Assembly (NCBI GenBank): GCA_017458125.1
Contig: JAFTGB010000042.1
Span: 1 to 64,000, forward strand
Source of the DNA: Prevotella sp.
Lineage (GTDB): Bacteria; Bacteroidota; Bacteroidia; Bacteroidales; Bacteroidaceae
DNA length: 64,000 nucleotides
Direction: 5' to 3'
Below the pieces are notes generated by a model. That model was not told the origin of the DNA, did not search any database, and worked only from the letters and a program-made list of their open reading frames with translations. Within the stretch, counting starts at the first letter, position 1. Each line of letters opens with the position of its first letter. Below are positions 1 to 64,000 of the stretch, in pieces. The position numbers were made by a program, and so were the translations under genes.

Positions 1-1010
1 ATGGCCGAACCCGTCTCCACCTGCGTCCACGACAGCTTGGAGTCTGCTCCGCGCAAGTCGCCGCGCTTGGTGACCAGATTGAGCACGCCGCCCTTTCCGT
101 TCTCGTCGCCGGGATACCAGTTCTGGACAGTGGAGTATTTGACCTCGGCACGGTCCATGACAATGATTTCAACGATGGCCGCATGCAGCTGGTTCTCGTC
201 GCGCATGGGTGCCGTGCAACCTTCAAGGTAGCTGACGTACGAGTCGTCGTCGGCCACGATGAGGGTGCGCTCAAACTGTCCCGTATTGCGGGCGTTGATG
301 CGGAAGTAGCTGCTCAGCTCCATGGGGCAGCGCACGCCTTTGGGGATATATACAAATGAGCCGTCAGAGAATACGGCGCTGTTAAGTGCGGCGAAGAAGT
401 TGTCGCGGTAGGGGACTACGGTGCCCAGATACTGACGCACCAGGTCGCCATGCTCCTTGATGGCCTCGCCGATGGAGCAAAAGATGACGCCCTTCTCGCG
501 CAGCTTCTCCTTGAAGGTGGTCTTCACGCTGACCGAGTCCATGATGGCGTCGACAGCCGTATTGCCGCTGAGGGCCAGCCGCTCCTCCAGGGGGATGCCC
601 AGCTTGTCGAAGGTTTTCTCCAGCTCAGGGTCTATTGTAGCCCCCCCGGGGGCCGAATGGGGGGCTTTTGCCGTAGGGTCGGCGTAGTAGCTGATGGCCT
701 GGTAGTCGATGGGCGGCACATGCACGTGTCCCCACTTGGGCTCCGTCTGCTCCTTCCAGTAGCGGAAAGCCTGCAGGCGGAAGTCGAGCATCCACTGCGG
801 CTCTCCCTTCTTAGCAGAAATGAGGCGAACGATATCCTCGCTCAGCCCCTTCTCAATGATTTCAGTGTGTACGTCCGTAGTGAAGCCGAACTCATATTTC
901 TGTTCGGCTACCTTGCGGACGTACTCATTGCCCGCCTCACTGGCGGTAGCATTGCGTGCCACACTCTCCACAGAGAGAATTTCTTCACTCTTCACTTTTT
1001 CACTCTTCAC
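1..1010 (-). CDS. sufB: Fe-S cluster assembly scaffold SufB (3' part missing)
   Basis: SufB is the scaffold subunit of the cytoplasmic SufBCD complex that builds Fe-S clusters. The reading frame runs off the left edge, so about the first 336 residues are seen. Recognisable stretches include [15 protein letters not shown] near the N-terminus, [20 protein letters not shown], and the ending around [23 protein letters not shown]-type core sequence, which matches SufB strongly. No ATG lies at the expected position. A GTG at 1008-1010 starts one base after the infB stop, and a second in-frame GTG lies at 993-995; both are inside a GTGAAGAGTGAA-like repeat. A GC-rich inverted repeat at 640-666 encodes part of a variable loop (about residues 115-125). 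Probably cotranscribed with infB; sufC and sufD would be expected to the left. Confidence 0.9.
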
Positions 1011-1011
1011 T

Positions 1012-3801
1012 TTACAGTTTCTGTTCCACTTCTATCTCGGTGAAGGTCTCAATGATGTCGCCCACCTGGATGTCGTTGAAGTTGACCAGCGAGATGCCGC
1101 ACTCCAAGCCTGCAGCCACCTCCTTGGCATCGTCCTTGTAACGCTTCAAGGCATCAATGTTGGCGGTGTGTACGACAATGCCGTCGCGGATGACGCGGGC
1201 CTTGTCCTTGGCGTGCACCTTGCCGTCGGTGACGAGACCACCGGCCACGGTACCAACCTTGGATATCTTGAACACCTGCTTGACTTCTATCTCGCTGGTG
1301 ACAATCTCCTTCTTCACCTTGTCGAGCATGCCCTCCATCGTCGACTTCACCTCGTCGATGGCATCGTAGATGATGCTGTAGGTATTGATTTCGACGCCCT
1401 CGCGCTCTGCCAGCTTGCGGGCATCGGCAGAGGGACGCACCTGGAAGCCGACGATGATGGCGTCGGAAGCGGAGGCCAGCATGACGTCGTTCTCGCTGAT
1501 CTGGCCCACGGCCTTCGAGATGACGTTGACCTGCACCTTCTCGGTGGACAGCTTGATGAACGAGTCGCTGAGGGCTTCGATGGAGCCGTCGGTGTCGCCC
1601 TTGACGATGATGTTCAGCTCGTGGAACTCGCCCAGGGCAAAGCGGTGCGACAGCTCGTCGAGACCCAACGTCTTGGTGGTGCGCAGCGACTGCTCGCGCT
1701 GCAGCTGTGTGCGCTTGTTGGTGATGTCGCGAGCTTCCTGCTCGGTCTCCATCACATGGAACGAGTCGCCAGCGGTAGGAGCACCGTTCAGACCCAGGAT
1801 GATGGCGGGCTCGGAGGGCCCGGCCTTCTCGATGCGCTGGTTGCGCTCGTTGAACATGGCCTTGATGCGTCCGTAGCTGGTACCGGCCACGACGATGTCG
1901 CCGACCTTCAGCGTGCCGTTGCTGACGAGGACGGTAGAGACGTATCCCCTGCCCTTGTCTAACGACGACTCAATGACCGAACCGGTAGCCTTGCGGTTGG
2001 GGTTGGCCTTCAGGTCGAGCATCTCGGCCTCCAGGAGCACCTTCTCCAACAGCTCGTCGACACCCAGGCCTTTCTTGGCCGAGATTTCCTGACACTGGTA
2101 CTTGCCGCCCCACTCCTCTACGAGCAGGTTCATGTTAGCCAGGTCCTCACGTATCTTGTCGGGGTTGGCGCCGGGCTTGTCTATCTTGTTGATGGCGAAC
2201 ACCATCGGCACGTTGGCAGCCTGGGCGTGGGCAATGGCCTCCTTCGTAGTAGGCATCACCGAGTCGTCGGCGGCAATGATGATGATGGCGATGTCCGTCA
2301 CCTGCGCACCACGAGCACGCATGGCCGTGAAGGCCTCGTGACCGGGGGTGTCGAGGAAGGTAATCTGTCGGCCGTCCTTCAGCTTGACGTTGTAGGCGCC
2401 GATGTGCTGCGTGATGCCGCCGGCCTCACCGGCAATGACGTTGGTATTGCGGATGTGGTCGAGCAGCGACGTCTTACCGTGGTCCACGTGACCCATGACG
2501 GTGACGATGGGGGCACGGCTCATCAGGTCGTTCTCGTCGTCCTCCTCCTCGGTGATGGCGTTCTGCACTTCGGCACTGACGTACTCGGTAGTAAATCCGA
2601 ACTCGTCGGCCACGATATTGATGGTCTCAGCGTCCAGGCGCTGGTTGATGCTCACCATGATGCCGATGCTCATGCAGGTGCCGATGACCTGGTTGACGCC
2701 GACGTTCATCATTGTGGCCAGCTCGGAGACGGTGACGAACTCCGTCAGCTTGAGCACCTTCGACTGGGCGGCCTCCTGGGCCAGCTCCTCGCTCATGCGC
2801 TCCTGCACGGCGTCGCGCTTCTCCTTGCGGTATTTTGCACCCTTCTTGTTCTGATTGGTCTTCGACGTCAGGCGGGCCAGCGTCTCCTTGACCTGACGGG
2901 CTACTGCCTCGTCGTCGACCTCCAGGGGCTTGGCGGGACGGTTCTTCTTCTTGTTCTTGCCGCCGCCCTGCTGCTGACCGCCCTGCTGCTGGCGGTTGTT
3001 GTCCTTCTGCTTCTTCTCGTTCTTGGCAGCCTGCTTGGCAGCGGCCTCGATGTCGACCTTGCCCTGACGGATGCGCTCGCGCTTCTTGCGCTCACCGGCA
3101 GCTTTCTCCTCGCGCTCCTTGCGGCGCTCCTCCTTCGACTTCTTCTTGGGGCGCGTGCTCTGATTGATGGTCGACAGGTCTATCTTGCCTAACACGTTCA
3201 GCTGGGGCACGTTCTGAGCTACCTTGGCGTCGCCGGGAGTCTTGGCCAGCTCGGGCTGGGCGGGCTTGGGCTCTTCGGCGACAGGCTCGGGCTCCTTGGT
3301 CACCACAGGCTCCACGACGGGAGCCTTCTGCTGCTGCACTTCCTCCTTCCGGGGGGCAGGCTCCTCCACCTGCGGCTCGGCAGCAGCCACGGGTTTCGGC
3401 TTGGGTTGGGGTTCCGGCTTGGGTTCGGGCTTAGGCTCGGGCTTGGGTTCGGGGGCCGGTGCCGCCTTGGGCTTGCCCACGGTGCTCAGGTCTATCTTGC
3501 CCACGGCCTTCATCTGCGGGCGCGGCTCCAGGAGTTCCTCGGCAGAGGAGATTTTCTTCTCCGCCTTCTCCGCCTTCTTCTCCTTGGGTTTCTTGACAAA
3601 CAGCATGTCGGCCTTCGTCTTCACGGCCTTGTCGGTACTGAACTCGTTGACAAGGGCCTCGTACTGCTGGTCGGAAATCTTGGTGTTGGGCGTCACGTCG
3701 TCTTTCACCTCTCCAAGGTGACTCTTCTTCTTCAGGAAATCAACTGCCGTCTGAAGTCCTATATTCAGTTCTGATAATACTTTATTTAATCTTACTCCCA
3801 T
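1012..3801 (-). CDS. infB: Translation initiation factor IF-2
   Basis: IF-2 is the GTPase that places initiator tRNA on the 30S subunit and promotes subunit joining. The 929-residue protein starts with an IF2_N-like segment, followed by a long charged linker (about residues 70-330) rich in Pro-Glu-Lys repeats and Gln/Gly/Lys runs, then a second IF2_N domain. The G domain begins near residue 434 with GHVDHGKTS (G1), then DTPGHEAF (G3) and NKIDKPGAN (G4). Domains II to IV follow to the end (VEQKL). The length is ordinary for Bacteroidales. It lies between nusA and sufB on the same strand, and its stop almost touches the proposed sufB start. Confidence 0.98.
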
Positions 3802-3930
3802 TCTTTTTGTAATTTTGTATTTTGATTTTTGAATTTTGAGTTGTCGCTACGCGATGTCCAATGATAAATTCAGAATTATTCATTCCTCATCGGCGAAGCC
3901 GACAATTTAACATTCAACATTCAACATTTC

Positions 3931-5187
3931 TCACTCAAACTCTGCCTTCAGCACCTCCAAGACGTGGTCGACAGTCTCTTCTTCGAGGTCGGCCTTCTCG
4001 ATGAGCATCTCGCGCGGTGCGTTCAACACGGCCTTGGCGGTATCCAGGCCGATGGCCTTGATGGAGTCGATGATCCACTGGTCAATTTCGTCGGCAAACT
4101 CGTCGAGGTAGATGTCCTCGTCAGCCTCGTTCTCGTTGACCACACGGAAGACGTCGATAGTGTACTCGGTCAGCATAGAGGCCAGCTTGATGTTCAGTCC
4201 GCCCTTTCCGATTGCCAGGCTGACCTCCTCGGGCTGCAGGTAGACCTCGGCCTTGTGCTCCTCGGGGTTCAGGGTGATGCTGGTCACCTTGGCAGGCGAC
4301 AGGGCGCGCTGGATGAACAGCTGCGTATTGTTGGAGTAACTGATGACGTCGATGTTCTCGTTGCACATCTCACGGACGATGCCATGCACGCGGCTGCCCT
4401 TCACACCCACGCAGGCTCCCACGGGGTCGATGCGGTCGTCGTAGCTCTCGACGGCCACCTTGGCGCGCTCGCCAGGCATGCGTGCGATGCGGCGGATGGT
4501 GATGAGTCCGTCCTGGATTTCGGGCACCTCGGCCTCCAGGAGCCGCTCCAGGAACTTGTTGCTGGTGCGCGAGAGGATGATGCGCGGATTGTTGTTCTCG
4601 TTCTGCACCTCCTTGACGATGGCACGGACGGTCTCACCCTTGTGGTAGTTGTCGGCAGGTATCTGCTCCTGCTTCGGCAGGTGCAGCTCGTTGCCCTCGT
4701 CGTCGATGAGCAACACTTCGCGCTTCCACATCTGGTACACCTCGCCGGAGACTATCTGCCCCACCTTGTCCTTGTACTTCTGGTACAGCGAGTCGTGCTC
4801 CAGCTCCAGTATCTTCGATGCCAGCGTCTGACGCAGGTTCAGGATGGCACGGCGGCCAAACTTCTGGAAGTCGACCTCCTCAGACACTTCCTCGCCCACC
4901 TCGTAGTCGGGCTCTATCTTCTGAGCCTCGCTGAGGGCAATCTCCTTGTTCTCGTCCTTGACGTCGCCGTCGGCCACCACAATGCGGTTGCGGTGGATCT
5001 CGAAGTCGCCCTTGTCGGGGTTCACGATGACGTCGAAGTTCTCGTCCGAACCGAACATCTTGGCAATGACGTTACGGAAGCTCTCTTCGAGCACGCTCAC
5101 CAGGGTTGTTCGGTCAATGTTCTTTGTCTCTTTAAATTCCTGAAAGGTCTCTATCATAGAGGGGCCTTTCCCTTTCCTTGTTGCCAT
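3931..5187 (-). CDS. nusA: Transcription termination/antitermination protein NusA
   Basis: NusA binds RNA polymerase and nascent RNA and affects pausing, termination and antitermination. The 418-residue protein has the N-terminal polymerase-binding domain, an S1 domain (about residues 135-200; VGQIVSGEVYQM), and two KH domains (GACVGVKGSRVHGIV, and AIGKGGLNIKLAS). The C-terminal acidic repeats of enterobacterial NusA are lacking; only a short tail ending LEVLKAEFE is present, which is normal in this phylum. The rimP-nusA-infB order is the widely conserved one. The gap to infB (3802-3930) is filled with low-complexity words. Confidence 0.97.
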   Translation of the reverse strand: MATRKGKGPSMIETFQEFKETKNIDRTTLVSVLEESFRNVIAKMFGSDENFDVIVNPDKGDFEIHRNRIVVADGDVKDENKEIALSEAQKIEPDYEVGEEVSEEVDFQKFGRRAILNLRQTLASKILELEHDSLYQKYKDKVGQIVSGEVYQMWKREVLLIDDEGNELHLPKQEQIPADNYHKGETVRAIVKEVQNENNNPRIILSRTSNKFLERLLEAEVPEIQDGLITIRRIARMPGERAKVAVESYDDRIDPVGACVGVKGSRVHGIVREMCNENIDVISYSNNTQLFIQRALSPAKVTSITLNPEEHKAEVYLQPEEVSLAIGKGGLNIKLASMLTEYTIDVFRVVNENEADEDIYLDEFADEIDQWIIDSIKAIGLDTAKAVLNAPREMLIEKADLEEETVDHVLEVLKAEFE

Positions 5188-5272
5188 CTTTTTATTTTAC
5201 TATTTTACTATTTTCGATTTACGAATTTTCGATTTTCGATTTAATTCTTCACTCTTCACTTTTCACTCTTCA

Positions 5273-5746
5273 CTACTTAAAGTTCAGCAGATACTTGCAA
5301 TACTTCACGCCGCTGACGGTGAAAGCCTTGTCGACATCCACCAGCACGGGGCGCTTCCTGCCCTCCACCTGCTGCTTCTCCCTGACGGTCACCACGAAGC
5401 TGGCGCCCTCCGTATCGACAGATTTCAGGATGCCCTGCACCTTCTGCCCGTTGGCCTGCAGCACCTCCACCTCCTTGCCGACGTGGTTCACATACTGCTG
5501 CATCACCTTGAACGGCTGGCCGATGCCTGCCGACCCTACCTCTAACTCATAGTCGCCAAGCTCGTCGCCAAGCGTGTCCTGCAGGTGACGGCTCAGGTCG
5601 GCACAATCTTCAATCCATACACCGTCAGCGTGGTCTATCTCTATCACGATGCGGTCGTCAGCGGTCATTTCTACGTCCACGAGGTAGTAGTCGCCCTTCT
5701 TCAACCACTCCTCAACTGCTTTTTCAATGATGTTCCTGTCTATCAT
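5273..5746 (-). CDS. rimP: Ribosome maturation factor RimP
   Basis: RimP assists maturation of the 30S ribosomal subunit. The 157-residue protein shows the expected N-terminal domain (EKAVEEWL...YLVDVEMTADDRIVIEID), the conserved segment YELEVGSAGIGQPFK, and the Sm-like C-terminal domain. The usual family motif is VSSPGI; here it reads VGSAGIGQP. First gene of the rimP-nusA-infB-sufB set. A typical Bacteroidota promoter and a hairpin lie in its leader (5768-5844). Confidence 0.95.
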   Translation of the reverse strand: MIDRNIIEKAVEEWLKKGDYYLVDVEMTADDRIVIEIDHADGVWIEDCADLSRHLQDTLGDELGDYELEVGSAGIGQPFKVMQQYVNHVGKEVEVLQANGQKVQGILKSVDTEGASFVVTVREKQQVEGRKRPVLVDVDKAFTVSGVKYCKYLLNFK

Positions 5747-5767
5747 AAAGTGCGTTAATTAAAACAA

Positions 5768-5799
5768 GAATGAGAGACTCGCCCTGGAGCCTCTCATTC
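5768..5799 (-). other. Hairpin in the rimP leader
   Basis: GAATGAGAG (5768-5776) pairs with CTCTCATTC (5791-5799); inside it, CTC and GAG close a GCCCTG loop after one mismatch. The hairpin sits 22 bases upstream of the rimP start and downstream of its promoter, so it should be part of the leader RNA. No run of T follows on the minus strand, so it is not a standard terminator. Confidence 0.55.
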
Positions 5800-5811
5800 C
5801 TCTGAACGGCG

Positions 5812-5844
5812 GCAAAGGTACGAACTTTTTCTTAATCCGCCAAA
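5812..5844 (-). promoter_or_regulatory. Promoter of rimP operon
   Basis: On the minus strand the -7 box is TACCTTTGC (5812-5820) and TTTG (5841-5844) lies 20 bases upstream, the standard Bacteroidota spacing. Confidence 0.75.
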
Positions 5845-5861
5845 TATTTTGCGCCATTTCT

Positions 5862-5892
5862 TTTGTTTTGTCCCCGCTTAATCGTACTTTTG
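5862..5892 (+). promoter_or_regulatory. Promoter of dusB
   Basis: TTTG (5862-5865) and TACTTTTG (5885-5892) with a 19-base gap, just ahead of the ATG at 5901; divergent from the rimP promoter. Confidence 0.7.
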
Positions 5893-5900
5893 CACCCGCA

Positions 5901-6848
5901 ATGAAAATAGGAACGATAGATTTCGGGCAGCGCCCGCTCTTTCTGGCACCCATGGAGGACGTGACGGACATCGGTTTCCGCATGCTGTGCAAACGCTTCG
6001 GGGCAGCCATGGTCTACACCGAGTTTGTCAGCGCCGAGGCACTGGTGCGTGACGTCAAGTCGACGGTGCGGAAACTGGTCATCAGCGACGACGAGCGACC
6101 CGTAGGCATACAAATCTACGGGCGCGACACCGACGCCATGGTCGAGGCCGCCCGCATAGTGGAGCAGGCCGGCCCCGACGTCATCGACCTCAACTTCGGC
6201 TGCCCGGTGAAGAAGGTGGCCGGCAAGGGCGCCGGTGCCGGCATGCTGCAGAACGTTCCCAAGCTGTTAGACATCACGCGCCGCGTGGTCGATGCCGTGC
6301 GGCTGCCGGTGACGGTCAAGACGCGCTTAGGGTGGAACCACGAGCAGCTCATCATCACCACACTGGCCGAGCAGCTGCAGGACTGCGGCATACAGGCGCT
6401 GACCATCCACGGGCGCACGCGTAGTCAGATGTATACGGGCGAAGCCGACTGGACCCTCATCGGCCAGGTGAAGCGCAACCCGCGCATCCGTATTCCCGTC
6501 ATCGGCAACGGCGACATCCGCTCCCTGGCCGATGCCGACCGCGCCTTCGACACCTATGGCGTCGACGCCGTCATGATAGGCCGCGCCACCTTCGGCTGTC
6601 CCTGGATTTTCAGCCGGCAGGAGCTGACGCTCGATCAGAAGATTGACGTCTTGGAAGAGCAGCTCAACATCAACGTGGAGCGCACCGACGAGTACCGCGG
6701 CATCCTGCACACGCGCCGCCACCTTGCGGCCACTCCCGTCTTCAAGGGCATTCCCAACTTCCGCGAGACGCGCATCCAGATGTTACGCGCAGAAAAAAAG
6801 GATGACCTGCTGGCCATCCTTGAACGCTGCCGTGAGCAGCTGAAGTGA
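5901..6848 (+). CDS. dusB: tRNA-dihydrouridine synthase (DusB type)
   Basis: Dus enzymes reduce uridine to dihydrouridine in tRNA using FMN and NADPH. The protein is 315 residues. Motifs seen in order: LAPMEDVTDIGFRMLC, LNFGCPVKKVAGKGAGAG (with the catalytic Cys), VTVKTRLGW, LTIHGRTRSQMYTGEADW, GNGDI, and VDAVMIGRATFGCPW. All belong to the TIM-barrel part of the family; a shorter helical domain follows. The ATG at 5901 is chosen because the frame upstream of it is the promoter. Confidence 0.95.
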   Translation: MKIGTIDFGQRPLFLAPMEDVTDIGFRMLCKRFGAAMVYTEFVSAEALVRDVKSTVRKLVISDDERPVGIQIYGRDTDAMVEAARIVEQAGPDVIDLNFGCPVKKVAGKGAGAGMLQNVPKLLDITRRVVDAVRLPVTVKTRLGWNHEQLIITTLAEQLQDCGIQALTIHGRTRSQMYTGEADWTLIGQVKRNPRIRIPVIGNGDIRSLADADRAFDTYGVDAVMIGRATFGCPWIFSRQELTLDQKIDVLEEQLNINVERTDEYRGILHTRRHLAATPVFKGIPNFRETRIQMLRAEKKDDLLAILERCREQLK

Positions 6849-6856
6849 ATTAACAA

Positions 6857-9800
6857 CTATTTTACCAGTACTTTCTTAATAGCACCGTCGCTCATGCGCA
6901 CGATGTTCATTCCGTGCTGCAACTGGCTGACCTGACGACCGTCGAGCGTAAAGATGGCGTTCCCGTTTTCGTCTTCGTCTTCGTTTTTCGTCTTAACGCT
7001 CCTGATAGCCGTAGCCGCATTAGGCGTAGCCTTCTCGCTCAGTCCGCCGTACTCGTTGACGGCCTGTACCTGCCAGCTGTCACCATCGGTATAACCGTCG
7101 AAGGTAGTATCCTTGGTAAAGCCAGCCACCACGCCGTTCTTGGTCACCACATAGCAGATGGCGTAAGGCACAGCCTCCCAGGTGAGTTGTCCGTTGGCAC
7201 CCTTGACGACGGGAGCGTCGCATGGCTCACACATCACGTCGGGCTGCCAGCCGTCGCTGCCGCCCATCACGTTCTTGATAGTGTACTGAGCAGCCTCTTC
7301 GGCTGTGAGCGTATTCTTCACATTGAAGACCTCGGCCTTCTTAGTCTTGGCATCGTCCTCCCAGTACCAGTAATACGTCTCGCGCTGGCTCAGGTCAACG
7401 GGATTGCCGTCCTTGTCAACGGTGTTGTACTCGGCCCACAGTGCAGGCAGACCACCCATGGTGTTGTACCATCCCTTAGCAGGCAGGTTGATGAAGGTCT
7501 GCGTGTTGATGAACACAGTCTTAGGCTGATTGTGCCAGGGGCGTCCCAGCCATACATCCGTCACATTCATCGTCTCACCCGTAGTGGTCTTTCCTGGGCG
7601 TATGATGTTGTTCTGGAACACATAGCCCCACTTGGTGTCTGACGTATGGTTAGGAGCCACGATGTAGCCACCGCTTGGACGGTTGATTTCCAGCGTGTCG
7701 CCATCCAGATAAACGTCACCGCCGTTGTAGATAAAGTCTACAGCACCCTCGATGAGCGAGTTCTTGATGTAGTGGCGGTTCGTCTGGGTAGAGCTGGTAA
7801 TCCAGGTGTCCTGATAGGAGAGCAGTGCCACGTTGTTCAGGGCAATACGGTCACCAATGGTGTTCAGGGCCAGTGCCTGCGGTCCAGCCTGATTCTTGTG
7901 GCCATAGCTGTTCTCCAAGGTGATGTTCTCGAAGAAGATGTTGTCTGCATTCACCACCACGGTAGCACCTACGCTGACGTGTACGGCATTCTCGCCGCCG
8001 CTCAGCCGGTCATCCTTGATGACAGCCTTGTCGCGGTCCTGGCCGACGATGTGCAGATAGGGTTTCGTCTTGGGAATATCGACATGCTCCTTATACTGTC
8101 CGTTCTTCACGAAGATGAGCCACGGAGTGCCGCGTCCCTCAGGAGCAGCGTCAATAGCTGCCTGAACGGTAGTATAGTCGCCCGTTCCGTCGGCAGCAAC
8201 CACAGCGTCATACAGTTTGGCAGTAGGCTGCTTGCGCTCCATCGTGGTGAAGGTAATCTCAGCCTTGGCGACAGCCTGTCCGCTGCGACTCGTCAGCACG
8301 CCCTCAGGCATGGAGAAGGTATATTGAGTAGCATACTTCAGTCCCGTATATTTGAACACCGCCGTCTTACCGCTGATGACAGGAACTATCTCCTCGCCGT
8401 TCAGAGTAGCGGTGCCTGTGCCAGCCTTCACCTTGTTGTCGAAGGTCAGTATGACAGAGCCGTTGGCACTGACACCTGTGGCATTGTGTGCAGGGTTGCT
8501 CGACACGAGCGTGGCCACCTCGGTAGCAGCGCCTGTAGCATCGGCGAGCACGAAGACATCAGTCAGCATCGTACCGTCGCGGCTATCCTCAACGCCCACC
8601 TTCGGAGAATCGTAGTCCGGGATGAAGCGAATATAAACCCGGTTCTGGTCGTTAGCCTCTGCAGGCAGGTCGAACTCGCCGTCCTTCCATCCACGGTTAG
8701 GCAACTCGTAAGAGCCAAACTGAGTGAAGTTCGTGCCGTCGATACTATATTCAGCCTTCATGATGCTATAGGCGTTGTAGTCATCGCCCAAAGCAGCAGA
8801 GAGCTTCAGGTTCTGATAACCCTTCGATGAGAAGTTGAACTCGTAGTACCACTTGTCGGCAATGGGCTTCCAGATGCGTATGCAGTAGCGACCGTTCGCC
8901 TTGCCTGCTGCCACGCCGTTAGCCAGCCACGTGCTTGTTGTACCGTCAGCCTGACGTACCGTCATGATGCCGGCATTCTCCGTATCGGCCATATAGTCAG
9001 CAGCGCGGTTGCTCTTAGGATTGTCGTTATAGAAGTCCCAGCCCACGATGTAGTCAGCAGCCGAGAAGTTAGCGGTCATGCTTTTCTCGCCGTCCATGGT
9101 CACCACGCGCTCTGCCTCCGTGCTGTTGTCTTCCCATCCCGTGAAAGTCAGTATGCGGTTGTTCACGGCAGTCAGTTTCACCTCTGTGCCCTCCTCATAG
9201 TAGTGAGTGCCATCGACGACATTGCCCTCTGGCATCCACTGCACCAGGTTGCTGTTGGCACCGCCCTCCAGTTTCAGGTTCAGGGCATAGACATTATTCT
9301 TCGTATAGGTTGCCACCAATACAGTGTTGGCCTTAATCTCAAAACTATAGGGATTCTCCTTCGACACTTCGTTGCCGGCCTCGTCGGTCCATGCAGCAAA
9401 GTGGTAGCCGAAGTTCTCTGTTGCCTTTACTGTCAGCGTGGTGCCCTCGTCAAACTCAGCACCTGCAGGATTGCATGACACGCTGCCAGCACCCTCAGTA
9501 CCCAGTTTCACACTCATCGTGTAAGTAGGAACAGCCTCAATAGTACCAGCCACATCGCCTTTTATGACAACATCGCTGAAGGCATATTGCTTGTTGCTAG
9601 CCACTCCTATGATGTAAATCTTAACCACCAGCATGTCGGTGGTAGCGGGCAGTGTGCTCAGGTCAAAGGTGTGGTTAGACACATAGGGCGACTCCTTAGC
9701 CAACTGTGGATTGATGCCTTCTCCTACCGTCTTGCTCTCGTTGCCACTGATGACAACCACGTCAAACTTACCGCCATTGGTTCCTACCTTCGAGGCGTTA

Positions 9801-10705
9801 AACGAGAGGCTCTTCGGCGTAAAGGTCAGCGCCTTCTTAGGCTTCAGGGTGAAGACAATGGCTGCCTCCTCATCCTGAGCATTCATCTGTTCTGTCGGTT
9901 GGAACTGCTGGCGAACAACACCAGCATCGGTACGCAGACCGGCAGCAGTCAGTTTGCTTCCGTACGACATCTCAGCCACTGAGAACAGCCCCTCCTTGCT
10001 GGTGGCAGCAGCCGTCACGATGTCAGCCGATTTCAGTTCCCATGTAGCAGTGAAGTCTTTCTCGTCAACGCTCTGTGCAGCCTCTTGAGCTTCACCGCTG
10101 ACAGTCACATAGTCCATATTCCAATTCGACTTGAATCCGTTACCGGCAATGAGTCGCAGGATGACCTTCTCCTTGTTGTTGGCAGAGAGCTGTACGCTGT
10201 TCTTATTATACGTCCACCACGTAGCAGCAGTCTTATAGGCTCCAGCGTCAAACCAAGTGGCTCCGCCGTCGGTAGAGACCACCGCCTCCAGTGTTGCCTC
10301 GGCATTGGCACCATAGGCACAGGCAAAGTCGACAGTGATGTTCTTGTACCCTGTAGTTGGGAACTGCACCTCGTAATACACATTGTGCTTCGAGCCGTCG
10401 GTGTAGTCGGTGATGCTGTTAGCCTCGGTGTTCTCAATGCGCAGCACCTTGTTCTGATAGCCCGTGCAGAGCTGCCAGTAGCGGCCTTCGCTCCATCCGG
10501 TCAACAGATAGTTGGCCTTGTCGCCAACACACTCGTCGGGAGCCACCTGGGGTGCTCCGCCTTGGGCGAACCAAGTGGCTGCGATGTCGTCGCTCGCCTC
10601 CAGGTTCCACTCGGCCAGTTTCACGCTCTCCCCGGCCACTGCCGTCATGGGCAGCAGGGCGAAGAGCGCAACCAGCAGACTTGTAAGACAATTCTTCTTT
10701 TGCAT
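6857..10705 (-). CDS. Multidomain pectin methylesterase (CE8), probable type IX secretion cargo
   Basis: CE8 enzymes remove methyl esters from homogalacturonan. The protein is 1282 residues with a signal peptide (about 1-24). Residues about 100-207 form a beta-rich domain shared with the GH95 protein at 12847. A divergent InlB-type repeat lies near 395-465 (YHFAAW, KANTVLVATY), a second copy resembling the N-terminal domain near 630-720, an SbsA-like Ig domain (SSNPAHNATGVS) near 735-825, then the CE8 beta-helix from about 832. Catalytic motifs are present: GPQALAL, LLSYQDTW (acid Asp), GAVDFIYN (nucleophile Asp) and WLGRPW (Arg). The tail (LDGRQVSQLQHGMNIVRM, then KKVLVK) resembles a type IX sorting tail. 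Same strand as the CE12 gene, 18 bases away. Confidence 0.92.
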   Translation of the reverse strand: MQKKNCLTSLLVALFALLPMTAVAGESVKLAEWNLEASDDIAATWFAQGGAPQVAPDECVGDKANYLLTGWSEGRYWQLCTGYQNKVLRIENTEANSITDYTDGSKHNVYYEVQFPTTGYKNITVDFACAYGANAEATLEAVVSTDGGATWFDAGAYKTAATWWTYNKNSVQLSANNKEKVILRLIAGNGFKSNWNMDYVTVSGEAQEAAQSVDEKDFTATWELKSADIVTAAATSKEGLFSVAEMSYGSKLTAAGLRTDAGVVRQQFQPTEQMNAQDEEAAIVFTLKPKKALTFTPKSLSFNASKVGTNGGKFDVVVISGNESKTVGEGINPQLAKESPYVSNHTFDLSTLPATTDMLVVKIYIIGVASNKQYAFSDVVIKGDVAGTIEAVPTYTMSVKLGTEGAGSVSCNPAGAEFDEGTTLTVKATENFGYHFAAWTDEAGNEVSKENPYSFEIKANTVLVATYTKNNVYALNLKLEGGANSNLVQWMPEGNVVDGTHYYEEGTEVKLTAVNNRILTFTGWEDNSTEAERVVTMDGEKSMTANFSAADYIVGWDFYNDNPKSNRAADYMADTENAGIMTVRQADGTTSTWLANGVAAGKANGRYCIRIWKPIADKWYYEFNFSSKGYQNLKLSAALGDDYNAYSIMKAEYSIDGTNFTQFGSYELPNRGWKDGEFDLPAEANDQNRVYIRFIPDYDSPKVGVEDSRDGTMLTDVFVLADATGAATEVATLVSSNPAHNATGVSANGSVILTFDNKVKAGTGTATLNGEEIVPVISGKTAVFKYTGLKYATQYTFSMPEGVLTSRSGQAVAKAEITFTTMERKQPTAKLYDAVVAADGTGDYTTVQAAIDAAPEGRGTPWLIFVKNGQYKEHVDIPKTKPYLHIVGQDRDKAVIKDDRLSGGENAVHVSVGATVVVNADNIFFENITLENSYGHKNQAGPQALALNTIGDRIALNNVALLSYQDTWITSSTQTNRHYIKNSLIEGAVDFIYNGGDVYLDGDTLEINRPSGGYIVAPNHTSDTKWGYVFQNNIIRPGKTTTGETMNVTDVWLGRPWHNQPKTVFINTQTFINLPAKGWYNTMGGLPALWAEYNTVDKDGNPVDLSQRETYYWYWEDDAKTKKAEVFNVKNTLTAEEAAQYTIKNVMGGSDGWQPDVMCEPCDAPVVKGANGQLTWEAVPYAICYVVTKNGVVAGFTKDTTFDGYTDGDSWQVQAVNEYGGLSEKATPNAATAIRSVKTKNEDEDENGNAIFTLDGRQVSQLQHGMNIVRMSDGAIKKVLVK

Positions 10706-10723
10706 AGTAGTTATAGTTATTGA

Positions 10724-12607
10724 TTAGTAAATGATTTTCTTCACGTTTCCGTCGCTCATGCGGACGATGTTCAGGCCGCGCTGCATCTGGGCATGCTGCC
10801 GACCGTCAACGGTAAAAAAAGCACGGTTCGTGGTGGCGGTGGTGCCCACCTGGCTGATGCCGGTAGCCGTAACGGCCATGCCGTGGATGGTAAGGTCTGA
10901 CAGGCAGATGGTCTTGCCGCTGGCAGCCCCGTTGTACCAGGGATAGACACGCACCAGCAGTTCCTGGCCGTCGCCGACGGTGAGCACCGGCTTCGTCTCG
11001 ACGTACTGCGGGTTGTTGGCGGGCATCTTCTTCATCTCGAAGATGGTGGTGCGCGTCTCGAAGTTGTCGGTCGAGTAATAGATGTGGCAGCACATGCCGT
11101 TGCCGCCGCAGCCCGAGACGAAGAGCGAGATCAGGTCTATCTTCAGCTCCTGGCCGCTGGCGGGCTTGATGCCCCACTCAATGTATCGGTCAGGATTGTC
11201 GTCTATCTCGTCGGCAGGCCAGTTGTCGCCGGTGAGCAGGTTGCGCTGCATCTTGCGTGTGGCCTCATATCCCGTCCACTCCGGCCATACGGTGCTGGCG
11301 TTGGGGTTGGAGTACCGCTGCACATACATGCCCTTGAAGCGCTCGCCCGTGACGACGGCCGGTCCCGTCAGCTCGTAGCTGTCGTCTTTCACTAAGCGCC
11401 AGTAGGCCTTCACCTCGGCCCCGCCTTCCAGCACGACGGCAGTGGCCGATACGGGAATCTCGATGCGCTTGCTGCCCTGGCTGACGGTAATCGTGCCCGA
11501 GAGCGTGCCGTCGTTGTCCAGCGTCACCTGCGCATAGAACGTCTTGATGAGCGTAGCCGACACGTAGTCGGTGGTCAGGCTCTGCTTCCAGTCTTGCCGG
11601 TCGAACGAAAGCTGTATGCCCTCGGAGGCAGCGATGGTCACCGTGCCCTCTTCTGGCGACAGGCCAAAGCCGTTGACGGTAAACTCCTTGGTGAGTGTCT
11701 GTCCTTTATAGGCCTCGCCAAAGTCGCCCGTAGCCGGCGACACGCTCAGGTCGGTAGGCAGCACGATGGCATCGGCCAGAATGCCCTGTGCCTTCATCAG
11801 GCGGGCACACTCGCGGGCCACCAGCAGGGCGCCGGTGGTATTGAAGTGGGTGGCTCCCTCGCCGTCGAACAGCTGTGCCTGGCACTTGGCCTCCGTGCCG
11901 TAGCTCTCGTACAGGTCCTTGGTGGCGGTGGTCAGGTCGATGAAGCTGACGCCCTTCTCCTTGGCCAACTGCTCAGAGTGGTAGGCATAGTCCATGGTGT
12001 GGTCGTCGGCTGGAATGCTCTGCTTCTCCTTGATGCCGTCGGCTGTCAGCACCGAGAACGAGTCGCCTAGGTCGTGGCGGCCGGCGCGCTTCACCTTGCC
12101 TTTGCCGTCGATATAGCTACGGCACACGGGCGAGCAGATAATGGGAATAGCACCCTTCTCCTTCACCTCGTCCACAATCTTGCCCAGCCATTTCTTGTAG
12201 GTGTCCGACGGCGTGGTGCCGCGAGTGTCCAGCGCATTGGCCTCGGCGGTCATGCCCTTGCTCATATAGTATTGGTAAACCTCGTCGCGGTCCATGCCGC
12301 CTATCTTCTCGTCGTTATGCCCGAAGGTGATGATGACGTAGTCGCCGGCTTCCACCTGCTTCTTGGCCGTCTGCCACAACTCGTTGTAGCCGCCACGCGA
12401 GTCGCGCCCGCCCTTGGCATAGTTGATGGAGGTCCAGCCGTTGGTCAGGAAATTGCCGAAATACATACCCCAGCCACGTGTCACCGTGGCCGACTCGTCG
12501 TAAGGTGCCATCGTGCTGTCGCCCAGCGTGTGTACCTTCTTGGCGCTCATGGCTACCGTGCAGAGCATCAGTGCCAGCGTCAACAGTCCAAACAGTTTTG
12601 CTTTCAT
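10724..12607 (-). CDS. Rhamnogalacturonan acetylesterase-like SGNH hydrolase (CE12)
   Basis: CE12 esterases remove acetyl groups from pectin, in particular rhamnogalacturonan I. The 627-residue protein has a signal peptide (LFGLLTLALMLCTVAMSA) and an SGNH hydrolase domain: VHTLGDSTMAPYDE (nucleophile Ser near residue 30), GKGGRDSRGG, VIITFGHND (near 95) and GATHFNTTGA (catalytic His near 253). A beta-rich region follows (about 265-600) with Ig-like and carbohydrate-binding-like segments, and a sorting-like tail (VDGRQHAQMQRGLNIVRM, KKIIY) nearly identical to the CE8 tail. The ATG at 12605-12607 is chosen because the reading frame upstream of it runs through the promoter. Probably cotranscribed with the CE8 gene. 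Confidence 0.9.
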   Translation of the reverse strand: MKAKLFGLLTLALMLCTVAMSAKKVHTLGDSTMAPYDESATVTRGWGMYFGNFLTNGWTSINYAKGGRDSRGGYNELWQTAKKQVEAGDYVIITFGHNDEKIGGMDRDEVYQYYMSKGMTAEANALDTRGTTPSDTYKKWLGKIVDEVKEKGAIPIICSPVCRSYIDGKGKVKRAGRHDLGDSFSVLTADGIKEKQSIPADDHTMDYAYHSEQLAKEKGVSFIDLTTATKDLYESYGTEAKCQAQLFDGEGATHFNTTGALLVARECARLMKAQGILADAIVLPTDLSVSPATGDFGEAYKGQTLTKEFTVNGFGLSPEEGTVTIAASEGIQLSFDRQDWKQSLTTDYVSATLIKTFYAQVTLDNDGTLSGTITVSQGSKRIEIPVSATAVVLEGGAEVKAYWRLVKDDSYELTGPAVVTGERFKGMYVQRYSNPNASTVWPEWTGYEATRKMQRNLLTGDNWPADEIDDNPDRYIEWGIKPASGQELKIDLISLFVSGCGGNGMCCHIYYSTDNFETRTTIFEMKKMPANNPQYVETKPVLTVGDGQELLVRVYPWYNGAASGKTICLSDLTIHGMAVTATGISQVGTTATTNRAFFTVDGRQHAQMQRGLNIVRMSDGNVKKIIY

Positions 12608-12655
12608 TGTTTTGTAGTTTTTTTTAAGATTGAGTGCTTGTTGCAAATTCTGACT

Positions 12656-12664
12656 GCAAAAGTA
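12656..12664 (-). promoter_or_regulatory. -7 box of the CE12-CE8 operon
   Basis: Minus strand TACTTTTGC, 49 bases upstream of the CE12 ATG. No clear -33 TTTG is seen. Confidence 0.55.
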
Positions 12665-12698
12665 CAATAAAATAAATAAGGTAATAGGGCACTTTCGC

Positions 12699-12748
12699 GT
12701 CAAGAGAGTGCAAAAAATGCGTCAAGAAGCTGTTTTTGACGCATTTTT
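12699..12748. promoter_or_regulatory. Repeated GCGTCAA site between divergent pectin genes
   Basis: CGCGTCAAGA and TGCGTCAAGA occur as direct copies about 21 bases apart, and TTGACGCA follows in inverse orientation. The second and third copies form a perfect 13 bp stem (12713-12725 with 12736-12748) around a 10-base loop. It lies between the -7 boxes of the CE12 and GH95 transcripts. It could be an operator for a regulator of this locus, or a transcript-end hairpin; position between divergent promoters favours the first. Confidence 0.5.
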
Positions 12749-12795
12749 ACTAACTACTGATTTATTTTTCACCCCTACCGCCATCGAAAAATGAA

Positions 12796-12803
12796 TACAT
12801 TTG
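12796..12803 (+). promoter_or_regulatory. -7 box of the GH95 gene
   Basis: TACATTTG followed by CAGC, 43 bases before the ATG at 12847. Confidence 0.6.
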
Positions 12804-12846
12804 CAGCGTAATTATCAAACACCTTAATTTATAATTATCCACAAAA

Positions 12847-15800
12847 ATGAAAAGAACAAAACAAACACTACGACTCATGGGGGCACTCCTTTTATTGCTC
12901 CTGTGTACAGTGAAAGCTTCAGCCAGTCAGACGGCTGTCGCCAAGTGGAAATTCTCTACAGGCTATGATGTAGAGAAAAGCGGTACAACTGCTATCTACA
13001 CGCCCAACACCTTAGGTTGGGCACAGATAGCCAACACCAAATGGTCGCAGACGCAGCCTTACTTCCTGCCTAACGAATGCGCAATGGTGCCTGAAGACTG
13101 TAAGGTGACCGTTCACACCAGCGACGGCAAGTGGCAGGTGACCAGCAGCGGTTCGGCTCCCAACTACCTGTTGCGCCTCAACACCGCCAGCATCGACAAG
13201 TTCACCGCCAAAGCCGACTATACCGATGGTAGCAAGCACGACCAGTATTTTGAGGTGTCGTTGCCCACTACGTCGCTCAGCAACATCAAGGTGAACTTCT
13301 CCATTGGCGATGGTTCCAGTTCCAGCACTAAGTTTGGCGTAGTCTACTCCGTTGACGGTGGCACCACCTGGACCGTACTCGACGACTACACCAGCGGTTC
13401 ACACTGGAACACCTACGTCGATGCCAATTACGACCTGCAAGCCGACAACAAGCAGCAGCTCATTGTGCGCATGCTCATTCAGTCGGCAACGAAGACCAGT
13501 AACTACAACCTGAAGTACCTCAACATTCTGGCTGAGGACACACAGGCACCAAAGCTGCTGAGCATCACACCTTCAAATGGTGCCACTGGCGTTCTGAGCA
13601 AAGGCAAGGTTGTCATGCTCTTCAACGAGGGTGTCAGCATCAGCGACGGCACGACAGCCACCCTGACGAACAACACGACACTTCAGAGCCAGTCGCTGCA
13701 GCCTGTTATAAATATAAATAAGGTGTCGTTTGCCTATTCAGACCTTGACCTGACGACGTCTTACACGCTGACGCTGCCTGCCAACGCCGTTGCCGACCTC
13801 GCCGGCAATGTGCTGACTTCTGCCATCAGCACCAGCTTTACCACGTCGGATGTTCGTCCTATCGACCCCCCAGTACTCGACAGCCACAACCGCCTGTGGT
13901 ACCACCGGCCTGCTGCCTATTGGGAAGAAGCCCTGCCGTTAGGCAATGGTCGTTTGGGTGCAATGGTCAGCGGCAGCGTAGCTATCGATACCCTGCAGCT
14001 TAACGAGGACACCTTCTGGGGACAGTCGCCCAACAGCAACTACAACGCCAATGCCAAGACGGTGCTGAATCAGGTACGTCAGTACATCTTCAACAAAGAC
14101 TACGTCTCAGCTCAGAAGCTGGCTATTGCCAACTGGATGTCGCAGGGTTCTCACGGTGCCCAGTATCAGGCAGCCGGCTGTCTGCTCATCGGTTTCCCTG
14201 GTCAGCGTTTTGACGACGAGGAGGCGGGTCAGACTGACGGCGCACGCGATGCTCAGGGCTATGTACGTTCGCTCGACCTGTCTACGGCAACAGCCACAAC
14301 GAGCTATGTCGTTGATGGCGTCACCTATACGCGTACAACATTCACCTCGTTCGACGACAATGTTACCGTGGTCCGCTTGGAGTCTTCAGAGGCCGGCAAG
14401 CTGAATTTCAATGTCTGCTATGCAGCTCCCAGCAAGACCAATATGGAGAAACTGGGCATCAACAAGATAACCGCCGACGGCATGATAGAAGCCTCGCTCG
14501 TGGCAGCGCGCGAACAGTCGGAGAACGTTGCTAACAAGATGAACTGCTTTACATTTGTCAAAGTCATCAACGACGGTGGCACACAGACCAACACCACAAC
14601 ACAGAATGTCATGCAGGGCGGTCTGGTAGCCGGTAACCCCAAGGCTCCCACCATTGTGGTCAGCAATGCCACCTCTGCCACCATCATCATCTCGTCAGCT
14701 ACCAATTTCGTCAACTACAACGACATCAGTGCTGATGCCGAAGCCAAAGCGTTAGGCTACATGACTGCCTATCTGAATAAGCAGAAGAGCTATGATGCCA
14801 CCTTGAGCGACCACACTGCCAAGTATCAGCAGCAGTTTGGACGTGTCAGCCTCGATCTGGGCAGCAACAGCGAACAGGAGAAGAAAGACACAGAGACCCG
14901 CATCAAGGAGTTCCGCTCTACAGCCAATGACCCAGGTCTGATAGCCAACTACTTCCAGTTTGGTCGTTACCTGCTCATCTCGTCGTCACAGCCTGGCACC
15001 CAGCCTGCCAACCTGCAAGGCTTATGGAACCCCAATGCCCGTCAGTATCCTGCCTGGGACTCCAAGTACACCACCAACATCAATGTCGAGATGAACTACT
15101 GGCCTGCTGAGGTTGCCAACCTGTCGGAGTGTCACGACCCCTTCATCCAGATGGTGAAAGACGTCAGTGTGACAGGTGCCGAAACGGCACAGAAGATGTA
15201 TGGCGCACGTGGCTGGGCCCTGCACCACAATACAGACATCTGGCGCACCACAGGTGCTGTCGACAACAACTCCGTGGGCGTTTGGCCAACGTGCAATGCG
15301 TGGTTCTGCTCACACCTCTGGGAGAAGTACCTCTTCTCTGGCGACAAGACCTATCTGGCTGACATCTACCCCGTGCTGAAGGGCTGTGCCCAGTTCTTCC
15401 AGGACTTCCTGGTGAAAGATCCCAACACAGGTTACATGGTGGTATGCCCCTCCAATTCGCCTGAGAACCATCCTGGTCAGGCCTCTTATACCGACGATGC
15501 CGGCAAGACCCAGAACTGTGCCCTCTTTGGTGGCGTGGCTATGGATAACCAGATGGTTTATGATGTGCTGAAGAATACTGCTGAGGCTGCCCGCACCCTG
15601 GGTGTCGATGGTGACTTCGCCCAGCAACTTGACGAGCTGAAGGCACAGCTCACCCCCTATAAGATTGGAAAGTACGGCCAGATACAGGAGTGGCAGGAAG
15701 ACTGGGATCGCGAGAACAACTCACACCGCCACCTGTCACACCTCTGGGGAGCCTATCCTGGCAACCAGGTGTCACCCTACGTCAATGCCACCGTCTATCA

Positions 15801-16581
15801 GGGTGTTCACAAGTCGCTCGTAGGTCGGGGCGATGCCGCCCGCGGGTGGTCTATGGGTTGGAAGGTATGTCAGTGGGCACGTATGCTCGACGGCGACCAT
15901 GCGCTGAACATCATCAAGAATCAGCTGCGGCTGATGGATCCCAACGCTACCATTAACGATGCCGACGGTGGCACCTATGCCAATATGTTCGATGCACATG
16001 CCCCCTTCCAGATTGACGGCAACTTCGGCTGCTGTGCCGGCATTGCCGAGATGCTGCTGCAGAGTCATGCAGGCTTCTTGCACCTGCTGCCCGCCCTGCC
16101 TACAGCTTGGTCCAGTGGCGAGGTGAAGGGCTTGCGTGCGCGTGGTGGCTTCGAGGTGACCGAGTTGAAGTGGCAGAACGGCAAGGTGGCTTCCGTTAAG
16201 GTGAAGTCGACCATCGGCGGCAATCTGCGTCTGCGCAGCAACACGCCGCTGAAGCTGGCTGACGGCACAGCGCTGACTGCTGCCGAGGGCGACAACAGCA
16301 ATGCGCTCATGCAACCCTACGTGATGCCTGACCCCATCGTGGCTGACGCCTCGAAGATTCCTGCTACCAAGCTGCCTACCACCTATGTCTACGACATTGC
16401 AACGTCGGCAGGTCAGGAGATAGAACTCGTCGACCAAAGTGGCGAGACAGCTATCCAGACCGTAAGCACAGCCGTCCAACAGCAAGTCGCCCCAGAGTGC
16501 TACGCTTTGGACGGACGTCGTGTGAACAGTGCCTATAAGGGCATTGTCATCATCAACGGTCGAAAATATGTGCAGGAATAA
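12847..16581 (+). CDS. GH95-family alpha-L-fucosidase / alpha-L-galactosidase, multidomain
   Basis: GH95 enzymes cleave terminal alpha-1,2-L-fucose or alpha-L-galactose by inversion. The 1244-residue protein has a signal peptide, an N-terminal beta-rich domain (about 122-230, DYTDGSKH and SVDGGTTW) shared with the CE8 protein, an SbsA-like Ig domain (about 236-335) and the GH95 part from about 345: [31 protein letters not shown] (the two Asn), CPSNSPENH (general acid Glu near 873) and [11 protein letters not shown] (Asp near 1054). The tail ([19 protein letters not shown]) resembles a short type IX sorting tail. Near pectin esterases, a side-chain sugar of pectin or xyloglucan is a plausible substrate; the exact specificity cannot be read here. 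Confidence 0.92.
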
Positions 16582-16590
16582 CGCTTGCCG

Positions 16591-18933
16591 TCAAGCCTGC
16601 GTCTTATACTCCGTCGGCGACAGCCCCGTGCTTTGCTTGAAGCTGCGGCTGAAGTACTTAGGGTCGGAGAATCCGCAGGCGTAAGCCACCTCTGCGACGG
16701 TCTTGTCCGTCTGGCGCAGCAGTTGGCAGGCGCGTTTGATGCGAGCCTCACGAAGCAGGTCTTGTGGCGTAATGCCCATGGCCTGCTTCACTTTTCGTTG
16801 CAGGCCGCTGCGACTGACGGCGGCAGCCGCCGCCATGTCGCCCACACCGGCCTCGCCGTTGCCTATGTTTGCCTCGATGAAAGCCATGATGCGCTGCATC
16901 ATCGGGTCGTCGGTAGCCACCTTCTCGCGCCGCTGCCGTGGCTTCTCCTGCTTCTCCATCAGGGCCAGGTAGGCTTCCAGCGTCTCATGCTGCTGCCGCT
17001 TGATGCGCCTTATATATAAATAGGTGTAGACGATGACGGCCAGCATGGCGACCACGAGCAGCACCATCAGCAGCCGTCCCACGGCGGACTCCCAGAATGT
17101 GGGCTGCACCACGATGGTCAGCCGCCGCAGGCTGTCCGTCCACTGTCCGTCGGCGTTGGTGCAGCGTATCTCCAACTGGTAGGTGCGGGGCTTCAGGTCG
17201 AGCAGCGTAACCGAGCGGTTGGTGCCGATGTAGTTCCACTGGCTGCCGGGCAACAGGCGGAAAGCGTAGTTGATGCGCTCCGGAGCACTGTAGTCGAGGG
17301 CGGCGAAGTGGATGGTGACGCTGCGCTCGTGGGGCAGCAGGACGATGCTGTCGGCGCGCGACACGCCGTAGCGTGCAATGCCGCCCTGCACGGAGACGGC
17401 TGTCAGCACGAGTGCAGGCTGCCGGGCTTCGCTCAGCATCTGGGTGGTAGTGGTCATGAAAGCACCGTCGGTGAGTCCGAAGAGCCAGCGGTCACCGCTA
17501 AGCCGCAGGGGGTGCGCATCGCTGAAGCGGTAGTCTTCGTTGAAGTATCGGGCGTCCACCTGCCGGTAGTGGCCGCTGCTGTCTACGATGCTCACCAGAT
17601 GGTTGCCGACCACCATGACGCGGCCGCCGTCCAATGGCGTCATCGACAGCACCACGTCGGTGGGCAGCTGGTGGTTGGCGACGGTATAGTGGCGGAACGC
17701 CAGCAGGCTGTCTGACAGGCTGGTGCCTTGCGTGCGGTTGATGCCGCCGCTCTCGGTGCTGACGTAGTAGTGGCCGTCGCCGTCGGCCATGATGTCCATG
17801 AGGGCACTGCTGCTCAGGCTCTCGGCACGCATGGACTCGCGCTGGTGCAGCCGGAACGTCATGGCGTCGGCATCAGGCATCAGCCGTGCCACCATCAGTC
17901 CGTCGGTGGCTGCAGCTAACAGGATGTCGCCGTTTTCAGCCATGCAAAGGTAGCGCAGGCGCTGCGCCTGCTGACGCGGATAGTGCCGCGGCACCCTGAA
18001 GAGGGGGCTGTCTGCCCGTGCATCCGTGGTAAAGCAGAGCCCTCCGCCCAGGGTAGCCACCCACATGCGGCCGTAGCGGTCCTCGGCAATGCTGTAGACG
18101 TTCGGGTTCGGCAGGTCGGTGATGTGGTCTATGGTGAATGCGCCGCCCGTGGGACGCAGACGGAACAGGCCGTCGGGCTTGGTGCCCATCCACAGCGTGC
18201 CGTCAGCCGACTGGTGCATGCAATAGACGGCATGGCCGAAGCGGGTGTAGGCGGCGTGCAGGCGGCCGTCGGCGCCTAAGTAGCCCAACAGGCGGTTGTC
18301 GGCAGTGGCATAGACGCGCACGGCGCCGTCGCCCTTAGTGCACACCCAGTAGCGTTGCTGCCGATCCTTGAACAGACACTTCACCTCGGCTCCCGGCTCC
18401 ATGCCGAGTCGCCAGGTGTGCTGTTGCAGCGGTGTCTCCTTATAGATGCCCGTGCCGCGCACCGACCAGCGGTTGCCCTGGCGGTCGGTATAGGTGAAGC
18501 CGGTCATACGGTTGTCGCCCTTCCAGGCGTCGCTCATGCGGTACTGCCTCATCTGGTCGGCGGCACGGGCGGCCTCGGCAGCCGGCAGGTCGCTGAAACG
18601 GCAGCGGCGGGTGTCGAAGAGGTAGTAGTAGTCGTCCACGCGGCAGAGGATGTTGCCGTCAGGACGCAGCGCAATGTCGCGGAAACGGTCGGTGGTCATG
18701 TGGCAGCCGTCGCCGGCCGTGGCCTTGAAGGTGCGGAACTCGTGGCCGTCGTAGCGGCAGAGTCCGTTCCATGTGGCAAACCACATGAAGCCTAAGGAGT
18801 CCTGCAACAGTTGGGTGACATGGCCGTGAGGCAGTCCGTCCTCCTCGTCGTAGTAGGTCACTCTGTCCCCGGGCTGACCCGACGCAGCAGTCCAGCCTTG
18901 GAAGAGCAGAAGGAGGAGGAGCAGTCTCGCCAT
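16591..18933 (-). CDS. Membrane-spanning sensor fused directly to an AraC-type DNA-binding domain
   Basis: The 780-residue protein has a signal peptide, a periplasmic two-component-regulator propeller (from about residue 25: EEDGLPHGHVTQLLQDSLGFMWFAT, then WMGTKPDGLFRL and MWVATLGGGLCF repeats) and a Y_Y_Y domain (about 520-605). A single membrane helix follows (about 616-640, LLMVLLVVAMLAVIVYTYLY). A short linker leads to an AraC HTH domain (about 680-780: VSRSGLQRKVKQAMG, VAYACGFSDPKYFSRSFK). This is the layout of a hybrid two-component system without the histidine kinase and receiver parts. It starts 6 bases after the CE2-type esterase gene ends and is probably the regulator of this carbohydrate locus. 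The ligand is unknown. Confidence 0.9.
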   Translation of the reverse strand: MARLLLLLLLFQGWTAASGQPGDRVTYYDEEDGLPHGHVTQLLQDSLGFMWFATWNGLCRYDGHEFRTFKATAGDGCHMTTDRFRDIALRPDGNILCRVDDYYYLFDTRRCRFSDLPAAEAARAADQMRQYRMSDAWKGDNRMTGFTYTDRQGNRWSVRGTGIYKETPLQQHTWRLGMEPGAEVKCLFKDRQQRYWVCTKGDGAVRVYATADNRLLGYLGADGRLHAAYTRFGHAVYCMHQSADGTLWMGTKPDGLFRLRPTGGAFTIDHITDLPNPNVYSIAEDRYGRMWVATLGGGLCFTTDARADSPLFRVPRHYPRQQAQRLRYLCMAENGDILLAAATDGLMVARLMPDADAMTFRLHQRESMRAESLSSSALMDIMADGDGHYYVSTESGGINRTQGTSLSDSLLAFRHYTVANHQLPTDVVLSMTPLDGGRVMVVGNHLVSIVDSSGHYRQVDARYFNEDYRFSDAHPLRLSGDRWLFGLTDGAFMTTTTQMLSEARQPALVLTAVSVQGGIARYGVSRADSIVLLPHERSVTIHFAALDYSAPERINYAFRLLPGSQWNYIGTNRSVTLLDLKPRTYQLEIRCTNADGQWTDSLRRLTIVVQPTFWESAVGRLLMVLLVVAMLAVIVYTYLYIRRIKRQQHETLEAYLALMEKQEKPRQRREKVATDDPMMQRIMAFIEANIGNGEAGVGDMAAAAAVSRSGLQRKVKQAMGITPQDLLREARIKRACQLLRQTDKTVAEVAYACGFSDPKYFSRSFKQSTGLSPTEYKTQA

Positions 18934-18939
18934 GCGTGC

Positions 18940-20040
18940 TTAGAACCACTTCATCAACGAACGCAGGTAGGCCGTCAGCTCGGCGGCCATCTTCTGGTGC
19001 TGCCACTGGCTGGGATGCCAGGAGGCGCCGTAGCCGATGTCGCCCGTCTGCGGAGTGAAGTCGAAGCGATAGACCTCCGTGTCGCCGCCCTTGCGGGCTT
19101 CGTCGACCACGCTGTCAAGGGTCTTCCGGGCGATGTCGAGCTCCTTGCCGTTGAGCATGGAGCCGCAGAGGTAGACGATTTTGGCCTTGGGGTTATGGCC
19201 GCGCACCTGCTTGAGGAAGCGGACGTAGGCCTGGCGCAGCAGACGAGCGTCGTAGTTGTTGGTCGACAGGTCGTTGGTGCCAAGGTTGATGCACACCAGT
19301 TGCGGCTGGAAGCGGCTGAAGTCCCACCGCTCGGAACGGTCGTAGAGGTTGGTGTACTCGTACTCGGTGGTCATCACATTGTCGGGAGTGCCTGCCTTGG
19401 GACCGCCGTAGCTGCGGTAGACACCGATGCCCGAGCGCGCCACCACATGGGCCACGGCATCCAGACTGCGACAGGTCAGCTGGGCGTAGGTCAGGTAGTG
19501 GTTCTCGGTCTCGTACTCAAAGGGGTCGGTCATCTCCGTGCTCTCGTTGCCGTAGCCGCAGGTGATGCTGTTGCCTATGAACTCAATGGTGCGCCCAGGC
19601 AGGGCGGGAGGAGGCAGCAGACGGGCACCCCTGTCAAGGATGAAGCCGCGGAAGTCGGGCTTCAGGTCGTAGCCTTCTATGACGTACATCAGCCGCAGCG
19701 TGTGCTCGCCCTGCGGCAGTGCCGTGGCCACGGTCACCACGGAGTCGCGCTCGCCCATGAGGGCTACCTTGAAGGGCTCGGCCTTGTCGACCTGCGCCAT
19801 GAAGTAGCCGCTGCGGGGTTTAGCCCACAGCTTGACGGAGGTGCCGGTGAAGGCGATGTTGATTTGCGTGCCGGGGAAGGTAAAGCGCGGACGCTCGGGG
19901 TTCTGGAAGCAGATGCGTCCGACGTACTGGATGTTACGGTCAGTGGGACTGACGACGGTGCCCTGCAGGGGGAGCGTGGTACTGGCCTGTGCCGTGAAAG
20001 CGGCAAAGGCCGCTGATAAGAGTAGGATGATACGTCTCAT
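18940..20040 (-). CDS. CE2-type acetyl esterase (SGNH/GDSL hydrolase)
   Basis: CE2 esterases remove acetyl groups from plant polysaccharides. The 366-residue protein has a signal peptide (about 1-19), an N-terminal jelly-roll domain (RICFQNPERPRFTFPGTQINI, typical of CE2) to about 145, and an SGNH domain: IEFIGNSITCGYGNE (nucleophile Ser near 158), INLGTNDLS (near 255) and SWHPSQWQHQKMA (catalytic His near 341). Without a search, xylan or pectin as substrate cannot be told apart. Probably cotranscribed with the AraC regulator. Confidence 0.88.
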   Translation of the reverse strand: MRRIILLLSAAFAAFTAQASTTLPLQGTVVSPTDRNIQYVGRICFQNPERPRFTFPGTQINIAFTGTSVKLWAKPRSGYFMAQVDKAEPFKVALMGERDSVVTVATALPQGEHTLRLMYVIEGYDLKPDFRGFILDRGARLLPPPALPGRTIEFIGNSITCGYGNESTEMTDPFEYETENHYLTYAQLTCRSLDAVAHVVARSGIGVYRSYGGPKAGTPDNVMTTEYEYTNLYDRSERWDFSRFQPQLVCINLGTNDLSTNNYDARLLRQAYVRFLKQVRGHNPKAKIVYLCGSMLNGKELDIARKTLDSVVDEARKGGDTEVYRFDFTPQTGDIGYGASWHPSQWQHQKMAAELTAYLRSLMKWF

Positions 20041-20066
20041 AAAAGTAGGTTTTTAGTTTTCTGTGT

Positions 20067-20075
20067 GCAAATTTA
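20067..20075 (-). promoter_or_regulatory. -7 box of the CE2 esterase operon
   Basis: Minus strand TAAATTTGC, 27 bases upstream of the ATG at 20040. Confidence 0.55.
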
Positions 20076-20087
20076 CAAAAAAATGCT

Positions 20088-20095
20088 TAACTTTG
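20088..20095 (+). promoter_or_regulatory. -7 box of ruvB
   Basis: TAACTTTG followed by CAC, 21 bases before the ruvB ATG. Confidence 0.65.
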
Positions 20096-20115
20096 CACGC
20101 TAAAGACGAAAAAAC

Positions 20116-21156
20116 ATGATGGACGAAGATTTTGACATCCGACAAGAGCAGCTGTCGTCAAGCGAGAAGGAGTTCGAGAACGCTTTGCGCCCGTTGTCGT
20201 TCCGCGACTTCAGCGGACAGCAGCAGGTGGTGGAGAACTTAGAGGTGTTTGTCGAAGCAGCCAAGTATCGCGGTGAGCCCCTCGACCATGTGCTGCTGCA
20301 CGGACCCCCGGGACTGGGCAAGACCACGCTGAGCAACATCATTGCCAACGAACTGGGCGTGGGCTTTAAGATTACTTCCGGTCCCGTGCTCGACAAGCCC
20401 GGTGACTTGGCCGGCATCCTGACGTCGTTGGAGAGGAACGACGTGCTGTTCATCGACGAGATACACCGCCTGTCGCCCGTGGTCGAGGAGTATCTGTACT
20501 CGGCTATGGAGGACTACCGCATCGACATCATGATAGACAAAGGGCCGTCGGCACGCAGCATCCAGATAGACCTGAACCCCTTCACGCTGGTGGGTGCCAC
20601 CACACGCAGCGGACTGCTCACGGCACCGCTCAGGGCGCGCTTCGGCATCAACATGCACCTGCAATACTATGCACCGGAGACGCTGCAGCGCATCATTGAG
20701 CGCTCGGCCAGCATCCTGCGCGTACCCATCACCGGCGACGCCTCGATGGAGATAGCACGCCGCTCGCGCGGTACGCCACGTATTGCCAACGCCCTGCTGC
20801 GCCGCGTGCGCGACTTCGCACAGGTGAAGGGCACGGGACGCATAGACACTGGCATCACCCAGATAGCACTGACGGCACTCAACATCGACCAGTATGGACT
20901 GGACGAGATAGACAACCGCATACTGCTGACCATCATCGACAAGTTCCGGGGCGGTCCGGTGGGCGTCTCGACCATTGCCACCGCCATCGGCGAGGACAGC
21001 GGAACGCTGGAGGAGGTCTACGAACCCTTCCTCATCATGGAGGGTTTCATCAAGCGCACCCCCCGCGGCCGCATGGCGACGGAACTGGCTTACCGCCACT
21101 TCGGCCGTAATCCGTACACGGGCAACATCATGGAACCGGGACTGTTCGAAGAGTGA
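20116..21156 (+). CDS. ruvB: Holliday junction branch migration ATPase RuvB
   Basis: RuvB is the ring-shaped motor that drives branch migration with RuvA. The 346-residue protein has the RuvB signature [11 protein letters not shown], Walker A ([11 protein letters not shown]), Walker B ([11 protein letters not shown]), sensor 1 ([11 protein letters not shown] with arginine finger nearby) and the C-terminal winged helix ([26 protein letters not shown]). Full length. Two ATG codons stand together at 20116 and 20119; either could be used. A block of GTGAAAAGTGAAG-type words follows directly after the stop. Confidence 0.97.
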
Positions 21157-21340
21157 AGAGTGAAAAGTGAAAAGTGAAGAGTGAAAACGGTAATCATAAA
21201 CTTCAAACATCACACTTCAAACTTCAAAGTATTCTCTTGCTTCTTGCCTCTTGCTTCTTGCTTCTAATAAATCGTAAATCGAAAATCGTAAATCGAAAAT
21301 AATAAGATGGTAAATCGTAAATCGATAAATGATGACTGCG
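21153..21340. repeat. Cluster of short word-like repeats between ruvB and coaD
   Basis: Three kinds of degenerate word follow one another: AGAGTGAAAAGTGAA (about 21153-21186), TTGCTTCTTGCCTC (about 21236-21267) and TAAATCGTAAATCGAAAA (about 21269-21330). The last type runs into the coaD start. The same kinds of words occur at 982-1010, 5190-5277 and 34090-34125. Confidence 0.75.
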
Positions 21341-21795
21341 GGCGGACCGGCGTCTTCGTGGGCTCGTTCAACCCGTTTACCGCAGGTCACGACTCGGTGG
21401 TGACGCGGGCACTGCCGCTGTTCGACCGAATGGTCATCGGCGTCGTGGGCGATCAGGTGCACAAACCGGACATGCCGTCGGCCGAGGAGCGCGTCAAGGC
21501 CATAGCCGAACTATACCGCGACGAGGAGCGCATCACGGTGAAACCGTACTACGGACTGGCCGTCGACTTCGCCAAAGCAGAAGGTGCCCGCTTCATCGTC
21601 AAGGGTGTGCGCAGCGTGAAGGACTTCGAGTACGAGCGTGACCAGGCCGACATCAACCGCATGATGAGCGGCGTGGAGACCATCCTGCTCCTGGCCGAGC
21701 CTCACCTGGCCAACATCAGCAGCTCCATGGTGCGCGAACTGCAGCACTTCGGTGCTGACGTCAGCAGCTTCCTTCCCAAGAAACCACGGCGTTAA
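21307..21795 (+). CDS. coaD: Phosphopantetheine adenylyltransferase
   Basis: CoaD makes dephospho-CoA from phosphopantetheine and ATP. The 162-residue protein has the nucleotidyltransferase motif GVFVGSFNPFTAGHDS (H in TxGH), the conserved core GVRSVKDFEYERDQ and the C-terminal ISSSMVREL. The family usually begins one or two residues before TGVFVGSF. Here the only in-frame ATG (21307) lies inside a TAAATCG repeat, which adds about ten residues (VNRKSINDDCG); a non-ATG start nearer the domain cannot be excluded. Twelve bases separate it from ybeY. Confidence 0.95.
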   Translation: MVNRKSINDDCGRTGVFVGSFNPFTAGHDSVVTRALPLFDRMVIGVVGDQVHKPDMPSAEERVKAIAELYRDEERITVKPYYGLAVDFAKAEGARFIVKGVRSVKDFEYERDQADINRMMSGVETILLLAEPHLANISSSMVRELQHFGADVSSFLPKKPRR

Positions 21796-21807
21796 TACCT
21801 ACAAACA

Positions 21808-22218
21808 ATGATAACCTACAACACTGAAAACGTCCGTTTCCCGCGCATCAAGCGCCGCAAAACCACGGCATGGATACGCCGCGTCGCCGCCACCTACGGC
21901 AAGAAGGTGGGCGAGGTGGGCTACCTGTTCTGCAACGACGACCACATCCTCAACGTCAACCGCGAATACTTAGGTCATGACTACTACACCGACATCATCA
22001 CCTTCGACTACGACGAAGGCGACACGCTGAACGGCGACCTCGTCATATCGTTAGACACAGTGCGCTCGAATGCGGAACTGTTCCACAAAGACTACGACGA
22101 GGAGCTGCACCGCGTCATCATACACGGCATACTGCACCTGTGCGGACTCAACGACAAAGGACCCGGCGAGCGCGAACAAATGGAGGCCGCCGAGAATGCT
22201 GCACTATCCCTGCGCTAA
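21808..22218 (+). CDS. ybeY: Endoribonuclease YbeY (16S rRNA maturation)
   Basis: YbeY is a metal-dependent RNase involved in 16S rRNA 3' maturation and ribosome quality control. The 136-residue protein keeps the family core (YLFCNDDHILNVNREYLGHDYYTDIITFDY) and the metal motif HGILHLCG. The third metal ligand, His in many bacteria (GYDH), is replaced by the GLNDKGPGE form, which to my knowledge is usual in Bacteroidota. It overlaps the convergent LOG-family gene by 15 bases at the 3' ends. Confidence 0.93.
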   Translation: MITYNTENVRFPRIKRRKTTAWIRRVAATYGKKVGEVGYLFCNDDHILNVNREYLGHDYYTDIITFDYDEGDTLNGDLVISLDTVRSNAELFHKDYDEELHRVIIHGILHLCGLNDKGPGEREQMEAAENAALSLR

Positions 22219-22740
22219 AAGACTGGTGATTTCATCGAAGCTCGACACCACCTGGATGTAGTTGCGCCACTGCTTCCGGGTGACTTTTTTCGTGTGCAGG
22301 TCGTCCAGCATGACAACAAGTCCGTCCCAGAACCCTTTCATGTTATAAAGGATAACCTTCTTGTCGTGAAAGTCCATGGTGGCTGAAGCGGCCATGGTGA
22401 ACAGCTCGTCCAGCGTGCCGATGCCGCCCGGAAGGGCTATGAACGCGTCGCTCTGGTCCATCATCAGCTGCTTGCGGTCGTTCAGGTTGTCGCACAGGAT
22501 TTCCACGTCCACATACTGCGAGATGCGCCCTTCCTTCGCGACAATTTCCGGAATGATGCCGATGACACGCCCGCCCGACTCGTGCACGGCCTTGGCCACA
22601 CACTCCATCAGCCCGCAGTTCACACCGCCATACACCAGCGTATGGCCCTCCTGTGCTATCCACTGCCCCAACGCTTTCGTCAGTTCAAAGAAGTCGTGGT
22701 CTATCTGTTGGTTAGCAGAACAAAAAACTCCTATCTTCAT
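22204..22740 (-). CDS. LOG-family protein (nucleoside 5'-monophosphate phosphoribohydrolase-like)
   Basis: LOG proteins release the base from (cytokinin-like) nucleoside monophosphates; bacterial members are often of unknown role. The 178-residue protein has KIGVFCSANQQI at the start, the Rossmann-type GGVNCGLM and the signature PGGIGTLDELF with its catalytic Glu. The ATG at 22740 is chosen because the promoter lies directly upstream and the longer frame runs through a palindromic array. Confidence 0.9.
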   Translation of the reverse strand: MKIGVFCSANQQIDHDFFELTKALGQWIAQEGHTLVYGGVNCGLMECVAKAVHESGGRVIGIIPEIVAKEGRISQYVDVEILCDNLNDRKQLMMDQSDAFIALPGGIGTLDELFTMAASATMDFHDKKVILYNMKGFWDGLVVMLDDLHTKKVTRKQWRNYIQVVSSFDEITSLLAQG

Positions 22741-22747
22741 ATTATCG

Positions 22748-22756
22748 GCAAAAATA
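22748..22756 (-). promoter_or_regulatory. -7 box of the LOG-family gene
   Basis: Minus strand TATTTTTGC, 8 bases upstream of the ATG, so the leader would be very short. Confidence 0.55.
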
Positions 22757-22890
22757 CAAAAAATCTGGGAAAACACCAAAATTATTCTGCAACTTTTGTT
22801 CAATCCATTAGCGACAAACCACTTGTCGATGCCGCACAATCCCCTACCCGACGCACGGGAAACGCTATTTTTATGCCTCACAATAAACAT

Positions 22891-23010
22891 TTCTCCGTAG
22901 TTCTCGTAAAATTTTCCGTAATTCTTCTCCATTTTTTCCGTAATTCTTGGGAGGAATTACGGAAAAAATGGAGAGGAATTACGGAGAAAAATAAAAAGAA
23001 GTACGGAAAA
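22891..23010. repeat. 22-bp-phased inverted array A (3 direct + 3 inverted units)
   Basis: The unit is a T-run followed by CCGTAATTC. Its CCG lies at 22895, 22916 and 22938, and the inverse CGG at 22960, 22982 and 23004: periods of 21 or 22 bases throughout. The inner parts (TTCCGTAATTC with CTCCA spacer) are exact inverse copies around 22950. It lies in the gap between the LOG gene (minus) and the DEAD-box gene (plus); the rest of that 456-base gap shows no coding sequence that I recognise. Confidence 0.85.
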
Positions 23011-23163
23011 TCTGAAAAAAAGGACGATAAAAAGCAGGTTTATCAGCCAGCACGCGGTGGTTTACTGAGCATCGGCGGCGGGATTGGCTATGATAAAATG
23101 TGATAAAACGGGGCAAACCCGATAATTTCCTTATATTTATTTCTTATTTGTAAAAAGATGTCG

Positions 23164-23171
23164 TACCTTTG
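23164..23171 (+). promoter_or_regulatory. -7 box of the DEAD-box helicase gene
   Basis: TACCTTTG followed by CAGACG. It lies inside the longest open frame, so the ATG at 23158 cannot be the start for this transcript. Confidence 0.65.
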
Positions 23172-23196
23172 CAGACGAATTAGAAAGTTATTGATA

Positions 23197-25086
23197 TTGA
23201 AGACATTTGAAGAACTTGGTGTCAGCGAAGGGATTCGCCGCGCCATCGAGGAGATGGGCTTCGTACAGCCCATGCCCGTACAGGAGGAAGTAATACCTTA
23301 CTTGTTAGGTAACCAAAACGACGTCATCGCGCTGGCCCAGACGGGAACGGGCAAGACGGCGGCATTCGGCATACCCGTACTGCAACGCATTGCCGACAAG
23401 CCGCGACCGCTGATGGGCGAGATAGGACGCGGGCTGCCGCAGGCACTCATCCTGGCCCCCACACGCGAACTGTGCCTGCAGATAGCCGACGACCTGCGCG
23501 ACTTCGCCAAGTATCTGGAGGGCATCCACATCGAAGCCGTCTACGGCGGCGCCTCCATCGAACAGCAGATACGTGCGCTGAGGAAAGGCGTGCAGGTGGT
23601 TGTGGCCACACCGGGACGGCTCATTGACCTGATGAAGCGCGGCGTGGCACGTCTGGACGACGTGTATAACGTGGTGCTGGACGAGGCCGACGAGATGCTG
23701 AACATGGGGTTTTCGGAGAGCATCGACCACATTCTGGAGGGCATACCCGAGCAGCATAACACGCTGCTCTTCTCGGCGACGATGAGCCGCGAGATAGAAC
23801 GCATTGCCAAGGGCTATCTGCACGACTACAAGGAGATAGTGGTGGGCAGCCGAAACGAGGGCGCCGAGCACGTCAACCACGTCTACTACATGGTGAACGC
23901 CAAGGACAAGTACCTGGCGCTGAAACGCATCGTGGACTACAACCCGCGCATCTTCGCCATCATCTTCTGCAGGACGAAGGCCGAGACGCAGGAGGTGGCC
24001 GACAAGCTGATACGTGACGGATACAACGCCGAAAGCCTGCATGGCGACCTGTCGCAGCAGCAGCGCGACCTGACCATGCAGAAGTTCCGACAGCACACCG
24101 TACAGCTCCTTGTGGCCACCGACGTGGCCGCACGCGGACTGGACGTGGACGACCTGACGCACGTCATCAACTACGGACTGCCTGACGACATCGAGAACTA
24201 CACGCACCGCTCCGGACGAACGGGACGCGCCGGCAAGAAGGGCACAAGCCTGTGCATCGTCCACTCGCGCGAGAAGCACAAGATTCGCAACATCGAGAAG
24301 GTGATAGGCAAGCAGTTTGAACAGGGACAGATACCGTCGGCCGAGGAGATATGCAAGAAGCAGCTCTACAAGGTGATGGACCAGATAGTGAAGGCTGACG
24401 TCGACGAGGAACAGATAGCTCCCTTCATGCAGGACATCAGCCGCTACTTCGAGTATGTGGACAAGGACGACCTCATCAAGAAGATTGTGTCGCTGGAGTT
24501 CGGCAAGTTCTTAGCTTACTACAAGAACGCACCGGAGATACTGCCTGTTACCCCGAAGAGCAGAGAGGAAAGGGGAGAAAGAAAAGAGAAAGAGAGAGGC
24601 AAAGGTAACCACAAGCGCCAACCGACAAACGACAGACGTCAAACGACAGAAGGGTACCGCAAGCTCTTCATCAACCTGGGCAAGAAGGACGGCTTCTACC
24701 CGGGCGAGCTGATGCAGTTCCTGAACAAGCACCTGCACGGCCACGTGGACGTGGGCCACATAGACCTGCTGCAGACCATGTCGTACTTCGAGGTGCCGGA
24801 GGAGGATGCCCAGCGTGTCATGAAGTATGTCAGCGGCCAGCAATACAAAGGCCGCGACGTCCGCTGCAACGATGCCAACGAAGGCAGCAAGCCCTCCCGC
24901 TCCCCCAAAAGAACCGCCTCCCCCACCAAACCCACAAAGCCCACAAAACCCGCCAAACCCACCAAACCCATCAGAAAAGAAGACTGGATGCAGTTCCTCA
25001 ACCCCAAAGGCATGAAACTGAAAGGCGAAATCCCCAACTTCGAGGAAGAAGGCTGGGCCATCCGCAAACCCAGAAAGAAGAAATAA
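23197..25086 (+). CDS. DEAD-box RNA helicase with C-terminal DbpA-type RNA-binding domain
   Basis: ATP-dependent RNA helicases of this type help ribosome assembly or RNA turnover. The protein (about 629 residues from a TTG start at 23197, KTFEELGVSEGIRRAIEEMG) has the Q motif, AQTGTGKT (I), PTREL (Ia), TPGR (Ib), DEAD (II), SAT (III), ARGLDVDDLTHVINYGLP (V) and HRSGRTGRAG (VI). A basic linker (about 455-490) is built from short repeats. A DbpA-type domain (RKLFINLGKKDGFYPGELM to about 575) and a Thr-Lys-Pro/Ala-Lys-Pro repeat tail follow. The TTG start is preferred because the promoter lies just upstream and homologues begin with KTFEELG. Confidence 0.93.
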   Translation: MKTFEELGVSEGIRRAIEEMGFVQPMPVQEEVIPYLLGNQNDVIALAQTGTGKTAAFGIPVLQRIADKPRPLMGEIGRGLPQALILAPTRELCLQIADDLRDFAKYLEGIHIEAVYGGASIEQQIRALRKGVQVVVATPGRLIDLMKRGVARLDDVYNVVLDEADEMLNMGFSESIDHILEGIPEQHNTLLFSATMSREIERIAKGYLHDYKEIVVGSRNEGAEHVNHVYYMVNAKDKYLALKRIVDYNPRIFAIIFCRTKAETQEVADKLIRDGYNAESLHGDLSQQQRDLTMQKFRQHTVQLLVATDVAARGLDVDDLTHVINYGLPDDIENYTHRSGRTGRAGKKGTSLCIVHSREKHKIRNIEKVIGKQFEQGQIPSAEEICKKQLYKVMDQIVKADVDEEQIAPFMQDISRYFEYVDKDDLIKKIVSLEFGKFLAYYKNAPEILPVTPKSREERGERKEKERGKGNHKRQPTNDRRQTTEGYRKLFINLGKKDGFYPGELMQFLNKHLHGHVDVGHIDLLQTMSYFEVPEEDAQRVMKYVSGQQYKGRDVRCNDANEGSKPSRSPKRTASPTKPTKPTKPAKPTKPIRKEDWMQFLNPKGMKLKGEIPNFEEEGWAIRKPRKKK

Positions 25087-25092
25087 CAGAAA

Positions 25093-25129
25093 AGAGGCTG
25101 TGTCACATTGGAACACAGCCTCTATTTTT
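25093..25129. terminator. Rho-independent terminator
   Basis: AGAGGCTGTGT (25093-25103) pairs perfectly with ACACAGCCTCT (25113-25123), followed by ATTTTT. It lies 6 bases after the DEAD-box gene and can also serve the convergent lipoprotein gene, since an A-rich run precedes it. Confidence 0.85.
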
Positions 25130-25151
25130 GCAGTTCTACTATTGTTTGTGC

Positions 25152-25565
25152 TTACTTCACCTGGGCAATAGTAACACCTTTATGAATGGTAACAGTCCAC
25201 TGCGACACGACTTTCTGGGTACTCTTGTTGGTCACGCTGATAGTGATGACTATATTGGCCTCCTCGTTAGTCCAGTCTATACCGCTAAAAGCAGCTTCAA
25301 TCTGGCTTTTATAAATCTGGATAGCCTGGTCGGCAGCAGTCTTGGCTGCAGCATCTGAAGTATAGCTGGCGGTTTCGCTCTTGCTGATACCCTTCTTTAA
25401 CGTTTCGATGTCCGAATCCTTGAACGAACCCTGATTCTTCACATCAACACTGGCTGACATGGTGTAAAGGGTTGTCACGTTGTCGTCATCTTTGCCGCAC
25501 GACTGCACGGCCATACCCATCACTACCACCAGCAGTGTGAGCATCAATGTCTGAATCTTTTTCAT
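25152..25565 (-). CDS. Small lipoprotein of unknown function
   Basis: A 137-residue protein with a lipoprotein signal (MKKIQTLMLTLLVVVMGMA, lipobox ending in VQSC near residue 23). The mature part alternates Ser/Thr/Lys-rich strands (ANIVITISVTNKSTQKV near 107-121) with a helical middle (AAAKTAADQAIQIYKSQIE). I recognise no family. A promoter (25597-25605) and a terminator on the far side suggest a single-gene transcript. Confidence 0.8.
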   Translation of the reverse strand: MKKIQTLMLTLLVVVMGMAVQSCGKDDDNVTTLYTMSASVDVKNQGSFKDSDIETLKKGISKSETASYTSDAAAKTAADQAIQIYKSQIEAAFSGIDWTNEEANIVITISVTNKSTQKVVSQWTVTIHKGVTIAQVK

Positions 25566-25596
25566 TTTTTTCTATAAATATTTGTTGAAATCATTT

Positions 25597-25605
25597 GCAA
25601 AGGTA
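25597..25605 (-). promoter_or_regulatory. -7 box of the small lipoprotein gene
   Basis: Minus strand TACCTTTGC, 31 bases upstream of the ATG. Confidence 0.6.
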
Positions 25606-25640
25606 ACTCTTTTTCTTGAATGTACCAAACTTTTTGATGT

Positions 25641-27767
25641 TTATTTTGCACCTATTTCCTTTAAAAGCCTGTCGGCGTGTCCCCAACGGTCCATCATGTA
25701 GAGCATGTAACGCACGTCGACGTTGATGGTTCGGGCCAGCTGGCGGTCGAAGAAGATGTCGCTGCTGAGCGAGTCCCAGTTGCCGTCGAAGGCCAATCCG
25801 AGGAGTTCGCCCTTGCCATTGAAGATAGGTGAGCCAGAGTTGCCACCCGTGATGTCGTTGTTCGACAGGAAGCAGAGCTGCAGGGTGCCCGTCAGCGCGT
25901 CAGCATAGCGGCCGAAGTCCTTCTCGGCCATGAGCTGGTGCATGACGGGTTCGGCAAAATACTCGAAGTTCTGGTCGGCCAGCTGCATCTTGTCCCACAA
26001 CGAGCGCGCCGTGGTATAGTAGCCGGAGGGACGTCCGCCCAGCGTGTACTCGCCAATCTGGCCGTAGGTCATGCGCAGCGTGAAGTTGGCGTCCGAGTAA
26101 TTGGGCATGTCCTGTTCCATGCGCAACACGGCGGCGCACAGCAGGCGCTCCTGCTCGTTGATGTCAAGACTGAGCTGCTGGCGGTCAGTGCTGATTTTGG
26201 AACGCAGCTCGCTAATGGACAGGCCGTACTGCACGCCGAGGTCCTTCAGGTAACTCTTGCGGTTGAAGTAGACGGGCTTGCCCGTCTGCATCAGCACTGA
26301 CTTGCTGTAGAGGGCCTTGACGTAGGCCTCGCAGTCGCCGTGGAACTTCTCGTCGACAGTCTTGTAGAAGTCTGGCAGGTAGTTGGGGTCGGTCACCTGC
26401 TCGCGGTAGTTCTTCATCAGGGCGGCTAAGATTTCCTGGTCGGTGGCCTCGTCCCACTCGTCGCTGTTGTCGGAAAACTCGTAATACTGCTTCTTGGGTT
26501 TTGACTTCGGACCCTTCACCTCTTTGCCCCACTGCACAAACCAGGAGCGGTTGGTCAGCTGGTCTTGCAGGAAGAAGGTCTCGTTGAAGAGCGTACGGAT
26601 GCGCGTCAGCTCCTTGCGCTTCTGGTAGAGCTGTGCCATCTTGTCGAAGTTGAGAGCTGAGAGGTGAACGTTTGAAGCGGAGCATTTGGCGGTGTCTAAC
26701 CACTGCCGTATCTTGGCCTCATACTGCTGCTTCTGCTGGATGAGACCGATGGAGTCGATGCACTTGTTCATGCCTATGGAGTTCTTCCAGTAATTGCTGG
26801 AGGTGGCATACTTGGTGTCGTACTTGATGCGCACGGCCTCCGAGGCACGCATGTGACGCAGCATGATGCCCTGCTTTAGACCACGCACCTGGACACGCGG
26901 CGCATTGATGGCATCGCGACGCTCCTGAATGCCGTAGCTCGACAGGTAGCGGCTGGTGCTGCCGGGATAGCCCATAATCATGCAGAAGTCGCCGGGCTTG
27001 TAGCCCTGCAGCGACACGGGAGCCCACGACTTGGGGTGGTAGGGCACGTTGTCCTTGGCGTACTTGGCCGGTCCGCCCGTCTTGGGGTCGCAGTAGATGC
27101 GGAACACGGAGTAGTCGCAGGTCTGGCGCGGCCACATCCAGTTGTCGGTCTCGCCACCGAACTTACCCATCGACTTTGGAACGGTGAACACCAAGCGCAC
27201 GTCCTCGAAGTCGCGGTAGGTGGTGCAATAGAACTTGTTGCCCTCATAGAACGGCTTCAGCTCGACACGCAGCGTAGAGTCCTTGGCACGGATATCCTTC
27301 AGCCACGCGTTCTCGATGGAGTCGACCTTGGCGGCCTGCTCCTCCGTGTTCAGCCCTTTCAGCAGGGGCAGCACCTGGTCGCTGACGTCCTTCTGGTCTA
27401 TCATGAAGCTGACGAAGAGGTCCTCGTTGGGCAGCTCCTCCTCATAGCTCTTGGCCACAAAGCCGTTCAGCAGGTAGTCGTGCTCCACGGTAGAGTGGCG
27501 GCGGATGGCGTCGAAGCCGCAGTGGTGATTGGTGAACACCAGACCGTCGGGGCTGACGACGACACCCGAGCAGTAGCCGCCGAAGTTGACGACATTGTTC
27601 TTGACGGCATGGTCGCCCTGATACAGCTGCTCCATGGGCAGCTGGAAGCCGTAGCCCTTCATCTGGTCGTACACGGCAGCAGGCAGGTCAAACAGTGTCC
27701 ACATGCCTTCGTCGGCATTGGCTCCAATGGAGCACAGACACATCAGTGATAAGAGTAGTTTCTTCAT
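25641..27767 (-). CDS. S46-family dipeptidyl-peptidase (DPP7-like)
   Basis: S46 peptidases act in the periplasm, removing N-terminal dipeptides from oligopeptides. The 708-residue protein has a signal peptide, the segment DEGMWTLFDLP typical of the family, the catalytic His in FTNHHCGFDA (near 81), the Asp probably in TCDYSVFR, and the Ser in TGGNSGSPIF (near 645). Eighteen residues after the Ser stands Gly (LAFDGNW), as in DPP7 (hydrophobic P1), rather than the Arg of DPP11 (acidic P1). The specificity call is by motif memory. Last gene of the operon that starts at 31718. Confidence 0.93.
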   Translation of the reverse strand: MKKLLLSLMCLCSIGANADEGMWTLFDLPAAVYDQMKGYGFQLPMEQLYQGDHAVKNNVVNFGGYCSGVVVSPDGLVFTNHHCGFDAIRRHSTVEHDYLLNGFVAKSYEEELPNEDLFVSFMIDQKDVSDQVLPLLKGLNTEEQAAKVDSIENAWLKDIRAKDSTLRVELKPFYEGNKFYCTTYRDFEDVRLVFTVPKSMGKFGGETDNWMWPRQTCDYSVFRIYCDPKTGGPAKYAKDNVPYHPKSWAPVSLQGYKPGDFCMIMGYPGSTSRYLSSYGIQERRDAINAPRVQVRGLKQGIMLRHMRASEAVRIKYDTKYATSSNYWKNSIGMNKCIDSIGLIQQKQQYEAKIRQWLDTAKCSASNVHLSALNFDKMAQLYQKRKELTRIRTLFNETFFLQDQLTNRSWFVQWGKEVKGPKSKPKKQYYEFSDNSDEWDEATDQEILAALMKNYREQVTDPNYLPDFYKTVDEKFHGDCEAYVKALYSKSVLMQTGKPVYFNRKSYLKDLGVQYGLSISELRSKISTDRQQLSLDINEQERLLCAAVLRMEQDMPNYSDANFTLRMTYGQIGEYTLGGRPSGYYTTARSLWDKMQLADQNFEYFAEPVMHQLMAEKDFGRYADALTGTLQLCFLSNNDITGGNSGSPIFNGKGELLGLAFDGNWDSLSSDIFFDRQLARTINVDVRYMLYMMDRWGHADRLLKEIGAK

Positions 27768-27782
27768 TCTGTACTAATATGG

Positions 27783-29228
27783 TTATCTAAAAAACTTTCC
27801 TATGAAGGGCAGGCGGCTCAGCGGGAAGTCGCGCCTGACGATGACGGCCACGAAGACGGCGATGAGCACAGTGTTGAAGGCTATGGAAGCAACTGGCGAC
27901 CAGTCGTCAGTGAAGACCATGATACCATAGAGCGCAAAGGCCAGCACGACGTAGAGCGAGATGTCCTTCAGCGGATAGTCCAGCGGGTAGTATTTCTGGC
28001 CTACGACGTAGGAGGCTATCATGGCCATGCCATAGCCTGCCACGCCGCCCCACGCACACGCCATGTAGCCGTAGCGGGGCACGAAGATGACGTTGACGGC
28101 TATCATCACCACACAGCCGAGGCCCGAGAAGACGGCGCCCCAGATGGTACGGTCGGTAATCTTATACCAGAAAGACAGGTTGAAGTAGACACCCATCATC
28201 ATCTCGGCCACCATGACGATGGGCACGACCTGCAGTCCCACCCAGTAGTCCTGGTTGGGTACGATGACGCGTTTCAGAATGTCCATATAGCCCACCACCA
28301 AAAGGAACGCCAACAGGGTGAAGATGATGAAGAACTTCATGGCTTGCTCGTACATCTGATGCTGGTCTTTGTCCTTGACACCGGCGAAGACGATAGGCTC
28401 GTAGGCGAAGCGGAAAGCCTGCGTTATCATGGCCATAATCATGGCTATCTTCGAGCAGGCTCCGTAGATGCCTAACTGCTCAAGGCTGTCACCGCCCTCA
28501 TAGATGTAGGGGAAAAGCATCTTGTCAGCAGTCTGGTTCAGGATGCCGGCAATGCCCAAGATGAGAATGGGCCACGAATAGCTGAGCATGGTACGCATCA
28601 GCTTGGCATCAAACTTCCACTTGAAACCCGTGTACTCCGTGACGAGGCAGACGGCCAGCATCAGCGTGCAGAATAGGTTGATGTAGAAGGTGTAGGCCAC
28701 GTCCTTGCCGCCCATCCACGCAAAGTAGACGGTGTTCAGCACAATGCTGACGATGATGTTCAGCAGTTTGAGGGCGGCAAACTTAACCGCCTTCTTCTGC
28801 TGCCGCAGATGGGCGAAAGGTATGCAGAGGAAGGCATCGACAGCCACCGTAACGGCCATGACACCCACATAGTCAGGGTGCTCGGCATAACCCATGAGCG
28901 CACTGACGGGTTTCAGCAGCAAGAGCACCAACAAGGCAAAGCTCAACGACACGGAACCCACGGCAATGAGTGTGGTGGAATAGACGACGTTAGAGTCGGT
29001 GTGCGTCTTATTGGTGAAACGGAAATAGGTGGTCTCCATACCAAAGGTCAGCAACACCAGCACCAACGCCACATAGGCATAGATGTTAGTGATGACGCCA
29101 TAGCCGCCAGAGGCCGCAGAGAGGCTGGCCGTATAGAGCGGCACCAAAAGGTAATTGAGAAACCTGCCCACGATGCTCGACAGTCCGTAGATGGCAGTGT
29201 CCTTGAAGATGGTTGTTAGCTTGCCCAT
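27783..29228 (-). CDS. Polysaccharide/lipid-linked oligosaccharide flippase (MATE/MVF-like superfamily)
   Basis: Such proteins move lipid-linked sugar chains across the inner membrane. The 481-residue protein is hydrophobic along its whole length, with about 12-14 membrane helices, and begins in the way usual for Wzx-type flippases (FKDTAIYGLSSIVGRFLNYLLVPLYT). Loops are short and basic. No glycosyltransferase stands next to it, so the transported substrate is not known. It lies 24 bases after the SpmA/SpmB-type gene and 15 bases before the S46 gene. Confidence 0.85.
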   Translation of the reverse strand: MGKLTTIFKDTAIYGLSSIVGRFLNYLLVPLYTASLSAASGGYGVITNIYAYVALVLVLLTFGMETTYFRFTNKTHTDSNVVYSTTLIAVGSVSLSFALLVLLLLKPVSALMGYAEHPDYVGVMAVTVAVDAFLCIPFAHLRQQKKAVKFAALKLLNIIVSIVLNTVYFAWMGGKDVAYTFYINLFCTLMLAVCLVTEYTGFKWKFDAKLMRTMLSYSWPILILGIAGILNQTADKMLFPYIYEGGDSLEQLGIYGACSKIAMIMAMITQAFRFAYEPIVFAGVKDKDQHQMYEQAMKFFIIFTLLAFLLVVGYMDILKRVIVPNQDYWVGLQVVPIVMVAEMMMGVYFNLSFWYKITDRTIWGAVFSGLGCVVMIAVNVIFVPRYGYMACAWGGVAGYGMAMIASYVVGQKYYPLDYPLKDISLYVVLAFALYGIMVFTDDWSPVASIAFNTVLIAVFVAVIVRRDFPLSRLPFIGKFFR

Positions 29229-29252
29229 TGCTTGTGTATTAAATTAGCCGGA

Positions 29253-30485
29253 TTAGCCGAAGAACATATAACAGATGGCTATGGCGGCAATGATGCCGGC
29301 CAGGTCGGCCAACAGTCCGCAGGAGACGGCGTGGCGCGTGTTCCTGATGCCCACAGAGCCGAAGTAGACGGCCAGGATGTAGAACGTCGTGTCAGTAGAG
29401 CCTTGGAAGATGCACGACAGGCGACCCACGAAGGAGTCGGCACCGTAGGTTGTCATGGCGTCAACCATCATGCCGCGTGCTCCCGAGCCCGACAACGGCT
29501 TCATCAGCGCCGTCGGCATGGCGTCCACCCACTGCGCTCCGGCACCCGTCAGCTCCACACACCAGCGCATGCCGCCAATGAGCATGTCCATGGCTCCCGA
29601 GGCACGGAACACACCGATGCCCACCAGAATAGCCACTAAGTAAGGAATGATGCGCACAGCCGTGGTAAAGCCGTCCTTGGCTCCCTCGATAAAGGCCTCG
29701 TAGACGTTGACCTTCTTGCGGATGCCTGCCAGTATGAAGGCACAGATGATGGTCATCAGCAGGATGTTTGCCGCACTGGTGCTTACGCGATTCATCATGT
29801 CGGGCGTCAACTGCGAAAAGCCCCAGATGATGCCGGCCACCACGGCACATGCTCCGCCCAGCGTCAGCAGCAGCGTGCGGTTCAGCAGGTTGATGCGCTG
29901 GTAGAGCGAGGTGACGATGACACCGGCCAGCGTCGAAAAGAACGTTGCCAGCAGTATGGGGATAAAGATGTCGGTGGGCTGTGCCGCTCCCATCTGCGCA
30001 CGATACACCATGATGCTGACGGGGATAAGCGTCAGTCCGCTGGTGTTCAACACTAAGAACATAATCATGGCGTTCGACGCCGTGTCCTTCTTCACGTTAA
30101 GCTCCTGCATCTGCTCCATGGCTTTCAGCCCGAGCGGCGTGGCGGCATTGTCCAGTCCCAGCATGTTGGCGGCAATGTTCATGAAGATGCTGCCGGTCAC
30201 GGGGTGCCCCTTGGGAATGTCGGGGAACAGCTTGGTAAACACCGGCGACAGCACGCGGGCCAGCACGTTGACCACGCCGCCCTTCTCGCCGACCTTCATC
30301 ACACCTAACCAGAGCGACAGCACGCCAGTCAGTCCTAACGATATCTCAAAAGCCGTCTTGGACGACGCGAACGTGGAGTCCATCATTGCTGGAAACACGT
30401 CGTAGTCGCCCAAGATTACCAGTTTCACCGCCGCTATGACAAAAGCGACGAGAAAAAATGCTACCCAAATGTAGTTTAAAACCAT
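29253..30485 (-). CDS. Spore maturation protein A/B fusion (nucleoside-recognition domain membrane protein)
   Basis: A 410-residue membrane protein in which two gate-like domains are joined. The first half resembles SpmA (GLTGVLSLWLGVMKVGEKGG, then NMLGLDNAATPLGLKAMEQMQ) and the second SpmB (IPYLVAILVGIGVFRASG, SGSGARGMMVDAM, FQGSTDTTFYILAVYFGSVG). The name comes from endospore formers, but this is not a sporulating lineage, and the fused form is found in many Bacteroidota. The function is unknown; transport of a nucleoside-like or other small molecule has been suggested from the domain. It starts 9 bases after the preceding LruC-type gene. Confidence 0.9.
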   Translation of the reverse strand: MVLNYIWVAFFLVAFVIAAVKLVILGDYDVFPAMMDSTFASSKTAFEISLGLTGVLSLWLGVMKVGEKGGVVNVLARVLSPVFTKLFPDIPKGHPVTGSIFMNIAANMLGLDNAATPLGLKAMEQMQELNVKKDTASNAMIMFLVLNTSGLTLIPVSIMVYRAQMGAAQPTDIFIPILLATFFSTLAGVIVTSLYQRINLLNRTLLLTLGGACAVVAGIIWGFSQLTPDMMNRVSTSAANILLMTIICAFILAGIRKKVNVYEAFIEGAKDGFTTAVRIIPYLVAILVGIGVFRASGAMDMLIGGMRWCVELTGAGAQWVDAMPTALMKPLSGSGARGMMVDAMTTYGADSFVGRLSCIFQGSTDTTFYILAVYFGSVGIRNTRHAVSCGLLADLAGIIAAIAICYMFFG

Positions 30486-30494
30486 ATCAGCTGC

Positions 30495-31718
30495 TTACCA
30501 CCACTTCGACTTGAAGTTGGCATTGGTAGCCCACTCCACGAATGTGGGATATTCCTTCTTTATGCTCTGACGCTCACCCAGCCACTTGTAGTTCTTGTCG
30601 ACAGCCAGCTTGCTGGTCGGCTCACCCTTCTGGGCGGTCAGCGTCTGCCACGCTCCGTTTTTGAACACCTCTATCTTGATGTTGTTAGCCTCGGCACCGT
30701 TGTTGATGGGAGAACCGTAGTCGAACACCACAGGGTCTTTCTCAGGACCGGCACCCGTGTTGACCATCTGGTTCTGACCAACGCCGAACAGCTGGTGTAC
30801 CTCCCATTCGTCCTTGCCGCCGATGCGCAGGGGCAGCGTACCGCCTGCAGCGTGCAGGATGAGCTGTGCGTTGCCGCCGAACTTGACGTCCAGCACGATG
30901 TCGTTGAAGTCGAAGTCGCCGTCCTCGGCAGCACTCAGGTCTTCGGCAATGATGCGGATGTTGCCCGTGGGCACAATCTTACCCGGCACAATCTTGATGA
31001 TGCGGTCGGTGTAGTAGCCGTCGGCATGGAACTCCGAGCCGTCGCTCTTGCCGTAGCTCTCGTAGTCGAAGCCTACATAGTAGCCCACCACGCCGTCCAC
31101 GGAGATGGCTCTCAGCACAAACTTCTGCGACGTGTAGTCGCCGTAGCTGTCATGGAAACTGAAAGCGTAGGTGCCGCTGTTCAGCAGGTGCTGAATCTGT
31201 CCGCTGTTGGCATTGAAGTTGTTGATGTGGTCCCACGTGCCGGCCTTGTTCGAGCACGAGATGTAGTCCATGTGTGCCGAGCCGTTCTCGCTGTGCGAGG
31301 TGCCGTTGTTGTCGTTCTTTCCGTCGGTCTCCGTGTTATAGGTGATGTTGGCGGCATAGACATTCTGCACAAAGAAGTCGCTGACGTCCAACGGCTCGCT
31401 CTGCGGATAACGGTTGCTGGCAAACCATGCCGATACGACATCCACCTCGCGCTGGGTGATAGCAGCGGGGATGACGTAGCCCTTCTGCTCCCACTCGTTG
31501 GAGTTCACGTCCACGGTACCACGCGTGGTCTCTGCGGTGATGTCTGCTGAGAAGCCCCAGTCCTGCGAGCTGGGAATGCTCTTACCTTCCAAATAGTTTC
31601 TGAAGGCCTGGTCGTACTTTTGCTTGTCTATCTCCTGCTGCGTCAGCGGGGTGACGTCGTTCTTCACACAGCCAACGAAAGCAAGTGCAGCAAAACTGAT
31701 TAACATTAGTTTCTTCAT
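30495..31718 (-). CDS. LruC-domain lipoprotein (DUF4842-like)
   Basis: A 407-residue lipoprotein (MKKLMLISFAALAFVGC, modified Cys near 17). A repeat of Gln/Lys/Asp-rich helices follows (LTQQEIDKQKYDQAFRNYL). The diagnostic acidic motif is DGDFDFNDIVLDVKF near residues 270-284, as in LruC/DUF4842 proteins, and the C-terminal region ends with Trp-rich WATNANFKSKWW. The function of the family is not established; surface location is plausible. First gene of a likely four-gene minus operon. It is related to the divergent gene at 31921. Confidence 0.82.
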   Translation of the reverse strand: MKKLMLISFAALAFVGCVKNDVTPLTQQEIDKQKYDQAFRNYLEGKSIPSSQDWGFSADITAETTRGTVDVNSNEWEQKGYVIPAAITQREVDVVSAWFASNRYPQSEPLDVSDFFVQNVYAANITYNTETDGKNDNNGTSHSENGSAHMDYISCSNKAGTWDHINNFNANSGQIQHLLNSGTYAFSFHDSYGDYTSQKFVLRAISVDGVVGYYVGFDYESYGKSDGSEFHADGYYTDRIIKIVPGKIVPTGNIRIIAEDLSAAEDGDFDFNDIVLDVKFGGNAQLILHAAGGTLPLRIGGKDEWEVHQLFGVGQNQMVNTGAGPEKDPVVFDYGSPINNGAEANNIKIEVFKNGAWQTLTAQKGEPTSKLAVDKNYKWLGERQSIKKEYPTFVEWATNANFKSKWW

Positions 31719-31769
31719 CTTGTTTTCCTTTTTTTAATTAATATTCACGTTATTTTCCTATATGTGTTT

Positions 31770-31778
31770 GCAAAGATA
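31770..31778 (-). promoter_or_regulatory. -7 box of the LruC-SpmAB-flippase-S46 operon
   Basis: Minus strand TATCTTTGC, 51 bases upstream of the ATG at 31718. Confidence 0.6.
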
Positions 31779-31920
31779 CATAAAAAATGAGGGAAAATGA
31801 GTAATGATGTGTTAATAATCTTAAAAAACCGCCAGAACTTTCATGCAAGTCGTCACTTTGTCAGTGTTTTTCGATGCTTTTTTGTAATTTTACGGCGTTA
31901 AACAAAACAGCGCAGACGCT

Positions 31921-33207
31921 ATGATGAAACGCATCTTAACCATTACCCTCACGGTGGCGGCATGCCTCGTGCTCACCACGTCGTGCAGCAAGGACCTCTT
32001 CGACAAGAAGGCCTATGACGAATACGTCAGCTACCAGTTCATGATTGACAACGTGGACACCAACCACGACTGGTGCCTCACCAAGACAGGAACCACCGTA
32101 TTCACCGTGCCGGAGTCGGCCAACTACTACGGCATACAGGTGCTCACCGACAACCCCTACACCGTGGCAACGGCCGAGATTGCCGCCGAGGGTGCGTGCT
32201 CTGGCGGAAAGGTCAAGCTGACCTACACCGTGCCACTGACACACCAGACGCTCTATGCCGTCGTCGTCAACAGCAGCGGCGGAACACTCGGCGTAGTGCC
32301 CTTCAACTACGGTGCACCGTCCCTCGACATCAACAACGACAACCTGCAGCGCAACGGCATCTACCACCAGCCTGCCTACCAGACCTTCACCTACCTCTAC
32401 GAGACCACCTTCCCGCTGCCCGACGACTTCGACTACAACGACCTCGTGCTGCGCGTCACCAAGAGCTACACCGCCGACTCGCACCAGGTGGACCTGACGG
32501 TCACCGTCGTCGCCGCCGGCACGCTGCTGCCCTATGCCGCCGCCATCCAGCTGGCGGGTGTCAGGTACGACGACATCACCAGCGTAGAAATCGTGGAGGG
32601 CGAGCGCCTGGACAAGGACTACCCGTTCCCCCGCTCTTTCATCGAGAGCGACAAGACACTGGTGCGCGGGCGCAGCGGCGAGGCCGTCATCAGCCTCTTC
32701 GAGAACGTACACTGGGTACTCAACCGCAAGTTCGACGACTTAGGCAACATTCTGGCACTCAAGTACAACACGTCGCACGTCGACGTCGACAAGCTCAGCG
32801 GCACCGTGCCTGCCGTCAGCGCCACCTACCGCATCACCTGCAAGGACACCGAGACGGCACACAGCATCACCTTCGACCGCATTGACCCCTTCGTCGTCAA
32901 CCAGGCCAAGATGGAGAAGAGCATGAGCCTCGGCATCTGGGAGGTACACACCTACGCCTGTAAGTTCAACGGCGTACTGCGCGACGTCTTCAAGGACCGG
33001 TCGGCCTACGACAACCACATCAGCTGGGCACTCGCCATTCCCAAGCCCGACTTCCGCTATCCGTTGGAGGGCATCGCCCTGTGTACCTACAACAACGAGA
33101 CGGGCGAGACCTTCGGACCCTACGCCGGCTATGCCAGCTGGATGCAGAACCACAACGCCTACCATAACTGGTTCCAGACGGAAACCGTGCCCGACCTGCT
33201 GTATTGA
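31921..33207 (+). CDS. LruC-domain lipoprotein, divergent relative of the 30495 gene
   Basis: A 428-residue lipoprotein (lipobox VLTTSC near residue 22; ATG at 31921 or 31924). The acidic family motif is DDFDYNDLVLRVTKSY (about 172-187), placed in the middle instead of towards the C-terminus. The rest is beta-rich, with many Tyr/Asn/His residues near the end (WMQNHNAYHNWFQ). The upstream gap has a TTTG and TAATTTTA at 31881-31892, a weak promoter candidate. It ends 9 bases before the convergent peptide gene at 33217. Function not known. Confidence 0.8.
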   Translation: MMKRILTITLTVAACLVLTTSCSKDLFDKKAYDEYVSYQFMIDNVDTNHDWCLTKTGTTVFTVPESANYYGIQVLTDNPYTVATAEIAAEGACSGGKVKLTYTVPLTHQTLYAVVVNSSGGTLGVVPFNYGAPSLDINNDNLQRNGIYHQPAYQTFTYLYETTFPLPDDFDYNDLVLRVTKSYTADSHQVDLTVTVVAAGTLLPYAAAIQLAGVRYDDITSVEIVEGERLDKDYPFPRSFIESDKTLVRGRSGEAVISLFENVHWVLNRKFDDLGNILALKYNTSHVDVDKLSGTVPAVSATYRITCKDTETAHSITFDRIDPFVVNQAKMEKSMSLGIWEVHTYACKFNGVLRDVFKDRSAYDNHISWALAIPKPDFRYPLEGIALCTYNNETGETFGPYAGYASWMQNHNAYHNWFQTETVPDLLY

Positions 33208-33216
33208 GAGCTTTTT

Positions 33217-33399
33217 TTATTCAAATTCGTTGAATTGGGTTTCGCGGGCAGTGCCAGGAGGAGGAAATGGGTCAGGGTCACCACCGCCTGGTTCGATATC
33301 TGGAACCGTTACAGTAACTCCAGACGACCCAGCCAACAGCTGCATATCGTCAACACTCAGCTCCTCCAAATGGGGGGGGGTATAAATTGCCTTTTTCAT
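33217..33399 (-). CDS. Small leader-like peptide, copy 1 (in frame, 9-C tract)
   Basis: A 60-residue protein beginning MKKAIYTPPHLEELSVDDM, then QLLAGSSGV near residues 20-28, and a tail rich in Pro, Gly, Asp and Glu. The first part is almost identical to that of copy 2 (33611-33774), but the tails differ. The N-terminal part resembles short leaders ending in a small-residue cleavage site (AGS); this is an inference. The codons for TPP lie on a run of nine C (plus strand G at 33372-33380). A promoter identical to that of copy 2 lies upstream. No transport or modification gene is next to it. Confidence 0.65.
   Translation of the reverse strand: MKKAIYTPPHLEELSVDDMQLLAGSSGVTVTVPDIEPGGGDPDPFPPPGTARETQFNEFE
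33372..33380 (-). repeat. Homopolymer tract (9 C on the coding strand)
   Basis: Nine C in the coding strand, codons 7-10 of peptide copy 1. This length keeps the ATG at 33397-33399 in frame with the rest of the gene. Confidence 0.9.
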
Positions 33400-33431
33400 T
33401 TTTGTTTGTTATTTGTTAGTTTTATTTTCGT

Positions 33432-33464
33432 GCAAAGTTAGTCAATAATCAGTAAACGAACAAA
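33432..33464 (-). promoter_or_regulatory. Promoter of peptide copy 1
   Basis: Minus strand TAACTTTGC (33432-33440) and TTTG (33461-33464) with a 20-base gap. The same arrangement lies before copy 2. Confidence 0.7.
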
Positions 33465-33515
33465 TAATTAAACATTTTTAGTGAGCGTTTAAAAATAACC
33501 TGGTATGATTTTGAC

Positions 33516-33590
33516 TGAACACAAAGACACAAAGACACAAAGTTTTTCTTGGCACTGCGACCAGCTCAACTCTTTGTGTCTTTGTGTTCA
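33516..33590. repeat. Inverted repeat of ACACAAAG words
   Basis: The left arm TGAACACAAAGACACAAAG starts at 33516 and continues with one more ACACAAAG; the right arm (33572-33590) is its exact inverse. The gap between the arms is about 30 bases. It separates the two peptide genes. Confidence 0.8.
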
Positions 33591-33610
33591 AAATTTCAGC
33601 AGAACACTTA

Positions 33611-33774
33611 TCAATCCCCGTCCCTATCCCTGTCATCTTCAATAGGGTCATCGTCACCTTCGCCTGGTTCGTAACCGCCAGCTGTTCCTGAAACTCCTGA
33701 CGACCCAGCTAACAGCTTCATATCATCTACTTTCAGCTCCTCCAAATGGGGGGGGTATAAATTGCCTTTTTCAT
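33611..33774 (-). pseudogene. Small leader-like peptide, copy 2 (out of frame, 8-C tract)
   Basis: Same promoter, same leader and same start (ATG AAA AAG GCA ATT TAT) as copy 1, but the C tract has eight C (plus strand G at 33748-33755). From the ATG at 33772-33774 translation gives MKKAIYTPPIWRS and stops. In the next frame the expected product continues: PPHLEELKVDDM, KLLAGSSGV, and an acidic Gly/Asp tail ending DRDRDGD at 33611. One added or two lost C would restore it. It may be a switched-off phase-variable gene, a recent pseudogene or a sequencing error. Confidence 0.65.
33748..33755 (-). repeat. Homopolymer tract (8 C on the coding strand)
   Basis: Eight C where copy 1 has nine; puts the conserved ATG out of frame. 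Confidence 0.9.
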
Positions 33775-33806
33775 TTTTGTTTGTTATTAGTTCGTTTAAT
33801 TTTCGT

Positions 33807-33839
33807 GCAAAGTTAGTCAATAATCAGTAAACTGACAAA
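33807..33839 (-). promoter_or_regulatory. Promoter of peptide copy 2
   Basis: Minus strand TAACTTTGC (33807-33815) and TTTG (33836-33839), spacing 20. The longest open frame of copy 2 runs through this promoter and begins at a TTG there, so that start is unlikely. Confidence 0.7.
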
Positions 33840-33939
33840 TAATAATTCAGGTTTTTCAAAAATCCGTCAGAAGCATGATGGTGGAAATTCTGATGCTCAT
33901 CAGCAAAATTCTGACCATTAGAATTTTCCTGCTGAACGT

Positions 33940-34056
33940 AGTAACTATTAGTTACTGCCTCGCGCGCGTATTATAATATAGTGAATAAATTTTTTACCCC
34001 ACACCCGCGACACCCGCCGCACCTGGATTGGGTGTGGCGGGTGTCGCGGGTGTGGG
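33940..34056. repeat. Hairpin-rich intergenic stretch after the Dna2-like gene
   Basis: AGTAACT-ATT-AGTTACT lies at about 33940-33956. A long GC-rich stem follows: 33998-34018 pairs perfectly (21 bp) with 34036-34056, itself built of ACACCCGC words. T-runs stand on both outer sides (TTTTTT before, ATTTTTT after), so it could end transcripts from either side. No coding sequence is recognised in 33840-34119. Confidence 0.7.
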
Positions 34057-34119
34057 TGGATTTTTTGTTACACAAATAGCGCATTTTAAACTATTCTCTT
34101 GCTTCTTGTCTCTTGCTTC

Positions 34120-37100
34120 TTATTCCTTGTACTGACGGATAAGCTCGGCAAAGACGGGGTTGCGGCTGAGGACGCTGACGTTGCCCGTCATGAGCAGCTG
34201 GCAGCGGGCACGCGTCATGGCCACGTTCAGCTTACGGTCGATGACGCGTCCGTCCTCCACAATGCAGTTGCTGGTCAGGAAGTCTAACTGGTAGGGGTTG
34301 CGCACGGTGAACGAATAGATGATGACGTCGCGCTGCGACCCCTGATAGCGCTCCACGGTGTCGATGCTGACGGCGTGGAGCTGTGGCAGGTTCAGCAGTG
34401 CTATCTCGCGACGTATCATGGCTATCTGGTTGCGATAGGGCACAATGACACCCACCGTGCGGTCGGCGTCGAATTTTGCTCCGTACTGTCGCACGATGCG
34501 GCGCAGCAGGTCGGCGACGATGCGCGCCTCTGCGGCATTCGACTTGTCGGCAAAGGTGTCGCTGTCCGGCGTGTCGGCCGGCAGGAAGAGCACGCGCCGC
34601 TGCTTCAGCAGGTCGTCCATCGCATCCTCCGACGGTGCCTCATAGTGCAGCGTCGTCTCCTCCTGGTGCGGACAAGGCACGCACTCCAAGCGTTCGCGCC
34701 CGTAGAACATCATGTTGGGAAATGCGGCAATGTCGGGGTGCATGCGCCCCTGACGGCGCAGGATGGCGGTGAAGTCAGTGCGCCCGGCCTCGCGCTCCTG
34801 TCGCAACAGGCGTTCAAACAGCGAGTAGCGGCAGGCGTGCAGGCGCGGCACGTCGTCGGGCTGTTGCACGACGGCGGGCAACTGCTTGTGGTCGCCTATG
34901 AGGATGAATCGGTCAACGGCGTCAGACGACAGCAGACCGATGATGCTTGGCTCCAAGATTTGCGACGCCTCGTCGACCACGCACAGTGCGAAGTGCTTGA
35001 GTTGCAGCAGGAAGGGGCGCGACTGCAGCGTCGACGTGGTGCCCACCACTACGCGCACGGCCTGCAGCTGTTGCTGCATGAGCGTCAGTCGCGGCCGCTC
35101 GCCCATGCGGCGGTCTAACAGGTGACTGACGAAACGCGGGTCGCACGCCGTCTCGCTGCCTAAGCGCAGGAAGTCGATGCCCGCGTCGCAGAGCATGGCA
35201 CATATCTCGTCGACGGCACGATTGGTATAGGCCGTCAGCAGCACGCTGCCCGTCTCCTCCTGCACGATGAAGCGCAGGGCCATCGATGTCTTGCCCGTGC
35301 CCGGCGGCCCTTGCAGCAGGAAGTAGTCACGGGCCTGGAAGGCCTGCTCCAGAATGGCATCGTAGTGCGGGTGGTAGCTGCGCGTCAGGCGGCGGTCAGG
35401 CTGTCGGCGCGGCGCACGCAGTCCCAACAGCAGCTGGCGACGCTCGGCGCGGGCCGTGCAGAAGGCGTGTATGGCACGTATGGCCGACGTCGCTCCGATG
35501 TCGGACGTGCCGTGCTCTATGGCGTAGGTGCCGTCGCCGAAGACCGCGGCATTCTGCTGCGCGTCGTTCAGTCGCACCGTCACTTCACGGTCGGTGAGCT
35601 GCTGGATGACCCCCTTATATAATATATGTACGCGCGCGTCCGGTTCGCCGTCGTAGCGGTAGACGTAAACCATGTCGCCGCGCCGGAAGTTCGGCAGGAA
35701 GTCGTCGCCCTGTTCCGGGATGCTGAACAGCAGCAGGTCGTAGCCGCTGCCCACGGCCGACTGTCGGCGGTCGGTGAGCGTCAGCGCCATGAGGATATTG
35801 CCCGTGCTACACTTCTCCGTCAGCGGCATCGTCCAGAGGTCGGCCTGTGCCCCACCCTGCCCTTCCTGCACGCCCACCTTCTGCGCCAACTGTTCGCGGT
35901 AGACGAAGGTGAGCATGCGCTCGGCATAGTCGCGCTCCGTGGGCGACAGCTGGCGGAACACGCTGAAGACAGCCTCCACGTCGGGCCTGACATAGCGGTC
36001 GAAGAAGGTCGCCTTGTCGGCATTCTGCAATAGCGTGTCGGCCTGCAGCAGGGGTATGACGGTGGCAAAGCCGTCGCGTGCAATGGCCATCTCCTGTGCC
36101 ACGATGCGGTTGCGCAGGCTGATAGCCTCGCGAAACAGCTGCTGGTAGTAGCTGACGACGAGCAGTCCCTGCCGTGCGGGGTACTTAGAGTAGAGCAGGC
36201 GTATGTCGACGCGGTCGGCCGACAGGTGGAAGTTATGGCGCAGCACGCCGTAGTAGAGCAGCAACTGCACGTAGTGGTCTTCGCGCTGCAAGCCCTTGCT
36301 GCCGGGCTGCGGGTGCTCAATGTTCCAGTTCTTGCCCGCCTTCTGCTCCACCAGCAGGCGCATGTCGGTGGTCATCAGGTCGACGCGGCCCTGCAGTCCC
36401 AACTGTTCGCAGACGAAGGACGGCTCCAAGAGTGCCTTAGTGCGGTCGTAGTCGGTGGTGAACAGCTGGCTGACGGCCTCGCGGATGTGGTCAGCCTGCT
36501 GGCGGGCATCAGCCTTGAAGCGCTGGCCGTCGAAGGCCGGACAGGTGCAGAACTGTAGCGCCTGCATGCGGAAATTGTCGCTGATGGTGTCGCCTAAGGT
36601 GCGGTCTGGCTGGTTGATGGTGTCGTCGAGCACGTCGCCCGCTAAGTTACCCAACAGGATGGGCTGCGTGTTAGCCCGTGGCTTCATGCGCTGCAGCAGG
36701 TAGCTCAGCGGGTGGTGGCCATAGTCCTGGAAGCAGGCGGCAATGGCCGAGATGTCAACCAAGTAGTCCGGCTCCACGACGACGAGGCCCGCCTCAATGG
36801 CCGCCCCCTCGCGGTGGCAGTCCAACAGGTTAAGCTGCATGCCGGGGCGCAGCAGGGCGGGCAGGGTGTCATCCGTCACGGGGAACGTGACGGGACCGTC
36901 AGCCGTGGTGGCCATGATGTGGCGGTCGTCCCAGCTGTCGACGACGCAGCGTATATGGCGCAGGTTGATGCGGGTGCTCTCCTTGGCCTTCGGCTGTGCG
37001 GGGATGCGCACTAAGAGGCTGTGAGGTATGGAGGCATGGAAGATAGCGGCGACGAAACGGCTCAGTGCGCGAATGTCGTAGAGCCAGTCGTCCTTGGCGG

Positions 37101-37344
37101 GCACCTCGCTACGGTTGCTGTGACGGCGCATCAGCTGTATGGCCGTGCGTTCGCCGACGGGGACGTGGTGGCGCTTACAGAGGTAGTCGACCTGCGAGAA
37201 CAAGTTGCCGAAGCCCTGTCCGCTGCCGCGCAACGCCTCAGCACAAGCCAGCACCAAGGTCTCGTGCATATAGCGCACGGCCTGTGCCGAGGGTTCGGCA
37301 CAGGCCAGTTCGATGCATCGTTCGTATAGCTCGTCGACGCTCAT
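34120..37344 (-). CDS. Dna2-like nuclease-helicase (superfamily 1)
   Basis: A 1074-residue protein combining a PD-(D/E)XK-type nuclease half and an Upf1/Dna2-type SF1 helicase half. The nuclease signature is GRVDLM followed by LLVEQKAGK (about 322-342), with a CTC pair upstream (LQFCTCPAF). Helicase motifs are LLQGPPGTGKTSMA (I, near 681), VVDEASQ (II, near 790), GDHKQLPAVV (III), VGVIVPYRNQ (IV), DTVERYQGSQRD (V) and NVAMTRARCQLLM (VI). Such enzymes act on replication or repair intermediates; a role in defence has also been seen for relatives, but no defence partner is present here. It begins 3 bases after the DUF3108 gene. The 3' end is followed by a hairpin stretch. Confidence 0.88.
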   Translation of the reverse strand: MSVDELYERCIELACAEPSAQAVRYMHETLVLACAEALRGSGQGFGNLFSQVDYLCKRHHVPVGERTAIQLMRRHSNRSEVPAKDDWLYDIRALSRFVAAIFHASIPHSLLVRIPAQPKAKESTRINLRHIRCVVDSWDDRHIMATTADGPVTFPVTDDTLPALLRPGMQLNLLDCHREGAAIEAGLVVVEPDYLVDISAIAACFQDYGHHPLSYLLQRMKPRANTQPILLGNLAGDVLDDTINQPDRTLGDTISDNFRMQALQFCTCPAFDGQRFKADARQQADHIREAVSQLFTTDYDRTKALLEPSFVCEQLGLQGRVDLMTTDMRLLVEQKAGKNWNIEHPQPGSKGLQREDHYVQLLLYYGVLRHNFHLSADRVDIRLLYSKYPARQGLLVVSYYQQLFREAISLRNRIVAQEMAIARDGFATVIPLLQADTLLQNADKATFFDRYVRPDVEAVFSVFRQLSPTERDYAERMLTFVYREQLAQKVGVQEGQGGAQADLWTMPLTEKCSTGNILMALTLTDRRQSAVGSGYDLLLFSIPEQGDDFLPNFRRGDMVYVYRYDGEPDARVHILYKGVIQQLTDREVTVRLNDAQQNAAVFGDGTYAIEHGTSDIGATSAIRAIHAFCTARAERRQLLLGLRAPRRQPDRRLTRSYHPHYDAILEQAFQARDYFLLQGPPGTGKTSMALRFIVQEETGSVLLTAYTNRAVDEICAMLCDAGIDFLRLGSETACDPRFVSHLLDRRMGERPRLTLMQQQLQAVRVVVGTTSTLQSRPFLLQLKHFALCVVDEASQILEPSIIGLLSSDAVDRFILIGDHKQLPAVVQQPDDVPRLHACRYSLFERLLRQEREAGRTDFTAILRRQGRMHPDIAAFPNMMFYGRERLECVPCPHQEETTLHYEAPSEDAMDDLLKQRRVLFLPADTPDSDTFADKSNAAEARIVADLLRRIVRQYGAKFDADRTVGVIVPYRNQIAMIRREIALLNLPQLHAVSIDTVERYQGSQRDVIIYSFTVRNPYQLDFLTSNCIVEDGRVIDRKLNVAMTRARCQLLMTGNVSVLSRNPVFAELIRQYKE

Positions 37345-37347
37345 CGT

Positions 37348-38166
37348 TCAGTCCACCTTCGACTCCAACTTGTTGCGCAGCCCTTTGTAGCCGGAGAGAT
37401 AAGCCTTGGCCGAGCCAAAGGAGAGGAACATGTCTAAGCGGACAGGCATGTGGTTCTTGTCGTCGGTGATGTAGAAGCGGATGAGCTCCTTGTTCTTGCC
37501 GTCCTCGCGCTCAATGAACGAGAAGGTGAGACAACGGTATTTCTCGTCGTTGTTCTTCATCTTCAGCGTCGTCTTGCCCGTGTATTTCAGCCACGAGTTG
37601 CTCAGGCGGCGGGCGTCGCTGATGGGCATGGGAATGTTCTCGCCCACCTTCAGCTCGTCGGCTTTGAAGTTGCGCGCACGCAGGAAGATGCTCATCATGT
37701 CGTAGATGCAGTCCTTGTACTCGGCGTCCTTCCAGTGCACCTCGCCGTCGTGGTCTACGCGGTGCATCCTCAGATGGCAGTTGCCGTTAGGATAGGTGTA
37801 CCACAACTCGTCGATGTAGTAGCGGTCGCCCTCGCGCGCACCTTTGCGGAAGTATAGCGGCGACAGGTCGGTGTCAGTATAGCAGAGCAGCGTGTCGCGC
37901 ATGACGAACACGTTGTCCAGCTGGTCGTTACCACGGGTGACGAGACTGCTGCGGAAGGCTTTCTTGCCTTGATAGCGCGACTGAACGGTAGACATGGAGG
38001 CAGTTCCAACCTTAACCCACACGAACTTCCAGTTGAAATAGAGGTCGTAGCTTAGGAACTCGCCCGACTTAAAGGCGGTGTTCTCAATGCCGCACTGTGC
38101 AAAGGCCGACAGTAACGACCACTGCATGACGGCTAACATAAGCAGACGCTTCGTCATCTTCATCAT
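37348..38166 (-). CDS. DUF3108-family exported protein
   Basis: A 272-residue protein with a signal peptide (about 1-25, LLSAFAQ). The sequence GEFLSYDLYFNWKFVWVKVGTA near the start and the closing ITDDKNHMPVRLDMFLSFGSAKAYLSGYKG are what I recognise as DUF3108. The family function is unknown; it is common in Bacteroidota, in cell-envelope contexts. Probably translationally linked to neighbours (13 bases after the lipoprotein gene, 3 before the helicase). Confidence 0.85.
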   Translation of the reverse strand: MMKMTKRLLMLAVMQWSLLSAFAQCGIENTAFKSGEFLSYDLYFNWKFVWVKVGTASMSTVQSRYQGKKAFRSSLVTRGNDQLDNVFVMRDTLLCYTDTDLSPLYFRKGAREGDRYYIDELWYTYPNGNCHLRMHRVDHDGEVHWKDAEYKDCIYDMMSIFLRARNFKADELKVGENIPMPISDARRLSNSWLKYTGKTTLKMKNNDEKYRCLTFSFIEREDGKNKELIRFYITDDKNHMPVRLDMFLSFGSAKAYLSGYKGLRNKLESKVD

Positions 38167-38179
38167 ATATGCTTTTTGG

Positions 38180-40270
38180 TTATTTGACTAATTGTTTCTT
38201 GACATACTCGATGCCCAGTTCCTTGGCACGCTGGGCGTTACGGTTCTGCATACGTTTCTTCTCCTTGTCGGCTTTCTGCTGCACAATGGCACCGGGCTTC
38301 TGCATGTAGCGCACGCGCTCCGTCAGGTTCCACTTCTGGGAGACATCCCACTTGGCCTTGCACTCCAGCGAGCGCGGATAGTAGTAGACGGCCTCGGCCT
38401 GGCGGTCGGCATCGTAGTCGCCGGTGTCCCACAGGTTATTGCCGTTGCTGTCGACGAAAGCGCGGGCATAGTAGGTTCCGGGGTCCAAGTAGTAGAACGT
38501 GCACTCGCCCTTGCGGTCGGCCCTTTCCTGCCGCACGCACTTGTCGCTGCCGTTGAGCAACTGCACCACCAGTCCCGTGTCGCGCACGCCGTTCAACTCG
38601 AAGGTCAGGGTGGCAAAGTCGTCCATCGACTTCACCTGTATGCCTTGCTTGACGGGTTTCGACGCCAGGCCGTAGATGTCGGTGAAGGCGCAGGTGTCCA
38701 CCTCAAGGCTGTACTCCGTGTTGAGCCGCCATTCGGCCATCAGCTCGTAGCGCCGCAGGTTGGACTTGGAGGGCCGCAGCTCGAAGGGTGACCGGTACCA
38801 CAGCGAGTCAATCTTGGAATAGAGGTGGACGGCTCCCGTGTCGACGACAGCCAAAGGTGTGGGCGAGTCGATATAGACCACACTGGTGGGGTTCATCGAC
38901 GACGGCACGACGTACTTTATTTCGAGGGGCTTGACGGGGAAGATGCTGTCGTAGGGCTCCTCCTTTTTTTTCTTCTTCTCCTGTTGCTTCATCCACTCGT
39001 CTATCTCCTTCTGGCGGGCCTTCAGACGTTTCTCGTACGACATCTTGGGCACTGCCTCGATGGTGTCGGTCTGGCTGACTAACAGTCCGAGGCTGTCGCT
39101 CTTGAGATACTCCATGGCAAAGGACAGCGTGTCCTGATTGACCAACAGCGTGTCGCGAAGCCAGTAGGTCAGCGTGTCGCGCCGCTCGTTGGCTTCTATC
39201 ACAAAAGCCGAGTCGGCATTGAAGTTCAGGCCCTTGATGACGGGCAGCTGCTCGTTGCCGTAGGTGAAGTAGACGCCGATGCGGTTAGCCTCCTGCCGCT
39301 CCGTCTTCAGCAGGACGCGGTTGGTCTGCTGCTCGGTGAAGGCCAGCAGCACGACGTCGTCAGGATAGAAGTGGGTGAAAGGCACACGCACGATGTTGTC
39401 GATGTGCAGCGAGTCGCGCCAGATGGTGTCCTGACGGGTGTCGGGACCTGCCGACGGCTTGAAGGTGTCGTGCGAGTAGGCCAGCATCTCGCTCTTCTGC
39501 GAGAACTTGAAGTCGCCGTCGGCATCCTGCAAGGCATAGACGCGGTACTCGCCGTCGGCCACGCCCTTGATGACGAAGCGGCCCGTGCCGTCGGTGCGCG
39601 CGATGCGCATCAGCGGTTCATGGCGGAAGACGGTGTCCGCAAGGTTGTTGTAGAGTCCTACGGAAATGCCCTTGACGGGTTCCAGGTTCTCGGCGTTCAG
39701 CACGTAGCCCGCCACCTCGAAGGTGTCTATCTTCTCGCCCGTTGAGAACGTGTAGGTATAGTTGCCCAAGGGGTTACCCTCCGTGTTGTCGCTGATGGCG
39801 TCGCTGAAGTCGATGGTATACGTGGTGTTGGGCTTCAGCGTGTCTTTCAGCTCGACGATGATTTTCTTGCCCGACTCTTTGATTTCGGGCATCTCCAGCT
39901 GCGGCGGCGACACGATGACGCTCTGTGTAGGGTCTTCGAGCTTGATGAACTCGTCGAAGAGGATGGTAATCTTGCGCTGCGTGACACCCGTAGCCTGGTC
40001 GACGGGGCTGCAGCTGACGATGCGCGGCGGGTCGTCGTCGTACCAGCCGCCGTCGGGAGACCCCATGCGGGCGCAGCCCATAAGAAGAAATGAGAAATGA
40101 ATAATGAGTAATGAGAAATGAAAATGAGTAATGAGAAATGAAAATGAAGAAATGAAGGAATGACTGCGCTGGCTTTTTGCCTCGCCACTCCGACTGTTTG
40201 TTTCCGTATGGTTCTTAGCTTTCCTACAGGAAGCAGAACACATCTTCATTTCTTCATTTCTCATTTCCAT
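38180..40270 (-). CDS. Ig-like-domain lipoprotein with repeat-encoded signal peptide
   Basis: Up to 696 residues. After the lipobox (LLMGC near residue 64-68 of the longest frame) comes PPRIVSCSPVDQATGV, an SbsA/Big_5 Ig-like domain to about 170, then a carboxypeptidase-regulatory-like segment (VAGYVLNAENLEPVKGISVGL, GRFVIKGVADGEYRVYALQD) and several beta-rich parts; the C-terminal end is Lys/Arg-rich. This layout is common in Bacteroidales envelope proteins of unknown role. The hydrophobic part of the signal peptide is written by ATGAGAAATGA-type repeats. No ATG lies close to the hydrophobic core, so the true start (40270 or another codon) is uncertain. Operon partner of DUF3108 and GH3 genes. 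Confidence 0.8.
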   Translation of the reverse strand: MEMRNEEMKMCSASCRKAKNHTETNSRSGEAKSQRSHSFISSFSFLITHFHFSLLIIHFSFLLMGCARMGSPDGGWYDDDPPRIVSCSPVDQATGVTQRKITILFDEFIKLEDPTQSVIVSPPQLEMPEIKESGKKIIVELKDTLKPNTTYTIDFSDAISDNTEGNPLGNYTYTFSTGEKIDTFEVAGYVLNAENLEPVKGISVGLYNNLADTVFRHEPLMRIARTDGTGRFVIKGVADGEYRVYALQDADGDFKFSQKSEMLAYSHDTFKPSAGPDTRQDTIWRDSLHIDNIVRVPFTHFYPDDVVLLAFTEQQTNRVLLKTERQEANRIGVYFTYGNEQLPVIKGLNFNADSAFVIEANERRDTLTYWLRDTLLVNQDTLSFAMEYLKSDSLGLLVSQTDTIEAVPKMSYEKRLKARQKEIDEWMKQQEKKKKKEEPYDSIFPVKPLEIKYVVPSSMNPTSVVYIDSPTPLAVVDTGAVHLYSKIDSLWYRSPFELRPSKSNLRRYELMAEWRLNTEYSLEVDTCAFTDIYGLASKPVKQGIQVKSMDDFATLTFELNGVRDTGLVVQLLNGSDKCVRQERADRKGECTFYYLDPGTYYARAFVDSNGNNLWDTGDYDADRQAEAVYYYPRSLECKAKWDVSQKWNLTERVRYMQKPGAIVQQKADKEKKRMQNRNAQRAKELGIEYVKKQLVK

Positions 40271-40320
40271 TTCTCATTATTCACTTCTCATTTCTCATTT
40301 GGAGCGAAGCTCCTTATTTC
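40080..40320. repeat. Block of ATGAGAAATGA-type words
   Basis: Short words AATGAGAAATGA and AGTAATGAG alternate at 40082-40165, and TTCTCATTTC-type inverse words at 40250-40325. The left part is in the coding frame of the lipoprotein signal peptide. Confidence 0.75.
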
Positions 40321-41810
40321 TCATTCAAAACCAACAGCTGCTCTATATGCTCACGGCTGTTGCTCAGGCGCGGCACCTTGTTCTGGCCGCCCAGCTTGCC
40401 GCGCAGCTTCATCCACTCGGCAAAGAGACCCTGACGGGCCTTGACTATCTCCAACGGTTGCAGGGTGATGTTCTTGTAGCGCTTGGCCTCGTAGTCGCTG
40501 TTCAGCTGTTGCAGTCGCTCGTCTAATAGGGCGGCGAAGCGCGTCAGGTCCTGCGGGGGCTTGGCAAACTCGATGAGCCACTGGTGGCGGCACTTGGCGT
40601 TGGCATCCATGAAGACGGGGGCAGCGGTGTATTCCAGCACCTCGGCGCCCGTCTGCTCGCAGGCGTAGCTGAGTCCCTGTTCGGCATTGTCGACGATGAG
40701 CTCTTCGCCGAAGGCGTTGATGAAGCTCTTGGTGCGCCCGGAGATGACGAACTTATACGGGTTGACGGACGTGAAGCGCACCGTGTCGCCTAACATGTAG
40801 CGCCACAGTCCGCAGGTGGTGGAGATGAGCATGGCGTAGTTCTTGCCCGGCTGGACACCCCACAAGGGCACGATGTCGCCGCCGTCCATGGGCTGGAACT
40901 CGTAGAACACGCCGTAGTCGAGCATCAGCAGCATCGACTTGTCTGCCGGGTCGTCCTGCAGTCCGAAGAAGCCCTCGCTGGCGTTGTAGGTCTCCATGTA
41001 GTGCATACGGGGGCTGGTGATCAGCTGCTCGTACTGCGAGCGGTAGGGCGTGAAGGCCACGCCGCCGTGGAAGAAGACTTCAAGGTTGGGCCATACCTCC
41101 TCTAAGTGCTGCTTGCCGCTCAGCTCCATGACCCGGTGAAGCACGCTGAGCATCCACGAGGGCACGCCGCTGATGTTGGTCACGTTCTTGTTCATCGACT
41201 CACGGGCTATGCGGTCGCGCTTCTGCTCGAAGTCGGCCAGCAGGGCCGTCTGCTTCTTGGGCACCCGCACCATGTTGGCCAGCGGGTTGATGTTTTCGAT
41301 AAGGATGGCGCTGAGGTCGCCGACCAGCGTGCCGGGCAGGTTGTAGTTGGGCGCATGGCTGCCGCCGAGGATGAGGGCACGGCCGTCGAAGAGGCGGCTG
41401 TCGGGATGGTTGCGCAGGTAGATGGTCACGGAGTCGTAGCCTCCCTGATAGTGGGTGTCCTGCAATCCCTGCCGACTGACGGGTATGAACTTCGACTTGT
41501 CGTTGGTGGTGCCGCTGGACTTGGCGTACCATTTGACGCGACCCGGCCACAGCACGTTCTGCTCGCCGTGGCGCATGCGGTCTATCGCACCCTTCAGCTC
41601 CTCGTAGGTGTTGACACTGTTCAGCTTGACGAAGTCGTCATAGCCCTTGGTGGTGGCAAAGGCATGCTGCCTGCCGTACTCCGTATCGCGGGCCTCGCGC
41701 AGCAGGCGCGCCAGCACCTGGCGCTGCAGCTGCTCGCCCTGCGTCTGGTGCTTCTCCAACTCGCGCATGCGTGAGGTGAAAACGTTTCTTATTATCTTGG
41801 TTACACTCAT
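40314..41810 (-). CDS. GH3 auxin-responsive-promoter family protein (acyl-adenylate/amide-forming)
   Basis: The plant GH3 enzymes join amino acids to acyl hormones through an adenylate; the bacterial members are of unknown substrate. The 498-residue protein shows the GH3 features: WYAKSSGTTNDKSKFIPVS (ATP-binding P-loop-like), ALILGGSHAPNY, TYNASEGFFGLQDDP, YEFQPMDGGD, TCGLWRYMLGD and KSFINAFGEEL. Full length for the family. It is the first gene of a minus operon (GH3, lipoprotein, DUF3108, Dna2-like) starting from the promoter at 41838. Confidence 0.92.
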   Translation of the reverse strand: MSVTKIIRNVFTSRMRELEKHQTQGEQLQRQVLARLLREARDTEYGRQHAFATTKGYDDFVKLNSVNTYEELKGAIDRMRHGEQNVLWPGRVKWYAKSSGTTNDKSKFIPVSRQGLQDTHYQGGYDSVTIYLRNHPDSRLFDGRALILGGSHAPNYNLPGTLVGDLSAILIENINPLANMVRVPKKQTALLADFEQKRDRIARESMNKNVTNISGVPSWMLSVLHRVMELSGKQHLEEVWPNLEVFFHGGVAFTPYRSQYEQLITSPRMHYMETYNASEGFFGLQDDPADKSMLLMLDYGVFYEFQPMDGGDIVPLWGVQPGKNYAMLISTTCGLWRYMLGDTVRFTSVNPYKFVISGRTKSFINAFGEELIVDNAEQGLSYACEQTGAEVLEYTAAPVFMDANAKCRHQWLIEFAKPPQDLTRFAALLDERLQQLNSDYEAKRYKNITLQPLEIVKARQGLFAEWMKLRGKLGGQNKVPRLSNSREHIEQLLVLNEK

Positions 41811-41837
41811 CGTGTCGTAATGCTTATTTTATGGCCT

Positions 41838-41846
41838 GCAAAGTTA
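41838..41846 (-). promoter_or_regulatory. -7 box of the GH3-family operon
   Basis: Minus strand TAACTTTGC, 27 bases upstream of the ATG at 41810. Confidence 0.6.
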
Positions 41847-42012
41847 AGCATAAACTTTCGTAACAGCAGAGGTTTTTACGTTTTTTTTGTTTAATAAGGT
41901 ATAAAAGTCGCACTTTGCGCCACCGTCTGTCATGGGCGGCACCGCCGGAAAGCATGGGCGGAACGGGTGGCTGCGCACGCCGTTTGCGGCAGATTTCATG
42001 GCTCATGCTGTC

Positions 42013-42137
42013 AGTTCTCCCGAGATTGCAAGTATTTTTTCCCGAGATTACGACCCTTTTTTCCCGAGATTGATGGGTACAATCTCGGGAAAAAAGCATT
42101 GAAATCTCGGGAAAAATGAAAATTAATCTCGGGAAAA
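42013..42137. repeat. 22-bp-phased inverted array B (3 direct + 3 inverted units)
   Basis: The unit TTTTTTCCCGAGATT lies at 42035-42049 and 42057-42071, with a variant (TTCTCCCGAGATT, 42015-42027) one step before. The inverse AATCTCGGGAAAA-type unit lies at 42081, 42103 and 42125. All steps within each half are exactly 22 bases. The centre is at about 42076. It lies between GH3 (minus) and ychF (plus). The remainder of the 41811-42275 gap shows no gene that I recognise. Confidence 0.9.
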
Positions 42138-42238
42138 CGTCAAACCGTCGCTGATAGAATGAGGCGATGGCGCCCATGTTTACAGGCCTTACCCGCAAAT
42201 AAAGGCGACAGAAAGGGTGCTGTTCACAAAACTTTTTG

Positions 42239-42246
42239 TACCTTTG
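42239..42246 (+). promoter_or_regulatory. -7 box of ychF
   Basis: TACCTTTG followed by CAGG, 30 bases before the ATG at 42276. Confidence 0.65.
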
Positions 42247-42275
42247 CAGGCAGAAAACAAACATTAAAGAAAGAA

Positions 42276-43376
42276 ATGTCATTAAAATGTGGTATTGTAG
42301 GACTGCCTAACGTAGGCAAGTCTACGCTGTTTAACTGCCTGTCAAGCGCAAAGGCTCAGGCAGCCAATTTCCCTTTTTGTACGATAGAACCTAACGTCGG
42401 CGTCATCACCGTTCCCGACGAAAGACTGACGAAGCTGGCCGAACTGGTGCACCCGGGGCGCATCGTGCCTGCCACGTGCGAGATAGTGGACATAGCCGGA
42501 CTGGTGAAGGGTGCTTCTAAAGGTGAGGGCTTAGGCAACAAGTTTTTAGGCAACATCCGCGAGACGGACGCCATCATCCATGTGCTGCGCTGCTTTGAGG
42601 ACGAGAACATCACCCATGTGGACGGCACCATAGACCCCATCCGCGACAAGGAAATCATCGACACCGAGCTGCAGCTGAAAGACTTGGAGACCATCGAGAG
42701 CCGACTGGCCAAGACCGAGAAGGCTGCTGCCGCCGGCAACAAGGAGGCCAAGGTGGAGGTGACGGTGCTGAAGGCTTACAAGGAGGTGCTGGAGCAGGGC
42801 AAGAACGCCCGCATCGTGGAGTTTGAGTCGAAGGACGAGCAGGACTGCGCCCGCAACCTGTTTCTGCTGACGGCCAAGCCCGTGCTGTACGTGTGCAACG
42901 TCGGCGAAGCTGACGCCAAGAACGGCAACGCCTTCACCGAGAAGGTAGAGCAATTGGCGCGCGAAGAGGGTGCCGAGTCGATGGTCATCGCGGCCAAGAC
43001 AGAAGAGGACATCGCCGAATTGGAGTCGTACGAAGACAAGCAGCTGTTCTTGGAGGAGTTAGGACTGGAGGAGAGCGGCGTCAACCGCCTCATCAAGAAA
43101 GCCTACGCCCTGCTGAACTTAGAGACCTTTATCACCGCCGGCGAGATGGAGGTGAAAGCGTGGACGTACAAGAAGGGCTGGAAGGCTCCGCAGTGCGCCG
43201 GTGTCATCCATACCGACTTTGAGAAAGGTTTCATCCGTGCCGAGGTCATCAAGTACGACGACTACATCCAGTACGGCTCTGAGGCTGCTGTCCGCGAGGC
43301 TGGCAAAATGGGCATCGAGGGCAAGGACTACGTGGTGCAGGACGGCGACATCATGCACTTCCGGTTTAATGTTTAA
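42276..43376 (+). CDS. ychF: Redox/ribosome-associated ATPase YchF (OLA1 type)
   Basis: YchF is a conserved P-loop NTPase of the Obg group that prefers ATP and binds ribosomes. The 366-residue protein has GLPNVGKSTLFNCLS (G1), FPFCTIEPNVGVI (switch region), DIAGLVKGASKGEGLGNKFL (G3), the coiled-coil part, and the C-terminal TGS domain (TAGEMEVKAWTYKKGWKAPQ, FEKGFIRAEVI). Start at 42276 chosen because the promoter lies inside the longer frame. Confidence 0.96.
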   Translation: MSLKCGIVGLPNVGKSTLFNCLSSAKAQAANFPFCTIEPNVGVITVPDERLTKLAELVHPGRIVPATCEIVDIAGLVKGASKGEGLGNKFLGNIRETDAIIHVLRCFEDENITHVDGTIDPIRDKEIIDTELQLKDLETIESRLAKTEKAAAAGNKEAKVEVTVLKAYKEVLEQGKNARIVEFESKDEQDCARNLFLLTAKPVLYVCNVGEADAKNGNAFTEKVEQLAREEGAESMVIAAKTEEDIAELESYEDKQLFLEELGLEESGVNRLIKKAYALLNLETFITAGEMEVKAWTYKKGWKAPQCAGVIHTDFEKGFIRAEVIKYDDYIQYGSEAAVREAGKMGIEGKDYVVQDGDIMHFRFNV

Positions 43377-43454
43377 AAAGGCGAAATACCGGGATACCGA
43401 ACCGGAATGCCGGAATAACGGAATAACGGAATACCGAAAAAAAGAAATTAAAAA
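43377..43454. repeat. GGAATAACGGAATACCG words between ychF and lgt
   Basis: Several near copies of CGGAATAACGGAATAC and CGGGATACCGAA in about 50 bases, ending in a purine-rich stretch that serves as the lgt ribosome-binding region. Confidence 0.7.
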
Positions 43455-44270
43455 ATGAAAGAATTGCTATACATCACCTGGAATCCTAACGAGGGCTTCG
43501 GCCCTTTCCGTTGGTACGGACTGTGCTGGTTAGTGGGACTGGCACTGGCTTATTTCGTCGTGAAACGGCTGTATAAGGAACAGAAAATAAAGGACGAGCT
43601 GTTCGACCCGCTGTTCATCTACTGCTTCATCGGCATCCTGGTGGGCGCGCGCTTAGGACACTGCATCTTCTATGAGCCTGACCACTACCTGACCTCCGTA
43701 AAAGGCTTCATCGAAATGCTGCTGCCCATCCGCTTCATGGCCGATGGCGGATGGAAGTACATAGGCTTCCAGGGACTGGCATCGCACGGCGGCACACTGG
43801 GACTCATCATCGCCCTGTGGATGTACGTCAGAAAGACGAAAATCGGCATCTGGACCGTACTCGACAACATCGCCATAGCCACCGGCACCACGGCGTGCTT
43901 CATCCGACTGGGCAACCTGATGAACTCGGAAATCATCGGCAAGGTGACGGATGTGCCCTGGGCGTTCATCTTTGAACGTGTCGACATGCTGCCACGCCAC
44001 CCCGGACAACTCTACGAGGCCATTGCCTACGGCATCCTGTTCGGCATCATGTGGTGGATGCACAAGCGCATGCCGGAAAAGATAGGGACAGGATGGTACT
44101 TCGGCTTCTGCCTCTTCTACATCTTTACCTTCCGCTTCTTCATTGAGTACACCAAAGAGATACAGGAAGCCTTTGAAGCCTCGATGCCGCTCGACATGGG
44201 TCAAATTCTTTCCATACCGTTTATCATCGTCGGACTCGTCTGCATGGTAAGAGGGAAAGCAAAAGAATAG
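43455..44270 (+). CDS. lgt: Prolipoprotein diacylglyceryl transferase
   Basis: Lgt attaches diacylglycerol to the lipobox Cys of prolipoproteins in the inner membrane. The 271-residue protein has about seven membrane helices and the motifs [21 protein letters not shown] and [14 protein letters not shown] with the conserved Arg and Asn; RHPGQLYEA closes the core. Full length. Several lipoprotein substrates occur in this same window. Confidence 0.96.
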
Positions 44271-44291
44271 ACGCAACAGCCTGAACAGGGC

Positions 44292-46946
44292 TTATCGGCC
44301 GCTGACTATCTTCTTAATCTCGTTGAGCTTGTTGAGGGCTTCCAACGGCGTCAGGTTATTGACGTCAAGGCCGAGTATCTCGTCGCGCACTTGACAGAGC
44401 ACGGGGTCATCCAACTGGAAGAAAGAGAGTTGCATGCCCTCGCGGCTTTGGGCTATCTCTGCCGTAGGCTTGCCCACCGTACCCACCTGCGCATTGTCAC
44501 TCTCCAACTGTTTAAGGATGACGTTGGCACGCTTGACAATGCTCTTGGGCATACCGGCTATTTCGGCCACATGGATACCGAAGGAGTGCTCACTGCCGCC
44601 ACGCTCCAGCTTGCGCAGGAAGATGACTTTGCCGTCAACCTCCTTCACCGAGACGTTATAGTTCTTGATGCGCTTGAAGTTCTTCTCCATCTCGTTCAAC
44701 TCATGGTAGTGGGTGGCGAAGAGCGTGCGGGCACGGGCTTTGGGCTGCTCGTGCAAGTATTCGACGATAGCCCAGGCTATGGAAATGCCATCGTATGTTG
44801 ATGTGCCACGCCCCAACTCGTCGAAGAGTACCAACGAGCGTGGCGTTACGTTATTCAGGATATTGGAAGCCTCGGTCATCTCCACCATGAACGTTGACTC
44901 ACCTAACGAGATGTTGTCTGACGCTCCCACACGAGTGAAAATCTTGTCAACCAAACCTATGTGTGCGCTCTCTGCAGGCACAAAGGAACCTATCTGCGCC
45001 AACAGAACTATCAGGGCCGTCTGGCGAAGCAGGGCGGACTTACCGGCCATATTGGGACCGGTGATGATGATAATCTGCTGGCGATCCTGGTCGAGCAGGA
45101 TGTCGTTAGGCACGTAATGCTCACCTATGGGCAACTGTGTCTCGATGACAGGATGGCGACCCTGGCGGATATCAATGATGTCTTGCGACGAAACCACCGG
45201 GCGCACGTAATGCAGTTCCTCTGCGGTCTTGGCAGCGCTAAGCAAACAGTCGAGGTTGGCAATGGCATTGGCGTTCTGCTGTATCTGAGGGATGAACGCC
45301 TGAGCGGCCACCACCAGCTCACTGAAGAGCCGCTGTTCTAAAGAGAGTATGCGGTCCTCGGCACCTAATATCTTTTCTTCGTACTCCTTCAACTCCTGCG
45401 TAATGTAACGCTCGGCTTGTGCTAACGTCTGCTTGCGCACCCACTCCTGCGGCACTTTGTCCTTATAAGTGTTGCGTACTTCAAGATAGTAGCCGAAGAC
45501 ATTGTTGTAGCCTATCTTCAGCGAGGCTATGCCTGTCTGACGAGCCTCGCGCTCCTGGATCTGCAACAGGTAGTCTTTACCCGAATAAGCGATATGGCGC
45601 AGGTCGTCGAGTTCGGCATTGACACCATCACGGATGACACCACCCTTCTGCACCAGTTGGGGCGGGTCGTTCTGTATTTCGCGTGCTATGCGGTCACGGA
45701 GCTCTTCGCAAAGAGAAAGGCGCTCCCCTACCCTGCGGAGCGACTCGTTGACGGTGCCTGACGCCTCTCCGTCAGTCACTGAGGCTTCATGGCAGGCAGC
45801 CTTGATGGGGGCGATGGCTTGCAGGGCGACCTTCAGCTGTACCATCTCACGAGGACTGACGCGACCGGTGGCCACTTTGGACACGATACGCTCCAAGTCG
45901 CCTATGCTATGCAGGTGGTCGTCAATACACTGGCGGAAATCGGGTTCACGGAAAAAGTAGTCAACGATGTCCAAACGCTGGTTGATGGGTTTCTCGTCTT
46001 TGAGGGGAAACACCAGCCAACGGCGCAGCAGTCGGCCACCCATCGGACTGACAGTGCGGTCGATGACGTCAAGCAACGACTTGCCATCCTCCTGCATGGT
46101 GCTGACAAGTTCCAAAGAGCGGACAGTGAACTTGTCCAAGCGTACGTAACGCTCCTCCTCGATGCGCGACAGCGATGTGATGTGAGCTATCTGCGTATGG
46201 AGCGTCTGCTCCAAGTATTGCAGGATGGCACCGGCAGCCACTACCCCACTCTTCAGGTGGTCGACACCGAAACCTTTGAGCGACTTGACATTGAAGTGCT
46301 TGTAGAGTTTCTGGTGGGCGGTCTGTTCGGTAAATACCCAGTCGTCCATCTCGAACGTCACGAGTCGGGAGCCGAAGTAGCGCTCGAAGTCTTTGCGGCA
46401 GTCACGGTTGTAGAGCACTTCCTTAGGTTGGAAGTTGCCAATGAGCTTTTCCACATAGTCGTAGGTACCTTCGCCAGTCAGGAACTCACCGGTCGAAATG
46501 TCAAGAAAAGCCACACCACAAACGGCTTTTCCAAAGTGCACCGCACAAAGAAAGTTGTTCTCTTTGTAATTGAGCACCGTGTCCTGCATGGCCACACCAG
46601 GCGTAACCAGCTCTGTAATGCCGCGCTTGACGAGCTTCTTGGTCAGCTTGGGGTCCTCCAACTGGTCACAGATGGCCACACGTTTGCCGGCACGGATGAG
46701 TTTGGGGAGATAGGTGTCAAGGGCATGGTGCGGAAAACCGGCCATCTCGTCGCCTTTCACCCCCGCCCCATTGTTGCGGTGTGTCAGGGTAATTCCTAAT
46801 ATCTGGGCTGCTATGACGGCATCGTCGCAGTATGTTTCGTAAAAGTCACCACACCGAAACAGCAATAAAGCCTCTGGGTGTTTTGCCTTGAGGTCAAAAA
46901 ACTGCTTCATCATGGGGGTTAGCTCCTTACCCTCTTTCTTTACCAT
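44292..46946 (-). CDS. mutS: DNA mismatch repair protein MutS
   Basis: MutS recognises mismatches and starts repair with MutL. The 884-residue protein begins with the mismatch-binding part ([19 protein letters not shown] with the Phe-x-Glu type motif), the connector, core and clamp domains, then the ATPase ([17 protein letters not shown], Walker [26 protein letters not shown]). The short helix-turn-helix end is present. The ATG at 46944-46946 is chosen; the longer frame would start in the promoter. Confidence 0.97.
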
Positions 46947-46964
46947 TGTTCTAATTTTTAAGGT

Positions 46965-46973
46965 GCAAAGATA
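46965..46973 (-). promoter_or_regulatory. -7 box of mutS
   Basis: Minus strand TATCTTTGC, 18 bases upstream of the ATG. Confidence 0.6.
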
Positions 46974-47030
46974 CAAAAAACGGGTGAAACTACCAAGAGT
47001 TCCACCCGAATTAGTAAGGATTTTGAGTGA

Positions 47031-48080
47031 TTATTTATTGATGAGCTTCTTGCCACCTTTTATAATCAAACCCTTAAAACTGTTGCTCACACGCTGACCT
47101 GCCATGTTGTAGGCAGGGGCGTTTTTATCCACGTCGGCCTTGACGGCGGCAACACCGGTAATGATTGTGACAGAATTACCCGTAAATTCATAAGCTGATG
47201 ATGACTTAATACCTGTAACTCCACAATACTTGGCAACTTCACCTTCTATAAGCACTTCCTTGCCAAGATTATTTGTATTGTCAACAAGATTAAGAGCGGC
47301 TCTTACAGCACCAGTAGGCAACTGTATGGGTATTACAGTTTCTACGTTTGCAGTAGCGGAAAGACCTATATTGCTGGCAACAGGATTTCCTGATGACAGT
47401 TCACTACCCATGGACGTGTTTACACAGCCAGCTATATAGCCTTTAACCCATACTTTTCCTGAAGGATAAGCACCTTCTCCAATAGCCTGAATTTCAGTTA
47501 CAGTATAAGGGTTTGCTTTCTCTCCCTTTGCATTGGGATCATCATCGGCTACCTCTTTGGTACCATCTAACAGGTAAAGGAAAGGAAGCACTGCTCCTTC
47601 TTGAGCTTCAGCATAGCTCCCATAAGAAGAATGGGTTGGTGAATACTGAATGTACTTACTGACGCTAACATTGGTAATTTTGAAAAAACCCTCACTATTA
47701 GAAACACTCCAAACCTGTCCCTCTGTGGGAGCTGCATCGAAATTAAAGCTATCGTAAGTGCCTTTTTGATAAAGGTACTTATTATTGCTCATCTGAATGG
47801 TAAAACCACCGTCTGTTGCAGTAAACAAGAAGACATTGTCAGCATCTTCCAGCTCAATAGTACCATCTGACTCTGTAGCATCAAACACACTGAGATAACC
47901 ATACTTTCTTGTGTCAAGCTTGGCCACCTTCAATTTGTCATCTACCTTAGCAGCAATCAGATAGGATTTACCACTCTCAATAGTAGTTGCCTTTTTGTAA
48001 ACATAAACCGTTTTGGCATTGCTCACAGTCGTGAGGAGCATTAAAGCCAAAAACAACGAAAAGCGTAAAAATTTGTTCAT
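47031..48080 (-). CDS. Exported protein with DUF6359-like OB-type domain and sorting-like tail
   Basis: A 349-residue protein with a signal peptide (FLRFSLFLALMLLTTVSNA). The first half is beta-rich (SGKSYLIAAKVDDKL, YLYQKGTYDSFNF). The second contains NPYTVTEIQAIGEG, VWVKGYIAGCVN, which I recognise as the OB-like domain often called DUF6359 in Bacteroidota. It ends with MAGQRVSNSFKGLIIKGGKK, similar to the short type IX-like tails of the pectin enzymes. A lower-GC gene than mutS beside it. Function not known. Confidence 0.78.
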   Translation of the reverse strand: MNKFLRFSLFLALMLLTTVSNAKTVYVYKKATTIESGKSYLIAAKVDDKLKVAKLDTRKYGYLSVFDATESDGTIELEDADNVFLFTATDGGFTIQMSNNKYLYQKGTYDSFNFDAAPTEGQVWSVSNSEGFFKITNVSVSKYIQYSPTHSSYGSYAEAQEGAVLPFLYLLDGTKEVADDDPNAKGEKANPYTVTEIQAIGEGAYPSGKVWVKGYIAGCVNTSMGSELSSGNPVASNIGLSATANVETVIPIQLPTGAVRAALNLVDNTNNLGKEVLIEGEVAKYCGVTGIKSSSAYEFTGNSVTIITGVAAVKADVDKNAPAYNMAGQRVSNSFKGLIIKGGKKLINK

Positions 48081-48120
48081 AAGCACTTAATGATTTAGTG
48101 AATACTATGTTAACTGTGGT

Positions 48121-48129
48121 GCAAAGATA
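48121..48129 (-). promoter_or_regulatory. -7 box of the DUF6359-like gene
   Basis: Minus strand TATCTTTGC, 40 bases upstream of the ATG. Confidence 0.6.
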
Positions 48130-48169
48130 TACAAAAATTATGATACTGAGAAGTGGAAAACGAATTATT

Positions 48170-48201
48170 TTTGCTTGTTCCGAAAAATTATCGTATCTTT
48201 G
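48170..48201 (+). promoter_or_regulatory. Promoter of the leuS operon
   Basis: TTTG (48170-48173) and TATCTTTG (48194-48201), spacing 20. No T-box or long leader lies between it and leuS. Confidence 0.75.
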
Positions 48202-48239
48202 CAACCTATAAGGTTGAAAACAATAAAATACACATTGAT

Positions 48240-51089
48240 ATGGAATACAATTTCAGACAAATTGAACAGAAATGGCAGAAGCGCTGGGTGGAAAACGGTA
48301 CCTATCGCGTAGTGGAAGACGAACACAAGAAGAAATTCTATGTGCTGAACATGTTCCCCTACCCCAGCGGAGCCGGCTTGCACGTGGGTCATCCTCTTGG
48401 CTATATAGCCTCCGACATCTATGCCCGCTACAAGCGTCAGCAAGGTTTCAACGTGTTGAACCCCATGGGTTACGACGCCTACGGACTGCCCGCAGAGCAA
48501 TATGCCATCCAAACCGGTCAGCATCCTGAGAAAACCACGTTCGAAAATATTGACCGCTATCGCTCACAGTTAGACAAGATAGGCTTCTCCTTTGATTGGG
48601 AACGCGAGGTCAGAACATGCGATCCCATCTACTACAAATGGACACAGTGGGCATTCCAGCGTATGTTCAAGAGCTACTTCAGCCTCTCGTCGAAGAAAGC
48701 CCAGCCTACCATCAAGCTCATCGAACACTTCGAGCTGATGGGTACCGAGAACTGTAACGCCTTAGGCACTGAGGAACTGCACTTCACAGCCTCTGACTGG
48801 GCTTCCTTCTCGGAAAAGAAGAAGCAGGAGGTGCTGATGAACTACCGCATAGCCTACCTGGCCGACACGATGGTGAACTGGTGTCCGAAGCTCGGCACGG
48901 TGCTGGCCAACGACGAGGTGGTGGATGGTGTCAGCGTGCGTGGCGGCTATCCCGTGGTGCAGAAGAAGATGCGCCAGTGGTGCCTGCGTGTCAGTGCATA
49001 CGCCCAGCGTCTGTTAGACGGCTTGGAAGAGATTGACTGGACAGACTCGCTGAAGGAGACCCAGCGCAACTGGATAGGACGAAGCGAGGGTACGGAAGTG
49101 GAGTTCAAGGTGGCTGATAGCGATAAGCACTTCACTATCTTCACAACGAGAGCTGACACGATGTTTGGCGTGACGTTCATGGTGCTGGCACCTGAATCAG
49201 ACCTCGTTGCCGAGTTGACTACCCCTGAGCAGAAGCAGGCTGTAGACGAGTATCTGGAATATGTGAAGAAGCGCACGGAGCGTGACCGCCAGATGGATCA
49301 CAAGGTGACGGGTGTCTTTTCAGGAAGCTATGCTATCAATCCGTTTACTGAAGAAAGGATACCTATCTGGATAGCCGAGTACGTATTGGCTGGCTACGGT
49401 ACTGGTGCCATCATGGCCGTGCCTGCCCACGATAGCCGCGACTATGCCTTTGCCAAGCACTTCAACCTGCCCATCATCCCAGTGATTGAGGGTGCAGACG
49501 TCAGCGAAGAGAGCTTCGATGCCAAGGACGGCATCATGTGCAACTCTGCTTCGGACAAGTTCTCGCTCAACGGGCTCACCGTCAAGGAGGCTATTGCTGC
49601 CACTAAGAAATACGTCACGGAGCAAGGTCTTGGCCGCGTGAAGGTGAACTATCGCCTGAGGGATGCCATCTTCTCGCGTCAGCGTTATTGGGGTGAGCCG
49701 TTCCCTGTCTACTACAAGGACGATATGCCCTATATGATTCCCAAGGAATGCCTGCCTTTAGAGTTGCCCGAGATTGACAAGTATCAGCCCACGGAGACGG
49801 GTGAACCCCCATTGGGACGCGCCAAGGTGTGGGCCTGGGACACGAAGACAGACAAGGTGGTATCGAAAGACCTCATCGACAACAAAACCGTCTTCCCCTT
49901 GGAGCTGAACACCATGCCGGGCTTTGCAGGTTCAAGTGCCTACTATCTGCGCTACATGGACCCCAAGAACGAGAAGGCTTTGGTAAGCCGCGATGCGGAT
50001 GAATACTGGCGCAACGTCGACCTCTATGTAGGAGGTACGGAACATGCTACTGGCCACTTGATTTATTCACGCTTCTGGAACAAGTTCCTTTATGACTCTG
50101 GCTACTCTTGCGAGGACGAACCCTTCAAGAAACTGGTTAACCAGGGTATGATACAGGGTCGAAGCAATTTTGTGTACCGCATAGAAAACGAGGGTAGCGA
50201 CAAGGGTAAGTTCGTCAGTTTCGGACTGAAAGACAACTACCAGACGACACCTATACACGTAGACGTGAACATCGTCTCTGCCGATGTGCTCGACATCGAG
50301 GCCTTTAAGGCTTGGCGCCCTGAGTACAAAAACGCTGAGTTCATTCTGGAGAACGGCAAGTACATCTGCGGATGGGCAATAGAGAAGATGTCTAAGTCGA
50401 TGTTCAACGTGGTGAACCCGGACATGATTGTTGAGAAGTACGGTGCCGACACGCTGCGTCTGTATGAGATGTTCTTAGGACCTGTAGAACAGTCGAAGCC
50501 CTGGGACACTAACGGCATTGACGGCTGTCACCGTTTCCTGAAGAAGTTCTGGGCACTGTTCTACGGCAACAGCCGTGAGAACCCTGATGGCCAGTTGTTA
50601 GTTGACGACTCTGAACCCACGAAGGAAGCCCTGAAGAGTGTTCACAAACTCATTAAAAAGGTGTCGCAGGACATTGAGGTATTCTCGTACAACACCAGCA
50701 TTTCAGCCTTCATGATTTGTGTCAATGAACTGTCACAGCAGAAGTGCAAGAGTCGTGAAGCGCTGAAGACACTGGTCATCCTCATTGCTCCCTTTGCACC
50801 CCATATAGCCGAAGAGCTGTGGGAGGCCTTAGGCGGGCAGGGTAGTGTCTGCGACGCTAAATGGCCGGAATGGAACGAGGAGTATCTGGTAGAGAACACC
50901 GTCAAGTTGGGTGTGGCATTCAACGGCAAGACCCGTTTTGACATGGAGTTTGCCGCCGATGCCGACAACCAAACCATCCAAGAGAGCGTGCTGGCCGACG
51001 AGCGTGCTACAAAATACGTTGACGGCAAGCCTATTGTCAAGGTTATCATCGTCCCTAAGCGTATGGTGAACATTGTCTTGGGTAAGTAA
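48240..51089 (+). CDS. leuS: Leucyl-tRNA synthetase
   Basis: LeuRS charges tRNA-Leu. The 949-residue protein starts [16 protein letters not shown], and carries the HIGH motif ([16 protein letters not shown]), the editing domain ([34 protein letters not shown] with the conserved Asp) and the KMSKS motif ([13 protein letters not shown], near residue 718). The ATG at 48240 is chosen because the upstream frame includes the promoter. First gene of a six-gene plus operon. Confidence 0.97.
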
Positions 51090-51092
51090 GTG

Positions 51093-52064
51093 ATGACACT
51101 GAACCACAGAATAATATGGAATGAAGCCAAGGACTATTTCTTTATAGCCCTTGGCCTTCTTATCTATACCATTGCTTTCACCGTGTTTCTCATGCCCTAC
51201 CAGATAGTAGCCGGTGGCGTAACAGGTCTTTCTGCCATCATCTACTACGCTACGGGGTTTCATCTGGAGAACACCTACATCATCATCAACGGTCTTTTGC
51301 TGATAGTAGCACTGAAGATATTGGGCGTGAAATTCCTGATGAAGACCATCTTCGCCATCTTTACCCTTTACTTCATGCTGATATTTGCTCAGGAACTTAT
51401 TCCCAAGCAAGATAACGGTCTGCCCTTCAAACTGATGGGCGAGGGGCAGGACTTCATGTCGATGATTATAGGTTGCTTCATGACGGGCATTGCGCTGGCT
51501 ACGGTATTTCTGCACAATGGTTCCACGGGCGGCACCGACATCATTGCCGCCAGCATCAACAAGTACCATAATGTGTCGCTGGGCTCTGTGCTTATTACTG
51601 TCGACTTTTGCATCATCGGCTCATGTATGTTCTTCCCCCAGTTCGGCACCTATCTGGAACGTGCCCACAAGGTCATGTTCGGCTTCTGCGTAATGGCCAT
51701 GGAGAACTATGTGCTTGACTATGTGATGAACGCCCGTCGACAGTCAGTACAGTTTATGATTTTCAGTAATAAATGGCAGGAGATAGCCAACGCCATCGGC
51801 ACACAAATGAACCACGGAGTGACCATCCTTGACGGTCATGGCTGGTACACCGGTCACAAGATGAAGGTGCTCTGCATCTTGGCCAAGAAAAGTGAGAGCA
51901 TCAACATGTTCCGACTCATCAAAATGATAGACCCCAATGCTTTTGTATCACAGTCAAGTGTCATTGGTGTCTACGGCGAAGGCTTTGACGAAATGAAAGT
52001 AAGTATCAGGAAAGAAAAGAAAAATGAAGATAGTATTCGCAACAAACAACCAGCACAAACTTGA
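51093..52064 (+). CDS. YitT-family membrane protein
   Basis: A 323-residue protein with about five or six membrane helices (DUF161; [30 protein letters not shown]) and a C-terminal soluble DUF2179 domain ([20 protein letters not shown]). The transported substance is unknown. It begins directly after leuS (GTG at 51090 is an alternative) and overlaps rdgB by 41 bases, so these genes are likely cotranscribed. Confidence 0.92.
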
Positions 52065-52635
52065 CGAGATTCGCAGCATACTGGGAAAAGATATTGAAGT
52101 GGTATCGCTGGCCGATATAGGATGTCATGAGGACATACCAGAGACGGGAAACACGCTGGAAGAGAACGCCCTGATGAAGGCTCAATACGTCTACGACCAC
52201 TATCATGTCAACTGCTTTGCTGACGACACCGGCTTAGAGGTTGAAGCCCTTAATGGTGCCCCTGGTGTCTACAGTGCACGCTATGCCGGTGGGGTAGGGC
52301 ATGACTCGCAGGCCAACATGGACAAGCTGCTCAACGAACTGAAAGACGAGGACAACCTCCGTGCCCGTTTCCGTACCGTCATCGCGCTGATAGAGAAGAA
52401 AGACGTCTGTCCCTGCGGCTGTACCAGCATCAAGCAGATACACCGCTTCGAGGGCATCGTCAACGGTCAGATAACACGTCAGAAGAGTGGGGCAGAGGGC
52501 TTCGGATACGACCCCATCTTCCAACCCGACGGCTACGACAAAACCTTTGCCGAACTGGGTACCGAAGTCAAGAACCACATCAGCCATCGTGCCCGTGCCA
52601 CCCAAAAATTAGCAGAATATCTAAAGACGTTATAA
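52024..52635 (+). CDS. rdgB: Non-canonical purine NTP pyrophosphatase (RdgB/HAM1)
   Basis: Removes ITP, dITP and XTP from the nucleotide pool. The 203-residue protein has [13 protein letters not shown] (substrate P-loop-like start), the metal-binding [21 protein letters not shown] and the GYDPIF motif, and SHRARA at the C-terminus. There is an insertion with three Cys ([17 protein letters not shown]) that is longer than in E. coli RdgB. Overlaps the yitT-like gene. Confidence 0.95.
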
Positions 52636-52638
52636 ATT

Positions 52639-54771
52639 ATGAAGAAAACCATCATTTTCCTGTTGTTGTCAATTGTCAATTGTCAATTGTCAATTGCACA
52701 AGTGGGTACATGGCACAACTACTTGGCATATCATGACGTACAACAGATACAGGATGCTGGCAATGACCTCTTCGTATTGGCATCCAACGCCCTATACCAG
52801 TATCATAAAAGTGACCAAAGCATCACCACATACGACAAGGTCAACGGCCTGACAGACACCAATATCACCCACATACGCTGGTGCCAGCAAGCCAAACGAC
52901 TCATTGCCGTCTACAGTAATATGAACATTGACTTGGTAGAGACCAATGGCAACGTCACCAATATCAGCGACGTCTACACTAAGGCCATCATAGGCGATAA
53001 AACCGTCAACAGCATCTACACCTACAACCAATACGCCTATCTGGCCTGTGGCTTCGGCATCGTGAAAATCGACGTGAAGCGAGCCGAGATCAGCGAGAGC
53101 TACATGCTCGACCGCAATGTCACCGATGTGGCTGTCAGCGATAACCATCTTTATGCAAAAATAGTAGACAAGAAAACCACACTGGCCGGAACACCCGTCA
53201 TACCCTACGGATTTACCACCATCAACCTGGACTCACTGGAAGCCGCCCGCTACAAGACCGAAATCATCACCTACTACATCAAAGGCTCCCTCTCGGCAAA
53301 CCTTATCGATGCAGGCCAATGGGAAAAAAGCATCTACGATGAATCCTCCCGCTTCGTCAAAGACAACAGCGACTATGACAAATACATTGATCTGGTTAAA
53401 ACACTCAAGCCTGGAGGACCGGATAATAATCATGTAGGTTTCCTCAGATTTACCAACAATCATCTTTATTCATGCGGGGGTATTCCTGGCGGAAACTTCA
53501 TCCCTACTATTCCCGGCAATATCCAAGTATGGGATGGCAGTGACTGGACAATCTATCAAAACCAGTTGGAAACCACTACCGGACATAGTTATATGGATTT
53601 AGCAACATTAGATGCTGACCCACATGATGCTACACATGTTTTTGCTGGAGGAAGAACAGGACTTTATGAATTTAAAAACGGTAAATTTCTCAAGGAATAC
53701 AACTATGACAATAGCGAACTGCTAACAACAGCAGCTATAGATGCTCCATCTAAGGACTATACGATGGTGCAAACTGTAAAATATGACAATAACGGCAGTT
53801 TATGGATATTGAATAGTGGCAGTCCTTCTACTTCCCTATTTGAAATTACAAGGGAAGGACAATGGATAAGTCACGATAAAAAGGAGTTTTACAACTCATC
53901 ACAACGAGCCTATGACAACATGGTGAATGCATTCTTTGACAGTCGTGGCATATTATGGTTTTGTAACTGCAGATTTGTAGAACCTGCTGTTATATGCTAT
54001 CAAAAATCAACTGACGTAGCTATTGCCTACAAGAAATTTGTCAATCAGGATGGTTCTTCAATTGACTTAAAGGATGACGGCATATACTGTCTTGCAGAAG
54101 ACAAAGAGTCAAACATCTGGATTGGCACTACAGCAGGTCCTATCGTTATCATGAAAGACCAAATAGGAAAAAGCGCCGATGAAATAGTATTCACACAGGT
54201 AAAAGTTCCTCGCAATGACGGTACCAATTATGCCGACTATCTGTTAGCAGGTAATATTATTACCAGTATTGCCGTTGATGAAGGAGGAAGAAAATGGTTT
54301 GCAACGAGCAGTAATGGTGTATATCTCATCAGTGCCGATAACATGACTCAAATCCAGCATTTTACGACAGACAACAGCCCCCTGCTTTCAAATAACGTTC
54401 AATCTGTAACTATCAATTCTGCAACAGGTGAAGTGTTCTTTGGTACTGAAAACGGCCTGTGTTCATACATCAGTGATGCCACTCAGACAAATGAGGAGAT
54501 GACTTCAGACAATGTCTGGGCATATCCTAATCCGGTCAATCCCGGTTATTCAGGCCCCATTACCATTACCGGTCTTTCCTATAATGCTGACGTGAAGATA
54601 CTTTCAGCTAATGGTGCATTGGTGTTTGAAGGGCAAAGCAACGGAGGAATCTTTGTATGGTACGGTTCCGACCTGAAGGGTAGGAGAGTGGCCAGTGGAG
54701 TTTACATGGTAGTTACAGCCACAAGTACAGGCGAGAAAGGGACAGTATGCAAAATAGCCATCGTCAATTAG
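52639..54771 (+). CDS. porZ: PorZ-like type IX secretion protein
   Basis: PorZ is a surface part of the type IX machine that binds A-LPS for attachment to cargo. The 710-residue protein has a signal peptide, beta-propeller repeats (VGTWHNYLAYHDVQQI; YQYHKSDQSITTYDKVNGLTD; INVGT-like NIWIGTTAGPIVIM) and a C-terminal type A sorting domain (about 635-710; WAYPNPVNPGYSGPITI and GVYMVVTA). The signal peptide is encoded by TCAATTG repeats (LSIVNCQLS). Base composition changes at about 53,430: the 5' part is C-rich at third positions, the 3' part AT-rich like the following genes. Its end overlaps the glycosyltransferase gene by 25 bases. Confidence 0.85.
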   Translation: MKKTIIFLLLSIVNCQLSIAQVGTWHNYLAYHDVQQIQDAGNDLFVLASNALYQYHKSDQSITTYDKVNGLTDTNITHIRWCQQAKRLIAVYSNMNIDLVETNGNVTNISDVYTKAIIGDKTVNSIYTYNQYAYLACGFGIVKIDVKRAEISESYMLDRNVTDVAVSDNHLYAKIVDKKTTLAGTPVIPYGFTTINLDSLEAARYKTEIITYYIKGSLSANLIDAGQWEKSIYDESSRFVKDNSDYDKYIDLVKTLKPGGPDNNHVGFLRFTNNHLYSCGGIPGGNFIPTIPGNIQVWDGSDWTIYQNQLETTTGHSYMDLATLDADPHDATHVFAGGRTGLYEFKNGKFLKEYNYDNSELLTTAAIDAPSKDYTMVQTVKYDNNGSLWILNSGSPSTSLFEITREGQWISHDKKEFYNSSQRAYDNMVNAFFDSRGILWFCNCRFVEPAVICYQKSTDVAIAYKKFVNQDGSSIDLKDDGIYCLAEDKESNIWIGTTAGPIVIMKDQIGKSADEIVFTQVKVPRNDGTNYADYLLAGNIITSIAVDEGGRKWFATSSNGVYLISADNMTQIQHFTTDNSPLLSNNVQSVTINSATGEVFFGTENGLCSYISDATQTNEEMTSDNVWAYPNPVNPGYSGPITITGLSYNADVKILSANGALVFEGQSNGGIFVWYGSDLKGRRVASGVYMVVTATSTGEKGTVCKIAIVN

Positions 54772-55949
54772 TATTAATGCTCATTGCGGTGTTCACCATA
54801 CTGCAATGGCTTACTTTGGCTATTCTTGGCTATACACCTTATCCTGACAGCAACGGATACATAGCATTAGCTGAAGAATGTATAGCTGAAAACGACTGGT
54901 ACCCCATAGCAACGAAAATAAACGAATACCCTTTTCTTTGGAACATAGGGGCTATTAATGCCGTTGTATTAGCACTGAAATGGTTTCATTCCGTTACTCC
55001 CCTGCTCATTGTTTACGCTCTGATGAAGGGAATAACAGCCGCGCTGTTTTATGCCGTAACAAGAAAAATAAACGGCCCTCACGTCGCTATTATTGCCCTG
55101 ATACTATACGTTATCTACCCTGCTAACTATGGTGAAGGTACTTCTGTGCTCAGTGAACTGCCCTTTACGTTTTTCGTGATGCTGGGGATATACCTCTCGA
55201 TAGCAAGAAACTGTTCGATTACCGGAGGCATGATGCTGGCCATTGCCAACTGGTTCAGACCTATGGGCATCGTATTCCTATTAGCCATGACTGTCTTTTT
55301 TCTGTTCCGATGGCGCAAAAGCCTGAAGCTGCTTATAGGATATACGGCCATGATAACTATTATCGGTTGTGCCACCATGCACCGTACAGGACTTTTCCTC
55401 TATCAGGCTAAGACAGGGTGGATGGCTCTTATGGATTATTCTTCTGACCATGCACCAAAATCCATGAAGGTCAGGGAACGTACTGACTGGAACGTAGCAC
55501 AAAAGGATGCTGTCTGGCAGTCATTATTTACTGACTGGCTGAAAGAGCATCCGAAGGAATATCTTGCACAAATGCCGTCTAAACTGATGAATACTTACAT
55601 TTCAGACAATGTCAATCTGTGTACCTTCATCCCTGACAAAGCTGAAAAAGACTACATGTACGAAGAAATAAGTCTGAAAACCATCATTCGACAAATACCT
55701 CACTGGTCAGCTGTTCAATGGCTAACCATACTGAATTTGCTCTTCTATTATAGCTTGCTTCTGATGGCAATAGCCAGCCTTTTCTATTTTAGCAGAGACA
55801 CTCATTCGCTGCCTGTTAGCATCATCCTATTGGGAACAATACTACTGTTACTTGTCGGACATGGAGAAGCTCGTTTTCACATTCCCTTCATGCCGTTTTT
55901 CATGATGTTAGCTGCATGTTTCATAGAGAGAATAACATGGAAAGGGTAG
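54747..55949 (+). CDS. Membrane glycosyltransferase, GT39/ArnT-like
   Basis: A 400-residue protein with about ten membrane helices. Near the start is LGYTPYPDSNGYIALAEEC, with the acidic residue in the first loop typical of dolichyl/undecaprenyl-phosphate-sugar-dependent transferases, and WFRPMGIVF later. It probably moves a sugar from a lipid carrier to a periplasmic acceptor. AT-rich compared with leuS. It overlaps porZ and the acyltransferase gene, so it may act on a surface sugar polymer; this is inference from context only. Confidence 0.72.
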   Translation: MQNSHRQLVLMLIAVFTILQWLTLAILGYTPYPDSNGYIALAEECIAENDWYPIATKINEYPFLWNIGAINAVVLALKWFHSVTPLLIVYALMKGITAALFYAVTRKINGPHVAIIALILYVIYPANYGEGTSVLSELPFTFFVMLGIYLSIARNCSITGGMMLAIANWFRPMGIVFLLAMTVFFLFRWRKSLKLLIGYTAMITIIGCATMHRTGLFLYQAKTGWMALMDYSSDHAPKSMKVRERTDWNVAQKDAVWQSLFTDWLKEHPKEYLAQMPSKLMNTYISDNVNLCTFIPDKAEKDYMYEEISLKTIIRQIPHWSAVQWLTILNLLFYYSLLLMAIASLFYFSRDTHSLPVSIILLGTILLLLVGHGEARFHIPFMPFFMMLAACFIERITWKG

Positions 55950-56902
55950 GGTGGATTGACTTTCTGCGTGGCATCTCCATGATAGCCATCTTCGTATTCC
56001 ATACGGAGGTGTATTACAAGGAGTACAATGTGTCACCTTATTATCTGTATACCACCAATGCTATCATCTTATTCTATTTTCTTTCAGGCTATCTATTCTA
56101 TCGTGAGTATGGGTTTGATATGAGAAGAAAAGTGGTTTCCATTTTTCGTTCTATGATGATACCATACTTTGTCTTTACCACATTGACAGCTCTTCCTAAA
56201 GCCATTATCCGTCATAGCGATATACACTGGCAGGACGTTTTGATAAATATTATAACCGGCAGAGCTTCATGGTTTATCGTTGCCTTAATTGTAGCAGAAA
56301 TAGCTTTCTCTGCATTATTAGTCATCAGTCGTGGCAAGAACGGTTGGCTGCTACTCATATCAACGGTGTGTTTTATGGCCTACTACGTTGTACCTTTCAA
56401 CCAGCATAATTATTGGCAATGGCAAGACGCTTTATTAACGTTACCTTTTCTTTGCATAGGCTTCCTGTATCATAAGTACGAAAAACATTATGTTTTGCAG
56501 TCGAAAACATCATACTTAGCAGGGCTAAGTATGATACTTATCGGTATTAAACTATATGAACTCCGCCTTGATCTGCCTATGCGCAACATCGCCATCGAAA
56601 ACATACCACTGTTTTTGGCTGATGCCATAGTCTGGCTATTGTTAGTCGTTTCAATAATCAAATATATTCCACACTTCAGATTGATAGAATGGACTGGTCA
56701 ACATTGCATCATCTACTATTTCCTCTGTGGTGGCTGCCCGTTGATAATTTCTACTTTACTTAACAGAATAGGACTTACGTACGACGGCTGTTTCTATTGT
56801 TTTCTGATAGCCTTTCTACTCAGTTATACTTTAGCTACTGTTCTTACAGCAGGTATATATAAATATGTACCGTTTATCATAGGAAAAAATGCCAGAGCTT
56901 AG
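55937..56902 (+). CDS. Acyltransferase 3 family (OafA-like) membrane protein
   Basis: These proteins acylate sugars of cell-surface polysaccharides. The protein begins ERVGWIDFLRGISMIAIFVFH with the conserved Arg and His of the family and has about ten membrane helices. The ATG at 55937 fits the family start; one at 55916 is also in frame. It overlaps the previous gene by 13 bases and the nadA 3' end by 4 bases. AT-rich. A natural partner of the transferase at 54747. Confidence 0.85.
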   Translation: MERVGWIDFLRGISMIAIFVFHTEVYYKEYNVSPYYLYTTNAIILFYFLSGYLFYREYGFDMRRKVVSIFRSMMIPYFVFTTLTALPKAIIRHSDIHWQDVLINIITGRASWFIVALIVAEIAFSALLVISRGKNGWLLLISTVCFMAYYVVPFNQHNYWQWQDALLTLPFLCIGFLYHKYEKHYVLQSKTSYLAGLSMILIGIKLYELRLDLPMRNIAIENIPLFLADAIVWLLLVVSIIKYIPHFRLIEWTGQHCIIYYFLCGGCPLIISTLLNRIGLTYDGCFYCFLIAFLLSYTLATVLTAGIYKYVPFIIGKNARA

Positions 56903-57888
56903 CTAAGCTCCAGCATTCGTTCTATGGGTTTGACGGCATCTTTAGCTATTGCAGGGTCCACTTCTACCGAAGGCCATTCGTACTTCAGACAGTTGTAAAC
57001 CTTCAGCAACGTGTTCATCTTCATATACTGACACTCGTTACACGAGCATTCCAAGCCGCTCTCGCTGATTTCGGGCGGCACGGGTATAAACTCCTTGTCG
57101 GGGCACGTTCGTTGCATCTCGTGCAAAATACCGGCCTCTGTAGCCACAATAAACTGCTTACTACCACTCTGCTGGGCATAGTTCAGCATGGTGGCCGTAC
57201 TGCCTTTGACATCGGCTAAAGCCAAAACAGGACCTTTACACTCCAAATGAGCCATGACAACAGCCTCGGGATATTGTTTCTTCAGTTCGGCAATCTTGTT
57301 GACCGAGAAACGCTCATGCACATGACAGCCACCATTCCAAAGTAGCATCTGACGACCCGTCACCTCATTGATGTAATTGCCTAAGTTATAGTCAGGACCG
57401 AAGATGAGTTTGGCATCCTTCGGCAACTGGTCGACCACCTTCTTGGCATTGCCGGAAGTGACTACAACGTCGGTCAGTGCTTTTACGGCTGCTGTGGTAT
57501 TGACATAACTTACTACTTGATAGCCAGGATGCTCGTCCTTAAACTTTCTGAGGTCTTCGGCATTGCATGAGTCTGCCAGCGAACAACCTGCATTCAAGTC
57601 AGGACACAGCACCGTCTTGTCAGGACTTAGCAGTTTGCAAGTCTCAGCCATGAAGTGGACACCACACATGACCATCATCCGCGCATCAGTCTCTGCAGCT
57701 TTACGAGCCAATGCCAACGAGTCGCCCACAAAGTCGGCAATGTCTTGAATATCACCGACAGTATAGTAATGTGCTAAAATGATGGCATCTTTCTCCTTAC
57801 ACAAACGGCGTATCTCGGCCTTCAAATCAGTACCTTCAGCAACCGGTTCATCAATGTAACCTTTCTCTTTCCACTCAGTTTTCAACAT
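56899..57888 (-). CDS. nadA: Quinolinate synthase
   Basis: NadA condenses iminoaspartate and dihydroxyacetone phosphate to quinolinate with a 4Fe-4S cluster in NAD synthesis. The 329-residue protein has ILAHYYTVGDIQDIADFVGDS, MVMCGVHFMAETCKLLSP, CPDLNAGCSLADSC, and the cluster Cys in the C-terminal SCNECQYMKMNTL. nadB and nadC are not in the window. The start region opens to the oriC-like gap. Confidence 0.96.
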   Translation of the reverse strand: MLKTEWKEKGYIDEPVAEGTDLKAEIRRLCKEKDAIILAHYYTVGDIQDIADFVGDSLALARKAAETDARMMVMCGVHFMAETCKLLSPDKTVLCPDLNAGCSLADSCNAEDLRKFKDEHPGYQVVSYVNTTAAVKALTDVVVTSGNAKKVVDQLPKDAKLIFGPDYNLGNYINEVTGRQMLLWNGGCHVHERFSVNKIAELKKQYPEAVVMAHLECKGPVLALADVKGSTATMLNYAQQSGSKQFIVATEAGILHEMQRTCPDKEFIPVPPEISESGLECSCNECQYMKMNTLLKVYNCLKYEWPSVEVDPAIAKDAVKPIERMLELS

Positions 57889-58283
57889 CGTATTATTTTT
57901 ATTTTCTTTTTATTTTTTCTTTTAAAAAAAGAAATGAATAGGATGATATGACGTTGAAAAGTGCAAAACTTCTTCTGCTTTTTCTTGACTGATAGGTTAT
58001 TCACCCTTAACAGTGTCTTTTCTACATCCTTTGTGGATAGTTTCTTTTTGATAATAAGTCAAATAAGTATTTTATCCACCATTTTCTTTTTCGGTGCAAA
58101 ATTAATAAGTTTATATCTTTTTCAAGCCAAAAATGGTGGAAAAGTTACGGATAAAGGTTTATTTTATGCGTGAAATTCACAATAGGGCAGGTGAGCGTTG
58201 GATTATTTCTGCGTTGTCAACAAGTTATTATGTGTTTTATCCACACAGTTATCCACAACTTTTTCGTAACTTTGCAGGCAGAA
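57889..58283. other. Candidate origin of replication (DnaA boxes in AT-rich gap)
   Basis: The gap between nadA (minus) and the methyltransferase gene (plus) is strongly AT-rich. DnaA boxes: two perfect TTATCCACA (58237-58245 and 58249-58257, 12 bases apart), TTATCCACC (58072-58080), TTATTCACC (57997-58005) and the inverse TGTGGATAG (58032-58040). T-rich and A-rich tracts stand at 57893-57935 and 58080-58120. dnaA itself is not near. No coding sequence is recognised. Confidence 0.65.
58267..58274 (+). promoter_or_regulatory. -7 box of the TrmH-family gene
   Basis: TAACTTTG followed by CAGG, 10 bases before the ATG at 58284 and 9 bases after the last DnaA box. Confidence 0.6.
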
Positions 58284-58814
58284 ATGAGAAAAATCAGAAC
58301 CATAGAGATGCAGCGCCTTACGGTGGAGGAGTATCGTGAGGCTGAGAAGTTGCCGTTGATTGTTGTATTGGACGATGTTCGTTCGATGTATAACATAGGT
58401 AGTGTATTCCGTACTTGCGATGCCTTCCGGGTAGCAGCAGTATATCTGTGTGGCATTTGTCAAACGCCGCCGTCTACTGAAATTCACAAGACAGCTCTCG
58501 GAGCTGAGGAGAGTGTCAGCTGGAAGTATTTTACTACGGCAATAGAAGCCGTTGCAACACTGAAAAACGAGGGCTATACCGTACTTTCAGTAGAACAGGT
58601 AGAACATAGTACCAAACTACAGACATTCGTGCCGCAACGAGGTAAGAAATATGCCGTAGTGCTTGGCAACGAAGTGAAAGGCGTCCACCAGGAAGTGGTA
58701 GACGCCTCGGACGGTTGTCTGGAGATACCACAATTGGGCACCAAGCACTCCATGAATGTCTCCGTAACAGCCGGCATCATCATTTATAAGTTTGCCGAAG
58801 AATTAATACTCTGA
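58284..58814 (+). CDS. TrmH/SpoU-family RNA 2'-O-methyltransferase
   Basis: These SPOUT enzymes methylate ribose in tRNA or rRNA. The 176-residue protein has the SpoU motifs: VVLDDVRSMYNIGSVFRTCDAF (motif 1, with Asn and Arg), VVLGNEVKGVHQEVV (motif 2), IPQLGTKHSMNVSVTAGI (motif 3, SAM knot). A shorter start (ATG 24 bases later) is possible. RNA substrate not determined. Third positions here are G/T-rich, unlike the plus-strand genes on the other side of the gap. Confidence 0.9.
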   Translation: MRKIRTIEMQRLTVEEYREAEKLPLIVVLDDVRSMYNIGSVFRTCDAFRVAAVYLCGICQTPPSTEIHKTALGAEESVSWKYFTTAIEAVATLKNEGYTVLSVEQVEHSTKLQTFVPQRGKKYAVVLGNEVKGVHQEVVDASDGCLEIPQLGTKHSMNVSVTAGIIIYKFAEELIL

Positions 58815-58949
58815 AAGTAAATAACTGATCTTTCGCAAGTGAATATTCATTCATCAAGCGACTAATAGGGCGAGGTGTTTTAAATCAAGAGTTTGCAGGG
58901 ATTTGAAAAATTTTCCTGTTTCGAGGGAGGGGAAGTGTGGAGTTTTGCA

Positions 58950-58957
58950 TAACTTTG
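58950..58957 (+). promoter_or_regulatory. -7 box of the thioesterase gene
   Basis: TAACTTTG followed by CAGCC, 34 bases before the ATG at 58992. Confidence 0.6.
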
Positions 58958-58991
58958 CAGCCGAATTCATAGGCTAGTTTAGTTTTCAGTG

Positions 58992-59420
58992 ATGGTACAA
59001 GAAGTAAATAACGGCTATAGACATATCTTGCCGATTCAGATTCGATTCAACGACGTGGATAAGTTTGGCCACGTCAACAATACCGTTTATTTTCAGTTCT
59101 ACGATACGGCCAAGACCGAGTACTTTGCCACCGTTTGCGAGGATGTGGATTGGGAGCGCGTAGCCATTGTGGTAGCGAAGATCGAGGCCGACTTCGTGTC
59201 ACAGATCAAGGCAGGCGACCATATCGCAGCGCGTACGCGTACGACGAAGATTGGCAATAAGAGTTTCCATCTCGAACAGGACATTATCGATGTTGATACC
59301 CTGGAGGTGAAGTGCCGTTGCGCTTCAGTGATGGTGCTCTACGACTTGGAGCATCATCAGACCATGCCCTTCCCAGATGCCTGGCGCCAGGCTATCCGTC
59401 AGTACGACGGACTGGAGTGA
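58992..59420 (+). CDS. Acyl-CoA thioesterase, 4HBT (hotdog) family
   Basis: A 142-residue hotdog-fold protein. The signature RFNDVDKFGHVNNTVYFQFYDTAK contains the catalytic Asp (RFNDVD) of the 4-hydroxybenzoyl-CoA thioesterase type and the HVNN motif. It likely hydrolyses acyl-CoA; substrate unknown. Single-gene transcript by its promoter and the convergent polA behind it. Confidence 0.9.
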   Translation: MVQEVNNGYRHILPIQIRFNDVDKFGHVNNTVYFQFYDTAKTEYFATVCEDVDWERVAIVVAKIEADFVSQIKAGDHIAARTRTTKIGNKSFHLEQDIIDVDTLEVKCRCASVMVLYDLEHHQTMPFPDAWRQAIRQYDGLE

Positions 59421-59731
59421 AATTGTGTAGTACACACGCTAAGACATTAAGACATCTGGTTTGCACATTCGGTTGCAAATATACAAACTTATATTGATTA
59501 CACAAAATGTGTAACACAAAATGTGTAATTGATTAAGAAAGTTTAAAGAAACAACTGGTACAGATACATGTTTCACGCCGTGATTAGCTTGGACTCTAAT
59601 CGAGGGATTAGTCACTTGCATGCCGTTTAGATTATAAGTCGGCCATTACAAGTGTAAGTAAATTTTTCTTCATATTACGATATATTTGATGAATAACTCT
59701 ACAAAACAAATACTTTTTTCAATGACGACTA
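59421..59731. other. Non-coding gap with tandem operator-like repeats and an orphan promoter
   Basis: Between thioesterase and polA ends (convergent). TTACACA-AAA-TGTGTAA occurs twice in tandem (59493-59534), and TGTGTA-G-TACACA at 59424-59436. A minus-strand promoter (TTTG 59503-59506; TATATTTGC 59475-59483) overlaps the first repeat, but no gene that I recognise lies downstream of it. No tRNA-like fold was found. Confidence 0.55.
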
Positions 59732-62497
59732 TCAATGGGCCTCGAGCCAATTGTCGCCAAAGCCAGAATCAGCCACGAGGGGAACAGCCATGTGGAAGGC
59801 ATTCTGCATCTCTTCGAGGACGATGTGCTCCACCTTTTCCTTCTCATCCGGATAGACGCTGAAGTTGAGTTCGTCGTGTACCTGGAGAATCATCTTAGAA
59901 CGGATATTTTCAGCCTTGAAACGTTCAAAAATGCGAATCATCGCCACCTTAATAATGTCGGCAGCTGTACCCTGAATGGGTGCATTGATAGCGTTACGTT
60001 CAGCAAAGCCACGAACCACACTATTGGCACTGTTGATGTCAGGCAGATAGCGGCGCCGACCGAAAAGAGTGGTGACATAACCCTGCTGGCGTGCTACCTC
60101 TTTTGCTTCCTCCATATACTGATGTACCTGTGGGAAAGTCTCAAAATATCCGTCTATCAGCATCTTGGCTTCTTCGCGAGGGATGTCTAACCGTTCGGCT
60201 AAGCCGAAGACGGTGATACCGTAGATGATGCCGAAGTTAGCACGTTTTGATTTAGTACGTTCGTCACGAGTCACTTCATCTATCGGTTTCTTATAGATGT
60301 TAGCTGCTGTTGCCGCATGCAGGTCTTTACCTTCACGGAATACTTCTATCATGTGTTCATCATTCGAAAGATGCGCCATCACACGCAGCTCTATCTGACT
60401 ATAGTCGGCAGAGAAGAACAGGCAACCGGGTTCTGGGATGAAAGCCTTACGAATTTCTTTTCCATCTTCACCCCGTATGGGAATGTTCTGAAGATTAGGG
60501 TCAGAGGATGAAAGTCTTCCTGTCGCCGTGATGGTTTGGTTGAAGGAGGTATGGATATGTCCTGTTTTTGGATTAATCAGTTTTGGCAGTGCTTCAATAT
60601 AGGTGCCTAACAGTTTCTTCAAACCACGATGGTCGAGTATTAGACCCACGATTTCGTGTTTGTGGCGCAGCTGTTGCAGCACTTCCTCTGAGGTGACGTA
60701 CTGACCGGTTTTCGTCTTCTTGGGTTTCTCTACGATTTTCATTTTGGCAAATAGTATGTCACCCACCTGTTTAGGCGAAGCGATATTAAACTGTTCACCG
60801 GCTAACTCGTAAATGCGTTTTTCTATATTCAGCATGCGCTCAGAAAACTGCCTGGAGGTTTCTTTCAGCGACTCTGTGTCTAAGCAGACGCCATTCATCT
60901 CCATCTCTGCCAGTACGGGCATCAGCGGCATCTCTATATTATAAAAGAGGTCTTCGCATTCATGTTTCTTCAGTTCGGGCTCCAGCTTGTTTTTCAGTTG
61001 TAGGGTGATGTCGGCATCTTCGCAGGCATATTCATAGACAAGGGTGGGGGAGAGGTCGCGCATGGATTTCTGATTTTTACCCTTTGGTCCTATCAGCTCA
61101 TCAATATGGATGGTCTTATAATGCAAGTACACTTCAGCCATGTAATCCATGTTGTGACGCAATTCTGGTTGTATGAGGTAGTGGGCTATCATGGTGTCCC
61201 ACATTTTACCCTTTAGTTCAATGTCATAGTTTCGCAACACCTCTAAGTCGTACTTCAGGTTCTGACCTATTTTCAGAATATTGGGGTTCTCATAGAGAGA
61301 TTTAAATATATTAACAATTTGCAACGCTTCTTTACGATTAGCGGGAACAGGCACGTAAAAGGCCTCATGTTCTTTGATGGAGAAGCTCAAACCTACCAAT
61401 TCTGCATCAATGGCTGACGTGCTGGTGGTTTCTGTATCTAAAACGAGAAAATCTTTTGTTAAGAAATAATCACAAAGTTTTCTCATTTCTTCCTCATTTT
61501 CAATAAGTTTGTATTGATGAACCGTTGTTTTTAAGGTCTCAAAATTTAAAAATTCTCCGTCGTTCGTACCCTCGGGTGCAAATTCTGCGAATAAATCGAG
61601 TTGGGTATTAACGGTTTTTGCTTTTGTTTCAGATTTTTTAAATATCTTGCTGGCCAGTGTCTTAAACTCCAAGTCGTCGAGTATTTTGCTCAACTCCTCC
61701 TCGTTGGGTTCCTTTACCTTGAGTTCCTCCATGTTGAGTTCGATGGGCACATCGGTACGGATGGTGGCGAGAAATTTCGAGAGCTTGATGTCGTCGATGT
61801 GGGTTTCCACTTTTGTCTTCAGCGCACCCTTCAGTTCAGCAGTACGGCTAATGAGACTTTCTACTGTCCCAAACTCATTAATAAGTTTAACAGCTGTCTT
61901 CTCACCCACACCAGGACAACCGGGGAAGTTGTCTGCTGAGTCGCCCATCAATGCCAACAAATCGATGACGGCTGATGTCGATGGAATGGCATATTTTGTT
62001 TTTACTTCTTCTATGCCCATCGTCTCGTAACCGCCACCATGGCGTGGACGATAGATGAACACGTTTTCGGTGACCAGCTGTCCGTAGTCTTTGTCTGGTG
62101 TAAGCATATAGGTGCTGATACCGGCCTGTCCTGCCTTTGTAGCTAAGGTGCCGATGACATCGTCTGCCTCAAAGCCGTCAACTTGCAGTATGGGTATGTT
62201 CCATGCACGAAGCAAGTCTTTGATGATAGGCACCGATTTCCGTATGTCTTCCGGTGTAGCCTCACGTTGGGCTTTGTATGCAGGATAGGCTTCGCTGCGG
62301 AAGGTAGGACCGTGGGGGTCAAAGGCTACACCGAGATGGGTGGGTTGCTCCTTGGTGAGCACTTCCTGCAAGGTGTTGACAAAACCCATGATGGCTGACG
62401 TATTGAGTCCCTTCGAGTTGATACGTGGATTTTTGATAAAGGCATAGTACGACCTATAGATGAGTGCGTAGGCGTCTAAAAGGAATAGTTTATCCAT
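59732..62497 (-). CDS. polA: DNA polymerase I
   Basis: The 921-residue protein has three parts: 5' nuclease (LFLLDAYALIYRSYYAF; GDSADNFPGCPGVGEKTA), 3'-5' exonuclease with its acidic residues kept (LDTETTSTSA, GQNLKYDLEVL, YACEDADITLQ) and the family A polymerase (DYSQIELRVMAH motif A; RANFGIIYGITVFGLA motif B; QVHDELNFSV motif C). Proofreading therefore looks intact. The ATG at 62497 (MDKLFLLDAYALIYR) is chosen; the longer frame reads upstream DNA. Confidence 0.97.
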   Translation of the reverse strand: MDKLFLLDAYALIYRSYYAFIKNPRINSKGLNTSAIMGFVNTLQEVLTKEQPTHLGVAFDPHGPTFRSEAYPAYKAQREATPEDIRKSVPIIKDLLRAWNIPILQVDGFEADDVIGTLATKAGQAGISTYMLTPDKDYGQLVTENVFIYRPRHGGGYETMGIEEVKTKYAIPSTSAVIDLLALMGDSADNFPGCPGVGEKTAVKLINEFGTVESLISRTAELKGALKTKVETHIDDIKLSKFLATIRTDVPIELNMEELKVKEPNEEELSKILDDLEFKTLASKIFKKSETKAKTVNTQLDLFAEFAPEGTNDGEFLNFETLKTTVHQYKLIENEEEMRKLCDYFLTKDFLVLDTETTSTSAIDAELVGLSFSIKEHEAFYVPVPANRKEALQIVNIFKSLYENPNILKIGQNLKYDLEVLRNYDIELKGKMWDTMIAHYLIQPELRHNMDYMAEVYLHYKTIHIDELIGPKGKNQKSMRDLSPTLVYEYACEDADITLQLKNKLEPELKKHECEDLFYNIEMPLMPVLAEMEMNGVCLDTESLKETSRQFSERMLNIEKRIYELAGEQFNIASPKQVGDILFAKMKIVEKPKKTKTGQYVTSEEVLQQLRHKHEIVGLILDHRGLKKLLGTYIEALPKLINPKTGHIHTSFNQTITATGRLSSSDPNLQNIPIRGEDGKEIRKAFIPEPGCLFFSADYSQIELRVMAHLSNDEHMIEVFREGKDLHAATAANIYKKPIDEVTRDERTKSKRANFGIIYGITVFGLAERLDIPREEAKMLIDGYFETFPQVHQYMEEAKEVARQQGYVTTLFGRRRYLPDINSANSVVRGFAERNAINAPIQGTAADIIKVAMIRIFERFKAENIRSKMILQVHDELNFSVYPDEKEKVEHIVLEEMQNAFHMAVPLVADSGFGDNWLEAH

Positions 62498-62558
62498 AAC
62501 ATATTGCAATTTTCGCGTAAAATTACTAATTTTTTTTCTCTTTCCAATTATTTTCACT

Positions 62559-62566
62559 ATTTTTGT
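62559..62566 (+). promoter_or_regulatory. -7 box of the polyprenyl synthase gene
   Basis: TATTTTTG followed by TGGG, 18 bases before the ATG at 62585. Confidence 0.5.
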
Positions 62567-62584
62567 GGGAAAAATATTCGTTGT

Positions 62585-63562
62585 ATGGATTATTTAAGCA
62601 TTATAAAGCAGCCGATAGTTAAAGATTTGGACGATTTCATCGCTCTCTTTAGTGAGGCTTTAAGTCACGATGATGGTTTGTTGGGTTCGGCATTAAGCCA
62701 TATCAGACAACGCGGCGGTAAACGTATGCGCCCCATGCTGATGTTGCTGATGGCTCGCAGTTGCGGACAAATTTCGGATGTCACCCAGCATGCTGCCGTA
62801 GGACTTGAACTGCTGCATACAGCTTCGCTTGTGCATGACGATGTGGTGGATGAAAGCAGTGAGCGCCGAGGCCAGGCTTCCGTTAATGCTTCCTATAATA
62901 ATAAGGTAGCCGTGCTGGTGGGTGATTATATCCTGTCTACTGCCTTGTTGCATGTGTCGTACACTGGAAATCGCCGCATCATTGAATACCTGGCAAAACT
63001 GGGACGCACGTTGGCGGCTGGCGAAATATTGCAGTTGTCAAACATTCAGAATGAGGAAATCTCGGAGGATGTCTACTATCGTGTCATAGAACAGAAGACT
63101 GCTGCTCTCTTCGAGGCTTGTGCTGCCATCGGTGCATTGTCGGCAGGTGCTGATGAGGAGGCACTTCAAAAAGCGATGACCTTTGGGCGCTATTTAGGTG
63201 TCATGTTCCAGATACGTGACGACATCTTCGATTATTTTGACTCTAAGGAAATAGGTAAGCCTACGGGTAATGATATGACGGAAGGAAAGCTGACTCTCCC
63301 CGTCATTTATGCCTTGAACAGTACTGATTTTGAGGCTATGCACACGTTAGCTCGTAAGGTGAAGGCAGGAACCATCAATGAGGATGAAATCGCTGTTTTA
63401 GTGGAGTTTACCAAGCAGCAGGGTGGCATAGAGTATGCTGAACGAAAGATGCAGGAGTTCAGCGGTCTTTGCAAGCAATATATTAAAGAAAACGTAAAAG
63501 AAAAGGCCATCAGCGACTCACTGACAGCCTATGTTGACTACGTTGTCCAGCGCAACTATTAA
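62585..63562 (+). CDS. Polyprenyl diphosphate synthase (long-chain, trans)
   Basis: Makes the side chain of menaquinone, probably octaprenyl to undecaprenyl range. The 325-residue protein has HIRQRGGKRMRPMLMLL, the first Asp-rich motif (SLVHDDVVDE, near 83) and the second (FQIRDDIFDYF, near 212) plus GNDMTEGKLTLPVIYAL. The chain length cannot be read from sequence with confidence. Divergent from polA. Confidence 0.93.
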   Translation: MDYLSIIKQPIVKDLDDFIALFSEALSHDDGLLGSALSHIRQRGGKRMRPMLMLLMARSCGQISDVTQHAAVGLELLHTASLVHDDVVDESSERRGQASVNASYNNKVAVLVGDYILSTALLHVSYTGNRRIIEYLAKLGRTLAAGEILQLSNIQNEEISEDVYYRVIEQKTAALFEACAAIGALSAGADEEALQKAMTFGRYLGVMFQIRDDIFDYFDSKEIGKPTGNDMTEGKLTLPVIYALNSTDFEAMHTLARKVKAGTINEDEIAVLVEFTKQQGGIEYAERKMQEFSGLCKQYIKENVKEKAISDSLTAYVDYVVQRNY

Positions 63563-63569
63563 GTAATCG

Positions 63570-63834
63570 TTAAAAATAAGTTGGCACTATAGTCGTTGTT
63601 CAGACCACCCCTACCCCCTCCTAACTTAGGAGGGGAATTGATTACTACCGTATGGTGTAGACGCTACTATGGCGTGCAAGGTAACTGTTTCCCCTCCTAA
63701 CTTAGAGGGAATTGATTACTACCGTATGGTGTAGACGCTACTATGGCGTGCAAGGTAACTGTTTCCCCTCCTAAGTTAGGAGGGGGTAGGGGTGGTCTGA
63801 ACAGGCTTATCAATTTGTATCAACTTATTTTTAA
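63570..63834. mobile_element. MITE-like element or composite intergenic repeat
   Basis: Outer inverted repeat TTAAAAATAAGTTG (63570-63583) matches 63821-63834 exactly. Inner inverted repeats of 38-39 bases (63597-63635; 63765-63803) end in CCCCTCCTAA-C-TTAGGAGGGG. Between them are two tandem copies with period 74 (from 63635 and 63709). No transposase frame. The right end covers the deoC stop codon. Confidence 0.65.
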
Positions 63835-64000
63835 AAGAACTTCGTCTCGTGCCCCACGACCTCTGACAGCAGCAGGTTAGCCAGTCGGCTGGTACCCATG
63901 CGGAACCACTGGTTGGTCAGCCACTTCTCTCCTAACACTTCTTTGACAATAGTATACATGGTTATTGCATCCATTACACTGTTAAGTCCGCCAGCGGGTT
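63831..64000 (-). CDS. deoC: Deoxyribose-phosphate aldolase, C-terminal end
   Basis: The last 55 or so residues of a minus-strand gene that enters from the right edge. The sequence PAGGLNSVMDAITMYTIV, then LGEKWLTN and FRMGTSRLANLLLSE, matches the C-terminal part of DeoC (PAGG loop, DA, and FRxGxSxLAN), which splits deoxyribose 5-phosphate into glyceraldehyde 3-phosphate and acetaldehyde. Its stop lies within the outer repeat of the neighbouring element. Confidence 0.75.
   Translation of the reverse strand, partial: PAGGLNSVMDAITMYTIVKEVLGEKWLTNQWFRMGTSRLANLLLSEVVGHETKFF

Follow-up and report, generated by a model that had tools for sequence, protein, structure and literature searches.

Do the two small paralogues that stand in tandem on the minus strand of this Prevotella sp. 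contig form a switch, or has one of them lost its reading frame by accident? The question arises from the whole stretch of 64,000 nt that was analysed (hereafter the window), where the first-pass annotation had seen two small genes with nine and eight C and had taken them for a phase-variable pair. The features concerned are the following.

33217..33399, minus strand: copy 1, the whole 60-aa gene MKKAIYTPPHLEELSVDDMQLLAGSSGV... (open reading frame translation and family model)
33372..33380, minus strand: C9 tract of copy 1, in frame, codons 7-10 (Thr-Pro-Pro-His)
33433..33440, minus strand: -7 box TAACTTTG of copy 1, with TTTG at 33461-33464
33220..33480, minus strand: duplication unit of copy 1, promoter and gene
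33733..33774, minus strand: copy 2 as read from the ATG at 33774, 13 aa MKKAIYTPPIWRS, then a stop
33748..33755, minus strand: C8 tract of copy 2, the family frame behind it being out of phase with the ATG
33611..33757, minus strand: open frame of copy 2 past the tract, 48 codons and a stop
33808..33815, minus strand: -7 box TAACTTTG of copy 2, with TTTG at 33836-33839, spaced as in copy 1
33611..33860, minus strand: duplication unit of copy 2

Tract and frame readings bear out the annotation on the two tract lengths, on the read-through of copy 1 and the early stop of copy 2 (60 aa versus 13 aa), and on the common promoter, equal spacing and identical start. Translated from the ATG at 33399, copy 1 gives MKKAIYTPPHLEEL...NEFE (60 aa), the nine C supplying the codons for Thr-Pro-Pro and the first base of the His codon; seen on the plus strand, the tracts are a G9 at 33372-33380 and a G8 at 33748-33755. 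From the ATG through the LEEL codons, one C is the sole difference between the copies. Behind its tract, the frame of copy 2 runs to a stop at 33611-33613 and shows 66% identity with copy 1 along a stretch of 41 aa. In the codon listing for that frame, ATG, GTG and TTG are all absent between the promoter box and the tract. A TTG at 33820 was rejected as a start, since it lies upstream of the -7 box and hence outside the likely transcript.

At this locus a free-standing small gene has been duplicated in tandem, with a promoter-like sequence before each copy. In both, the first base of TAACTTTG lies 41 nt ahead of the ATG and TTTG starts 24 nt upstream of that base (hand count); the former we take to be a Bacteroidota-type -7 box and the latter a possible -33 element. 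Upstream of the ATG the copies match at 70 of 80 positions, and the units share repeat blocks of 107 nt (91% identity) and 134 nt (75%), the near-identical 5′ parts lying about 376 bp apart. Between the copies there is an inverted repeat, TGAACACAAAGACACAAAGA / TCTTTGTGTCTTTGTGTTCA (window 33516-33590). Elsewhere in the window, LruC-domain (TIGR04456) neighbours were found at 30498-31718 (minus strand; weak, under the cut-off) and at 31921-33204 (plus strand; over the cut-off, also matching DUF4842), and no RNA family reached its gathering score. Copy 1 had no match in a defence library, and a phage origin was discarded, there being no match among phages.

The pair falls within a multicopy Prevotella family, whose predicted proteins measure roughly 45-80 aa and have the pattern MKKxYxxP...LLAGS or LCxS followed by an acidic tail. 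This Y..P/LLAGS family is defined here, from an alignment (A3) of 15 proteins that includes copy 1 and leaves out copy 2, and in which four residues, Y, P, G and S, are invariant. Both copies carry the four residues and match the model, the frame of copy 2 doing so at E 4e-9 although the model was built without it, and the C tract sits on the codons for the conserved proline. The genome itself holds 22 matches at E <= 10 and 13 at E <= 0.001, the pair included; beyond the pair there are 20 (a few of them weak or partial) and 11, respectively. Within the genus, the model finds matches at E <= 0.001 in at least 313 of 398 genomes, own included, among the best candidates (up to 15) of each genome. 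Profile libraries named neither copy, TIGR03893 and PF16934 remaining below their cut-offs; among six family relatives that were scanned, none had an NCBIfam match or a Pfam match above the cut-off, and one had two weak, implausible Pfam matches. The family is likewise absent from the listed titles and abstract openings in the literature searched for the pair or the family. Whether or not it switches, the pair points to a large family of small proteins that Pfam and NCBIfam leave unnamed in the scanned members.

This family shows a strong gene-order rule. Forty-five of the 60 members away from contig edges (12 of 20 in the genome itself), which are not independent because the two members at one locus (L076) share an upstream gene and some others come from related loci, follow on the same strand, at -4 to 242 nt, a gene encoding a protein with a YDLQGRRVxxPxKGLYIVNGKKVIVK-like tail at its C-terminus (general form YDLxGRRVxxPxKGLYIxNGKKVxVK). 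A stricter pattern gave 35; it was widened after the misses had been read, and the wide form was applied to the control. An example from the own-genome loci (L201-L218) is:

L201, 5160-6419: tail gene; 4975-5232: frame of the small gene

The control, made up of the window and 80 loci carrying a helicase relative, had 8 tail-ended genes among 725, three of them with a same-strand next gene of at least 100 aa within 400 nt; since larger next genes are counted there, the comparison is not quite like for like and its Fisher P of 2e-56 is overstated. The excess of tail genes upstream of family members is very large. Conversely, one of the eight control tail genes, that of L076, precedes family members: at 1125 and 1286 (minus strand) of this locus stands a second tandem pair, behind the tail gene and without C tracts. 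The type IX sorting-signal profile PF18962 (Por_Secre_tail) had five matches at E <= 1 in the genome, none of which coincided with the 12 own tail genes (by coordinates), and it matched none of five tails scanned alone; SprA (PF14349) had no match in the genome, nor in any control genome, which makes this result uninformative. As for the pair, its nearest same-strand upstream gene is helicase-like (34120-37344) and not a tail gene. The copies are therefore an exception to the rule, and a role as partners of an adjacent tail gene was rejected. Between the promoter of copy 2 and the helicase gene, at 33998-34056, lies an inverted repeat of 26 nt, rich in GC and with a loop of 7 nt, which may be a terminator or else belong to a dispersed repeat.

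If the tract served as a switch throughout the family, it should recur in other members. It does not: in the first 75 nt of 62 distinct members, mostly the best-scoring ones from the loci at hand and not a random sample, C/G runs are of five or fewer in 60, and runs of eight or nine occur in the pair only. The tract is thus no family device, and we discard it as a family trait. Orthologues that could have displayed another tract length were not found either. The search gave none in 397 congeners, where the best match beyond the own genome has E 1.7e-4, and none in the genome_contigs or viral_contigs collections. Among the best 80 loci with a helicase relative, identity does not exceed 73% and L076 is the only one to carry family members, so that the nearest relatives among the sequences searched are too distant for a comparison of tracts. 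The nucleotide pattern ATGAR...TAYACCCCCC occurs in 18 of 398 genomes, own included. Eight of the 17 hits elsewhere were inspected; two (L134, L149) are in reversed orientation and were left unjudged, and in a third (L135, MKKSFYTPPE, C8) the family frame was not found by eye behind the tract. The idea of a phase-variable pair accordingly keeps its structural part, a frame-breaking homopolymer near the start with a family frame behind it, but gains nothing from orthologues of other length or from a family-wide tract.

How unusual are the tracts themselves? A G8 is matched three times in the window, twice inside the G9 run, and this count is by itself unremarkable, since shuffled windows have a mean of 1.15 and reach three or more in 14 of 100 cases. 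The picture differs for the whole 3.37-Mb assembly, which has nine C/G 8-mer matches in eight places versus about 60 places expected (a rough figure, extrapolated from the 1.15 per 64 kb of the shuffled windows). C/G runs of eight or more are thus rare in this genome; the pair accounts for two of the eight, and no run except the tract of copy 1 reaches nine. With the codon frequencies of 21 window genes, the probability of ACC CCC CCC given Thr-Pro-Pro is 0.11. Four of the other six places lie in frame inside long open reading frames (L128, L129, L130 and L133). One of these, a G8 at L128:1501-1508 (G000:C7:32085-32092), falls where a TonB-receptor-like gene encodes its signal peptide and is another candidate for slippage. 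The sixth place (L132) is near a contig end and without a clear long gene; judged by eye from translations, the inverted-repeat element found between the two copies is suggested near this tract as well. At the fifth, the reading frame of a methylase gene (L131/L217) is broken, and a G8 at L217:3464-3471 (G000:C61:114463-114470) stands between two Methylase_S domains. The frame at 262-3471 of L217 (G000:C61) encodes N6_Mtase together with the first Methylase_S domain and stops just past the G8, the second Methylase_S domain following in another frame. This break may reflect another error or else another switch. Taken together, two of eight runs in one pair and the methylase break look like use of tracts more than accident.

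The intact and conserved downstream frame of copy 2 had been offered as the usual sign of on/off switching. The frame is indeed open and family-like (E 4e-9), but the sign is weaker than it appears. Over the 19 leader codons after the tract the copies differ by four synonymous and three non-synonymous changes (pS 0.30, pN 0.07, Fisher P 0.04), five of the seven changes being at third positions, and over the next 15 codons, the tail, pN is 0.34. Were all seven changes neutral, two or fewer amino-acid changes and no stop would be expected with P 0.037 (0.035 in a first run). If only copy 2 were free, P would be 0.66 with three of the changes on its side and 0.37 with four, and 6.7% of base shuffles have 48 open codons. 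The conservation of the leader is therefore compatible with copy 2 never having been under constraint, and the frameshift may be as old as the duplication.

We favour, with a confidence that falls just short of an even chance, the view that a real but incidental slippage frameshift silences copy 2, rather than a maintained switch. We infer that both copies are transcribed and that the indel is a genuine slippage event. Slippage by a single base in the C tract over the conserved proline would have set the two copies out of phase with each other; as sequenced, copy 1 would make a protein and copy 2 a 13-aa stub, and the frameshift would amount to an incidental loss within a redundant family. Reversion by slippage would be possible in principle, slowed by MutS, whose gene is intact with all five Pfam domains (window 44295-46946, minus strand) and which should restrain slippage. 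We count for this view the intact MutS, the lack of a family-wide tract, the codon-use probability of 0.11 and the many relatives in the genome, and against it the rarity of runs of eight or more, the presence of two of them in the pair and of a third at the methylase frame break. The same observations are what speaks for an evolved slipped-strand contingency pair, in which both C tracts would be retained for their slippage and the cells of a clone would differ in whether they make none, one or both of two proteins that share a leader but not a tail; this we regard as possible but on the whole doubtful. It would account for the only nine-run of the assembly, and two of its eight long C/G runs, falling in one pair, for the position of the tract near the 5′ end of the gene, and for tails that diverged (pN 0.34, versus 0.07 in the leader) while promoter and start were kept. 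Moreover, 8-9 C is at or above the cut-off of 7 and the switching length of eight repeats given for Campylobacter in the excerpted text of PMC6321876, and the G8 of the same genome stands at a frame break between specificity domains as in NgoAV (excerpts of PMC9577141). Against such a pair stand the 60 other family members without the tract, the lack of an orthologue in the 397 congeners, genome_contigs and viral_contigs, the intact MutS and the likely origin of the tract in codon use (0.11); each tract has one length in one assembled genome, a second state being unseen. Tracts of variable length would make this a case of slipped-strand switching in Prevotella; in the excerpted part of a phase-variation review, DNA inversion is named for Bacteroides and a homopolymer switch is not named for that phylum.

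Alternatively, the missing base may not exist in the organism. The C8 could stem from a mistake in the consensus or the assembly, or from a mixture of strains collapsed in a metagenome assembly, since the genome is metagenome-like (86 contigs, 88% complete), near-identical 5′ parts at a distance of about 376 bp may be mis-resolved, and the methylase break at another G8 could share the cause. We hold this to be unlikely: the copies can be told apart by differences outside the 5′ part, the C/G 8-mers in four other long open reading frames are in frame, and 40 chosen window frames are by eye without an obvious break, the last two points arguing mildly against poor base calling. Copy 2 might also be expressed despite its broken frame, if transcription slipped or ribosomes shifted frame on the C8, a view to which the family frame open behind the tract lends itself. 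Copy 1, however, needs no recoding, and the duplicated unit thus probably did not evolve around it; we consider this explanation quite improbable. Very improbable indeed, in our estimation, is that members of the family serve as dedicated partners for exported proteins with the common tail, the two copies being a free-standing, slippage-switched version that acts in trans; if so, altering a C tract by one base would change the partner made, and hence the set of surface proteins of individual cells.

Some of these systems resemble the pair and others its relatives or the methylase gene. The pair recalls type 2 lantibiotic leaders (TIGR03893, PF16934) in that LEELSVDDMQLLAGS weakly resembles a leader of the double-glycine type, but it stays below both curated cut-offs (21.6 versus 32.95 bits for TIGR03893; 17.5 versus 27.6 for PF16934), and a C39 peptidase, for which the control was positive in 8 of 14 genomes, had no match in this 88%-complete genome; a double-glycine leader and export by this route were therefore rejected. 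Type IX secretion offers a parallel to most family loci and not to the pair. In the excerpted text of PMC10202324, PF18962 is the type A sorting signal and genes with type B C-terminal domains (CTD) cluster with PorP/SprF partners, an order in which a gene with a sorting-like tail is followed by a second gene, as here. The family differs in that its second gene encodes a product of 45-80 aa and its tails lack PF18962, the pair having no tail gene at all. The phase-variable poly-G/C genes of Campylobacter, for which the excerpts of PMC6321876 give a tract cut-off of 7 or more (PhasomeIt) and report eight-repeat tracts as switching, are like the pair in having a coding G/C run of 8-9, a frame-breaking indel and an open frame behind it. 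They are unlike it in that they have many tracts with demonstrated length variation, whereas here there are eight runs and a MutS in one assembled genome. Finally, the poly-G tract that ends hsdS1 of NgoAV, described as phase-variable in the excerpted text of PMC9577141, resembles the G8 of the methylase gene and not the pair: in both, the tract lies between specificity domains and the first frame ends there, the difference being that the methylase and the first specificity domain are here joined in one protein.
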